Shown: piece after piece, positions 1 to 64,000 of the stretch
Layout: each line of letters opens with the position of its first letter
Position numbering within the stretch: position 1 is the stretch's first letter
Origin: Halichondria panicea
Lineage: Eukaryota; Porifera; Demospongiae; Suberitida; Halichondriidae
Direction: 5' to 3'
Length of the DNA: 64,000 bases
Assembly: GCF_963675165.1 (NCBI RefSeq)
Contig: NC_087386.1
Span: forward strand, 2,482,169 to 2,546,168
Notes under the pieces: model-generated
Told to the model about the DNA's origin: nothing
Databases searched by the model: none
Seen by the model: the letters and a program-made list of their open reading frames with translations, nothing else
Made by a program: the position numbers and the translations under genes

Positions 1-2186
1 ATGTGTGAGTCTTCCTCGTCTAAGGGTTCGTTGTCAGCATTGTAACCAGCATTGTAACCATCATTGCTGTCTACTGACTGATGTACAAAATGGCTATATC
101 GGTCACCGTTGTCGGTCAAATAATCTACAGACATTTCTCTTAGGGTACTGGCGTTGACGTCATGCCCGAGATGTTGAAACTGATATGAAACTGAGCTGAA
201 CATGCAGTTGCCATCACCTGGCACATCGTGTATCACTAAGCCGTGTTCACCTACAAATTGACCTAATAGCTGAGAATGCACTGATATGGAATCCCCGCTG
301 CTAGCCGTATGGGAAATGTCAGCGCTAGTGGTAGGAAGGTCTAAAGCAATACTACTATTGGCATCAAGTTTGGTGGGCTCAGGCTCATTGGTGTGACTAT
401 CATGCATAGGCTCGTCTTGCTCTAGCATGCTCATTACCAGCTCCTGGTCATCTGCTATTGCATTTGTCACCCAATCATCACAAATGTTAATGTGTGCATA
501 CAATGAATTGTTAGCTTTCAGCCATATCAGAGCATTACTCAATCTTTCTGGTGATACATAGTCGTACAGATAATGTCCTTTGTAGGACAATTTACGCTTT
601 AGTTTTAGTGGAACTAGCTGACACTCTGAAGGTAACCTTGGAAGGATATCGCACACGGTGTCTACTTTTGATGGTACATTTACAGCTGGGCCGTGTATAC
701 ACTTTTGCTTTCCAGTTGGGAGTGCTACCATCTTCATAAATGGTACACGCAATGCAATTAACCTACGTTCTAGTGCATTCAAACACTTCAACTCATGAGG
801 CTCACTGTCTAGTTCCATACCATTGATTTTAGCTTGAGCAGGCATGACACCTCTGGTAATTGAACCATCACATGTTTTACACACCCACTGGTTCCCATCG
901 ATTTTACTGAAGTGTGCATGCTTAGAAAGCTTTTCGAGTAGGTCGGGGTCAGCTTTAGTGTACTTACAAGGCTTGAAACGCACTACAGTATGCCTATACA
1001 ACATTCTGTGGCAGCTAGTACAGACAAAATCAGGACCAGTTCTCACCTTTGTGAGAAACTTATCAATTACAACATCAATTGTTTTTGTACAATGTCTGAT
1101 AGTAGACATTGTACGTCTATTTTTTGTTTTCCGCTCAACAATTTCTTGCTGAGTTTCGTTACTCCTCTTACGAGATGTAGATTGCTTATTAGCATTTTTA
1201 CGTACAGCAATCTGAGGCTCTGTCTCCATAGCTCTAGCTTGAGACGTGTGTGCAGTGTTCTTAGTTCTACGTACAGCAGTCTGAGCCTCTGTCTCCATAG
1301 CTCTAGCTTGAGACGTGTGTGCAGTGTTCTTAGTTCTACGTACAGCAGTCTGAGCCTCTGTCTCCATAGCTCTAGCTTGAGACGTGTGTGCAGTGTTCTT
1401 AGTTCTACGTACAGCAGTCTGAGCCTCTGTCTCCATAGCTCTAGCTTGAGACGTGTGTGCAGTGTTCTTAGTTCTACGTACAAGAGTCTGAGGCTCTGTC
1501 TCCTTAGCTCTAGCTTGAGACGTGTGTGCAGTGTTCTTAGTTCTACGTACAAGAATCTGAGGCTCTGTCTCCTTAGCTCTAGCTTGAGACATGTGTGCAG
1601 TGTTCTTAGTTCTACGTACAAGAGTCTAAGGCTCTGTCTCCTTAGCTCTAGCTTGAGACGTGTGTGCAGTGTTCTTAGTTCTACGTACAAGAATCTGAGG
1701 CTCTGTCTCCTTAGCTCTAGCTTGAGACATGTGTGCAGTGTTCTTAGTTCTACGTACAAGAGTCTGAGGCTCTGTCTCCTTAGCTCTAGCTTGAGACGTG
1801 TGTGCAGCGTCCTTAGTTCTACGTACATCAGTCTGAGGCTCTGTCTCCATAGCTCTAGCTTGAGACGTGTGTGCAGTGTTCTTAGTTCTACGTACATCAG
1901 TCTGAGGCTCCGTCTCATTAGCCCTAGCTCGAGACATGGATCGGGTATTATAACATTTACGCACAACAGCCTGACCCTTAGTTTCACTAGCTCTAGCTAG
2001 ATATTTACGTTCCCTATCCTTAGCTTTACGCAATACGCTCTGCTCACAAGTTTCAGCTTCCCTCACAACCAATTTTTTACTCACCTTTGATCGCTTCACT
2101 AAGAATGGGTTTCCACAGTCAGTGCAAATGGACCGTCTTACATGACCTACAGCCAAACAGTGGGAGCAAACCTTCGTCAAAGGCAT
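1..2186 (-). pseudogene. Helitron-like transposon protein, N-terminal part with OTU domain (runs off left edge, one nonsense codon)
   Basis: One minus-strand reading frame runs from ATG at 2186 to the window edge. In order it encodes: two CxxC pairs (CSHC, CTDC) in the first 30 residues; a basic stretch; about ten 23-residue repeats; a CxxC-type region (TSCHRMLYRHTVVRF, about 960-1020) resembling the DUF6570-type segment of eukaryotic Helitron/Helentron replicases; and an OTU cysteine-protease start with DGNCMF (198-215), giving the catalytic Asp and Cys. The frame is broken once, by TAG at 1626-1628 in a repeat where all other copies have CAG. I checked parts of the frame downstream of this stop (about 960-1020, 180-240 and 3-62) and they read as coding. 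A 3' splice site precedes the ATG (cttacag at 2190) and a donor lies near 2295. Rep and helicase domains would lie beyond the window. Helitron identity is inferred from domain order. Confidence 0.65.
1200..1925 (-). repeat. 69-bp tandem repeat (23 codons) inside the Helitron-like gene
   Basis: About ten units of exactly 69 bp encode a 23-residue repeat (RRTKNTAHTSQARA then KETEPQTLV). Variants cluster: METEP units at the two ends and KETEP units in the middle. Because 69 is divisible by three, several other frames also stay open here on both strands. These are shadow frames, not genes. Confidence 0.9.
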
Positions 2187-2201
2187 AGCCTGTAAGAAAA
2201 G

Positions 2202-2280
2202 TTGCATGTAAAGACTGTTATATGATATTTGTTGTAAGTTAGTAAAGTTTTGCATGTAAAGACTGTTATATGATATTTGT
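2202..2280. repeat. Short direct duplication upstream of the Helitron-like gene
   Basis: A roughly 31-bp segment (ttgcatgtaaagactgttat and onward) occurs at 2202-2233 and again at 2250-2280, in the presumed 5' intron of the Helitron-like gene. It looks like a local tandem duplication with no separate function visible. Confidence 0.7.
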
Positions 2281-2470
2281 AAGTTAGTGCTTACCAGGAT
2301 TTGAGAGTTGAGAAATTAGTGGAGGAAATCAGTATTCTGCTGTCAGAAGTGAAAGTGAAATAATCCAAATGTGGGAGAAACTTGATGCTGCTGTCAGAAG
2401 TGAACTTGGGTGAACTTGGGTCAGACAGTGAACTTGAATCAAGATTTAGAAATCAATATTCTGTTGTCAG

Positions 2471-3290
2471 CAGGGGCGGATCCAGGAAAAATGAAAGGGG
2501 GGGCTAGTAGAGAGGGGCGAAGCCCCGTACGAGGGTGGCAGAGCCACCCAGGGGGTGGGTGTGGGAGGGGGAGCATTCCCCTCCCGCCTCGCCGGAGGCG
2601 AAATTTTTTGCTTTTTTACAATTTGCTCACACTTTTACCTTTGAACTGTCATATTAATAAGTGAATACTGAATATGAAAAAGTTAATCAAAAAACTCGTT
2701 CTAATCAACAAAAGGATGTATACTGCATCTACATTCATGCACTCTTGGTACTACATGAAAGAATCACAATGCCTACCCAGACTGCACTGAGAGTGAGAGG
2801 AGGTAAGGCTGGTTCCTTGCAACTAGCTGAAAAAGTCTGAGATCTGCTCCATGTTGCAGCTCAACAGCATGCACAATAGCCTCCTTCACAAGGCCTAGGA
2901 AGAGAGGCCTGGGATTAGCCTCGATTCCAGCGCCTTGTTCAAGCGGCCTGGAATCGAGGCTAGCCTGGGATATGATCGAGGCTACAAACATTGCACAAGG
3001 AGCTGACTCAGCAACAGCAATAGTTGACCTATGCACTTTTATATTAGATCTAGTTCTAGCTACTAGCTAGCTAGTATGTACGTCCAGCTAGCTAGCCTAC
3101 ATCCTTTATACTCTTAGTAGCTAGACTTGGCTGTTGTCTAGCATCTCTTAAGTCAGTGAGTCTACATGCAGATGCATAAGTAACAAGGTTGGTGGCAAAA
3201 TTGTTGTAACCTCAGACTAGCAATACATAGGTAGTTTTTTCAAAAGGGGGGGGCTTCAGCCCCTCAAAATCACCCCTGGATCCGCCCCTG
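2471..3290. mobile_element. Non-autonomous DNA transposon with 16-bp TIRs
   Basis: The element starts CAGGGGCGGATCCAGG and ends with the exact inverted complement. GTCAG is present immediately outside both ends (2466-2470 and 3291-3295), giving a 5-bp target duplication. The interior has no transposase frame. G-rich and C-rich runs lie just inside both ends. TIR style and 5-bp duplication fit a hAT-related MITE, but the superfamily is not certain. It contains one tiny palindromic insertion (2916-2962). Confidence 0.75.
2916..2962. mobile_element. Tiny palindromic insertion, copy 1 (9-bp target duplication)
   Basis: A 47-bp near-palindrome begins TAGCCTCGATTCCAG and ends with the inverted GGAATCGAGGCTA. 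The 9-mer gcctgggat abuts both ends (2907-2915 and 2963-2971), a perfect target duplication. Confidence 0.8.
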
Positions 3291-3492
3291 GTCAGGATCA
3301 GGATCTAGTAGTGAACTTGAGTCAGAAGTGACAATAATCCATGTGGAGTTTAGTACGCATGCGCAAATACAATGGCTGCAAATAAAACATAGAGGTCAGA
3401 GTTCAGAATGGGCTGCTGCCATGCAGTGTTTGGGAGGGCGTGGCCAGATTACGAAGTAACAGTGCAGTGCAGTGTAGCTAGCTAACATAGCT

Positions 3493-3851
3493 AGCTTTGC
3501 AGCTCTTTTCTGACTTTTGTAGCTAACAAAAACCTAGCGCTTTAGTGCAAGGCTAACTTATAAGTTGCATAGAAACTTTGTGCGGACAGGTGATGCTACG
3601 AAAGATTCTGAAGAGACTGCAACAGCCTTCAATGTGAGTCAAACTAGCCATAACTAGAGAAAGAAGCTTTAGTTTGCTAATCCACGAATCAAAATCCAAG
3701 AGAAGGTGGCTAGAAGCCTATAGAAGCTGTTAGTTTTCGTCTTATTGCAACCGTTGAGCATTTACAGCTGGAACAGACACACACACAGACACACACACAC
3801 ACAGTCAGCTATACCGTATCCCTCGTGCGGCTACGCCTCGAGGCATAATAA
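3493..3851. repeat. About 360-bp dispersed repeat with CA-rich 3' part, copy 1
   Basis: This segment is closely related to 11,497-11,870 and more distantly to 7,566-7,925. All three share a start rich in gcagctc and tagctaac motifs, a middle block (gattctgaagagactgcaac), a CA microsatellite, and a tail with two CG-rich half-sites ending cgaggcataat. No coding frame is present. SINE or MITE status is unresolved: no A/B boxes and no clear TIRs were found. The 3291-3490 stretch before it holds nothing recognisable. Confidence 0.7.
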
Positions 3852-3918
3852 TAGCATAAGAAGCGTGAATTATTATTCACTGCAAATTTGATTGGAGAAT
3901 ATGAATGATATCAAACTT

Positions 3919-4440
3919 GTGTGTATAGCAAACGTGAGTCTGCTTGGCAGTGACAGCCGTCGTACTGTGGCTTGTTCTTGACTGCTCTGAGTTGTGCAAG
4001 GATGACGTGACATCGGTACTGATGTGTGTAGGCCCAGAGGAACAACAGAGTGGCTACAATCAGGCCAGCAAGGGGTGAGTCTGCAATGAAACATTCATCA
4101 AGGCTGACATTCAAATAGAGACTTCTAAACAACAATTAACAACCCACACACAAGTCAACAATTACACAGTAGTACCAAGGGCGTATAAAAGAAGAGAGAG
4201 CATGCAACTCCTATATGAGCAGAGTTCAAACGTGGGCGGATGAATGTGCATGACAGTGCATGAAATGCTAAAAATAGAAATTTCTATTTTTAGCACTTCA
4301 TGCAAATGCACACATTCCTCCGCCCACGTTTGAACTCTGCTAGCTACGTGTACTGATAGTGGAGTTGCATGCCCTCTCTTCTTTTATACGTCCTTGGTAG
4401 TACACTTACAATTAATACTTAATCAAGGTATGTACAATTA
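3919..4440 (-). pseudogene. SRD5A3 fragment, duplicated from the 46-kb locus
   Basis: About 200 bp (3919-4120) closely match the last exon of the intact SRD5A3 gene at 45,709-46,115, but with internal deletions and in-frame stops. Only the region encoding AYTHQYRCHVILAQLR is well preserved. The homology continues into the preceding intron up to about 4440, where a roughly 40-bp segment is inverted relative to the 46-kb locus and a palindromic MITE (4175-4397) is inserted. It is a non-functional remnant of a segmental duplication that also carried EDEM3 exons. Confidence 0.8.
4175..4397. mobile_element. Palindromic MITE (hairpin foldback)
   Basis: The ends are inverted copies of CCAAGGGCGTATAAAAGAAG, and the arms continue inward through nearly the whole 223 bp to a self-complementary centre (gaaatttc). 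TAGTA lies on both sides, a probable short target duplication. The paralogous site near 46,205 lacks the element. Confidence 0.75.
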
Positions 4441-4459
4441 CTAGACTGAATACCGTACA

Positions 4460-4640
4460 GAGGTGGGTAATTTTCGTGGGGTAAAATATTTGTGGTGTTC
4501 GTGGTTGGACCTCCAACCACGAATGAAGCGACTTTGCCTACCGTTACCTGCTCCAACCACGAAAATATTACCCACAAAATGTCTCAATATTGCTGAACAA
4601 CAAATATTTTGTCCCCCGAAAAATACCCGCTACACACACA
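4460..4640. repeat. Imperfect inverted repeat
   Basis: gtgggtaattttcgtggggt is followed by inverted relatives (aaccacgaaaatattacccac). A degenerate foldback element is likely. Between here and 4900 nothing else is recognisable. Confidence 0.4.
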
Positions 4641-4906
4641 CACAGAGTCTGTGGTGATCAGTGCGTACCTGACGTGCCCTAATGACCGACGACCGTTTGT
4701 CCTGTTGGACCGCTTTGAGAAGATGGTCTTCAAACTTTGCACCAGCTCAAGGTTCAACAAACGACCAACCAGGTAACAGCAGCAGCTTGGTTCATTGTAG
4801 TCAATACACAATAATTATGAAGCCTTTACAAATTTGCTCTCAAATTCGAATAAAGTGTGCTATTGATACCTCCCCCACACACACACGCCCACACACACAC
4901 ATACAG

Positions 4907-6524
4907 TGCCAAGCGTAAGCGTCTCACTCCTCCTCGTCTCTCGATCAATTCTCTGGACTTCAAGAACCCAGGTCACCTGAAGATCCTCACTGAGCTGGGC
5001 ATTGTGGTTCAAGTGGTGGAGGGAGACAAAGTACAGGTCTCCCACAATATGGCCAAGGCCAATAGCCCTGAGGACGCAGAGGAGGGATGGTACCTCATGC
5101 AGGATATTGTCAAGCTCATGAATCAGCAGCACGTCACAGGTAAAATGCTTTTAGTGTTGTTGGTAATAGTACATGTACAGCTTTCAACCACATGTAATGC
5201 ACTTCAATGTGCAGTATCTTTAATGTATGGAGGTACATATAGGAATTGATATGTACATACAGTACACAAAACCCTCCATCCTGTAGTTTTATTTGCCAAA
5301 TTTGAATAATCTGTTTCCCATAGCAATGACTGCAACTGTATTACGCCTCCTATTAGATGGCAGTCAGAGACAGACACCGAAGCTGGCTCGTATACTGACC
5401 CCTGCTGACCTCCAGGAGAGGGGCATACGACACGAGTTCACTGTAGGTCCGGCCATGTTCGGGCCAGAGCTGGGCGTGGGGGAGTTCCAAGTGGGAGGGG
5501 AGTTGGTGGAGATGAAGCCAATCGGTGGAGTACTGGACAATGGATGCTCCGAGTATGACCCCCAGGAGGCCCGGGATATTATGGGGAAGATCCTGCTCAT
5601 TAACAGAGGAGGCTGCCTCTTTGTACTCAAGGTACATAGTGTTGTACCGTACACCATAACCATGTGGAGCCTATAAATGGTTATGTTACGTTATCTAAAT
5701 GTTTCTCTTAAAGTGCCTGTGATATAATTATTGTTTTAGGAACAATTGTTCACTAATTGTATTCTACAGGCCAGGACTGCTCAGAAAGCTGGTGCAGCTG
5801 GGGTCATCATCACAGGTAAACTACACTGTCCAAGAGCTTGTAACTTTAGATAAAATTCTCTTTATAAAGTCCTTGACTGTACGTACGTATATAGTAGTAT
5901 TGCACACCATTCTGTGGTCTTTGTGAAATTGTATAATATGCTCTCTTAACGGTCCCCCCCCCCCCCAGATAATGTCAAGCAGTACAATACGACCCAGGTC
6001 CCTCTCTTCTCCATGAGTGGGGATGGATCCAGTGACATCATAATACCAGCTGTGTTCATGCAGCGATTGGACGCACTCTTACTCCGAGAGCTGCTCTCCA
6101 ACGAGGCTGCTGTCAAATGGTATAAGAGGACAAAGCAAGGGCAAACTCCACCCACTCAATCAGAGGTGGATTATAACGAGCAGGGGCCCACTCATGATGT
6201 GTGTAGTTCATGGTTCATCGAGCCAGTACAGTGGATGGAAAGCTCTCTACTGGGCAAAGTGGAGGGGAAGGTGAGGCTGCTACTTGTGCATTAGCTAAAA
6301 TAGATACGTATCTTGAAAGCTCGTATTTTGTGTTCTGATTGTCCAATTTCAAACTAATTGATGCATTCAAGAGCTCTCAGAATTACCTTTCCAGTGTTGT
6401 GCTTAGATACATGTACTATTTTGTGATAAGTTAAAATCCAATTTAACAAAGACTATATACCCTTGCGTTATTTTCTAGAATTCAACTGTTTAGCTCGTAG
6501 AATTTGCCATATATTCTTCATAAT

Positions 6525-6583
<59 letters not shown>

Positions 6584-6765
6584 CTATCTATTTATTTTGA
6601 CTAATGCCTGTTGCTAATTCTAAGAACCAACATTTGAGGTCAATGTTTGTTTTGTGCTTGCTTCAGCTTAACCACATAGAAGAACCCACATTCCCCAACC
6701 CCACTATCAACTACATGTACCACAAAGCCTGGCCCAGACAATACAGTGTTGTACTTTATACCTAA
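4907..6765 (+). pseudogene. EDEM3-like C-terminal half (linker and PA domain) fused in frame to a DUSP12-like tail, copy A
   Basis: Exons at 4907-5139, 5324-5631, 5770-5815 and 5969-6270 join in phase. They encode an EDEM3-type linker (NPGHLKILTELGIVVQVVEG) and then a protease-associated domain (NGCSEY, MGKILLINRGGCLF, AQKAGAAGVIIT, SMSGDGSSDIIIPAVFM). In EDEM3 this region follows the GH47 mannosidase domain and acts in ER glycoprotein disposal. The last exon runs straight into SSWFIEPVQWMESSLLG, the signature of the C-terminal region of DUSP12. A possible terminal exon (6667-6765, ending TAA) follows a good acceptor but matches neither family. The GH47 exons that should lie upstream are missing and replaced by an SRD5A3 remnant, so this copy is truncated. 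There are no in-frame stops within these exons. Confidence 0.75.
6526..6581. repeat. (CA)n microsatellite
   Basis: An uninterrupted CA run in the intron after the fusion exon of copy A. Homologous CA runs occur at the same place in copies B and C. Confidence 0.95.
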
Positions 6766-6769
6766 GCCC

Positions 6770-7565
6770 CCCTCAGAAGTTTTCTTTTAAAAGCCAACTT
6801 GAAGTATCACAGCAACCAATATCAAGTCCAAGTTAGAAGATAAGTTTTATAATTCATGTCAGCTTAACCTCAACGTCTTAATTTACAATAATTATTCAGC
6901 ATGGCCCCAATGTGAATAGATGTACAATAACTATTGAGTGTTATAATTATAGTACTGTAGTTGCATGTGTGTGTGACTGAATGCAACAGATGAATGGGGA
7001 GAGTTGGTGCACCGTTAAAGACTCTTTAACCCATCATTCTCGGCTCTCCAGGCCGAGCATCTGTTTGCTTTTTTGTTTCTGTCTGTTCTCTGCCTTGTGG
7101 TGTTTGCCTTTCTATGTTAATTAACCTATATACCCTTTAATTGTGCATACTTTAATTAAAGCACAGATTCTAAATTTAGGAATCAATCAGATCAGCATGT
7201 CAGCATAGCCAGTTGGCCACCCCCAGTAACATAATGTGGATCGATATGGACATACATGTAGACAGCTAATTATGACATAAACTTCTAACCATTGGTGTGT
7301 GTAGAAACGAAGACGCTTGCAGCATTTTCTTAAAAAGCACAGCCTCACAGAAAGTAAAATCCTTTATCAATGAAAGCACCGCGGGTGCTGATGCCTCGGT
7401 GGAGGTGCCAAAGCTACATAACATAAACTACTAATAGCTAGCTTTTATACACACAATTATCATGATGATATAATTTGCTGCATGCAATCAACCGAATAGT
7501 GGGTAATGATCAACCATGATTGTTGTTAAAAACGATCGATGCCAAAAGTTCAAGTCTAAAATTAA
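6770..7565. other. Stretch without recognised features
   Basis: No coding frame, paired terminal repeats or RNA gene recognised. A short inverted pair (gttaaagactctttaac) near 7014 is the only structure seen. Confidence 0.5.
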
Positions 7566-7925
7566 TGGCTGCAAGTCAGCAGAGCCTTGCAGCTCTCTGC
7601 TCACTCTTGCAGCTACCAATAGCTAGCGTTCTAGTGCAGAGCTAACTACTAAGTAGAGTAGTAACACTCGGTGAACAAGTTTTGCTACGGACTCTTCTGA
7701 AAAGGCTGCAATGGCATTCCAAGTAAGCAAAACTAGGCATAACTCGAGAACGAAGCATTATTTTGCAAATCCACAAATTAAAATCCAAGTAAACATGACT
7801 AGAAGCCTATAGAAACTCTTACTTGCACTTGATTCATCCTTGGGCAGCTGTAGCGGTCTACACACACACACACACACAGACACACTACCGTATACCTCGC
7901 TTGCGCATGCGCACCGAGGCATAAT
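7566..7925. repeat. About 360-bp dispersed repeat with CA-rich 3' part, copy 2 (diverged)
   Basis: Same layout as copies at 3493 and 11,497 but more diverged. It ends with a CA run, then accgtatacctcgc and gcgcaccgaggcataat. The stretch 7926-8270 holds no recognisable gene. Confidence 0.6.
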
Positions 7926-8278
7926 TACTACAACTACATAATTACCCAAACCCCCCTCCCCCTGGCCTCCCCTGAGAGTATTAAAAACCAGCAGATCAGA
8001 CTCAGCAGATCAGACTAAAAAATACAATTCAAAGTAAAAAGACTAGATTACAAGAACTGAAGGTAAACCACATAGTAAATTGCATATTATTGTTAGAAGT
8101 ATGAATACAAATAATATTATAACTATATAGCTAGCTTACCAACTTATAGTACAGTTATTCCTGCAACCATGTGTCTCATAAGCAAGTTAACGTGTAAGTG
8201 CATTATGGAAATAGGAGAGGTGTTACCCTCTTCTCTGGTCAGATAAGGCAGTTCCTCACAATTTATTTTTTTTTGTTT

Positions 8279-8283
8279 CAACC

Positions 8284-8335
<52 letters not shown>

Positions 8336-10772
8336 TGACTAAGAGAAACCACTAGCTCCCTTTAGGGGCCGTAACTTGTGTCCATATTAGAATTTATTTG
8401 TAGCTCTTTGATAAAGGTAGTACAAAATGGTAGGCTAAGATCAACAATTTTTTTCGTGCCGTACTTTTCTGTTTTGCCTATAATGAACCTCTCTAGAACG
8501 GTTTGACATAGAAAAATACTTCTTAGGCCGTCCGGAGGGTCTATTGGAGTCACTGTGTAGTCTGCAGTATACATTTTTTTTTAATATACTGTACGTACAT
8601 GTACGTAAAGGTAACTGTACTATACCTAACCAGGTTATGTTGTATCTATTTCCAGGTTCTGTGGGGTGATGTAGACACAGCTATACACATTCACGACATG
8701 CTTTATCATGTGATGGAGAGACACAACTTCCTACCCGAGGCATTCACTCATGACTTCAGGGTCCACTGGGGAAACCACCCTCTCAGGCCTGAGTTCATTG
8801 AGAGCACTTACTTCCTCTACAAGGTACACCGTCATGTGTGTGTGGGTGTGTGTGTGGGGTGTGTGTGTGTGGGGTGGGTGGGGGTGGGGGTGTGTGTGTG
8901 GGGGGTGGGGGTGTGTGTTTACTCTATGCATTAGCTGTACATGTATATATCACTTTCTGTTGTTTCGAAGAAAGCATCTCAGTAATTGGAATATTTCTGT
9001 AAGTACTGTAATCAACCCCTAGCGTGTGATGCTACTGCTCTACTCTACTCTCTGTATTATTTTGATGGCTAAGTAGTTAATGAACGATTATGTTGTGTTG
9101 TTACTGCAGGCGACCGGAGATCCATACTACCTGGACGTGGGTCGATCAGTGGTGAACAACTTGAACAAGTACGCCAGAGTGAGGTGTGGCTTCGCTGCCA
9201 TCAAGGACCTCAGGACCAACACTCACGAGGACAGGTAAGTCAGGGGAACCATGTGTCTGTGTATGTACTAATAGTTAGAATTTAGTTCCCATGTAGATCT
9301 CGCAATCATCGGTACTTGTATGGCATCACAATCCTTGCCAGAATGCAAAGGTTAGATCGCAAAGTCTTAATAGGCTCATTCACAAAGGGTTTAATATTCT
9401 AGTAGTACGATATCATTTCATTGGCAATCTTCGACTGTACAGAATGGACTCCTTCGTACTGGCTGAGACGTTCAAGTATCTGTTCTTGTTGTTTGCTGAC
9501 GAGGGGGACAGTACCCTGAACATGGATGACTTTGTGTTCACGACTGAGGCCCACCTCTTCCCCCTCTCCCTCGCCAGCGCTAACACCACCCTCAATAGAG
9601 TCGTCCAAGAGGCAGTGAGTGGGCACAATACATACACAGTATAGCTGCCATGCTACTTCAGAACATTTTTTTATGCATTTTTTTAGGACAACTACAAATT
9701 GTAGGTGGGGGGGGGGCAGCTCTTTTATAGAGAGTACCTTCTTTTGAATGAGCCTGGCTATGTGTGAGTGTGTCATGTGATGTTCTCTCTCTGTGTAGTT
9801 GCTGGTGAAGAACACAGACCTGGTGAATATGAGCACTGTCACTGTCACCACTAGCGGACCAGACTCTTCTGGGAAGGCAGCAAAGAACAAACCAGTCGCT
9901 GACAGCTTCACTAAAGGTTCACTGAAACACACACTAGACACCATGTACAGTAGTAGCCAATAATCCCGTCTAATCAGCACAGTTGTAGTTTATAATTATA
10001 CACCCCCTCACACCCACACACACACACCCCCTCACACCCACACACACACACCACACACCATGAATTACCATGAATTAAGTAGCTACTGTATTTGTCTGGA
10101 GATGGTTTCCAAACTTCTACACCTCCATCACTAACCCCCCCCCCCCACACACACACACACAGGCGTCTCCTGTTCACTGACGAGAGTGTCCTCCCTCACG
10201 AGGTGGGTAAAGGAGAGGCTGCTGTCAAATGATATAAGAGACAAAGCAAGGGCAAACTCCACCCACTCAATCAGCGGTGGATTATAACGAGCAGGGGCCC
10301 ACTCATGATGTGTGTAGTTCATGGTTCATCGAGCCAGTACAGTGGATGGAAAGCTCTCTACTGGACAAAGTGGAGGGGAAGGTGAGGCTGCTACTTGTGC
10401 ATTAGCTAAAAATAGATACGTACCTAAGCCCGTAATTTGTGTTCTGATTGTCCAATTTCAAACTAATTGATGCATTCAAGAGCTCTCAGAAATACCTTTC
10501 CAATGGTGTGCTTAGATACATGTACTAGTTTTGTGATTAGTCAAAATCCAAATTTTATAGGCTATTATTATAGGCTTGCGTTATTTTCTAGAATTCAACT
10601 GTTCGTTCACACACACCCAAACACACACACACACGCACCCACACACATACGGCAGATTCTGTGTCTCAAGTGCTCGGCTCGTTTGGGAGCATTCAATTGG
10701 TCAGGTGATCAGTGCTCGTGTGGGCAGTGGGTCACGCCCTCCTTCCAGATACGCTACACAAGGCACGAATAG
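8279..10772 (+). pseudogene. EDEM3-DUSP12 fusion, copy B (catalytic half plus tail, PA domain deleted)
   Basis: Exons at 8656-8823 ([20 protein letters not shown]), 9110-9234 ([19 protein letters not shown]), about 9443-9615 (MDSFVLAETFKYLFLLF) and about 9799-9915 encode the second half of a GH47 EDEM3-type mannosidase. The next exon (from about 10,163) jumps from a linker (LLFTDESVLPHE) directly to the end of the PA exon, so the linker and PA exons present in copy A are deleted. It also carries TGG to TGA and a 1-bp deletion relative to copy A. The final DUSP12-like exon (10,655-10,772; ILCLKC, CSCGQWVTPSFQI) has a 5-bp insertion that causes an early stop. Introns and exons from 8285 to about 10,900 closely match copy C (43,080-45,600). 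Confidence 0.85.
8289..8332. repeat. (CA)n microsatellite
   Basis: A CA run in the intron of copy B. The homologous intron of copy C has a shorter CA run at 43,076-43,098. Confidence 0.9.
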
Positions 10773-11496
10773 ACGAAACCAGAACACTCACTAGGAGAAA
10801 AGTGGACAAAACTGTATAGCTAGCAAATTACTGAATTTTTGTCCAAATTAATTTTTTCGATCATTTGAAGGTTTATGATGTCATACGAATTCAATGTACC
10901 ATGTACCGCATGTACAAACTAGTGTTCAAGCTGGCGCTGTGCTAATGCCTCTCGCCATGATTTGCTTTCGCTCAAAAGTATAGAAGAGAAAGTATAGAAG
11001 AGGAAAAAGTGTATAAAATAATCTGTCTAAAACTGACTTGCAATTGTATAATTATGGTATCATTGTTGTGTTTTGTGGCTGCTTATACCAGGACCTCAAG
11101 GATCTAGGAAGCAACAAAGAAGAAGATTTTGTTTTCAATTAATTATAAGCGGAAGTGCATAATTATTTCATAAAGTTAGCTTATCTATATAAAGTCACTG
11201 AGAAGAAAAGACTTATTACATGCATCTATTGTTGTATTATGTGGCTTTAATACCAGGACCTCAAGAAAGAAGAAAATTGGATCTGTAGTTCATGCAGTGT
11301 ATAATTATAATATTTAAGAAGAAAAGACTTGTGTACATACATATTGTTATCTATAGTAGTGTTTTGTGGCTTACCAGGCCCTCAAGAAAAATATGATTCT
11401 GCCACTGGATCTGGGGAATGAGCGCGCATGCGCATTACATCCATAGGAATAATTAAAGGGTGTGTCCAAAGAGATCAATTTCACAAATGGCTACTG

Positions 11497-11870
11497 CTAG
11501 CTAGCTGTTTTAACAGGTATTTTCTGAGTCTTGTAGCTAACAAAAAGCTAGCACTTTAGTGCAAGGCTAACTCATATGTTGAATAGAAAGTTTGTGCGGA
11601 CAGATGATGCTATAAAAGATTCTGAAGAGACTGCAACAGCCTTCAATGTGAGTCAAACTAGCCATAACTCGAGAAAGAAGCTTTAGTTTGCTAATCCACG
11701 AATCAAAATCCAAGAGAACGTGGCTAGAAGCCTATAGAAGCTGTTAGTTTTCGTCGCATTGCAACCGTTGAGCAGTTACAGCTGGAACAGACACACAGAC
11801 ACACACACACACACACACACACACAGTCAGCTTTACCGTATCCCTCTTGCGGCTACGCCTCGAGGCATAA
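11497..11870. repeat. About 360-bp dispersed repeat, copy 3
   Basis: Nearly identical over most of its length to 3493-3851, including the sequence just to its right (aataatagcataagaagcgt). Copies A and B therefore share this insertion, while the paralogous place at about 45,595 lacks it. The 10,920-11,490 stretch to its left is also absent from the 45-kb locus. It contains three short direct repeats around ccaggacctcaag but no gene. Confidence 0.7.
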
Positions 11871-11944
11871 TAATAGCATAAGAAGCGTGAATTATTATTC
11901 ACTGAATATGAATGATACCCTAGGGGTCCGCAACGGGCCAAAAT

Positions 11945-12110
11945 TCTGTACGAGATTCTGGAATCTTAAAGATTCCAACGAGATTCCGAGATTCCATTCA
12001 AGATTCCAGAGATTCCATTCAAGATTGCAAGATTTCTAGAAGATTTCAAGATTCCATTCAAGATTCCAAGATTTCTAGAAGATTCCAAGATTCCAGAAAG
12101 ATTCCTACAA
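11945..12110. repeat. Left subterminal repeats of the hAT element
   Basis: Many degenerate copies of gattccaagatt and attccagagattcc lie just inside the left TIR. A matching array in similar style lies inside the right TIR (19,820-19,920). Subterminal arrays of this kind bind transposase in known hAT elements; here that role is inferred. Confidence 0.75.
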
Positions 12111-12463
12111 GACTTTTGGCTAGTCCTGGGCGTGGCCTTTCGGAAGGTTGTGGGCCACGCCCTGATCTAGTCGATCGCCACCCTCCTTCCGGGCAACGGT
12201 AGAGGGCGGCGGCGCCCGACTTGCCCTGATCTACAAAGCTAGATCATAATACTTATTCTAGATCCATAGCCGGCCATAGGCAGGTTAGACTATAGACATC
12301 TAGTATGAGCACATAAAGTATATGAATTGATGAACATAAAATAATTATAAAGACTAAACTTGTTGACTATACTTGTTGACTATAAAGTCATTGATTCTAA
12401 CTACTTTATCGACACTTGGTGCAATATCATAATCCCTTTTTTACTTTGGCGGCGTTGATGCAT

Positions 12464-12781
12464 CTACCAATCTTCACATCCGTCACAGCCTACCATTCCT
12501 TGGCCATCATCTGCACATCGACAGTAGCAATAGACAGGGATTTTCAAAGTGCGTGCAGGTCCTGGTCTTTTTGTTCGGAAGACAGTAAAGGGATCCATTG
12601 TTTTTGTAGTGAAACACTTGTACAAGTGGTCCCTCATTTGCTGCTGGTCGTAAACGAGGGAACATGGATCTAGTCCATGTGCAATGCTGGTACAATATGC
12701 AGCTGCAAACAGTGCACAGTCATTTGGTTTGGGAGAGCTTTGTCCATCCTGTGATGCATAATTACAATTTTTCATGTACAC
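12464..12781 (-). pseudogene. Fragment of a Ulp1-like protease/PHD-finger gene carried in the hAT element
   Basis: An open stretch of about 105 codons reads SSPKPNDCALFAAAYCTSIA, resembling the C-terminal Gln/Asp-Cys part of Ulp1-like cysteine proteases. It is followed by a basic linker and a PHD-like start (YCYCRCADDGQGM then CDGCEDW), then TAG before the rest of the finger. Such protease-plus-PHD genes are common in cnidarian and sponge repeats. Both ends are missing, so it is a captured or decayed fragment. Confidence 0.55.
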
Positions 12782-12951
12782 TGGTACACTGGTATACTGC
12801 AGGTCAGACTCACCGGCACCATAAGCTCACTACCATTAAGATGAGAAGGGGAGCCTTGTCCCTCGCTTCGTCCATCCTGTGATGCATATACAAACTTTCA
12901 TGACAACAATTATTACGCTGGTACTGCATACCACCATAAACTCACTCTCAT
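12690..12951. repeat. Minisatellite within the hAT element (left part)
   Basis: Imperfect units of roughly 120-150 bp share the blocks attacgctggtactgcat, accataagctcactctc and tcctgtgatgcatatacaaa. The array resumes at 19,336-19,620 because a TIR element (12,952-19,335) was inserted into it. Confidence 0.7.
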
Positions 12952-13080
12952 CATAGATAATAGAGCACAGAAAGGGATTGGAAACGTAATGATATTCATA
13001 GCATTCTTGGTTCATATGCGTGTCTCCATCTTCTTCTTCTTCTTTGTAGCCTCCAAATAATAGTTATAGACTGAGTCCAA

Positions 13081-13183
13081 GGTCTCTATGGGGTTTTGAG
13101 ACCTGAAGGCCCGAGGCTGTAGCATCTCGAGCGTAGCGAGGGTGCTACTAAGGGCCTGAGGGTCTCAAAACTCCATAGTGACC
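13081..13183. repeat. 103-bp palindromic repeat
   Basis: Starts ggtctctatggggttttgag and ends with its inverted relative ggtctcaaaactccatagtg. A CG-rich loop contains a second small inverted pair (ctcgagcgtagcgag). It is probably a foldback MITE. Confidence 0.7.
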
Positions 13184-13384
13184 GTTGACGAGGCCTATAA
13201 CTGGTTTAGAATAGTGCTAAGCAAGCTAGGCTATATTAACACAAAGAAGACTCTGAAACCAAGAGTTTCTACAAGCCTCAAGCAACGTTAAAGCTTTGCT
13301 CTGGCTAGTCTACATAAAAAAACTCACATTGATGAAGGCAGTTTCTGTTTCTTGAGAATCACGCATTGCAAATAAAAAGTTGCT

Positions 13385-13475
13385 ATTGTCATAGTAGTTA
13401 GCTCTGCACTAGAGCACTAGCTATTGTAGCTGCAAGAGAGAGATAAAAGCTGCAAAGCGGCACTGCAGAACGCAA
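13385..13475. repeat. Truncated, inverted copy of the CA-tailed dispersed repeat
   Basis: The reverse complement matches the first part of the repeats at 7566 and 11,497 (gcagctacaatagctagtgc then tagtgcagagctaactact). No tail is present. Confidence 0.55.
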
Positions 13476-13785
13476 AACTTTAAAAAAAATTAATTTTTAA
13501 TGATGCACTGTATCATCGTTACTATGACTTCAACATAAACTGTGTGATGTTGCCATGTTCCATACAAGTTAATCTTGACATCATCTTGCCTGTAGGCATA
13601 ATCAGTATAATAGACCTACTTAGAAGACCTCAGGTCCATAAGTGAAATAATGGACCTCTCAGTGACCTATCAGATTGCAGTATTACTACAAGCATTTTCT
13701 AAATAATGAAGAGTAGCCCATTGGGCAGACGAAAAAGAATATTGAAAATGGGTATTATTATAACACGCAGAAAGAGGGTGGAGCT

Positions 13786-16740
13786 TTAAACCAATGTGCT
13801 TGTGAGAAGGAGATCAGCGCGGGTTTGCCTTAGATCTTTGATGAAGAGCAAGAGCCACTCTTGCGCATGGGCAGCTTTCAGCCAGACAAGGCCTTGCAGG
13901 AGATTGTAGAGGGTGTCATGTAGTGCCTTTGGGTCGTGGGGGAGGTGAACACTGATGCAGGATGGGGCATCCTGCAGGAGAGCAAGTCTGCGCATTGAGA
14001 GAGCAGGGCAACTTACTAAAAAGTGTGAAGGTGATTCTTCTTCAGTGTTGCATAGTTTGCACGATGCATCACCGGGAGAGATATTTCCTCTGTTGCGATA
14101 TCTAAACCTGGACGCATCCAGCTCGAGCCCGTCACAGCCCACTAGGAGCCTGATTCTGAAATTTGAGGGGCCATGCATAGAACGATCCAGCTGACAGCAT
14201 GACCATAGCATCGAAGGGCGACCTAGAAGGGCGGGGAGGGATGAGATAGGGAGATTTGTGCATGTGTCTGTCATCTTGACGTATTGTGTGACTAGTGCAG
14301 ATTTCTTTGCAGCAGTCTTAAAAGACCCTTTGTTTTTCCCGTTTGAGATCATGAGAGTGAAGGGTAGCAACGAGATAAGACTAGTGTGGACCATGTTTTT
14401 AAGAGACCTGATGGAGAGTCGGCGAGAAGTCTTTCTACCATAATCTTTTTCGGGAGATCTTCTGAAGACATGCATGCGATAGAGTTAATAAAACAGAGCT
14501 GTCTGCAGTCCACCAATGCCGAGATCTCCAACGAGCCAATAAGGCTGGTGAGGGCGAGTGACGGACATCTTGTAGGCAGGCCTTGAATTGTGCGAAGTAG
14601 TTTCCTGTGAGTTCTCTCCAACATGTTGAGATCGCTCTTTGTTAGGGACCAGAGTTCTGATCCATAGAGCATAATTGGAAGGCAGAGTGAGGAATAAAGC
14701 TTGTGAGAGGTGATTGGGTGGAGGCAGCCGAACCTCGCGCCCACAGAATTCAGGGCAAAGAAGGCACTCCTACCCGCAGAGCAGCGTCCCGAGATTCTGA
14801 GGGAGCCAGAAGAAGACACTAAGCGAAGGACACCAAGGTGTTTGTAACTATCTACCTCCTGGATAATTTCCGAACAAACAGAGAAGGAACGGGACTGGCG
14901 TCCAGAGGTACGTGATCTTGTTGATTCACCAAATACCATGACTGCCGACTTGGAGGAGTTAATTTCATAGCGCCATGTACTCGTATAATGAGAGACGATA
15001 TTAAGAAGCTTCTGTAACCCTTCAGGTGAGTCCGCAATGAGAGCAAGATCGTCTGCATACATTGGGGAGGGACAGTGGACCGAGCCAACCATTGCACCTA
15101 GGCCGCAGTCATGTAGTTGGGCAAGCAGATCATCAACAAAAACTGAGTAGAGAAGCGGAGACAGAATAGCACCCTGACGAACTCCTTGGGAGATAGGGAA
15201 GATTCTTGAGCGAGACCCTTTGAGAAGAAAGCAGGACGACAAACGAGAGTACCAGTGGACCAGAATGTGCCAAATTCTAGGGTGTATACCCTTTTCTTGA
15301 AGTTTCACAAAAAGGCCTTTATGCCATACCGTGTCAAAGGCCTTCTTCACATCAAGAAATGCGACGAAGGCTTTCTTGCCACACTCCCTGAGAGATTGAA
15401 GCGTTTCTTGAAATATGAAGGACGTGTGAATTGAGCTGTAACCAGGTCTGAAACCTCCCTGAAGAGGGCTGAGAGATACTCCTTGGTGCAGTATCTTCTC
15501 TAAAAGAAGTTTCTCAAAAAGTTTCCCAACATTAGATAGGAGAGAGATTCCTCTATAATTTGAGGGGTTCTTGAGGTCCTTGTCAGCACCTTTTGGAATA
15601 GCGGTGACTAGACCAAGGGTAAGCAGATCAGGGATGTAGCAGGAAGCAAGCATAGCATTAAAGATTCTGCACAACTGAAGCTGAACTGCCGGACCAGAGA
15701 AGCACAAGTGTTCTGTTTCAATGCCATCAGGACCAGGTGCTTTCTCACGTTTGAGAGTATCTATAGCGTTGGCAATGTCAGATTGGGTGAGTAAGATATC
15801 TCCACCCTGGGTGGAATCAAGGAGGTCACGAAACCTATTGTTTACACTTTGCAGGTTGTCGGAGTCAAATAGTGGGCTATGACAGGGGGTACCAAGTGTT
15901 TCAAAGTAATTGGCCCAGCCTTCTAAGAGGGTGTCACCAGAATACGAAACATCATTATATACAATGGTGCCAGGGGAAGTTGAGGTGGAGGGAGCGTAGA
16001 ATCTTTTGATTTCTCTGAAAAGCTTCTTAGAATCTTTATTGGCCAGGTCTAAGTTTAGTAAATATTGCTCTTTGAGCGAGTGACGATGCTGGCGGAGCAA
16101 TTTCCTGAAGTGGCATTTCTTTGACTTATAGATTTCTTTGAGGGGATTTGCCGGGGCCATTGGTTTACCAGCAGATTTCCAGTGACGAAATGCTGCTTTC
16201 GACTCAGAGTGGGCAGATTTGAGGTACATAGACCAACCTGGAATAATGTGTTTTTTGTATTTCTTCAGGGGGAGGCCCTTTAATGCCGTGTTATTCATTA
16301 AGCGAATCAGGTTAGAGATCGAAGAGTCAATGTGAGAGGAGCAGCCTGGAGCAAGAGGGAATGACCAACTATTGACTGCTGTCTCAAGGGGTGAAGTGTA
16401 TCTCTCCTCTATTTCAGAACTAGAGAGCTTCGACCAATTCACACGAGGAGTTGAGGAGGAAGTGGTCATGAGAGAGGGAGCTGCAGCAAGGGTGATTTGG
16501 ATGGTAGCCGAGATTGGAAGGTGGTCAGAGGTATTCAAGGGGCACTCATCCAAAACTTTAGCGGAGGTGAAAGCATCTAAGAAGCAGGAGTGGCATAGGA
16601 TATGGTCAATGGTTGACTCGCTGTTATGAGCCTCGCTGATATATGTGTGGGAGTGAGTAGAGGAGCCGAGGTACAAGTGGACAGAGGTGAAATTAGTTTC
16701 TAGCTCTCCTATCCACTAGAGATCACTCAGGGCCTGGGAG
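13786..16740 (-). pseudogene. Non-LTR retrotransposon (LINE): endonuclease end, reverse transcriptase, C-terminal zinc knuckle
   Basis: The frame covering 14,349-16,676 begins in the last part of an APE-type endonuclease (STIDHIL, SDHLPI). It continues into a complete reverse transcriptase with KEKAPGPDG, ISLLSNVGKLFEK, FLDVKKAFDTVWH, GVRQGAILSPLLYSVFVDDL and the catalytic YADD. A second frame (13,786-14,475) carries the C-terminus with a CxxC-H-C knuckle (CKLCNTEEESPSHFLVSCP). One frameshift separates the two. Upstream of 16,676 the endonuclease frame has a stop (TAG where a sense codon is expected) and then ends, so the 5' end is truncated. Layout fits the CR1/Jockey group, but the exact clade is unresolved. 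It lies inside the 12,952-19,335 element. Confidence 0.9.
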
Positions 16741-16829
16741 ATACTTGAGAGAAGTAAGCTTATACCACTGACAAGCTCTAAGTCCGTTGTCTTTACTCTG
16801 TTTCCAATTTTTTTGAGTTTAGCTTGAAT

Positions 16830-19300
16830 TACTCTATGTCAACTTTTCTCTGTCCCTCCTGTGAAGTCAAAACAGCAAAGGACATTGCTTGACTTGGTTA
16901 TTATGTATCTAAGTGCTACATAGAATGGCTTCATGCTATAGATAAGCTGTACTGTTCATAAACGTTTGCAGTATAGTCCTTCAAACTGCTTTAGTATACT
17001 TTTAGACACGCCACGGGCCTGTCCCTCCTACGACTTCATAGTAAAGGCTATTTCTTCTTGCATAGCATTTATTTGTCTAGTAATAGTGGCTGCATGGCTT
17101 AGTCGACTTTTTAGAGCTAAATTCTCTTTACTTTTTAGAAAAATCAACATTAAAAATGATCAATTTCACTGTTTCTATGTACAGCACATTGTAGAGCAGT
17201 CAAGACTGGTAATGAGCATGCTGACTATAAATATAATCCTTTGTAGTTTTAGCCACGCCCTATAACGCGGAATGCTTCACGCAAAAATTTTGTAAAAATT
17301 TAGTTTCCAATCCCCTTTCTTTTGTATCTCTGATGATACAGTACTGACGTGGATGTGAAACGGCCTAGTATCCGGAGGGGTCCACGGGAATTGTCTGAAG
17401 CTATCACCGTAACGAGCAGATTTTGTCAGAAACCCTGCAACTGTCATGTTTATATAGCAACCAGAGCGTAGTAAACAGTGTTCTGTGTCTGAAAACTGGT
17501 GAAAATGACCGGCACACATTGATACTTGCAGTGGGCTTGTAGGTAAGACTAGTTTCTCTAAGCTCATGGGAGAATATCATATTTTAGCATAAATTTTCCT
17601 ATAAAAATACTTTGTGTGAGATTTTTTGCTTGGACAGTAAATATTCAGGTTACCATTCAGTAGAAATACTTGAAGTACACTGTAAACTACGAGGAGAATC
17701 TATGTTTGACAACTGTTATGAAAGTTTAAGTGCTGTACAAAGGCCTAAAAGCATGACTTGGTTGCACTTTTTGCGTGAGATTATTTCTAAACCTGTTGAG
17801 CCTACGTTTTGCATATTTAGCTGATGAAAACCTTCGTGTATTGATGCAGCAGGAGAATCTATTAACTAAGCATACAGTAAAGTTATTGGAAAAATACAGC
17901 CTCAAGAAAAATATGTAAAATCCATGTACATGTTAAACAAAAATTAATGCTACGTTCCTACAATTATATGATTTCTATCAATAAGTTCACACATACATGT
18001 ACATGTCATTAACTTTCCAAATTGCAGTGTTGTCTTTCGCTGAGCTAAGATATCAATTGCCAAATGTTAGCTAATTATACTATCAAGTGAAATTTATCCC
18101 AGGACCTACTCGAGTGCTACTTCTCTAGGCAACACCATCGGTGAAGACAGCAATTAACGTCCAACCTCTTTTCAAGTGCCGTGTATCTACACTTGTATAG
18201 GAATTTTGAACTCAGTCAGTACTGTATCATCTATGGTTTAATATTCCTATGGCAAGCAGCAAGCTAGTCTCCAGGCGCAGGCTAGGCAGAAACAGTCACT
18301 GGTAGTACTGCAGCAAGTGAGCTTGATTACCAATATCTGTGGAAAAAAATTGTGGCAGTGCTTGCTCAGGGCCAGGGAGACTTAAATCTCAAACTGTGAT
18401 TGATGTTTCAAGGTGCAGCTCAGGAGTTGGCCAAGATTGAAATAAATGAGAAGAATACCATTACTACTTTGTTCGATGTATGACGGCACTAATAAATATC
18501 TAGACTGGATGTCAGCAAGAGATGGAACCTGTGAACAATAGCAATAACAAAATTGTTACCATTAAGTTTACCTTTTCTGATACGGAATCATTGTGATCAT
18601 TGTGTATGTGTGCACTGTTGGGCTGGTTTTGAGCCTTCAAGACCCTAGTCGGTGCCTTTCAGCATTATTACATTTAATTTACCAAACGTAAACTGTCTAT
18701 GTTCCATCAGTATTACCTACACATACATACGTACATGTACATGCAGGACATTTTAATGTTGTGATCTCTCAGAGTATTTATATGTTAATCTTTATTAACC
18801 ATGCATTTCTACAACCACTTCTTAGCAAATGAGACTCCTTAACACTTGTTCTTAATCATTTGCAAGGTCAGGAAAACTCCACACAGCAACCAATGATTCT
18901 GCACTGATTTACTGTTACAACTGGTCCTTAAACATGTATTTGGACTAATCAACAAGACAGTGCAACACAGTGCTGTCAAATGAACCTACTCTTGTTTCTA
19001 AAAATATACAGAAAACTTTAATAAAGTTCTAAAAACTCCACAAGTATATTGTAACACTTTGACTCTCTACTAACCTTTCTTCATAGAGGTTTTCCTGCAG
19101 AAAACAGAGATTTAACACTGGTATAGCACACATAAGATGATTGCGGGGGTGGCTACACAGTTTTGTGGTCTAAAGCAGATTCATAGCCATCCAATTGTCA
19201 AAAGAGTAGAATAGTAAACAAACAATTAACACTTGTAACCGCGAGACACACATATGACACAGCTGCAAGATGTCACTACGTGGGTTGTATACTGGGTCAC
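16830..19300. other. Interior of the nested TIR element without recognised genes
   Basis: AT-rich DNA with only short, featureless open frames. No conserved motif, terminal repeat or RNA gene was recognised. Confidence 0.5.
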
Positions 19301-19719
19301 GTGAACGTTTCCAATCCCTGTCTCTATTATCTATGCTCTCATTAAGAGTGGACAGTTTAGACTTGGAGCCTTGTCTCTCGCTTCGTCTGTCCTGTGATGC
19401 ATAGATCTATATATTATTATGCAACTTTCAACTATAAATTATTACGCTGGTGCTGCATCAGACTCACTCAACCATAAGCTCACTCTCGGCATTAAGAGTG
19501 GGCAGTTTGGAGCTGATTTTGGGAGAGCTTTGTCATCACTGTTCAGCCTGCATGTATACAAATTTTCATGACTTTATTATTATTATTATTATGCTGGTTA
19601 AACTCACCTTAATCTCTTTAGGAATCGTCTATAATCTGCACACAGAGCTGCTATGAGGAGGATTCTCATAGAGAGAGATATGTAAATAGCAGCTGAGCCT
19701 GCAACCACAACTGCAACCG

Positions 19720-19751
19720 TAGCCTCGATAATCTGCCTGGTCTCGAGGCTA
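19720..19751. mobile_element. Tiny palindromic insertion (32 bp)
   Basis: tagcctcgataatctgcctg followed by gtctcgaggcta. The 9-mers ctgcaaccg (left) and ctgcaacct (right) abut the ends, an 8/9 target duplication. It is a shortened member of the family at 2916, 31,393 and elsewhere. Confidence 0.65.
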
Positions 19752-19819
19752 CTGCAACCTCAATAATAATCTACGGCGAAGTATACGGATTATTTATATA
19801 CATTTACGGGTATCTCATT

Positions 19820-19920
19820 AACATTCCACAAGATTCCAGAGATTCCAAGAGATTTCAGAGATTCCAAGGGATTCCAGAGATTCCACAAGATTTCAAGATT
19901 CCAAAAATTTTGTACGAGAT
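19820..19920. repeat. Right subterminal repeats of the hAT element
   Basis: Repeated gattccagagattccaaga-type units precede the right TIR, in the same style as the left subterminal array (11,945-12,110). Confidence 0.7.
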
Positions 19921-20017
19921 TCCTGGCCGTTGCGGACCCCTCGATGATACCATACAGTACTGCATGTACATAGCATAAATTATATTAGCAACTAATAAAC
20001 AAATGGTTATGTATTAG

Positions 20018-20965
20018 TTAATGTACAGTGTAGAGGGGTTTATGACAGTTTAGATCCCACTTGTGTGTGTTTAGCAGGGAATTATGAGCCATAATCTCAT
20101 AGTTTCCCAGGGAATTATAAGCTTGAGGGTATAAAGTACAAGTACTATTTTTGAATGTACAGAAATGATAATAAAGCTGTAGCTGCATGATAATTAGCTA
20201 TGGCTGTTCAGTTTTTTCACTACCAGTTTCTATAGCGTTTGCTGGGTTGATGGTAGGGTTCACCAGTATCTTTTCTTGTCGAGGAACACTAAGAGCCAAT
20301 TAACAGTTCTGGGTCCATTGTCACAAGCATGAAAGCATATGTCTTCAACTTGTAGCATTTGTCAACTTCATCCTCCTGATTTCTATTTCTATCCTGCAGC
20401 CATGTTTCAAATTGCAGTAGACTCCTGTGTCTTTTTGGGAACGATAGTGCACTGTACTGTAGCATTGCTGCAAGCTGTTCCTTGCTAGCTAGCCGTACAT
20501 ATCAGAACAGTTTACTGAGAAGCTTGAGCTGGGGTGGGGCTTGAGTGCAGATAAAGAGGAGGCTGGGCTCATTTGTTGCAGAGCGCTTCCTGCACAAGGT
20601 GGAGTCACTAGTTTGTCTGTTGAAGCAAGGCCAATGCAAAGGTTTTTTTAGCAGAAATCATCTAGACTAGCTTGTCAGAACAGGACATTTTCAAAAATAA
20701 AGCTGTTGCTAAGGCTTGCTGCTTTTATAGATACACTTCTTGCCTGAGGCAGCCAATGAAAAGTGGGATCTAAATCAGTTAGCACATGTGCATTCGGTAT
20801 CTATGGTTATAGTGTCCCTCATCCCTCGTGATATGGGACACTATAACACGTACATAGATACCTCATGCCCATGTACTATCTATAACAAACCTCCCGACTA
20901 CGAGGGCGTAAGCCCGAGAGGAAGGTGTGGTTTACTGTCATAAACCCCGAGGCACTGTGCATTAA
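20018..20965. mobile_element. TTAA-flanked non-autonomous DNA transposon
   Basis: TTAA at 20,018-20,021 and 20,962-20,965 flanks inverted ends TGTACAGTG / TGCACAGTG. After a short gap these continue as GGGGTTTATGACAGT in both orientations. TTAA target sites are typical of piggyBac and Kolobok elements. No transposase frame is present. Confidence 0.7.
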
Positions 20966-21452
20966 TTGATAATTATATGTCCCATCTGATTGGCTGACTG
21001 GTTGCTAAGCATCAAGCTGCATGACTACCACATAGCAACACTATTCAAACAAGAAGACAACTAGGAAAAGATAGCTCGTTCACACCAGGGCTGCTGTCCA
21101 CACTCAAATCCTTGCGCAGCCTGGACAGAATATGAGCAGCCAGCCCCTAGCCCTCCCTCAAAGCGAAAGGTACAGAGCCATTCCCCCTCTCTGTTCAATT
21201 AGTCAGCCCCTCCCTCCACTTACTGCGCAGCAACCAGCCAGAAGAAACAACACAGTTAGCTCTAGACGGTGTCTAGACCAGCTCTCTTCAGCTATGCCAG
21301 GCTAGTAGGCAAGCAAAGGTAAGCTTAAAATAGCCACTCCTATATTATTACTAAACTGGCTTCTTTTTATTTAAGGTAAGTACAAACGGGTAGACAGATA
21401 TAAATCGAAATCTAAGTAAGGTAAAGATATGAAGAACAAACATATAGTAAGT

Positions 21453-23235
21453 TTAGGTATGCCCATCAAGCACAGGTGATAGAGTTGGTGACCTGTGAAT
21501 GAGCATGGAAGCATTCCCTCGCCAAAGGGCTATGCTGACTCTCCCAAAGAGGTGTTTAATGGTGACTGAGTCTCGGTCCGCGCCTGAGCGGAGACAAATT
21601 GACCGGCCGATATCACGGATGGTTGAGATGAAGTCCTCTGCTAAGCCTCCCAGGGTTTCGGCCACAAGGGGAATGCATGTCATACCCACAGACCTGCAGC
21701 TGGGGAGATTGGAAGCCAGCTTACGCTGGACCCCCACTTGGAGAGCGTGGCCCTGGGTCCTTGCAGCCTCAGACAGTGTGAGAGACTGGAGAGGAGAAAT
21801 GACATGGACGTCAAGAGCCGCTGGACGACCATTGATCCAGTTGGGGAGGAGGGCGTCTGCAGGGCGAGAAGCCGAGTCAGGAACAAGCCCTGTAGTTTCT
21901 CTTGAGGGGCCCAGAGCAGCAGACTGAGCCGCTTTAAAAACAACGTCACGGACGGCGTTGTGACGGCTGATACGGTCACTGTTGCCTCCACATCCCACCT
22001 GGTGGTCACCAAGGGAGTCAGCAACACCATGACACTCAGGGCAGGTGAACTGGTCATTGTGCAGCGGGACCCCTAGCCAGTAACACAGGCAAGAGCGAAA
22101 CTCCCTATCTTGGAGGTGAAGCCCGAGTGAGGGAGAAGGGATTACGTTCAGCCAGTCGTGAGCGTGAGGGAGACCAGTGGAGAGGGCCAGTGCTCGTGAC
22201 CTAGTGGTGGGGGCCGAGGCTAACAGGCTCTTCAGAACGGATTCATCAATAGCAGCAGAGAGGGCTCCCTGTCTGAGGGGAATGTCGATGTCGTTCAGAG
22301 TCTGCCAGTCAGGACGAGCAGAGGAGGAGGCAATGGCTGACACTGTTTCATCTAAGAAGATCGAGGGGGGAGGAGGGCGACCTAGGAGTCCTTCAACCAA
22401 GGGTGCCGAGCGAAGAGAGGAGTCCAGATATGCAGCAGGGGCATGAAGTGGGGCACTACGCAGCCCAAGCCCTCCTTTACTACAAGGGAGGGATGCCTTC
22501 TGCCACGACCAGTCCGAAAGAGGTCCTCCCAGGATACTCTCAAGAGCCCTCCGGATGGAGCAGTCAAAATCATGAGCAGTAGTGCCAACGCGGCCTGGGG
22601 GGCAGGCCCGGAGTACTGAGACAACTTTGGGAAGTGCAAGACATGAGCGTAGCAGAGTGGTTTGTGCTTGAGAGTCTTCAAGGGTGTGGAGAAGGTTCAG
22701 AGAGAGTTTGATCTTGTCTATGCGGGTTTGAAATGAAGCCTCGCAGAAATCAGGAGGACCGACTGGGCAACCAAGGAGTGAGAAGCCTTCACGGACTATG
22801 GGGATAGCCGAAGGAAGGGGGTTGACAGATTGATCAGCCTCAGCAGGAATATAGAGGAGAGACTTGGCTTTATTTAAGTGGAGGCCAATTCTCGGACCTT
22901 CTCTTTCAATGATCTCGAGAGCAGACAAGAGGTCGTTGGGCGAACCGATTAGGGTGCCATCGTCCAAATACCACGCATTAAGGGCCAGGCCTGGGACTTC
23001 AGATTGAATGCAATCAATAATGGGTTGGAGTGTGAGGGCAAAACCGAGGGGGCCTAAAGGATCCCCTTGTTGAACTCCGCTGCAGCTGAGTAGGGAGTGG
23101 CTTCCCAGAAGAAGGTTGGGCTGGCTGGAGTAGCAGGCTTCTATCCAGGGGGAGAGAGAGGGGATGTGCTTGCGGAACTCCTGAAACATGCTTCCCCGAT
23201 CGATGCTATTGAATGCATTAGCGCATGGACCATTA
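21453..23235 (-). pseudogene. 5'-truncated non-LTR retrotransposon with YLDD reverse transcriptase and restriction-like-endonuclease-type C-terminus
   Basis: The frame starts inside the reverse transcriptase palm (NAFNSIDRGSMFQEF), followed by SGVQQGDPLGPLGFAL and the catalytic YLDDGTLIG. The C-terminal half has a Cys-rich segment (CPECHGVADSLGDHQVGC), RHNAVRD, and then RPADALLPNWINGRPAALDV. This suggests the PD-(D/E)xK-like endonuclease of R2/NeSL/Utopia-type LINEs. The remaining roughly 590 codons are uninterrupted. Homology begins abruptly near 23,235, a 5' truncation typical of target-primed reverse transcription. The 3' UTR runs to about 21,330. The adjoining 20,966-21,330 stretch shows nothing else. 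Confidence 0.85.
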
Positions 23236-23623
23236 TGCGCATGCGTAGTATAAATAATGGGATAGAAATCCAATAATGAGATAGAAATCCAAGAATAAAA
23301 TCTGATGCGGGCGGTGGACCAGAAACCAGAGTATCACTTGGAGTGGCCTAAAATGTAGCTGAACAGAAATTAATATCTTGTTGTTTTCTTGTCTTCTTTG
23401 TCTTTGAATTGTGACCTTTTGAAGCATGATACTAACTTATTAATTGTGCATGAGAACAGTATGATACAGGCTGAATACAGGCCGTTTGTACGGGCAGTTT
23501 ACAGGCTGTATGTGAACGGCCTGTTTAATAGTGTCTACCCAACGGTCCCGTATCAGGATGTTGTAAACGTCCTGTAACGGACATGTAACGGACCTGACAC
23601 GCCCCGTGGATTTTTGGCTGTGT

Positions 23624-23706
23624 AGAACACACCTAGCCAAGATTGCGTGCCGAGAGGCCATCCGAGTGCACCAGATTAAAACACGTGACTTGGCTAGGTG
23701 TGTTCT
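23624..23706. mobile_element. Palindromic MITE with AGAACACACCTAGCCAA ends, copy 1
   Basis: AGAACACACCTAGCCAA on the left and its exact complement on the right, 83 bp apart. A relative of about 155 bp with identical ends lies at 26,620-26,774. Together they also form the outermost parts of the large inverted repeat. Confidence 0.7.
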
Positions 23707-23801
23707 AAAGAATTTAGTGCTGTCACGTGAGCTCTAGCCTCGTGGCAGCTAGATCTAGCTACATTTTAAATCAGTTGCTGGTGGCTAGCTAGCTAGCTAG
23801 A

Positions 23802-25345
23802 CCATAGATGTAGGAGAGAGGGATTGGAAACGGAAGTGGGCCTCGGAAAACATCCGCGCCTCGCTTTCTTGTCTTCTTTTCTTGCCTCAAATGAGGAAAA
23901 CTCATTGCATAAGCGGTGAAGGAATAGGGAAAGAGACACAATCAACAGTGCATTGGTACATGGTAATAGTAAGGAGAATGTGCAGAGCTAGTGGTATTGG
24001 ATACTTGTTTCACAGTAGATATAAAATCATCAGAGGATGCTTAGTTCCCTGAAATTGTGAATGTATTTGTGACTGTCAGAGGCTTCTCTTTTGCTGCCAA
24101 CTTAATTAAATGAAAAAAAAAACCATCAAGAAGTCCACTAGTTTGAGGCAATAACCATGATCATTCATACGACAAGATACATAATACACCATGTAACTTT
24201 CTTAATAATTGTTTTCACTTTTGATGAATCAATTGTACGAAGTTTCTATATAATTATACTAGGCTGGTGAGCGTACATTTCAATTTCCAATTCATTAAGT
24301 ATAATTACATACACTTGGAGACAGCAAAACAATCCACAGCACTGCCAGTTGCTTTCTAAGTGTAAAACGAGTGGGATCAAACCGAACAACATTAACAAAA
24401 ACTTACACGATAAAAATGATTATTACAGCTATAATTATGATTAGTTTAGCACTCTAATCAGACAGTCTTAGATGGAGAGAAGCTGGTGAGGTATACAAGG
24501 GTGTATATATAGCCGGAACAGCCGATAACATTTACGAGGGAGGTGACGTGTAGGGTGTAGAGAGGAGGGGTATTCTTCTGTCTTCTTTTCTTCAGCGTAC
24601 TCAGTAAGTTTTGGCTTGCGAGGTATTGCTATATAAAATATAGATGAAACAGCATTTGTAGTAGTTAAATATCTCGGGCCTACAGGCCCTTCACCACAAT
24701 CTAACTACCGGGCCAATAACAATTATGAGGTAAAAATAAGTGACTACACATTCATGCACACAAAAGCTATACATCCACCTGATCCAAAACTAATGCTCTT
24801 GGGGTGATCACCAATCATAAGGGAATGTATGCCTAAAATTAAAATTTCTGTAACGCTTAGCGTATTCCCAAAAAAGGGATCTTTAGTGGTGCTCTTTAAT
24901 TCAACTTTTTTCTAGCACTAAATTCTACCAGCTGATGTATGACTAATTTTCTTTGGCTTGGGGTGATACCACATGATTTACCAACAAGCATATTGAAGTA
25001 TACGACCTAAACATTAATCATTTCAGAGAAAAAGGGATAAATGTGTACAATACAAGATTAAACTTACCTAAATTCAATGAAGAAGATAGTTGCAACGGTA
25101 AATAGAGCTTGAATAATGGTTATTCACTATCTATATAAAGCACAGTTGCACTGGATACTGGAAAACTTGACAGAATACTAGTGACAACTCATAAAATCCT
25201 AAATTTGCAATAATCTCAGTTACCCGCGAGGTTACTGGGGAATAAATTAGCCCTCATTAAGCGAGGCGCGGATGTTTATCGAGGTCATATGTGAAGTACA
25301 TTGAAATCTACTTCCGTTTCCAATCCCTCTCTCCTATATCTATGG
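23802..25345. mobile_element. TIR element of the GATTGGAAACGG family (1.5 kb)
   Basis: CCATAGAT then GGGATTGGAAACGGAAGT at the left and its complement at the right, with ctaga duplicated on both sides (23,797-23,801 and 25,346-25,350). Just inside, both ends share the CG-rich block catccgcgcctcgctt and its complement. No transposase frame. The insertion interrupts the left arm of the large palindrome; the right arm at about 26,556 shows the site without it. Confidence 0.85.
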
Positions 25346-26555
25346 CTAGACGTAATAGCAAGTTTTAGTAGGTTTGTAGATCCAGTAACTGATGCAAAGG
25401 AGAAGGAGATACTATCTAAAGCTATCTGGACTGACTGGGCATGTTCTCGACTTATTTCTCCTGCTGACCAACAGTCCCGATCCCACTACTGGATATGCCT
25501 CCAGCTGATCTGGCTTACTGGATGGGAAACTTTGTGCGCAAACTATATGGCAATGAGTATCTGGTTTGCTCTTTTGGAACGCTATGATATTCGAAGCACC
25601 TTTGATGAAACGATTATATGGATCAGGCTTAGGTACAGGTACGTACATCTTCGAAGCAAGCTGAGTCTATTTCTCCAGACGAAAAAGCGATGCATGCTAT
25701 GGTCAAGTCAGCAATTCGGTACACTTACTACACATGAAACAAGTCAAAACGATAACATTCAACTTTCTAATACTTTTCAGCTTTGCTTGTGTACGTATTC
25801 AATCTGCTTGTATTATTATTATGCTTGTATTATTATTATTATAATTATGATGACATTCAGATTCAATCTGCTTGTATTATGGTTGTTTGATAAAAAAAAG
25901 TGTGCATTAACAAACCTACTTAGTGCTGATCACATGATCTCCAGCCAATCAGCTTATCTGAAAGTAGTCAGGTGACCATGGATTAAATAACTTAATCCAC
26001 ACTTAAGTGTGCTTTAAGTTGGTTTGTTAATGCACACTTTTATCAAACAATCATAATACAAACAGATTGAATCTGAATGTCATCATAATTATAATAATAA
26101 TACAAGCAGATTTAATATGTACACAAACAAAGCTGAAAAGTATTAGAAAGTTGAATGTTATTGTTTCGACTTGTTTCATGCGTACCGAATTGCTGACTTG
26201 ACCATAGCATCACTTTTTCGTCTGGAGAAATAGGCTCAGCTTGCTTCGAAGATGTACGTACCTGTACCTAAGCCAGATCCATATAATCGTTTCATCAAAG
26301 GTGCTTCGAGTGTCATAGCATTCCAAAAGAGCAAACCAGATACTCATTGCCATATAGTTTGCGCACAAAGTTTCCCATCCAGTAAGCCAGATTAACTGGA
26401 GGCATATCCAGTAGTGGGGTCGGGACTGTTGGTCAGCAGGAGAAATAAGTCGAGAACATGCCCAGTCAGTCCAGATAGCTTTAGATCGTATCTCCTTCTC
26501 CTTTGCATCAATTACTGTATCTACAAACCTACTAAAACTTGCTATTACATCTAGC
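25346..26555. repeat. Long inverted repeat (arms about 550 bp, loop about 100 bp)
   Basis: The left arm 25,346-25,917 reads again, inverted and nearly identical, at 26,021-26,555. Open frames in the arms (such as 25,301-25,975) are mirror images of each other with no recognisable domain, so I do not call a gene. The roughly 100-bp loop is repeated, inverted, at 26,787-26,905. Confidence 0.85.
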
Positions 26556-26619
26556 TAACTAGCTAGCCACCATCTAGCTGCCACGAGGCTAGAGCTCACG
26601 TGACAGCACTAAATCCTTT

Positions 26620-26774
26620 AGAACACACCTAGCCAAGTCACGTGTTTTAATCTGGCGCACTCGGATGGGCTCTCGGTTACGTAATGCACTCGGCTGTGCC
26701 TCGAGCACCACGTTAACCTCGAGGCCATCCTCGGCACGCAGATTAAAACACTTAATCTTGGCTAGGTGTGTTCT
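26620..26774. mobile_element. Palindromic MITE with AGAACACACCTAGCCAA ends, copy 2
   Basis: Same inverted ends as the 23,624 copy but with a longer loop. The stretch from 26,775 to 27,108 holds an inverted piece of the palindrome loop and otherwise nothing recognised. Confidence 0.7.
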
Positions 26775-27108
26775 AAATAATACTTAAAGCACACTTAACC
26801 AACTTAAAGCACAGTGGATTAAGTTATTTAATCCATGGTCACCTGACTGCTTTCAGATAAGCTGATTGGCTGGAGATCATGTGATCAGCACTAACTATTC
26901 TTAGACTACATGTACACTGGTAGTTCCTTGTTAGACAATCACTATAGAGGGACCTATGTATAACACACACCACTTACAATGTGTATGGTACAGTTAAGCA
27001 AATGCTCACAAACAAAAGGCCATCCATTGCATCAGTTTATACCATGACAGAGCACCAATCATCATACACACCACGAGGCAATAATGACATTCACAGGAGA
27101 GTGCTTAC

Positions 27109-27506
27109 TGGAACACCATACGACCCGGGTCACACTCGATTGAGCATCGAGGGGGGCTGACTGACGACAGCTTGCGGAATATCTGCTTGGCCTTGGGTTG
27201 GTATTCAGCATAATCCCGGCCAGACTGCAGAGGCAGAGGGAGAATGCAACAATTCAGTTAATTCAAGCTGTTAAAGATAGCACACACTACACACGTATTA
27301 TTCTAGCAAGGTTCTCTTTATATGTCTACAGAATCATGACTTGACATCTATTCATGTCACTGAGCTGCATACAGTACAGTGTCCTGATGGGACCAATGCA
27401 GACTGTACTGTATTATCTACTGTAGCTCCTCTACCTCTTCATTGACAATGGATGCGGACAGAGGTAGTCCATCACTGGCTCTGGCAATTAGTGTCAGGTG
27501 GGCCAT
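27109..27506 (-). CDS. sec22: SEC22-like R-SNARE, first two coding exons only
   Basis: Exon 1 (27,435-27,506) encodes MAHLTLIARASDGLPLSAS and exon 2 (27,109-27,224) encodes SGRDYAEYQPKAKQIFRKL then SPPRCSIECDPGRMVF. This is the start of the longin domain of SEC22, the ER-Golgi R-SNARE. Spacing and sequence match SEC22B-type proteins. The phases agree, with a donor (gtaagc) after exon 2. No later exon (rest of longin domain, SNARE helix, membrane anchor) was recognised downstream, where the large palindrome and TIR elements lie. Either the remaining exons lie beyond the inserted DNA or the gene is truncated. Confidence 0.75.
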
Positions 27507-27700
27507 TGTTCCTGAGCTCTTCTTTCTTCAGTGCTTCTTCTGATATGTTCACCCGAATTACCGGGACACAAAAAAATAATTACGGCTTGCAGTGTCCCTT
27601 GGAATAGAGCAAGAAAAATTACGTTAAAGTCGAAGTGTCCTTGTATTAGGGTGTCCCGTAGTAATTAGAACGAATATTTCCCCATTAAGGTATGTACACG

Positions 27701-27723
27701 GCCTCGATTCCAGGCCGAGGCTA
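27701..27723. mobile_element. Tiny palindromic repeat, partial
   Basis: gcctcgattccaggccgagg followed by cta: half of the palindrome family in short form, within the left TIR of the integrase-type transposon. No target duplication seen. Confidence 0.45.
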
Positions 27724-27983
27724 ACTCTGTAGCTAAAAATGTCTTTCGTGCAGTTTAGAAGCTGTGTACGCGGGTTCCATGTCTACAAAGGTGTCTTCAA
27801 GATCAGTGGACCAAAGTGGCCAAGTTGAATTTAGCAATTTGTGACCACAGAAATTGGTACATGTACAATTTAGTTTGGGCTTTCAGCAATCAGCTTTTGG
27901 CTCATTAGTGGTACTGGTACAATGTGGCCAAGCTGAACCATCACTAGGAAGCCCAACAGTTTCAATAATCAACTTTTAGTACT

Positions 27984-28041
27984 TAGCCTCGATTCCAGGC
28001 CGCTGAGAAGACTTTTCGAGGGCGGCCTGGAATCTAGGCTA
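27984..28041. mobile_element. Tiny palindromic insertion (58 bp)
   Basis: TAGCCTCGATTCCAGGCCG on the left and its complement with one change on the right, separated by a loop of about 20 bp. The flanks do not match, so the target duplication is lost or absent. Confidence 0.65.
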
Positions 28042-28205
28042 GCACACAACAGCCCGAGTCAGTCACTTCAATTATCACCAAAATAATTATAATTATGCAT
28101 GAGTCCATTGCACATTCCCAATGATTGATAAATGAAGGGTAAATGGATGATTAATAAATGAAGATGAAAGTCTTGATTGATAAATGAAGGGAAGTTGAGA
28201 AGTTC

Positions 28206-29658
28206 CTAATCAGCCTGAGTTGAAATGAGAGAGTTTAATTCAGAGATACTCTGGCACGAGTCTGACTGAAGAAATGCCCTGCAATGAGGGCAAGATGAGC
28301 CAAGATCCAGCCACCTATCGGCACATTGCACACACAAGATGATGTGGCAGCAAGGAGTGATCTTCCATGGAAACTTGGCCAAGGACTTGCATACTATGCA
28401 TGAGAGAGCATTCTTAAACTTGTTAAGAAGTGCTTGAGCTTGCTGCTTTTCCTCTTCAACTCGGCTATGTTCAGATTTGAGGGACGAAAGAGACATCTTG
28501 AGCTGATCTACTTTGTCAACTTGAGCAATTGAATCCTTTAAGTACTTCTCCATTGCATCTATCTTGCTGACTAATAATGCTGAAGTTTCGTTCTGATCAA
28601 TTCGCCGACGTTTTGGAGACAGTGAAGGGTCGCAATCAGACTCTGAATCAGACACAGGAGGAAGACGAACAACTATTTTTGTTTTTCCTTTAAATGCTGA
28701 GTAGTCTGTCTGGCTGATCACACGAATTTTGCGGGTAGACTTCCAAAACTTAGAGCCTGCAGGGATTTACGTTAAGTTAGAATAAATAGATGTATCTATA
28801 TGACACACTAACAGTCAAAGTTGTGTATAGTTAGCCTTACACATATAATTAGTACGGAACATCCTACATACTATGTAGTTATGCATCATCAATGTGTTAC
28901 ACCACTATAATTATACTCGACTCGGAGGCTAACATGGGCGGAATTGACCATAATTATACATTTCCAGTCAACATGTGTTTTTGGAGCCTCAAGCAGTTGC
29001 ATACATTAAAACAGGGGCCAAAATTTCAGGTCAAACTCCCACGTATGGGGGGGGGGGGGGGGTGGGCACACATTGATAGCGTTAGTGTCAACAGTATACC
29101 TCTAGTTCCTTGACTATCAGGTATCCTGAGGTTTTCGTTATCTAGGATCACTACCGGCTCTCCATCAAATGACTCAGCTGATGTGATATCGGCAAGCTTA
29201 GGTACACTTGCTGTATTTTCGGTCAAGATTATTGGCAAATTAAAGTTCTTCTTGATTGAATCTGTTGAGGCTTCATACGAACACACTTCAATGCTCTTCG
29301 CCCATGATGCCGATGGTACAGGTGTGGTAGCAGACTTTCTGCTCGACTTTTTGGAAAGAATAGGAGGAAGTGGTGTTACTGTGCTGGGGCCTGGTTTCCA
29401 TTTTGACTTTGGATCAGTGCTATGCTTAATTGTGTTTGAGCGCACAGGATTGCCATCAACTGTCCAGGTTACTTCATTGTCCATTTCATAGGTATCAAAA
29501 TTTCCCTCTTCTGATGTAGCAACACTACCATCATCCCCAACAAGGAAAATACTATCAGGTTGAAGGTTGAACACCTTTCCCAACGTGGTAGTCATCATTT
29601 GCGATGGTTTGAGTTTCACAGAGACAGAGTCCTTTGTCAATGAAAACTGGAACAACAT
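28206..29658 (-). CDS. Transposon-borne RING-finger protein with basic and coiled-coil segments
   Basis: Exon 1 (29,100-29,658) and exon 2 (28,206-28,756) join in phase (G|GC) to give 369 residues. The N-terminal about 60 residues (SVKLKPSQMM to EVTWTVDG) look like a small beta-grasp or CIDE-N-like fold; this is weak. A Ser/Thr/Pro linker follows, then an acidic/basic patch (SDSESDCDPS, PKRRRID), a roughly 60-residue coiled coil, and a RING finger (CIVC, CCHIILC, CADRW, CPHC). RING fingers of this kind act as E3 ubiquitin ligases. The gene lies inside the integrase-type transposon, divergent from the transposase. Sequence upstream of the ATG stays coding-like in another frame to about 29,770, so the real start may lie beyond a frameshift. 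Confidence 0.7.
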
Positions 29659-29884
29659 CTATACTTGATCTTCTATTCAAATAACTGTCAGTGTAATAGG
29701 TTAAGCTGGATTCTGTCGGATATCGATAGAGACAAAGATCTTTGGACTGTCTTGCACAACTCTCAAGCACGTGTGGCCAAGCATGAGCTTGCGCAGTAGA
29801 TGATGGTGCGCACTTAAAAGATACTCACATGCACATGGACTAGCTGTACATTACAGGTTTAAACCTAGCTAGTCGGCAGAGGGT

Positions 29885-31333
29885 ATGGATTTTGTTTCAT
29901 TGGAAGAAGTCAAGGCTATGCTGATAGCTGGAAAAACCTACAGATGTATATCAGAGGAATTGAAGGCTTTGTATCCGCAAAAGAGAGGATTCTCAGAACG
30001 TAGCGTGAGACGCTTTGTGGCTAAAAGAAATCTAAAGAAAATTTGTTGCCATGAAAAATTATATATTGTCAATCAAAGTATTCGAGAGGTAAATTATGAC
30101 TTTTTAGTACACCTATTTTATGTACCACGTACATCAGCACCCTCGGGAATACATAGAACTGTAAAAATAATTATTTTTGGTGCACTATAATTATAATTAT
30201 GTATAGCTTTTGTATGGATTTTCTATTCTGGGGAGGAGAAATTATGAATTGCCTCATTTATTGTCCTCCCTTTAAATTGATTAACATTATCTTATATCAG
30301 TTGGATACTTCAGTAACATATATTTGTTTTGTCTTGATAGGTTGGCAGCTTGTACGGTAGAAAAATGATGAAAGGGTACCTTGCTTCAAAAGGAGCTTCC
30401 ATTTCTGAACGTGATTTGAAAAAGCACTTACCTCTTCTATCTCCACAGTGGCATAGCGCCAGGCATCAATCCTCAAGTGAAAGGTCAAACCCTCTTATTT
30501 ATACATCGCACTATTTCGGTCACAAACTTCACGTAGACCAGAATGAAAAATTGGTGCAGTATGGAGTAACGTATGTGCTCGCTCGCGATGGGTATTCCGG
30601 GAAAATAGTTGGCCAAGCTATCATGGCAGTGAAAAACAATGCTATTATATATGAACATGTTTATCGGACTTGTACTCTTGAATATGGACTATGGGACGAA
30701 ATAAGGGTTGACCACGGTAAAGAATTCTATCTACTACTCTACATGCATGAACAGCTTCGAAAAGAAGGCAGAGGCAATCCCGATGTAAGTCCATACCTTC
30801 AAACAAGTTCCACAGCAAACCACATTATAGAGCGTATTTGGGTTGAAGTCAATCAAAGGGTGACCTATCCAATTAAAAGGGTGATTATCATCATGGACGA
30901 CTGCCGACTAATCAACATGGAGAACAGCGTTGATAAGTACTGTGTTTCTGTTGTTTTGAGGAGGATATGTATGGTTGGCCTACAAAGAATGATAAACGCT
31001 TGGAATAGCCACTCAGTGCCACGGAAAGGCATCCCCAATGTGTTGCAAAGCCAAAACAATGGCACAACACCGATGGACCCGGCTGATGTTCCTTCAGTTG
31101 ACAATGCTGTCGCTGCGTACAGAGAGCAAGGAGGTAGTCTAACAGATCCACACGAGTTTGGTTCAGACCCTTTAATAGATGATGCGACACTATTGCAGCA
31201 GCGGGAAGATGATTGGTTAGGCAGGTGTGCGAGCACAGAAGAAGTGTACACCCAACTTATGTGCAATGACTCGCAACCTCTCCAAAATTCGATTTTACAC
31301 TATATTGAAATTACAAAAAATCTTTCTAATTAA
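29885..31333 (+). CDS. Integrase-like (DDE) transposase
   Basis: Two exons, 29,885-30,088 and 30,341-31,333, join in phase 0 (gtaaat donor, gatag acceptor) and give 398 residues. The N-terminus is a helix-turn-helix-like DNA-binding region (EEVKAMLIAGKTYRCISEEL, GFSERSVRRFV). The catalytic core shows the integrase pattern: first Asp in HKLHVDQNEKL, second Asp in RVDHGKEFY, and Glu in ERIWVEVNQRV. This fits the rve/integrase fold. The C-terminal 100 residues are not assigned. No stop or frameshift is seen, so the gene may encode an active enzyme. The start codon follows a divergent spacer of about 115 bp shared with the RING gene side. Confidence 0.8.
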
Positions 31334-31392
31334 ATATTTTTTGTGATAATTATTGCTTGTGACTGATGAGATGACTTGATGATGGGTACCAC

Positions 31393-31441
31393 TAGCCTCG
31401 ATTCCAGGCCGCTTGAACAAGGCGGCCTGGAATCGAGGCTA
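31393..31441. mobile_element. Tiny palindromic insertion (49 bp, perfect 8-bp target duplication)
   Basis: TAGCCTCGATTCCAGGCCG, a loop of about 11 bp, then the perfect complement. ggtaccac abuts both ends (31,385-31,392 and 31,442-31,449). Confidence 0.85.
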
Positions 31442-31467
31442 GGTACCACCTGTGGCTGAGTAGAACT

Positions 31468-31502
31468 TAGCCTCGAGACAAATCGGCCTGGATTCGAGGC
31501 TA
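31468..31502. mobile_element. Tiny palindromic insertion (35 bp)
   Basis: tagcctcgagac then cggcctggattcgaggcta. The flanking 9-mers agtagaact and agtaggact match 8/9. Confidence 0.7.
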
Positions 31503-32103
31503 AGTAGGACTGGGCCAGTTAGATAACTGTATGAGCTTGAATTTCCAAGCTGAAAGCTTATTACTGAAACTTTTAGACTAAAAGCTAATTTCATGCCATG
31601 GTGGTTCAGGTACTACCACCGCATTGTATAAAGCCAAAAGCTGAAAGCTGGCTGATAGCCCAAAGCAAATTATACATGTACCAATTTCTGTGATCACAAA
31701 TTGCTAAATTCAACTTGGCCACTTTGGTCCACTGATCCTTCAACCGTCAGTGACATATTACGGTGCCAGAGAGTAGAATCCAGAGAGTTTCTAAGAGTTT
31801 TGAGTCTCTAATGCTCTTTTTCGTTCTAATTAGATCGGGACGTCTAAAAATATTTACATTTCCTGTTGTTCCTTAATATAGAATGAGTAAGTCCGAAGTG
31901 TCCCTTAGAATAGAGTGTCCCGGTAATTCGGGGGAATACGGTACTTGCTTTATGTGTGTTCTGTGCTCTATTTGGAACAATAATTATGTGTCCTTTGAAC
32001 CCTTTCTTTATTGAACAATGTGTGGGTGTTGCTACAAGCCCCGCCCCCTCATGCCTCTAGCCACCCACAAAGAAATATAAGGGGCCTTCCAGACCTTCTT
32101 GAA

Positions 32104-35100
32104 ATGGCTGAATCTACAACCCTGAATGCTGCTAGTTCCCCACAGTTAATGGAGGATAGACTTACTGATAGGGATAGGGTATGATATTAACATAATACTC
32201 AATGATCAGTGCATTCTCCTAGTGCCTAGATGTACTTGTTGACCACCCATAAACACACTTGGCATCATTCATTCATCACAGTATAGTGCCTACACTCTAC
32301 CCTGTCAGTGTGAGGTGTTTTATCTCATGTTGTTGTTCTCTCCACATGTACCACTCTCTCTGGATGGACAACAGGAACACATTGAGGTATGTTGTGTGCA
32401 ATCACATTCTACCAAGCTGACATGCTTGTGCTCTGAGCACTTGTTGTTAGGAGGTAGACAGTGTAAAGAAGAGCACATACGGATAACTGAATGTGATACT
32501 ATTCCTTAATTGAGACAAGTAGATCTACTCGTAGTAGTACCTGAAAGTATGCATGGTTAATCAAGTGTTTCAGTCTGCATGTTTGGCTGTCCACAATTGT
32601 TTCCCCTCCCCTGTGTCATGCAATCACCAGTGTACTGTATCACTGCACTAATGTTCTCTTCCTTCCATTTCATGCATCTCCACCTCACCTTTGACTGACC
32701 CTCTGAAACAACAGCATGTAAGTTGGTGTGTGTTGTCAGAGTATTTAGTGTCTGTTGCATATTCTGTGATGTTTCTACTTCCCCATTATTACTCTTGTGT
32801 GTGTGCAGTGCCATAGTGTTATATAGGGAAATATTTAGTATGATCACATTCAACCTCGTAATCATTCATTTACTATCTTCCCACTGTTTACCCTGTGGAC
32901 TCTCCCTCTCTGGATCAACAGTATGTAAGTTGTGTTTGCACATGCACGCTCATTTTAGTGGTTACTAGGAACTCGTAAATTATCTTTGTCTCTTTCCATA
33001 TTGCCAACTTGGTATTAGCCGAGGCCCACACAACTTATTAGGTTGTAGTTTTAATATTCGTAGAATATACACCTAAGTTCATTAGTTGGTACGTACATTA
33101 TCGTGTTTGTCTCTTCCCATGCACACACTCATTCCTATGTTGGACCACACACTGATTTGGACAACTGTAGGAGGTGAGCTTCTTACGAGTACTCAATGTC
33201 CACACACTAAAATGGTTCAGCTGCAATGTGTATGGATGTACTGGTTACCTAGCATCATTAGCGTGTGTCCCTTATCCTCTAGAGCTGACCCTCTCCCTCG
33301 TATAGGGTAGACCACGGCTTTAAACTTGTTCAATTCGTAATCCCATTTTACGGGCACAAGTTCGAAATACCACCATTGTGTACATTGTGTACATGTAAAT
33401 TTGTGTTTATGTAAATTCCCCAACCAATTAAGTGCCTACTGAACCTAAAACTTGTTGCCTATTAATATTTTCTCAATATTTCCCCAACTTTTTTATTTCT
33501 TAGCTTTTCTATACCAGGTCTAGCCACTTGTTGCTATGTGTAGTCAGTCCCATACACACCAGCGTTCAACTGATCTGATGTCTTGTATGTGTATTAAGAC
33601 TAAATCTCTCCCTCACATGTACCATTTGATGTGTCTCAGCGTAACATAGAGGTATGTTGTGATTGTGTGTGTGTCTCATGGAGTGCATGTGTTGTATTGT
33701 ACGACAAACAAAATCATACGTATCAAAGTTGTACATGTAAGATGCTTGTTTTATCGTTTACCGTCCCTTCCACTGACCCACCCACTGACCCTTCCATTAT
33801 CTGCCATTGCTATAGTACTGAGTACCTGTGTGTGTACTAGCCAGTGTGTGTACTACCAGTGTTCATATCACTCTCTCCTCACATGTACTCTCTGTGGACT
33901 GTTACTCAACAACAGGACGTGAGTTTATTGCATGTACATATAATGGCATACTAGGCTGACTTGTATACATGTACTACTGCATGAAGACAGAAAGAATAAC
34001 TTGCGTGACTTTATTTAGGATTAGTACGTACTAAAAGTTTCATGCTGTACAGACGTGTACTTGCAATAATTGATGTATACATGTGTGAATGCATTCGTGT
34101 ATTTGAACATGTTCATTTCTCTACATGTCCGTGTCCTACTGCTTGTTAATGTGACTACTGCTAATGATTACTGGAACAACAGAATGTAAGTTAAAGTTAC
34201 AGTATGCAGACATGTATGAATGCACTCACTGCTCCTACCATCATCCCCCTCTCTCTGTTTCCATGTGTGTCTTACGCTTGTGTATCATTGGACTAAACAG
34301 AAGGTGAGCGGGACACTGCACTGACTTGTGACTGTACTTGTGTCAGTAATGTTTGAGTTGCATGAGTACATGTGTATTGGCATTCATAGTGTACAGATTT
34401 GTGATTATATTATTTTCTCTCTCCCTACATTTCCATGGTTACTGAATATCTGGAACGATAGAAAGTGAGTCAAACAATGTTGGCAAACATACTGTACACC
34501 TCATGTGCATTCAGTTTGTAATAGTCTCATATCCTTACCTGACTCTAGTAACTACTCTGATTGCTCCTATAGATGATTGCTCCTATAGACAACTACACTC
34601 ACTCTTGTTTACCTTGTCTTGTTCACCTTGTCCAGTTGAAGGCTAGGTATGAGAGTGAACTGATTAAACTGAAAATGGTTTCACTCGTGGTAAGAGTGGT
34701 ACACGTAGTCTAGCAGAACGACAATGTGTGTACATGTACTGTCCATTGTATGATGAATGGTTGCTTTTTGTCTACCTTTGTGTATGTTTTATAAGTCCAC
34801 TTTCACTGTTTGACTGTGTGAGGTTATACCGTATAGCGGGTAAATATAATATTATGATATGCTCGCTATATTTATTTAGGTTGATTTTATATTTTGATAA
34901 TTTGTACATTTGTATCAGCTGCGTGTTCTATTTGGTGGAATATTTCTTCAGTCGTATTATATATTCTTTACTCCCCCAGAGAAGAGCTGCCCTCCAACAG
35001 AGACTGTCTGGAGACATCACAGACCAGGACCGGAGACAACTGCAGCGAGAGCTGGAGGAGGTGGAGGGGAAGATCAAGGAGTGTGTCTCAGGGATACAAG

Positions 35101-38100
35101 CGTGTGAGGGGAATATACATAGCAATGAGAAGTTGATTGCTAAGATACGAGTAAGAGCAGAGGAGAGGCAGAGAAAGGAAGGTGAGGGGAGCAAGGAACT
35201 TTATAGTACAGTGAGTGTTGATGCACATAGTTGCAATCACTCGTACTTGTAGCAACTTACATGTAGTGTGTTATTAGTAGACTGTACGTACAGCTGTTGT
35301 GAGGTCCTCATACTTTATATAATCGTGTATTGCAAAAGCGTTTGCTCCACCCATAACATTTCTGTTCGCCTATCACATTTGTTGTGTTGCTAGGCAACTG
35401 ACCCTGATTGTGCACACTACAGTGTACTAGAGCATTGTTCCTGTTACTACTCTACACACTGTGGTGGTATGGTTATGGTTTATTGAACTTTATTAATACC
35501 AACTTTCAATGATTTGGGTTCGTGACGTTGTACTGTGTTACTTAATTATGACATCATCATGTTAATTCAAGCATAGCACATTCCTGTAGTGATCAGCCAC
35601 ATCATTATTACCCAGTACATGTATTCCCTGTCATTGGTGGGTCACCCACTTAGCAAGCTTTAACCGGACCACTGGCATTTCATTGGCTTCTTACGTATAC
35701 GCACAGCTGCTGTGTCCAGTTAGAGCAGTTACCGTGTATAGCGCGATATTTTCGAGGGGCTTAATTTTCGCTGATTTCATGGGTTAGCAATCCACGAAAA
35801 TTGTTCTAATTATCTGCTATAACATGCAAAGATTAAAGGCGTGGCTTCCGGTACGCGGTCAACCCACAAACATTGTGTGCAACGAAATGCTTTAGAGATC
35901 ATTCCACGAAATATAAATGCCTCGAAAATTTCTCGCTATATGGTATTATGTACATGTACATACAGTACCTATGTAATTATGTTCTTATCAACTATTTGCT
36001 CCACCCACCACCTTTTTAAGCTTGCGTTGCTAGGCAACTGACTGTATTGTACAGTTTAGGCAGACTAGCAATCATTTTATGATATGTACAAGCCCGAGGA
36101 CGAGTTGCATAAAACATGATGCTATTGTTATGTGTTTTATACCTCACCAAATTATGGACGTGATCGGACTGTATGACTTTTATACATACTTATTGCCTTT
36201 ATATTGTTTACATGTTTTCCAGACTCCAATGTAATTTTCATTCCATTGTTCATTCCCCCACCCACTCACAACCACCATCCTTTTTATTTACATTGATAAT
36301 TATGTGTTTTGCTTCATATCCATTGGGTTGTGGGGAGTACCCTCTACTGTGCTTACTACATGTGTACTTAATAGTGACATCCATGAATGCAAGCATAGCA
36401 CATTACTGCATGTAATGATCGGTTTAATCACATGCATCATAATTATGGTGACATCATAATAATAGTCCATCTTGTCACCCAGCTCTAAAGTATTGCATAG
36501 TTAACATTCCTAACACCACATACACACGTCTTGTTTAGAATCAGCGAAGCAGTTGTTTGATGAGGCGATGAAGCATGGACACGTCTTGGTCAACATTGTC
36601 AATATGCTCGTGTTTGGACCGGCGGGAACAGGGAAGACCAACCTCAAGCACCTGCTAACTGACAAGCCCCCTCCACTACAGCGTGACAGCACTCCTTGTA
36701 TGGAAAAGCCAGTACGCATTCGACCTGTGTCCAACACGAAATTCAAGTCAACTGGAAGAGGCTGGGAAGAGATGTCTCAGCCAAAGCTGCGCAAGCTACT
36801 TGCTGAAATCATCTCTAAGTTACCAAAAGAAAGCGCCGATCCATCCACTGCACCAAGGGTTGCCAAGAGTTTGAAGAAGATGACCACAACCGAGCTAATT
36901 CCTGGTTCCGATGAGCAAATTTCTGATTCCATTTCGAACCCATTGAGGAACGATTCCGATACACTTTCTGGATCTGCAAGAATGTTGAAGAAAGCCGTTG
37001 ATGAAGTGATAGCGAGTGTAGTGAGTGGTGTGGCAGAAGAGCTGAAGCCAGCCAAACAGGGAACTGACCAACTGTCGAGCAGTGACCAGCAAGAAGGAGA
37101 ACTGTTTGATTCCAACTGGGTGTATGTTACCGACTGTGGCGGCCAGCCGCAATTCCACGACATCAGCCCTCTCTTCATCAAGCACATTTCGGTGGCATTG
37201 GTAGTCCTGCGTTTGATTGACGAACTCTCCAGTTTCCCTTCTGACGAGTACTACAAGGATGGGCAGCTTGTTGGTAGTCCTCATGCATCTCACATGACCC
37301 TCGGGGAGACACTTCAGAGTCTCATTCGATCGATTGAGTCCCATACCTCACAAGACAAGAAGCCAAGTATGATCTTTGTGGGCACATTCTTGGATCAACT
37401 GGAGGAGAGCTCGGATATACTTATCAAGAGGAATCAAGAGATTCTCGACATGCTGCCACCCGATATCAAGAAGCTATTAGTGTACAACGATCCTGGATTG
37501 AACAATCTTATTTTTGGTCTCAGCGCGATCAGCCGAGATGACGATTCACTGGCCACTGCCAATAGGATTAGAATTGCTGTTGAGGACTCTATTCCGCTAC
37601 AAGTCAAAATGCCCATCTGGTGGTCCTTCTTGGATTCACTTCTCCAGAGTTTATCTGCCAATCTCAAGCGAGGTGTACTAAGCATTGAAGAATGTCTCCA
37701 ATTAGCCACTCGATTTGGTTATTTGCTCAAAGATCTTGAAGCTGCTCTGGTCTTCTTTGACAACGTGTGTATAGTGCACTACTATCCCTCCATTCTCCCC
37801 AACACAGTGTTTGTGGATGCCCAGATTCCACTAGACAAGATCACCGAGCTCTCACAGCACGCCATCTTCCTGAGGAATGCTGAAGTCAAGTCACGCTCTA
37901 CTCTAAGCACAGGAATGACCAAGGCCGAATGGAAGAGATTTCGAGACGAGGGCATAATCACTTTAGGGTTCCTTCGATTCTTTAAAAAGCATTACGTTGA
38001 AGGCATCTTTTCTCCAGAAGATATGCTGTTGATCATGAAAGATCTTCTTGTGATTGCTCCCACTCCTCTAGTGGAGTCCACTACCCACCAAGCCGAGTTC

Positions 38101-40192
38101 TTCATGCCATCTCTACTCAAATCCATCAAACCTGCTGAGCTAGATAAAGTCCGTTCCTCATCTGTCCCCCTCGCTATTCACTTCCCTAGTGGGTGTATTC
38201 GCTCTGGTGTCTTCTGTTGTACGGTTGTGGATGTAATGCGGAGGCATGGTTGGAAAGCTGTACTCCCCTCAGGTGATCCAATTCTTTTCGCTAAGAATTG
38301 TATTCAATTTCGATATCCGAATCGTCCTTGTGTCATCTCATTGGTTGATTCCTTCTTCTGTATGGAAGTGTATGTCAAAGCCCCCCCTCCATTACGCAAA
38401 GTGTTGTGTCCCATAGTTTGTTCTCAACTAATGGAATCCATCAAAGCTGCTTGTGTTGTTTTGAATTACAACAATGATACACCCAAACCAGCGATCTTTT
38501 GCCCTTGCAAGAAGAGCATAGGAAGTGGAAACAAGTTGCACCTTGCCGATGTGAGTGTGGATGGCTATTGGATGTGTTCCCTTCATGCAGATGAGTGGGA
38601 AGAGCTCAGTGACGAACATAGAATCTGGTTGGACAATAGCAAAGGTTCAGGTGAGTATAATAATTATAGTGTTCAGTAATATTGACATTAATACCGTAAT
38701 TACGTAACAGTATATGTAAACATTTGCAGTTCTATTAGTTTTGGAACTTAACTAGCTAGTACATAGTTACTTGATTAGCAGATTATTTGTTAAAGTTAAG
38801 TAAAATGTGTATCAAATAATTTAAAGAAGGAGTGATCAACAGCCTTGTATGGTAATTGACAAACGTACTACATGAGCGTAACTGCTGTGTCTGCTTTTCC
38901 TTAGGTAATTCTGTAATGGAAGATGTGTTCTTGAAGACTGAAGTACATGTGCATGTTAATGATCAGCGAAATACTTCTAGTAAGCTTTGTTTTGCGTTTT
39001 TTTTGTTTTATAAATTTTCCCTCCTCAGACCCTGCAATGGAACATGTGGTCAATAAAACGAGTGATCAACATACCAGTAAGAAAATGTCAATTGGTCAAC
39101 AAGTTATTTCGAGTTTGAAAGTTTAATTTTTTTCCTGGGCCTAATAATAACGATTTAATCTATCTTTTTTCAGATGAATTGTCCTCTGTTATAGTAATGG
39201 AAGATGTGTGTAAGAAGACTGGAGTGAGGGACCAACAACTAGATCAAGAAATCCCTGAGAGTGACATCATTCTAATTGCAGAGAAATTTCCACACCTGCT
39301 GAGCGTGCACAAGGTAGGCAATACTCTAATTCATATACTGTACGTACTTACATAATTATCATTTTTACATTTGGTAAGGGGATTGAGCATATTGTTTACC
39401 GGAACCCCTAATGGGCTAATTTGTTGACGCATGCGCAGACAACTAGTACCAGGCCTAGTTGTTCGCCTAACCCCTCAATTGTATATATTCCCTTTTGTCT
39501 AGAAGGTATTTCCGAGGGGGCAACCCTCACCAAATTAAACACTGGTTGATTGTTGTTTTTGTACAGGTTTTGACAATTGACGATCTACAACATGTTTACG
39601 AGAAACTACACACTGCACATGCAAGTGCCAGCCCTCACTGGTTCAATCTGGGATTGGCTCTAGGTCTCAGTCATTTCATTCTCACCAATATCGATACCGG
39701 AAAGTATCGTGGCGATAATGTGTCGTGCTTGCGTGAAATGTTGGTTAAGCTCCTGAGTACGCAAAATGTAACATGGAGTCTCCTGTCAGACGCTCTCAAA
39801 AAACCCACAGTGGATCTCATTAATTTGGCTGACAGCATCACAGGTTTGTGCAGTTTTTATTTATTAGCCTTTGTGTTATTGATATCTATCATGAAAATAT
39901 AATTTTAGTGATGCCTCTTTCTTTGCATGCAGTCAATCAATCCACAAATCCTAACCTGCTCAATCGACTCAACCTCACCCCAGCCGACCGTGATGGTGTA
40001 ACTGATATCACAAGTTGTTATGGCAATCAAGCTGGAGTGGCTCATGCATTGAGAGCGTGGCGAAAAATGAATCCTTCCAGAGCTACCTTCAGGGCCTTGG
40101 TGGAAGTTGCCATAGGACTGAGAAGAGGAGACACTGCTACAGACATTTGTAGATTCATTGTAGAGAATACGAGTGGAACTGACCGAAACTGA
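32104..40192 (+). CDS. Roco-type (Roc-COR) GTPase with microexon-encoded N-terminal coiled coil and two C-terminal death-like domains
   Basis: Proposed exons: 32,104-32,178; nine microexons (32,375-34,464); 34,636-34,689; 34,980-35,181; 36,539-38,650; 38,905-38,979; 39,029-39,076; 39,174-39,313; 39,567-39,843; 39,933-40,192. All junction phases agree, giving 1095 residues. Domains in order: coiled coil (about 20-125); P-loop GTPase with GPAGTGKT, the G3-like DCGGQPQF and the G4-like VGTFLD; a COR-like region (PIWWSFLDSLL to VFVDAQIPLDK); a Cys-containing region; a linker of three related exons; a first death-like domain (LTIDDLQHVYEKL to DSIT) and a second (DRDGVTDITSCYG to GDTATDICRFIVE). 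Roc-COR-death proteins are known signalling GTPases (compare DAPK1 and MFHAS1); an immune or cell-death role here is inference. Introns in the 5' part are much longer than the exons they separate. Confidence 0.85.
32375..34464 (+). other. Array of nine microexons (3 or 12 nt) encoding coiled-coil heptads
   Basis: Microexons: GAACACATTGAG (32,375), CAT (32,715), TAT (32,922), GAG (33,171), CGTAACATAGAG (33,640), GAC (33,916), AAT (34,183), AAG (34,301) and AAA (34,462). Each lies between an AG acceptor with an upstream pyrimidine stretch and a GTATG, GTAAG or GTGAG donor. All are multiples of three and keep phase 0. The first four encode EHIEHYE and the next four RNIEDNK, one heptad each. The two sets of four match position by position in flanks: both 12-nt exons are followed by gtatgttgtg, the third members read caacag-NAT-gtaagtt, and the fourth NAG-gtgagc. 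This supports duplication of a four-microexon cassette. Joined with the next exon, hydrophobic residues fall with 3-4 spacing. Confidence 0.75.
35182..36538 (+). other. Large intron of the Roco gene
   Basis: The intron between the coiled-coil exon and the GTPase exon. It holds a foldback MITE (35,731-35,944) and otherwise no recognised element. Confidence 0.6.
35731..35944. mobile_element. Foldback MITE with ACCGTGTATAGCGCG-type ends
   Basis: Starts accgtgtatagcgcgatatt then ttcgagg; ends cctcgaaaatttctcgctat then atggt, its imperfect complement. Internal inverted pairs (cacgaaaat / attccacgaa) are visible. No coding capacity. Confidence 0.65.
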
Positions 40193-41132
40193 ATTTTATA
40201 CATAACGTTTTTATTGATACTATTTTGTCTGTAATGCTTTGCTTTTCTGAACACATTTTTGGTGTCTCTGTGAGAAGTTGAACTGAGCATGCGCATTTTA
40301 GCAACACCCACACATTGAAAAATGCCATCACATCGCTAAGGTCAAAGTGCAGTGTGTAGAATTAAAGGAAAAATCATGGTTGTGAAATATTGAAATCCAA
40401 CCTTCAAGACAAAGAGTCTCTGTGCTTTGTTTATCTTTCCTCCTACTATGAACAGGTTATAGCTGACAGGGTGAGTTGCAATATAATACTTATCAAATGA
40501 GTGTACAGTGCAGCACATAGAGCTAGTCTAAAGTAGAACCATTGTACAGATAGTGACAATGGTATTGTACGTGTGGGGAGTGGTGATTGTGTGCTCCCTA
40601 CTACTCACTCATCACAATGGCGCACTATCAATGGGCGCCACTGAAAAGAAACACTACAAGTAAGTGTGTGTGTGTGTACACATTACCCTAGTCCTAGTAG
40701 TAGTCTAGAGGTTCCCATACTGGCCTTATTGTGTACCTACCTCAGCCTTTATTGTGTGGGAGGAATTTTGGTTTGTATGATTTTATTTGGTTTCCAGGGA
40801 CAAGGTTCTGGAGATATTCAATCATGCCTACCGTTCATACATGGTGAGCCTATCACATGACGTGTCTATCTAATCACATGACTCTGATTTACGTTGCTGA
40901 CAGGACTTTGCACATCCTGCTGATGAGTTGATGCCACTGACGTGTAAGGGGCATGTCTGGGGGGTGGAGCATCGACAAGGAGACATTGACTTTACCCTGG
41001 GCAGGTTCTCCCTCACCCTCATAGACACACTGGACACTCTGGCCGTGAGTCAAGTGTATATATATAGTGTGTGGTCAGGGCAACCACATCCCCTGAGACC
41101 CTATTGGAGGAGAAGCTATGTAGAAGCCATTA

Positions 41133-41431
41133 CAGTAGAACCTCGATTATCCGGACACCTTGGTTCCAGAAGCAGGCCGGATAAGTGAATATGCCGGATA
41201 ATCGAATAGATAAACCACGCCTTGATCCACCCACTTTATTGATAAACAGCAGTGCCACATGGTTGTCTGCACATACGCAGAAGATAAGCAGGCATGTCTC
41301 CATGGTAACAGCTGCAACGCGCATGCGCGTTTGAGGAACACGGCCATTTTCTGATCTGATAACAAGAAAACTGCCAAGCCGGATAATCGAGGTTCCGGAT
41401 AATGGAGGGCCGGATAATCGAGGTTCTACTG
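41133..41431. mobile_element. pogo/Tigger-like MITE (299 bp, TA duplication)
   Basis: CAGTAGAACCTCGATTATCC on the left and its complement (ggataatcgaggttctactg) on the right, with TA on both sides. Internal ggataatcga copies repeat near both ends. It sits in an intron of copy C. The TIR style is typical of pogo/Tigger mariner elements. Confidence 0.85.
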
Positions 41432-42210
41432 TACCATGAATTAAGTAGCTACTGTATTTGTTTGGTTTCCTGTATTAGTTAATATAGATGCTTCCACCAG
41501 AGGCTCCTCTCTTACCTTGACTTCCTTCCCCTATATCTGAATCAGTACAATACACTATATGAGAGGAAGCTGTACTCTAACTGTACTGTACATGGTAGCC
41601 TGTTATTATTAAAGGTGCAGGAGTAATCTCCCCCTCCACCAATGTACATGTGTTTGTCCCCTCAGGTAATTGGTTCGGTTGATGAGTTTTCGTCGGCTGT
41701 ACAAAGAGTCATGACAGACATTAGCTTCGACAGTGACTTGGTGGTATCAGTGTTTGAGACCAACATACGTGTGCTAGGTGGTTTACTGGGAGGTCACTTT
41801 GCTGCCCTGGCTCTCAAAGAGAAGGTCTACCATCAGTTGGCTTGGTATGATGGGGGGCTGCTCAGAATGGCAGTGGAAGTGGGGAACAGACTACTGCCTG
41901 CTTTCAACACCACCACAGGTCTCCCCTATCCAAAGGTGACTGCTCTGTACTCTGAAAAATAGCCAATAGAGAATACAGTACAAAAATTGATTCCTTTCTG
42001 TACCAAAATTGAAACTGATCTTAGTCCTAAGTGCACAGTATGTGGATAATACAACCTGTACATATGTAAGTGCTATAATTATTGTAATTATTGTGCCTCT
42101 CCTCAGATCAATCTTCGCCACGGTATGGGCTACCCTCATGGAGAAGACCACGTGCACGGCATGTGCTGGGTCCATGATCCTCGAGTTTGCTGCCCTCAGT
42201 AGACTAACAG

Positions 42211-42418
<208 letters not shown>

Positions 42419-43617
42419 TACATTACCAACTTTGTGGGTGCCTCTAACTGGAGGTAGGATTGTCCAATATGGAAACTGAAAAATGCATTTGTAGCTCTAA
42501 GAGTGGTCTAACCTATGGTAGGCTTAGATTGTTGGTTGTATTTGAGTCATTGTGTAATGGTCAAGCTCCTTTTCTCCCATCAGGTGATCCTCAGTTTGAG
42601 GTGAAAGCCCACCAAGCAATGGAGGCAATCTGGCGTAGTAGACACCGAGGGCACAATCTGGTTGGCTCAGTCATCAACGTACACAGTGCTGATTGACCGA
42701 GAGTGGATAGCGGTGTGGGGCGGGGCTATGAGTTCTGTCTCAAGTCTTACATCCTGTTGGGGGACAGGAAGTATCTGCAGAGGTTTGGGAAGGTGAGCGA
42801 GGGGTTATTGAAACACTTGGTGCTTACTGTTAGAGTTAAAATTGTGAGGTAAAGAAGTTAACGGAAACTGTGTATACAGTACAGAGCTTTAATATGTACA
42901 TGCAAGGTCAGCAACTTCATTTTCTTTCTTTACCCCCTCCCCTACAGCATTATGATGCCATCAAGAGGTACATCACGAATGGGCCCATGCTGGTGGAGGT
43001 GAGCATGAATTCACCTCATCGAATGACTAGATCTTTCATGGACTCACTTCTGGCGTTCTGGCCAGGTCTGCAGGTACACACACACACACACACACACATG
43101 CACTGACTAAGAGAAACCACTAGCTCCCTTTAAAGGACCATAACTTGTGTCCATATTAGAATTTGTTTGTATCTCTTTGATAAAGGTACCACAAGATGGT
43201 AGGCTGAGATCAACAATTGCTTTTCGTGCTGTACTTTTCTGTTTTGCCTATAATTAATATCTCTGAACCTCTCTAGAACGGTTTGACATAGAAAAGTACT
43301 TCTTAGGCCGTCCGGAGGGTCTATTGGAGTCACTGTGTAGTCTGCAGTATACATTTTTTTTAATATACTGTACGTACATGTACGTAAAGGTAACTGTACT
43401 ATACCTAACCAGGTTATGTTGTATCTATCTCCAGGTTCTGTGGGGTGACGTAGACACAGCTATCCACATTCACGACATGCTCTATCATGTGATGGAGAGA
43501 CACAACTTCCTAACCGAGGCATTCACTCATGACTTCAGGGTTCACTGGGGAAACCACCCCCTCAGGCCTGAGTTCATTGAGAGCACTTACTTCCTCTACA
43601 AGGTACAGTGTGGTGTG

Positions 43618-43803
<186 letters not shown>

Positions 43804-45249
43804 GTGGGGTGGGGTGGGTGGGTTACTCTGTACATGTATGTATCACTTTATGTTATTTCGAAGAAAGCATCTCGGAATATTTCTGTAAGTACTGTAATTA
43901 ACCCCTAGCGTGTGATGCTACTGCTCTGCTCTACTCTCTGTATTATTTTGATGGCTAAGTAGTTAATGAACGATTATGTTGTGTTGCTACTGCAGGCGAC
44001 TTGAGATCCATACTACCTGGACTTCAATCGATCAGTGGTGAACAACTTGAACAAGTACGCCAGAGTAAGGTGTGGCTTTGCTGCCATCAAGGACCTCAGG
44101 ACCAACACCCACGAGGACAGGTAAGTCAGGGGAACCATGTGTCTGTGTATGTACTAATAGTTAGAATGTAGTTCCCATGTAGATCTCGCAATAATCGGTA
44201 CTTGTATGATATCATTTCATTGGCAATATTCAATACTGTATAGAATGGACTCCTTCGTACTGGCTGAGATGTTCAAGTATCTGTTCTTGTTGTTTGCTGA
44301 CGAGGGAGACAGTCCCCTGAACATGGATGACTTTGTGTTCACGACTGAGGCCCGCCTCTTCCCCCTCTCCCTCGCCAGTGCTAACACCACCCTCAATAGA
44401 GTCGTCCAAGAGGCAGTGAGTGGGCACAATACATACACAGTATAGCTGCCATGCTACTTCAGAACATATTTTTATGCATTTTTTTAGGACAACTACAAAT
44501 TGTAGGTGGGGGGGGCAGCTCTTTTATAGAGAGTACCTTCTTTTGAATGAGGTTATGGTAGCCTGGCTGTATGAGTTTGTCATGTGATGTTGTTCTCTGT
44601 GTAGTTGCTGGTGAAGAACACAGACCTGGTGAATATGAGCACTGTCACTGTCACCACTAGCGGACCAGACTCTTCCGGGAAGGCAGCAAAGAACAAACCA
44701 GTCGCTGACAGTACAGTAGTAGCCAATAATCCCGTCTAGTCAGCACAGTTGTAGTTGTGTATAATTATACACCCCCTCACACCCACACACACACACACAC
44801 AGGCGTCTCCTGTTCACTGACGAGAGTGTCCTCCCTCACGAGATGGGTAAAGGAGAGGTTGCTGTCAAATGATATAAGAGACAAAGCAAGGGCAGATTCC
44901 ACCCACTCAATCAGCGGTGGATTATAACGAGCAGGGGCCCACTCATGATGTGTGTAGTTCATGGTTCATCGAGCCAGTACAGTGGATGGAAAGCTCTCTA
45001 CTGGGCAAAGTGGAGGGGAAGGTGAGGCTGCTACTTGTGCATTAGCTAAAAATAGATACGTATCTTGAAAGCCCGTAATTTGTGTTCTGATCGTCCAATT
45101 TCAAACTAATTGATGCATTCAAGAGCTCTCAGAAATACCTTTCCAATGGTGCTTAGATATATGTACTAGTTTTGTGATTAGTCAAAATCCAATTTTAACA
45201 AAGGCTATTATTATAGGCTTGCGTTATTTTCTAGAATTCAACTGTTCGT

Positions 45250-45272
45250 TCACACACACACACGCACGCACG

Positions 45273-45318
<46 letters not shown>
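45250..45318. repeat. (CA)n / (CACG)n microsatellite
   Basis: CA run with a short CACG segment in the last intron of copy C. Confidence 0.9.
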
Positions 45319-45319
<1 letters not shown>

Positions 45320-45708
45320 GGCAGATTCTGTGTCTCAAGTGCTCGGCTTGTTTGGGGTCATTCAACTGGTCAGGTGATCAGTGCTCGTGTGGGCAGTGGG
45401 TCACGCCCTCCTTCCAGATACACAAGGCACGAATAGACAAAACCAGAACACTCACTAGGAGAAAAGTGGACAAAACTGTATAGCTAGCAAATTACTGAAT
45501 TATTTCAATTAATTTTTCGATCATTTGAAGGTTTCTTTTGAACAGTAAATGATGTCATACTAATTCAATGTATCATGTACTGCATGTACAAATAATAGCA
45601 TAAGAAGTGTGAATCACTGCAAATTCACTCGATCATTAATTTGATAGATTATTGATTGGAGAATATGAATGATACCATACAGTACTGCATGTACATAGCA
45701 TAAATCAA

Positions 45709-46988
45709 CTAATAAACAAATGGTATAATAATTTTTCTGCTGTTTGGATAGTCCTCGAACTTGTCTCTATACCACACGTGAGTCTGCTTGGCAGTGACAG
45801 TGAGTACACAGGTAGTGCACAGGAACACTAGCCACATCGGAGCCATTAGGTTAGTGACAGCTTGACACAGCGATAGGGCAAAGTACATCACCATCTCGGC
45901 AAAGAAATGAGGACTGGAGACGTATTGGAACCAATCTCCAGTGGGTAGTCCGTACTGTGGCTTGTTCTTGGCTGCTCTGAGTTGTGCAAGGATGACGTGA
46001 CATCGGTACTGATGTGTGTAGGCCCAGAGGAACAGCAGAGTGGCTACAATGTGGTACCAGTGAAGACTGTCTTTAATCCGGCCAGCAAGGGTAGTGGCAG
46101 TAGACAAAGGTGAGTCTGCAATGTAACATTGATCAATGCCTGACATTAAAATAGAGACTCCTAAACAAGCATTAACAACCCGCACACAAGTCAACAATTA
46201 CACAGTAGTACTTGTACATACCTTGATCAAGTATTAATTGTAAGTGTACTAGACTGAATATTACTGTACCTGAATTCAAATGCAGCAGTGCTGTTGGTCC
46301 CAAAGCGGTGTAGAAGTAGACTCCGAGTATGTAATGAACTGGTGCCATCTTGCTATCAGAGAACACACTCACAAACAAACACTCAAACAATCTACGAGAC
46401 ACTTGCAAGCAAACGAGTAGTAAAACCAGCCACACTTCCAAATGAGCTTGAGAGAAATAGTTGCATTTGGATGACACAAAGTTCCCAATGACGGTCTCGA
46501 TTGCAGGGCCCAATAGCGGTAGTCGTGTGTGCAGTAGACAGTGGCTGGTATAGTAGAGGAATACAGAGTAGTTCCACACCACCCCCCACACGTAGAAGTG
46601 GGTGAACCACCTGCAGAGGGGAATAAAGACCTCCTTAGACTGGGACAATATATAATTTACAACAACTACAAGTCAGGACAGGGAGCAAATCATAATCCTG
46701 TACTTAGCTAGGTGTTACAAGCTAGACTTGAGCTAGCTAGAGGGTTCCCATTACTAGAGCTAGAGGTAGACCAATGGGTAGACTGATACATGCCCTCACT
46801 GACCTCTTGGGCACACTAGGGCTGATCCAGCTCCAGTCACTCTCACTCCTCAGCTTACCATACTCGTACACATCTCTGGTGAAACTTGGCAGATATTGTC
46901 TCCAATAGACAAGAGCATGAACTAGCAGTCCAGAACCAATCCACAGTAGCCAGGAGATGCCCACATACTGCATTAGCTGATCAGCCAT
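45709..46988 (-). CDS. SRD5A3: Polyprenol reductase / steroid 5-alpha-reductase 3 homologue
   Basis: Three exons, 46,804-46,988, 46,270-46,610 and 45,709-46,115, join in phase to give 310 residues, close to the roughly 318 of vertebrate SRD5A3. The C-terminal reductase region is well conserved (YTHQYRCHVILAQLR, PTGDWFQYVSSPHFFAEM, YPNSRKIIIPFVY). Several hydrophobic segments fit an ER multi-pass membrane protein. SRD5A3 converts polyprenol toward dolichol, the lipid carrier for N-glycosylation. It is tail to tail with the EDEM3-DUSP12 pseudogene. A tiny palindromic insertion lies directly upstream of the start codon and creates a four-codon upstream ORF. No lesion was seen. Confidence 0.93.
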
Positions 46989-47050
46989 TTAATAGCCTCC
47001 TTCACCAGGCCTCGAGGAAGAGCGGCCTGGAATCGAGGCTAATCAGCCAT
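46989..47050. mobile_element. Tiny palindromic insertion at the SRD5A3 start codon
   Basis: The element body (about 46,993-47,041) ends with the family's cggcctggaatcgaggcta. atcagccat occurs at 47,042-47,050 and, inside the first codons of SRD5A3, at 46,980-46,988, a 9-bp duplication. On the minus strand the outer copy reads ATG GCT GAT and is followed at once by TAG. Confidence 0.75.
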
Positions 47051-47459
47051 TTGCATCTGGCTGCACAAAAGAAATATAGGGGCGTTCCCAACCTTCTGGT
47101 TGTGCATAAACACACTTAAACTTGGCATCATTCATTCATCACAGTATCTCCATACAATACTGGGGCTTTTGCATCAATATATCCTTTCAGCAGTGATGAG
47201 TATCTTATCCATATATAATTATATCATGTGAATAATATCGTACCCTTTCGTCTTCTGTAAGGCTATCCTTCACCAACTGTGGGTAACTTGCACCATTCGG
47301 TGTTGCCATTTTCTGTCAAGTTATTATTATTATTATTATTACTTTTCAGTAGTGCTGAACAAAAATTAAAACTGAGTACGTTTGTATACAAATGTACACT
47401 GTATTGAGAGTAAGTAGCCCACTGCCAGTTGATCTTAGACTTCTTAAAAAAGTCCAGCT
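47051..47459. other. Intergenic stretch
   Basis: AT-rich, with a short (TTA)n run near 47,322. Part (47,080-47,150) resembles 32,080-32,280 (gaaatataaggggccttcc, cacacttggcatcattcatt), so both carry pieces of one repeat. No gene recognised. Confidence 0.5.
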
Positions 47460-48418
47460 GGTTAACTATTGAGACAATTAGAGCATAGATAGGTTAGAGC
47501 AGGGACATTTGACATGGTGTGTACACAGGTTGTCTGGGTCAAAGTTTTTGATAAAGTTTTCCCAGAAGAACTTGGACAGGAGACTCTCTATTCGAATTCC
47601 ACGATACGACATCTGAAGATCAATGCGTGGCATTGCGTTCCACAGACGCACTACTCTATTGAAGTAAAAGTGTCTTGCCTTATTACATCTTGTATAGTTG
47701 TGTGCCGGTCTGTGGTCACTGCCTAGTCTCGGCGATGTAGTGACGAAGCGAATGTGGTTTAGGATGTTGAAGTTGTCGGCTGTGGCTGTTTGAGGTTTTT
47801 AACCAGGAACAGTAAATCCATAAGCTCCATCCAGTGCATGAGGGGTATCATACCTAGTGTGGTTAGCCTCTGTTTATAACTGTAGGAGTTATCCCTGAGA
47901 ATGTAGATCTAGTTCGTTGCTCTTCTCTGGATTCTCTCGAGCTTTGAAATATTTTTAAAAAGGAGTGGTCTCCAATATGTTAGGTGAGAGGGGACTAGGG
48001 CAAAATAAAGATTCTTTTTTGTTTGAGTATTGTTAGTTGTAATAGTCCTTCTAATAAGGTTTATAGCCCCATAGGCTTTTGAGCATATGGTTGAGTAGTG
48101 TTTAGACCAGTCCAGTGTGTTTGATACGAGTATTCCCAGATCCTTGTAATTGTCCGTGAAGTCTATTTCGATTCCGTCTATGTAGTATCTGCTGGTCTCA
48201 TCCAGTACTGGCCCATAAAAACGCATAACTTTGCACTTGCTTCTGTTCATGCTTAGGTTCCATTTTTTGCACCAGTTTGTTACTTCATCAGATTGTAATT
48301 GGATACTATTTTCTTCTGAGGGTATAGTTTTTAGAAGTTTTTGTATCGTCCGCAAACAGGAATACTTTTGAGGAAGAATGACCCTTATTTAATTTCCTAA
48401 TTTAATTTTTTAATGACC
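47460..48418 (-). pseudogene. LINE fragment: reverse transcriptase C-terminal part
   Basis: The open part 47,909-48,355 encodes the thumb region typical of CR1/Jockey-group elements (WCKKWNLSMNRSKCKVM, YKDLGILVSNTLDWSKH, LERIQRRATN). After a TAG the same frame and then a shifted frame continue with RQRLTTLGMIPL and VVRLWNAMPRIDL to about 47,460. It is truncated at the 5' side and interrupted. The 48,419-48,705 stretch to the right holds short AT-rich direct repeats only. Confidence 0.85.
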
Positions 48419-48705
48419 CTTATTTAATTCGAGGTTTTGCATGCAGCCATGCCTGGGGGCCGAGCTATAGGGGGAGGGGCTTGTATGCAGAGTAATATCA
48501 TCAAGGGCGTATAGACACCTTTGATAAATATTGATAGATCTACACTTTTGTTGTTTCCCCGGCCAATCCTAGAAACTTTCCACACATTGCAAATGTTTTT
48601 GTGAACTCCAAATAAATAATTAAATAATTATTTAGCACATCAGAAAAGCAAGAACAGTGCGTTAATTTGTGAAAACACGATCAATATACAAAACTCTACA
48701 CTTGT

Positions 48706-51700
48706 TTACAAAGCTTCATAATTCCTATCATCGTCCTTTTCAGTTCTGTGTCGATTCGAGGATTTGTGCTTGTGCTTTTTCTTGTGAGAAGATCTCTCCT
48801 TCTCCACTCCCTCTCTGGTCCTCCGAGGTTTGTGCGGCTTTTCTCTCTCTCTGTGCTCGTCTTCTCCAGAGCCAGACTCTTCACCAACCCTGCGTGACAT
48901 GTGTGTGGGGGTGCAGGTGTAGCAGTGAGGTAGTGTCACCTCCTAAAGCTAATTGTAGCTAAGGCCACGGGTGTATTTAGACTGTATACATGTAGGTGCA
49001 TGAATGTACAATAGTGCTATTCTGAATAATTATGTACATACTCAGTCTAATAATAATTATGGCAAAAAAAAGGCAAATGTCACAATTACTTGGAATTCCA
49101 CACCGTATTTATACCAATACTAAATACTAAGCAATCACACATCTACATGTACAGTATGACATATTGCCCTTGTCTTCTTTTGCCGACAGTCCATACACGT
49201 ATAGCAATAAGTCATTACACGCACATGTACGTTTCAATTAAGGAAACGTACTCAACAGCTTTGGCGGTGTGTGTGCTCCAACTGGATTCCAGTGGTCCAT
49301 CCTATACATTGAATGAGAATACGAAACTGTTACAAAGATGTATAAGACAAGGGAAATAAAAAGAAGGCCTTCTGTGGTACAATGGTACTTTGATACATGA
49401 ATGTATGCTCAGTAGAAATACAAAAGATAGATTAGATTGTCGCAAAAACAAATTACTCTGTATGCTCACCTTCCCAGTTGAGTCTGAGTTTAGCCAAGCA
49501 TCGAGGGAGGAAATAGCAGTAAATGGGTCACCTGTCGATCCTTTCCCACCACCTACAGAAAGTACAGCCTCTGTCTCCTTAGACTCTCTCCTCTTCTTCG
49601 ATTTTTTCTTCTTCTTAGAGTCCCTCCTTTCTCCAATGGCAGGTGACTCGGCCGCAGGGGGTGGAGCTTGGGATGGGGTGGGGGAAAATTCTAACATGAG
49701 CCCTCCTGACTTCTTCTTCGCTGGTTTTACAGTTGGTTCTACTGGTTGGATCTCGATCGGATCTTCGGCAGGCTTCATTTTCTTCTTCTTTTTTTCTTTT
49801 TTTTGTGGGACGTTAAATAGTTCGTCCAATGGGACATTGTTATTGAATACTTTCTTGTATTGAGTGGGTGGTTTGGTAAGTTGGTCTAGGTTGACATCCT
49901 CGTCCTCCACAACTCTCGGCTCATCACTCTCCTCTTCACTTTCTTCCTCACTCTCAGTGAGTACAATCTCTTTAGCCGATACGAGAGGCTTCTGCTGTTT
50001 CATCACCTCTGGTACGAGGGGGGCGCTCTTAATGGGAGGGGCTTCCTCCTCTGGGCTGGAAAGGTCGTCATCTATGGCCACTTGGGGATTACCCCCATCA
50101 ACATCATCATCACTAGGGAGGAGAAAGTCATTAATCGCTGGCTATACATGTATGTATTATTGTCACTACTTCTCCTTCACTTTCGATCATTTCCTAGCTT
50201 ACGCACACCTTGCTACACACTTCACACAAGCTTTACCACTTATCCCACACACCCTCCACACTCACCACACACCACCCTCTCCACTACACCCACACACTCA
50301 CACACCTGTCCTCCTCACTGTCCTCTTCATCATTGCTCTCCTCAGAGTCTTCTAGGAATGACTCCACTTCCCCTCCCTCCGGCACAAAGTCATCAATCAT
50401 CATTGTTGGCCGAGCCTTGACAGGTCTGGGAGACTCCGCTGGAAAGTGACAAAAATATAAGTACATTGGACGCACATGTAAATATAGTGAACAAGTAGTT
50501 ACAAATACAACACATACATGTAGTGTACTGTACTAATTAGGACACGTAAACAGTGTTAGAAATTACTCACTGCCATCGGTCATTGACCAGACATATAATT
50601 AGAATGACCATGCATTCCTACAATGTATGTGTATATGACCAGGCACAAATTACATTTGACCATACAGTCAATAAAAATTACATCTAACACTGCTAAAGTT
50701 ACTGTACAAGGTGGTCAACATGATTGACACAAACTAAATACATGTACAACACAGTTCACGTACAGTACCATATGTAATTTTTATAATGTATACAACATAC
50801 AAGGCACTTCTTGGTTCTTTGCTGCCTCCTTTGTCCGTGAGCGGAACCCAGAGAAAAGTTTGGAAGACAGTGATCCCGAGCGTTGTTGCTCTGCAGCCAC
50901 ACCCACTGGAGTGGTTGGCTCCTCCTCGACCTTCTCACTAATGCTGCTCCGCAATCCTAAAGCATAAAGATGAAGAGTGGTAATAAACAATTCACGCTAT
51001 AGGTAACATTTTACGGAGGATTGGTACATGTACATGTACAATGAGAAAACTACAGCAGAGGTAACAAACCACTCATGAGGTACATGTAGTAACTACGAAC
51101 TGTGGAAGAGTTGCAGCAAACTAAACAACAGCTGGATCGTTATCACTTACGTGGGCTGTCATTTCCCCTAGAGGGGGTGGAGTCAGGTGTGAGGGGTGGT
51201 TCAGACTTCTTCTTACGGTCATCAACAATCTTCTGAATTTTCTCCAAGAACCTGCATTGTGCAAAAGCAACAATACCAGTGTAAACAACTAAGCAGTATT
51301 ATGAGATCGCTGCTAGTGCAGCGTACTGTACACGCTAACATGTAGTATTGCCAATGCTTGCTAAAAAAATAATGTACACAGGGGTAGCCTAGCTAGTACA
51401 TGGACACGAACATGAATACTCTTTCGTGCTTGAGAATGTTGCTACACAGTAAATGATGCTCACATGTCATAGTTCTGGTCGTCACTCTTGCTAGCACTGT
51501 CTAGCTCCTCTTTGGCTGCCAGTGTCTGCTCTCTGTTCCCCTGGAGCTGCTGTAAGAGGGTCTCTTGCTACAAAAGGAGAGACGGGATAGAAGTTTATTG
51601 GTGACAAAATGGTAGGAGCTCTAACGGTGTTACCCTTAGGCAAATACACTTACACTAATGAATTACACACGTAGTAAATATTTGAGAGGCAAAGCGGTAC

Positions 51701-53965
51701 TGGGAGTTGGTGTGCATGATGAGGAAGTTAGGTCAACATTACATGGGAACCCTAAGCAAGTCGACAGCAAATTTAATCCAACCCCAGAAACACATGTTCA
51801 CCCACAACAAGCCTAATTGTTTATGTGTAACCTAGGGAAGCAATTACAATTACACACAAGGCAAAATTCCCACCCCTAAAAAGTACACCCAGAATGAGCA
51901 GCCATGTGTAGTGCTTCCAGTTTCCCCACCTGAAGCTGAAGGAAGGGCACACTGAGGAACTTGTGCAAGTGAGTGAGTCCAAACCCATTCTTCATGGAGC
52001 CCTCAGCGTACCTCACGGGAGCAGCACCGTCCGGACGATCCAAGCCCTGGATAAGCATCATTGCCTCGTCACGTGACACCACTCGATGTTCCTCCATGTC
52101 TCGGAAGTTGCCCTGGACAAGAGTGAGATGCATCAATTACTATTTGATTCAAAACATTGTGTGCAAAAATTGTTCTTGTATGTTTACGCAGTGAAGACAG
52201 CTAGGTCTACAGGCCAACAAGATTGTGTCTACAAATTGTCTTATTATGTTCAAAGGAATTGGAGCCGTGATCACATACACATACACATGTACTACAACAT
52301 GCATGTGTAGCTGACTATCATGCTGTAGTGTACTCTCTCTCTCACCACTATGATGATGGGGATGTGGAGAGGAACTTTGGGAACCTCCTTCTCAATGTAT
52401 TTCCACGTCCTGAAAACAACACAAAACATACACTGTGTCCACGTATAAGAGCATTTATATTTGAGGTCAAGACTCGAGTAAAAGATATGAGCTGAACACA
52501 GTGAGTACAAGAATTACTACTAAGTAGACTAGCAATACAGCAATACACTGCACATTGTACATTTCAATAAAAAACCAATGCTGTACATGTACATGTGAGT
52601 ACCACGCTCCTCCCAGTTTCCCCAACTGGGAACACAAAATTATATAATGTAGCTCCTCTCCTCTCACCATTGCTTGGTCATGTCATAAGTAAACACTACG
52701 CCATGTGCCCCCTTGTACACGTCCAGGAACTCAGCGTCCAATGGCATATTGGCGGGATCCTGGTCAGAGGACGGCTCGTTGAACATCTTGAGGAGAGACT
52801 TGCCACCCTTCTTCTGAGAGCGACCCTTGTCCACTATGTCCCACACCTCCACCTTTACAGTGTCGTTTGTAACTGAGGGGGGGGTAATAAAGATACGGGG
52901 AAGGTTTTATTTTCAACAACTTCAACTCCCTGTGTTCAGTGAGGCTATTTTAAGCCACCCTACATGCATACAACAGTTGTCCTAATTAATGTACATTCTT
53001 TTAACAATGAGCTACAAATGAGAGCTACATGTATACTTACAAAGATAAAGTGAGTACGTGGCTCGGGATGTACATGGAAGGAACTCACCTTTGTAGCTCC
53101 ATAGAATGCTGGTCACCTAATCAGAAACAAGAATAACAGCTGTCTCAAACACACACTAACGTTTACATTCACTACAGCCATGCATTGCAGTTGCATATAC
53201 TGAGTACATGCTGTAAGTGCATTTATTTGAGGGAGTTATCAAGAACGAGCAAATGCTTTTACAGCTTAACGCTAGCCTACACGTGTATGTGAATAAATGA
53301 ATGATTCTGAATTGTGAAAGACGTATTGAGCAACTCATAATGGTACTATTATCCACCAACAATACAGAAACTTGCGTTATATACTTATTCTAAAAGAGGC
53401 CCCTTCTAATAATGCACCACCTGGAGATTTCTCCCATAAGGCACCATATAAATTCATTGGCTATTTCTTGTTTTGCACACATGTACACTAGTCTCGAAAA
53501 CGTAATTATTAAAAAGCGGCACCTTATTTAGAAGAAGTATGGTAATTACGGACTCACCTGAATCTCATTGGTTGGAATATAAGCCTCAGTAAACTGTTTC
53601 CCTTGCATGCGGTGGAAGAGACAGGTTTTGCCAGTGTTTCTGTCCCCACGAATCAAGATCTTGACTGAGGAACGTTAAAGTAATCATAATTATGCATGCC
53701 AATCTAGTACACCCTCCTCTAGCTCTGTGTAGTACAATGTACTTGTACCTATATACCAGACATGTGCTCCTGTACTGTACCAATCACACTCACTTGAATT
53801 CAGGTTTTTTATGATACTAGTGGACTCACTGTTGAACTGGATTCCTTTGGAAAACTTTTTCTGCAAGCTCTCATCCATAGACTGGATGCCTGCAGGTGTG
53901 GGGACACCTTGTAGCCTGCCTTGCTCGGCACCCATGCTCCTTCTCTTGCGGAAGAGGAAGCTCAT
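48706..53965 (-). CDS. RABL6: RAB-like protein 6 (RABL6/PARF) homologue
   Basis: Twelve exons join in phase to 698 residues (vertebrate RABL6 is about 730): 53,830-53,965; 53,558-53,664; 53,089-53,116; 52,668-52,872; 52,346-52,409; 51,930-52,112; 51,464-51,567; 51,151-51,251; 50,801-50,956; 50,306-50,438; 49,470-50,112; 48,706-48,942. The N-terminal GTPase-like domain has the P-loop [35 protein letters not shown] and [17 protein letters not shown], matching RABL6 closely. The C-terminal half is low-complexity: [17 protein letters not shown] (a conserved RABL6 motif), acidic Glu/Ser runs, then Lys-rich clusters. The start at 53,965 is preferred because upstream codons overlap the DHX40 promoter region. 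The last exon boundary is less certain. Confidence 0.93.
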
Positions 53966-54108
53966 AACAGCAGTGTACCTTGTATAAATAGCCCCAGTTT
54001 CAGGTTTCAGCTCGGGTTTCAGTACAGAAAAAATTGTCATGTGACGGGGATCAAGTCCAGCCACGCCCCATTGGAGGCTATAATTACCTCGAGACGATTA
54101 TTACAAAG
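53966..54108. promoter_or_regulatory. Shared divergent promoter of RABL6 and DHX40
   Basis: Only 143 bp separate the two start codons, which point away from each other. This must hold both 5' UTRs and core promoters. No TATA box is obvious. The role is inferred from layout. Confidence 0.6.
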
Positions 54109-56310
54109 ATGGCTACCAAGATTAAGGATCACTTGTCATCAAGAAAGCTACCCATCCAAGACTACCGTGATGAACTCATCAAGGCGGTGGAGAAGAGTCA
54201 ATGTGTGGTGATTACAGGGGAAACAGGCTGTGGTAAAACAACACAACTTCCACAGTATTTGAAAGAGGCTGGTTTGGCTCGACATGGCATAATCGGGGTG
54301 ACACAACCAAGACGTGTGGCCGCTATTTCTGTTGCTCATCGTGTTGCAGAGGAAGTAGGATCTCGAGTTGGAATGTCTGTAGGCTACAAGGTTCGATTCG
54401 ATGACATGACTGACTCGTCTAGAACGATAATCAAATACATGACGGATGGTTGTTTGCTCCGAGAGTTTCTGGATGATCAGGAGTTGTCGCTGTACAGTGT
54501 GGTTGTCTTGGATGAAGCTCACGAGCGAAGCTTAGCGACGGACATTCTGTTTGGTTTAGTCAAGAAACTGTTACAAATGCCATTCTCTGAGATGAAGAAG
54601 AGGAAGGATGCTCTCAAGGTGGTCGTCATGTCTGCTACCCTCGATGTGACCAAGTTTTCTCAGTTTTTTGATTCCTGCCCAGTTTTTACAATCCCTGGGA
54701 GAGTGTTCCCTGTTGACGTTCGCTATTGCTGCTCTGATGATAGTTTTGACACCAAGAGACTCACCTACCTGTCTCAAATGACACGTACTGTGATGAGTAT
54801 CCACCTGGAGCAGCCTGAAGGAGACATCCTCGTGTTTCTGACTGGACAATCGGAGATCGAGAACATTTGTAATCGGCTGTTCAAAGCTGCTGAGGCTGTT
54901 GACTACAATCATGATGTTGAGTGCAAGGATGTGAGGGGTGTACTGATATTGCCTCTGTATGGTGCTCTTCCCAGTGAACAACAGCAGAGAGTGTTCAAGC
55001 GTGTCGAACCTGGGATTCGGAGAGTCATAGTTGCCACTAACATTGCAGCTACCTCATTGACGATTGACGGAGTTGTGTATGTTGTCGATTCTGGATTTGT
55101 GAAACAGCTTGCGTATAACCCCCGTACTGGACTGGACAGTCTAGATATAGTGCCGGTAGCCAAATCTGAGGCCATCCAGCGATGTGGTCGAGCTGGGAGA
55201 ACTAAACCGGGGCATTGTTATCGCCTCTTCAGTCGCAAGTTTTACGATAGTTTGGAGGAGACAACTGTCCCTGAGATACAGCGATCGAGTCTCACGAGTG
55301 TTGTGTTGGACCTAAAGTGTATGGGCATACCGAATGTCGTTGAGTTCAGTTACCTTGATCCACCAGAGGAGAAGATGTTACTGGAAGCCTTACGTCAACT
55401 CTACTACTTTCAAGCTATCGATGAGAATGGTGTTGTTACTGAGTTAGGACATAGACTAGTAGAATTCCCACTCCAGCCCAGTTTAGCACGAGCGCTAATT
55501 CGATCAAAGCAACTCGCTTGTGAAGATGCAATACTTCCAATTGTGTCCATGCTGTCAGTTGAGAGTATCTTCGTTCGACCTTCAAACAAGAAAGAGGCTG
55601 AGCGTGCAATGAAAGTTCATAAAGAGCTGGCAGAGGCTGCTGGGGGAACGAGCGACTTTGCAACACTTTTGGCAATCTACAAGATGGCAACTGACAGTGG
55701 TAATCTTCGAGAATGGTGCAAGGAACACTGCGTTCACATGAGAGGAATTAAAACCGCACGGAGTATTTGTGACCAGCTCGATTCCATTCTAACCAGGCAA
55801 AAAGTGAACATCGACAAAGATCTCACCATACCTTTAGGACAGAGAGCGAGACAAGCCTTGTGCTACGGCCTCTTCTGCAATACAGCTCGTGTGTCCGGCA
55901 ATCGACGAAGCTTTCGAACCATGGATGGACATTGCACCTCTGCTTACATCCACCCTGGCTCCTCCCTGTTTGGCTCAGAAGAATCACTTGACTGGATTGT
56001 CTATTTCGAACTTGTGGAGACCACAAAGACATACATGAGAACAATTTGCCCGATACGCTACCAGTGGGTTCAAGACCTTCTCCCTCAGCTGCACAACATT
56101 GATGTGTACCGATTGAGCGACTGTGAGAAGAAAAGGGAAAGAAAAGATAGCGATGGTGGGGATGCTCAAGCTCCACCAACGAAAAGACGTTTGTCCGAGG
56201 CGGCAGGGGATGCATCACAAGATGGAGACAAGAAACGAGAAGAACTGAAACAAAGAGCAGCTTCTGCCAAAGAAAGATATCTAGCGAGAAAGACTGCACA
56301 GACTTACTGA
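54109..56310 (+). CDS. DHX40: DEAH-box RNA helicase DHX40 homologue, intronless
   Basis: One uninterrupted 733-codon frame. Motif I is TGETGCGKTTQ (about residues 36-46); then TQPRRVAA, the DEAH box (VVLDEAHERS), motif III SATLD, LTGQSEIEN, ATNIAATSLTIDG and motif VI QRCGRAGRT. The helicase-associated and OB-fold domains follow (FPLQPSLARALI, MDGHCTSAYIHPGSSLF, CPIRYQWVQDLLP). Features such as the insert LFKAAEAVDYNHDVE and the C-terminal KERYLARK match DHX40 better than DHX15 or DHX8. The ATG at 54,109 is chosen because it gives the family-like start MATKIKDHLSSRKLPIQDY; an in-frame ATG at 54,034 also exists. The absence of introns contrasts with all its neighbours. No decay is visible. Confidence 0.93.
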   Translation: MATKIKDHLSSRKLPIQDYRDELIKAVEKSQCVVITGETGCGKTTQLPQYLKEAGLARHGIIGVTQPRRVAAISVAHRVAEEVGSRVGMSVGYKVRFDDMTDSSRTIIKYMTDGCLLREFLDDQELSLYSVVVLDEAHERSLATDILFGLVKKLLQMPFSEMKKRKDALKVVVMSATLDVTKFSQFFDSCPVFTIPGRVFPVDVRYCCSDDSFDTKRLTYLSQMTRTVMSIHLEQPEGDILVFLTGQSEIENICNRLFKAAEAVDYNHDVECKDVRGVLILPLYGALPSEQQQRVFKRVEPGIRRVIVATNIAATSLTIDGVVYVVDSGFVKQLAYNPRTGLDSLDIVPVAKSEAIQRCGRAGRTKPGHCYRLFSRKFYDSLEETTVPEIQRSSLTSVVLDLKCMGIPNVVEFSYLDPPEEKMLLEALRQLYYFQAIDENGVVTELGHRLVEFPLQPSLARALIRSKQLACEDAILPIVSMLSVESIFVRPSNKKEAERAMKVHKELAEAAGGTSDFATLLAIYKMATDSGNLREWCKEHCVHMRGIKTARSICDQLDSILTRQKVNIDKDLTIPLGQRARQALCYGLFCNTARVSGNRRSFRTMDGHCTSAYIHPGSSLFGSEESLDWIVYFELVETTKTYMRTICPIRYQWVQDLLPQLHNIDVYRLSDCEKKRERKDSDGGDAQAPPTKRRLSEAAGDASQDGDKKREELKQRAASAKERYLARKTAQTY

Positions 56311-56450
56311 AACTGTATATTGATTACTTATAATTATACCACTATGTATGTGTGCACAACATTTACATACATGTTCATGATAACTGCTAATTAATATTTG
56401 TAAATGATCGTGATGTTTGATGATGAGATGCTTGCGGCGATAAAATCTTT

Positions 56451-56501
56451 TAGCCTCGATTCCAGGCCGGCCTTTCTCTTCGCGGCCTGGAATCGAGGCT
56501 A
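56451..56501. mobile_element. Tiny palindromic insertion (51 bp)
   Basis: TAGCCTCGATTCCAGGCCG, a short loop, then the complement. The flanking 9-mers aaaatcttt and tacatcttt match 7/9. It lies between DHX40 and the LRR-Ig gene. Confidence 0.75.
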
Positions 56502-56609
56502 TACATCTTTGTGGGAGCATAAATGGTGGGAGGCTGAGCACAATGTGATAACGAGCCCCGCCCCCCAGATACACAAAAACAAAAACAAACGGAGCAGCTA
56601 GCAGTCAAG

Positions 56610-58792
56610 ATGCAGGCTCTACTGGGACTAGTTTTGCTACTGTCCTTGCTAAGATCACTGGAGGCACAATGTCCTGATGTGTGTGCATGTACGGGCCTCA
56701 CACGCACAGTGGACTGCCGACCAGAAATCGCTGGCATTGGCTTCCAGTTCACCAGTATCCCTGACGGTGGTCCTCCCAACACTAGAATTTTGTAAGTTAA
56801 AAACACCTCTTAGTAATCTCTCATTGTGTTTGCAGGATAATGAGTGGAAATGCGATCTCCTCCCTGCCCCCTGATAACTTCACGGCCTACCCAGACCTGG
56901 TTACCCTGGATCTCAGTGATAACCTACTGCCTGATGTTCCTATTCTGGATATACCACAACTTACTAGCCTGTACGTGAAAAAGCTAAAGCATTACCTGTA
57001 TAGTTTTGTGGTTTGGTCAATAGTGATCCTTTACCATTGTACACATGCATATGACGACAATGTAACTCTGCAGTACGCTGGATGGTAATCCCTTTGTGAG
57101 TCTTCGTGATGATGCGTTTACTGACCTCACATCATTGGAGAACTTGTACGTTACTCTTTGATCACTTTAAGTATGGCGTATAAAAATAGAGGTAACTAAG
57201 CATTTCATGAATTAACATTATCCACAGGTACATTCGACGCACACCGCTCACCACTCTCAATGCTACAACATTTAATGGAGCAGCAGCTACACTGGAAAAC
57301 CTGTAAGTCTTTTGCTGATGCCGTTCGCTGATGTCAATATAAATTACGTTTCAGCTTCCTGGATGAAAATCCCTTCACAGAACTGCCACCTGACCTTCTC
57401 ACATTCATTTCTCAGTTACAAATGCTGTAAGTCATCTACTTAATTTTATCTACATGCATTAAATCATTAACTATTACAGATCTCTGACTAACACTCCTCT
57501 TCAAACTCTCCCTGATGGACTATTTGATCCTCTGGATCCACTAACTGCACAAGTGTAAGCAATGCACACAACGTATTTCTCTATACAAATATATGTTTGT
57601 ATGATCACTGTATCTTACGTTCGTAGGGACCTTTTGAATAATCCCTGGTCATGTGATTGCAATCTAGCCTGGTTCAGTACTTACCTGACTGGTAACAACA
57701 TACTGGTTGATGACACCAACACAGTATGCCTCTGGCCACCTGCTCATCGTAACCAGCCCATCAGTGCTGTCGCTTCTACTGAGTTCACTTGCTGTAAGTA
57801 TAAGAACTGGCTCTGTTGGTTTTTACTAAATGCCTGCTTGCAAATTTATAGTTAATTACCGTTATTTCTAGAACAGTACAATAATAATGCTTATTGATTG
57901 TTGACCAGTTTCGATGTTCCACTTATATTCTCTCAGATGCATCAGTCATTACCCAATCACCTCAAAACGAGACCATATTCTCCAACCTGACTCTGACAAT
58001 TAGTTGCATTATTGACGGTGCTCCTTTCCCTGAAGTGGTGTGGATGAAGGATACTGTACTATTTAATTTATCAAGTCGAGTGCATCTTGAAAACACGTAC
58101 AGTGCTTCATTGTTCTTTGAGAGCCTGGAGCTCTCTGACTCTGGTGTCTATCAGTGCTCCATTGAGAATGGTGCAGACATGAGCAGTGAGGGAGAGATCA
58201 CTGTACTAGGTATGGCGATATCGATACTTAACAACCGTTATTATAAACACAATTAAGTTACTGAATTTTATTATGTGCTTCCTCGACCTGGTCATTCTTA
58301 TAATTATACATAATCAGGATGCACTCTTGATACAAAGCATCTCTCTTTTTTCAGAGCACACTTGTTTTGATGGTCATCTCTCTAGTGATCACGAGACTGA
58401 TGTGGACTGTGGAGGGGAGTTCTGTGAACCCTGCAACATTAGTCAAGTAAGTTCGATGATGTATGTGCTGTGCAATATAGAAGCATATGACCACTTATCA
58501 GTCTGATATTATTCACGTCCCATCCCATTACTTCGAATATAAATTATAGATGGACACAACATCTAGAACACACATTGCGGTCCACTTGACCATGTATCCC
58601 AATTGTGGGTTCCAAACAAAAATGTTATGCATAGAAGAAGTACAGTAATGACTTGTACTGTGCATGGTGTATGTTGTTTTGCCCATGGCTAATTTGCCAT
58701 AACAAGCAGGTAATGTACACTGACTTACTATAGCTATCACTCTACACACACGCACACACGCACACACGCACATACGCACGCACACACACACG

Positions 58793-58852
<60 letters not shown>

Positions 58853-59779
58853 TGCACACACACACACATGCACACACACACACTATATAGTTTATACACA
58901 CACACACACATTCAACCCAGTTAGCCTTGTATATGTGCTTACCATAACCCCCCTCCCTTCTAAATACCCACCTATACACCCACTCAGGGTTGTCTCCTTG
59001 ACAGCGACTGTGTTGGAGAGCTGGTGTGTCTCTTCTCTCATCAACTACCCTCCTCACTCTCTTACATCAGCCAATCAGATCCACTGGCCTTCACGTGCGG
59101 TGAGCATATAGTATACGGACACTTGACATTTCCATATTAAGTAGGACAGGCCTAGGTGAATCAAGATATACATCCTAACCTTAACCAATCGCAAGAAGTG
59201 TAACATTTTAATTACTGAGGATGATGTTGTATTATAGCTCAATTATATCTCTGACATGCAGCTGACCCATCTGTGCCCCCCACACTGTTCGAGACAATTC
59301 TTCAAACTGAGCTACCTGTAGACATTTATGCCAGCAATGTATCGGGACTACAGTCTGAGAGTGACCTACAAAGCACAATGCAACGACTCATAGCGACTCA
59401 GCTGGACGTCTCCGAAGCCACTATTAGGAATATACGGCTGTCTACAGTGGGGAAGACTTTGCGGCCACTAGTGCAGGTAAATCGATCATTCATGTACATC
59501 TGTGATGAAGTACGTGCCTAAGACTGTTGGTTGTGTTATGATAAAAAGGCATATTCATACATTGCGTTGAAATGTCTGATATAATAATGAATATCCAAGG
59601 ATGGAAAATTAGCTGGATTTATTACTGATTTGCAGGTGTGGTTTGAGCTACCCAAGACTAGGACAGGAGTGCTGGCTCGCAGTCGAGTAGTGGAGCAGGT
59701 CGATCGTGGTGACCTCAGAGCCACCGTCAGAATCGTTGATGAAGGGGAAATATTATGTCGGGTTAGATTGAATATTTAG
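56610..59779 (+). CDS. Secreted leucine-rich-repeat and immunoglobulin-domain protein
   Basis: Twelve exons join in phase to 537 residues: 56,610-56,791; 56,836-56,970; 57,074-57,145; 57,228-57,302; 57,355-57,426; 57,480-57,554; 57,627-57,793; 57,937-58,209; 58,355-58,446; 58,988-59,099; 59,262-59,476; 59,636-59,779. A signal peptide (LLGLVLLLSLLRSLEA) is followed by an LRR N-cap (CPDVCACTG), about six LRRs and an LRR C-cap (NNPWSCDCNLAWF). One I-set-like Ig domain follows (CIIDGAPFPEVVWMKD, DSGVYQC), then Cys-rich segments (DVDCGGEFCEPC, DSDCVGELVC) and a C-terminal domain that could be SEA-like. LRR exons of 72-75 bp, all phase 2, each encode one repeat. No transmembrane segment precedes the TAG, so it is probably secreted. 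Binding partner unknown. Confidence 0.85.
58737..58910. repeat. (CA)n / (CACG)n microsatellite
   Basis: Long CA-rich stretch with CACG interruptions in the intron between the two Cys-rich exons of the LRR-Ig gene. Confidence 0.95.
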
Positions 59780-60513
59780 TTGGAGACACTGACTCACATG
59801 CATTACTTACTATTCTTCACTTCATTATTTTTAATTTGTATGCACCCCTTCCTTGCCAATGCTATATAGATGTAATTATTTTACCCGAAAAGCGTAATTT
59901 TGTACACATGCATGCATGATTTAGTCTGGGGGCCAGACGTAATATCTCGAGGGCAAGTATAAATTTTTACATAATAATTATGATTCGTAACAGGAAGCAC
60001 GAGCTTTGCGGTTTATCAACATTCTGCAGACAACCATAAAAATTATCCAACACAATATGAGACCTATAAATACCCGAGCTGTCGTACAGGTTGTCAGAGT
60101 TTTGGATGGAAGCTTGCTTTAGGGGTGCACATAGGGGGTTACCCCAGTAACCCACCCTTGGGAAGGTCTGAGACAAGGGCCCTAACTACCCTAGCAGGGT
60201 GCCCCAGTAACTAGGGGGTGTGCCATCAGAAACAGTGCTTGAGCATAGCAAGACCTATAAGGTCTGACAGAAGACCCTGTGGGTGAATTCCTTCAGGTGA
60301 TGTCTGCTGTGACCTCATGGTTGAAAGGGCACATGGCCAGCAATGGAGTCCAATAAGCAAGGTGTTACCATGGTATCACAACTCAATTCAGACTACTCTC
60401 CGTCCAAAACTTACTTTTTGGCTAAAATTAATACATGATTATTATAAGTGAGAGTCATAATTATGAGTACACAAATTGAAGGTAGTATAATTATATTAAA
60501 TTTGTTCTTTGTT
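59780..60513. other. Intergenic stretch
   Basis: Between the stop of the LRR-Ig gene and the stop of STEEP1. A GC-richer patch (60,120-60,370) has repeats of ccccagtaac, probably transposon debris. No coding signal. Confidence 0.5.
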
Positions 60514-63306
60514 CTATGTGATTTTATCAATGAGAGTTCCTTTCTGCTTCTTTGACCGAATATGCTGCTCAATTGCTCTCTGCAAAAGAAACACAGTCCA
60601 TTAATTCAATTCATATATATATATTTGGACTGAAAATGTAGCTGTACACTTACACTGTAAACTGCCTCAAGTGCTAGGAACGGATTTCATGTACGATTAG
60701 GATAAAGGTGGTTACTAATTGCAGGGTCCCTCCCGATAATTTCACTTCACACATTAATTGTAATTATACTTATACGTTGAGATTGTACCTGCTCTGCATA
60801 TCTCTTTCTTCCTTCGTCAGTGAACAGGACTTGCTTATGCACCAGCCCGGCATTGCTTTCATACGAGCTAGCAATTTCACGCTGCAAGTGTGTGAATGCA
60901 ATACCATCAATTGACTATACGTACATGTAGCTATGTACACGAAGCATTGGAGATCCACATACTTGTACTTGAGTAAAGACTCAATGCTATGAGCACTCAC
61001 ATGTATACCTAGTGAAGCTACCTATGATTGTGTATGGGTGTGCTCAGACTACAGGTGTACTGGACACACTATTAGAAGATGCAATACACACAGCTTCAAT
61101 CTAAGTCCCTATTATGTCTCACTGCTAAGGGTACCGCCTATGCGCCGTTATAAATTTGAGCTGTTTGATTGCCAGCACTAATGTATAAGATACATACTAG
61201 AAGGGTTACTTAAAAGGAGATAGTTTTTGGGCCCACGTATGAGGAACACGTGGGAAAAATTGATGCTATCCACTTGATGAGGATTCTAGGCCTACCCTAA
61301 CTAAAGGCACTCAACAAGTGGGCCTAATCTATGCATACTCTAGGTCTACCCTAGGCCCAATCTATGCATACTCTAGATCTACCCATAGATAGAGTAGAGA
61401 GGGATTGGAAACGGAAGTACCCTCGAAGTACCATCCGTGTATCTCCGCGGTTTTAATCGAGGGCTAAACATGAATAATTCATGAGAATTGTTTTGCTCTC
61501 TGTAAGAAGTCCACGAGCAGTTCTGCTGCTAAACATCAACTTTCTCTAATACTTGAGGCCATTTGGGACACAGGACACTATTTAGTTACACAGTCTTAGC
61601 TATATCAAAGGTACTATAGGAACACAAGCATGAAAAAGCGCTCTGTGTACCTCTAGCTACTTCACGACAATCGAGATTATATTTTCTTCGTTCCCAATTG
61701 ATACCTACTATCAGGGGGCATGTGATTCAGTAATGGGGGTAGCTCTGAGATGTATGCTTTGGACACAATAAGTTTCCCGGGCTTTTGCGGGAGTTATGAA
61801 GAGATACACGGATGGTCCCAGAGCCACTACGTAGACTTCATTGTAAAACATCACGTGAATCACTTCCGTTTCCAATCCCTCTCTACTCTATCTATGGTCT
61901 ACCCTAGGCCCAATCTATGCATACTCTAGGTCTACCCAGGCTCACCCCATGCGTATCCTAGAGTATACATCAATAGGCATACTGCGGAACATATGCCATT
62001 GTATGCCATACTCCCTGATGTTGTGCAATCGCTAAGGAGGCTACAGGCAGCACCACTTACCGCCTCAATTTCATCCTCCTCTTCGTCCACAGTGGACACA
62101 GTGACAGTGCTGTACTTGCCCGCATCGTGAGTGTGTCTTGTCATCATCACACGCTGTACAGTGAGGGAGAGAAACTTAATACTGTACAGTGGGTATATAT
62201 GCGCAGGGTATGTGGTTGCTAGACACAAATAAAAACACCACTTAGATCTAGTTTACTACATAAAAAACTGGCGAGTTTGTGTGTTGAATTATGAATCCTC
62301 AATCTCACAGGTAAAACAGAACTAGCCATGCATAGTCACATCTATGTCTTGTGCATTATGAAGGACACCCTCCATTATATACATGTAAATCATGCACAAT
62401 CTCATGCACTACTATAATCATAATTTACTGAGGATTGAAAAGAGCCATCACTTCGAAAACTCTAGCAGTTATGTTGCCCCTACACAGTACAAGAGTGCTG
62501 GCCATTCGTACATGTTCGATACACAAGAATGCTCCAGTAATTTGTATTAGTGTACTGAACAAGGTACTCTGAGGGCAAGGCCTACTATTGGAGGTATTGT
62601 CACTAGGGGACGCCCACTCATTCTCCCTGTGCATATACGTTACCTTCTTCCTAAGGATGGCTGCCGCATCCAACTCCTTTGGTTTCTCTGCGGTGATTGG
62701 TTTCTCACCAGATTGCACCAGCACATCAGGGAAAATGAATGTCACCTTCTCATCAGTGTTCACATGGCGATAGTAGAGCTGTAGACTACACCTGGAGGCC
62801 AGACAGGATTTAGAAGATAAGTGTTAGATTGAACACACAGCGAGTCTTATTGCATGTTATGGTATGCACAACGTAGATCCAATATGAATCATTGACAAGT
62901 ACTTACTTCTTGCATTTATGCCGATATTGCCGCTCAATACCACCCTCCCTGAGGTGAAGAAAATGTTAATTACATAATCCCATAATCATGTATCCGAACC
63001 TTTTCAAGTATGTGACACCCGAAGGAGTGCAGTAGACTCGGTTGGCATTCTTACTGACATCGACAACTCTAGCACCATCCTTCTTCCTCAGTGGAAGCTT
63101 GTCTAGCGTGGAGTCTGCACAAGATAATCAGGAATAGTGGCTACATTCTAAAAAGAGCACACCAAAACAAAAGCCTGTTTCTTACCTATAATCAATGCTA
63201 GGTGTCCACACACACAGTTGTAGACATATAGTGGAGCGTCTCCCTTGTACTCTTCCTTATCTTTGGTGTCTGTGACCACGATACTTCGAGAGATAACCTT
63301 GGGCAT
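60514..63306 (-). CDS. STEEP1: STEEP1 (STING ER exit protein) homologue
   Basis: Seven exons join in phase to 225 residues (vertebrate STEEP1 about 222): 63,186-63,306; 63,000-63,114; 62,907-62,948; 62,644-62,791; 62,061-62,153; 60,789-60,881; 60,514-60,579. The start [14 protein letters not shown], a Cys pair at CVCGH and a second pair at HKCKKCSLQLYY fit the family's zinc-binding region. The diagnostic stretch [20 protein letters not shown] then DEEEDEIEA is present, and the C-terminus ends [10 protein letters not shown] as in known STEEP1. In vertebrates the protein promotes ER exit of STING. The exon 2 donor (gttcgg) is weak. The large intron 60,882-62,060 contains a minisatellite and a TIR element. 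Confidence 0.92.
61285..61970. repeat. Short minisatellite in a STEEP1 intron
   Basis: Units of about 37 bp (tctaccctaggcccaatcta then tgcatactctagg) occur on both sides of the 61,383-61,897 element, which was inserted into the array. Confidence 0.75.
61383..61897. mobile_element. TIR element of the GATTGGAAACGG family (515 bp)
   Basis: CCATAGATAGAGTAGAGAGG then GATTGGAAACGGAAGT at the left, its complement at the right, with tctac duplicated outside (61,378-61,382 and 61,898-61,902). It is non-coding, the shortest of three copies and probably the basic MITE form. Confidence 0.88.
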
Positions 63307-63561
63307 TTTCTCTTTTTCTAGAATCCTTTTGCTATTAATTAGGTAATTGGTTGCCTTATAGGGGATTTCCCTTATGATATGCCCCTAACTTCAAATGGAA
63401 GATGGCGTCAAATACTTTCAGTGTTGTTATACGCTTATCGTACGCTTATTAGCTAGCCATTAGCAAGTATCTAGCCTTATGCAAAAGCACAGGTATTAAT
63501 ATCTATTTATACGAGGTCATACCACGAAAGCTACAAAGCCAAGAAGCCTTGCTGGTACAAC
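63307..63561. promoter_or_regulatory. Shared divergent promoter of STEEP1 and the right-edge gene
   Basis: The start codons lie about 255 bp apart and point outward. No specific box is evident. The role is inferred from layout. Confidence 0.5.
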
Positions 63562-63867
63562 ATGGCAAAGGTCTATGGTAACAGAACTAAGGAACCTAAA
63601 GTGATTCGAAGAAATGTATTACCTGTGGATGACAGATCTAGTTTTACAGCAGGCAAGTAATACTTCAATGTACTGTTAAAATTACATTAACACACACAAT
63701 GAGGTTTACACACTTCAAATGAATGCGCGCACGTACATGTACATGTACTGTATTTATAAAACAGTCATTGTAAAGCGTCTTTAATAGTACAAGTGTTCTT
63801 GTGACTATTTGTATACCCCACAGATCTCGCCACAGCGTGGTCCACTTTCGGTGAAGCAAAGACTGTG
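63562..63867 (+). CDS. Unidentified gene, first two exons (continues beyond window)
   Basis: Exon 1 (63,562-63,652) encodes MAKVYGNRTKEPKVIRRNVL then PVDDRSSFTA. Exon 2 (63,824-63,867) encodes DLATAWSTFGEAKTV, and a gtaagt donor follows. The two join in phase only if intron 1 uses a GC donor (AG|gcaagt). This is a standard minor type, and no GT donor nearby fits. The sequence faintly recalls the N-terminus of WAPL-type cohesin release factors, but this is not enough to name it. Confidence 0.6.
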
Positions 63868-64000
63868 GTAAGTGAACTATCTGTCACAACATGTTTAATA
63901 ACAGCCAAAACTAGAAGCTTTGATCTTTTGTGTAGAGCCACTCACTCAGTCACTAGTAATGTGTTCACAACATTGATTTTACGTACTCACTTATCTTCTA

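Follow-up and report, generated by a model that had tools for sequence, protein, structure and literature searches.

Predicted one-codon exons with hypervariable codons in a family of Roco-like GTPase genes of the sponge Halichondria panicea

The genome of Halichondria panicea very probably encodes about 40 paralogous Roco-like GTPases with Death-type C-termini, whose N-terminal helix would be assembled from an array of one-codon and four-codon exons under diversifying selection. The array was recognized in one gene within a 64,000-nucleotide stretch of DNA (C10:2482169-2546168, hereafter the window; feature coordinates refer to this stretch). A preliminary description of the window had proposed nine successive microexons that preserve phase, and had suggested that skipping one of them could tune oligomerization of the protein. 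All nine are found where they were placed, and the predicted spliced frame is open from an ATG at 32104 to 40192, with every microexon in phase 0 and a product of 1095 residues. As judged from the DNA, the observation is confirmed and is larger than first described, and the most likely reading changes from splicing-tuned oligomerization to a hypervariable repertoire of predicted one-codon exons.

The gene is LOC135342165: in a protein search with the earlier gene model, 94% of the query aligned to its isoform X2 (P0001) with 100% identity. The nine predicted microexons, of 12, 3, 3, 3, 12, 3, 3, 3 and 3 nt, lie between a 75-nt exon 1 and the exons annotated by RefSeq, and all features described here are on the + strand. 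Exon 1 (32104..32178; MAESTTLNAASSPQLMEDRLTDRDR, phase 0) is predicted from its open reading frame and donor. The first set comprises A1 (32375..32386; 12 nt, EHIE, of the form x x I E), A2 (32715..32717; CAT, H), A3 (32922..32924; TAT, Y) and A4 (33171..33173; GAG, E), of which A2 and A3 are hypervariable between genes and A4 is nearly constant. The second set comprises B1 (33640..33651; 12 nt, RNIE, of the form x x I E/K), the hypervariable B2 (33916..33918; GAC, D) and B3 (34183..34185; AAT, N), and the constant B4 (34301..34303; AAG, K). A last microexon, C (34462..34464), is AAA for K, and is K, E or R, once N, in the paralogs. Next come exon 10 (34636..34689; LKARYESELIKLKMVSLV), exon 11 (34980..35181), which continues the coil with more x x I x x x E units, and the P-loop GTPase exon (36539..38650), which has paralogous exons elsewhere in the genome. 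Five C-terminal exons (38905-38979, 39029-39076, 39174-39313, 39567-39843 and 39933-40192) are called Death-type through their relatives only. With every exon included, the predicted order would be GAACACATTGAGCATTATGAG, then CGTAACATAGAGGACAATAAGAAA, then TTGAAGGCT, the microexon string amounting to 45 nt. By eye, MAESTTLNAASSPQL is unlike a signal peptide.

The earlier label of a death-domain GTPase draws its support from relatives of the gene. P0001 itself falls below every Pfam cut-off, and profile searches of Pfam and PDB with P0001 or its alignment gave weak GTPase matches only, but some of 36 aligned relatives match the Roc (6), COR-A (4) and Death (4) profiles at E<=0.01.

Several features of the splice sites set the microexon region apart. 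Between exons 1 and 10 (32179-34635) there are seven GTRAGY donors, each lying exactly 3 nt past an AG; at A4 and B4 a second AG directly abuts the donor. The whole + strand of the window holds 13 AG-N3-GTRAGY sites, including these seven, while 200 order-3 Markov simulations gave a mean of 3.8 per 64 kb and at most 3 within 2.1 kb. The AG-exclusion zones upstream of the microexons measure 39-128 nt, compared to 22-50 nt for the eight ordinary exons of the gene, so that the two ranges touch; the preceding AG lies 54-128 nt back at the seven 3-nt exons, and at the two 12-nt exons it lies 39 and 58 nt back. When a filter required at least 39 nt of AG exclusion and a donor of the GTRAGY or GTATGT type, all candidates in the microexon region measured either 3 nt (seven) or 12 nt (two); the rest of the window gave 29 candidates over its two strands, with lengths spread over 1-30 nt.

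The acceptors had been described as AG-free zones containing pyrimidines. They are AG-free and pyrimidines are present, but these lie mostly at about -50 to -20 rather than by the AG. Most microexon AGs are adjoined instead by a conserved, non-pyrimidine motif resembling CTGGA-CAACAG, unlike the ordinary exons of the gene, where pyrimidines adjoin the AG. Most microexon acceptors resemble one another, and the exon-by-exon match between the flanks of the two sets, which had been taken to imply duplication of a four-exon cassette, is unspecific within the window: the matched order, A2-A3-A4 against B2-B3-B4, gives 54 identities and another order gives 60. Likewise, no direct repeat of 30 nt or more was found in 30000-37000. 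The repeated cassette survives as a pattern of exon lengths and of variable and constant positions across paralogs, not as a duplication supported by flanking sequence in the window.

The wider family was sought in the H. panicea genome (131 Mb, 39 contigs). A search with P0001 gave at least 54 matches, including at least 39 near-full GTPase exons when the window's own is counted; these counts are lower bounds, as the best candidates were scored. The other near-full exons lie on C10 and C13 at 74-91% identity, and the further matches comprise two partial loci, three distant copies at 44-45% identity, and C-terminal exons. Of nine loci whose upstream DNA was compared, eight carry the window's microexon sites over the length available, the intron ends being near-identical and the codons different; the ninth (L023) differs. 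A genome scan for the B2 site let acceptor and donor stand 0-30 nt apart. It identified 37 copies, every one with exactly 3 nt between the two, which comprise 14 codons for 11 amino acids and no stops, while the reversed control gave 0 matches. The copies were selected by exact B2 flanks, so that conservation of the B2 flanks follows by construction; the other microexon sites were located with looser patterns that tolerate mismatches. No related locus was confirmed in collections of viral contigs and genome contigs, and tblastn did not bear out 11 pattern matches in the genome contigs.

Thirty of the 37 B2 copies, each with 3 kb of DNA, together with L021 make up a set of 31 arrays that includes the window (as L051), and every microexon from A2 to C found in these arrays keeps its length of 3 or 12 nt. 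B1 is 12 nt in 31/31 arrays, with 31 different sequences, and B2 is 3 nt in 31/31. The other one-codon exons are likewise always 3 nt: A2 at 26 paralog sites (13 codons, two cross-hits having been dropped), A3 in the 28/31 arrays where it was found (10 codons), A4 also in 28/31 (GAG in 27 and AAG in one), and B3 (11 codons), B4 (AAG throughout) and C (four codons) in 30/31 each. A2-A4 were not found in three of the 31 arrays (L032, L047 and L052); the 3 kb of L047 ends too early, and L025, from the same locus, has them. B3, B4 and C were not found in one of the 31 (L034). Upstream, among 21 sources scanned, the MAESTTL start is present in 17, one of which, L064, is frameshifted beyond MAESTTLNA. 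A1 was recognized in 15 of these 21, each time as 12 nt of the form xxI(E/K), although L029 also permits a 36-nt reading; it was not recognized in L062-L064, where exon 1 is nonetheless present. The three A3 copies with TGG all have a gttagt donor, compared to gtaagt in the other 25; compensation for U1 pairing was considered and rejected here, two of the genes (L031 and L036) being close relatives.

A different array occurs in the distant copy L023 (C6, 44% identity), where a common flank pattern picks out six candidate exons of 9, 12, 9, 12, 12 and 6 nt encoding ERV, NYQP, RGH, NELL, SNIA and LS. The upstream 30 nt are almost identical for five of these, while the sixth matches only in the last half; two sites have a second donor 7 nt downstream, and two adjacent exon pairs sum to seven residues. 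As far as sequence can tell, the style of the array recurs in L023, not the exact cassette.

Across genes the unit order is [x x I E/K][x][x][E] [x x I E/K][x][x][K] [K/E/R] [x K A x x E S E L ...]. The proposed seven-residue units, divided as 12+3+3+3 nt, thus recur across paralogs as x x I E, x, x and a constant residue. The coiled-coil-like 3-4 spacing is also borne out in the window gene: when the register is extrapolated from exon 10, the 15 microexon residues include four a/d positions, and 3/3 hydrophobics fall on them (chance.009). A similar unit recurs in exon 11, which is an ordinary exon (193-202 nt in the 22/31 arrays where it is complete) and includes x I Q x x E x x I H x x E N x I A. 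Twelve positions of exon 11 match unit positions 1, 2, 5 and 6; eight of them are hypervariable (38, 41, 42, 44, 45, 48, 49 and 52), two are constant (37 and 51), and two are intermediate (55 and 56), while positions 59-60, off the unit pattern, also vary. That an ordinary exon carries a similar unit speaks for the microexons being included, in this order and phase.

The strongest contrast is between the codons and their introns. In the 31 arrays, the diversity at the three codon bases is.72/.74/.08 for A2,.62/.74/.20 for A3,.67/.70/.12 and.75/.77/.46 for the two variable codons of B1,.69/.74/.51 for B2 and.65/.51/.37 for B3. For A1 (15 copies) it is.71/.73/.70 and.73/.79/.48; C is intermediate (.46/.43 at positions 1-2), and A4 (.07/0/0) and B4 (0) are near-constant. 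By comparison, introns lie at about 0.05-0.06 (.063 over 1488 columns of intron body), the 20-nt acceptors at 0-.027 and the splice signals overall at 0-.046. A diversity of 0.6 or more is reached by 2/1471 columns of the whole introns from A3 to C, and by 9/10 variable position-1/2 columns. In the GTPase exons of 20 loci (L001-L020, a set that leaves out the 44-45% copies), fourfold-site diversity is.095 and 0/658 codons are equally variable. Diversity that changes amino acids, at ~0.7, is thus far above the neutral level of 0.05-0.095.

In every variable codon of A2, A3, B1, B2 and B3, diversity is lowest at the third base; in A1 this is less clear. At variable sites the third base is mostly T or C, and it becomes G mainly for Trp (TGG) and Met (ATG), and in some copies for Arg, Val, Lys, Glu and Gln. 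None of 327 codons is a stop, a result weakened by the 185 that end in T or C and cannot be stops. Most likely, the pattern reflects codons translated in phase 0 under diversifying selection, as judged by site diversity rather than by a codon model. Closely related genes add a complication. In 60 gene pairs with less than 2% intron divergence, 43-72% of the variable position-1/2 bases differ, compared to 0-5% at A4 and B4, and the third bases differ in 7% at B1 codon 1 and in up to 57% at B1 codon 2. In the 15 pairs whose introns diverge by ~1.3%, differences affect 61% of the bases at variable positions 1/2 and 43% of those at third positions. Because third bases in near-identical pairs also exceed the introns, recent point mutation plus selection is hardly sufficient on its own.

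The annotated proteins bear on the array in several ways. P0001 starts at the internal ATG of exon 10 (MVSLV), the CDS start of LOC135342165 X2 in RefSeq, without the first 53 predicted residues and hence without all of those encoded by microexons; it and most of 51 RefSeq/ENA N-termini compared begin at exon 10 or later. A MAEST start was found neither among these 51 nor in any other protein in a search with residues 1-75, both of which covered cluster representatives only. The predicted upstream exons would imply that the annotated N-termini in the family are wrong. In the DNA of L029/L034, B3, B4 and C are missing and B2 (ATT) lies 169 nt from exon 10, which is 42 nt long in L029; by its sequence, then, a change of register through exon loss does occur in L029, by DNA deletion. 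P0004 (LOC135342889 X3) starts with 33 nt of intron and continues through the ATT codon, exon 10 and exon 11, and agrees with the joined L029 DNA at 93/93 residues. Since this model runs into B2 from the 33 nt of intron before it, it supports the B2 donor and not the acceptor; RefSeq uses this donor, whether from RNA reads or by ab initio prediction, and the intronic start would be expected if the software cannot place a 3-nt exon. The first 34 residues of P0026 (LOC135347047 X3) are a reading of the paralogous B2-B3 intron (in the window, from 34042) with one difference, and P0026 then joins the coil, lacking B3 to exon 10; its start reflects either a modeling error or a genuine alternative first exon.

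Could the microexons be something other than constitutive coding exons shaped by selection? AG-N3-GT is common by itself, and AG-N3-GTRAGY occurs at 18 sites on the two strands of the window, but the clustering above simulation, the AG exclusion and the fixed lengths in 31 paralogous arrays leave a chance chain of random sites with next to no probability, and these scans refute it. The sites might also act as ratchet points or regulatory decoys within a single 2.4-kb intron, the 3 nt being absent from the mRNA or untranslated. The AG-N3-GTRAGY layout resembles recursive splice sites, the second AG against the donor at A4 and B4 could be read in this way, and the annotated paralog isoform P0026 begins within the B2-B3 intron. 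It is difficult to see, however, why non-coding spacers would vary more than 10-fold above the adjacent intron, mostly at codon positions 1-2, while two of them stay fixed, or nearly so, as Glu and Lys, in a unit pattern like that of exon 11. Recursive sites have an exon of zero length, or one that is skipped, within a long intron; here 3 nt are kept in 37/37 B2 copies and the region spans ~2.4 kb, which is short next to the long introns in which the cited account places ratchet points (PMC8605326). We regard this explanation as highly improbable, if not quite as remote as chance.

Two further alternatives accept the exons as coding, and each is unlikely, to about the same degree. According to the original suggestion, alternative inclusion of one-codon exons would shift the coiled-coil register and so tune oligomerization of a single gene product. 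Phase-neutral exons do make skipping possible, the shortened array of L029 offers a genomic parallel, and the family has many RefSeq isoforms, whose N-terminal differences were not traced to microexons. The suggestion is nevertheless unsupported: the register fits full inclusion, array lengths are fixed, and what varies is the identity of codons between genes. The other alternative is a germline diversity generator, a mutator aimed at these codons with selection secondary, for which the large third-base differences at ~1.3% intron divergence and the prevalence of T or C in the third base both speak. Such a mutator would have to spare the neighboring one-codon exons A4 and B4, which hardly vary, and the third base shifts to G mainly where the amino acid requires it (TGG, ATG); moreover, ordinary exon 11 varies at similar unit positions. 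Constitutive coding exons under diversifying selection are thus the preferred reading.

How might such exons be spliced? Splicing would proceed by intron definition, one step at a time: the short introns (115-466 nt in this gene) would each be removed as a unit, and every step would add one codon and recreate the donor for the next. The conserved motif between the pyrimidine tract and the AG could substitute for exonic enhancers, which 3 nt cannot hold. All microexons would normally be included, because the repeat then passes into exon 10 without a break in register. Dropping any one of the one-codon exons would disrupt the register, whereas dropping all seven residues of a cassette would leave it intact.

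The variable residues on the helix may decide the partner or ligand of each paralog, and diversifying selection would keep the copies distinct, much as happens in repertoires for recognition or allorecognition. By analogy, we infer a recognition role for this Roco/Death-like GTPase; that its N-terminal helix recognizes self, kin or microbes is a guess. As to the mode of diversification, gene conversion or recombination between paralogs could homogenize introns while selection holds the codons apart, and with one residue per exon, recombination could reassort residues singly. Two loci are instructive. The GTPase exon of L058 (C13:5760741) is 45% identical to that of the window, and that of L055 (C13:5646974) is 81% identical, yet the array introns of the two differ by 1.5% while their variable codons all differ; similarly, the array introns of L021, another 45% copy, are 2.4% from those of L054. 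These mismatches favor exchange between genes and indicate that the array and the GTPase exon have different histories. As for the codon differences between near-identical pairs, either introns were homogenized around older codons, or codons were exchanged or mutated in a targeted way. We favor conversion or recombination with selection. Residue linkage between five sites in 27 genes did not exceed permutation (variance p 0.73) and so shows no sign of descent or of co-variation, which fits exchange, and also simple saturation, without proving reassortment. Perhaps, then, the family is a germline diversity system of an early-branching animal, in which many specificity residues sit in one-codon exons and recombination can swap them singly among ~40 paralogs as introns are homogenized, a form of single-residue exon shuffling; this we offer tentatively, with somewhat less than even confidence.

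If the preferred reading is true, each gene of this family has seven 3-nt exons in series, their codons surpassing all those of the GTPase exon in variability, and the need for internal exonic enhancers is challenged. By analogy, the proteins would be candidate molecules for sponge discrimination of self from non-self, or of microbes. No title among the literature matches listed concerns arrays of one-codon exons or this GTPase family, though such work may exist. Judged by sequence, the exons are microexons in the sense of 30 nt or less between functional splice signals, having 3 or 12 nt between acceptors and donors conserved in paralogs. Exons of 3 nt are cited for Ncam, Drosophila TnT and hth, and human RPS24 has consecutive microexons of 3, 18 and 22 bp (PMC8042270, PMC7392893, PMC12686416). 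In the cited portions of these accounts there is one 3-nt exon per gene, alternatively spliced, whereas the sponge gene has seven, four of them hypervariable between genes (A2, A3, B2 and B3) and C moderately variable. The 1-nt exon of plant APC11 indicates that constitutive splicing of exons below 3 nt is possible (PMC4674806, PMC8831610), and intron definition with stepwise splicing has been proposed for it in Arabidopsis (PMC4674806); in contrast to the sponge array, it is a single conserved exon, and the cited passages describe no diversification. The acceptor motif has a parallel in REPA, regulatory elements located, as at the sponge microexons, between the pyrimidine tract and the 3'AG, but those characterized in the cited text are human G tracts acting as silencers (PMC4320613).

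Likenesses in gene architecture and in mode of evolution come from two other systems. Schistosome MEGs, as outlined in the cited sections, carry many small and mostly symmetrical exons between larger ones, with microexons given as <36 bp, and form fast-evolving families of host-interface proteins whose diversity is tied to alternative splicing (PMC4671649, PMC4350168). The sponge genes share the central coding array of small, symmetrical exons flanked by larger ones and the rapid evolution of the family. However, symmetrical microexons make up most of the coding region in MEGs, while the sponge array encodes 15/1095 residues, and its exons, mostly of a single codon, are fixed in length, belong to a GTPase, and differ between paralogs. 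In Podospora HNWD and fungal NLR genes, repeats evolve in concert while a few fixed positions of each unit come under positive selection, a combination linked to non-self recognition (PMC4986451). Those repeats are of the WD, ANK and TPR types, with no one-codon-per-exon layout in the portion cited, whereas the sponge repeat would be a heptad helix.

The N-terminal microexon array and the GTPase exon of this Roco-like family have different histories, because near-identical arrays sit beside GTPase exons of only 45% identity to that of the window gene (36539..38650). The L058/L022 array upstream of C13:5760741 and the L021 array upstream of C13:5829299 closely match those of other paralogs, while the GTPase exons at these two positions are the divergent ones. 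Comparison of the genome scan for the B2 microexon with the GTPase-exon search also uncovered B2 arrays at C10:396814, C13:5589710 and C13:6029296 that have no GTPase exon at the expected place among the matches listed; these arrays are either remnants, or the GTPase copies there went unscored.

A second candidate array, recognized by a common flank pattern, lies at locus L023 (C6:5256500-5266400, minus strand, reverse-complement positions 895-4541), upstream of a GTPase copy with 44% identity. Its candidate exons are 9, 12, 9, 12, 12 and 6 nt long. Comparison within L023 gave the flank shared by its own sites as gccactgactgattag / N / gtaagttgta, and the codons of these candidate microexons are unrelated.

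Exon 10 is 54 nt long in the window gene (34636-34689) but 42 nt in paralog L029. At +42 the window exon reads GTTTCA, and the donor used, GTAAGA, is 12 nt further downstream (RefSeq MVSLV), adding four residues relative to L029. At 39174-39197, the acceptor of the RefSeq protein P0001 sits 24 nt downstream of that in our exon model, so that P0001 reads SDQHT-IMED and the model SDQHT-NELSSVIVMED.

Within the B2-B3 intron, 34042-34143 translates, with one difference, as the first 34 residues of the annotated paralog protein P0026 (LOC135347047 X3), and is a possible alternative first exon.

By eye, ORFs resembling transposon-type reverse transcriptases occupy 14349-16715 and 21453-23333 (both minus strand), and one resembling a transposon-type integrase (30341-31333, plus strand) ends ~770 bp upstream of exon 1. 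Inspection by eye of the family's C-terminal part (38905-40192 and paralog proteins P0021, P0033, P0106 and P0107) revealed small repeated modules (NSVMEDVCLKTEV..., GKPSSATGGTCTK...) along with repeated Death-like blocks. These C-terminal repeats suggest additional modular exon duplication.
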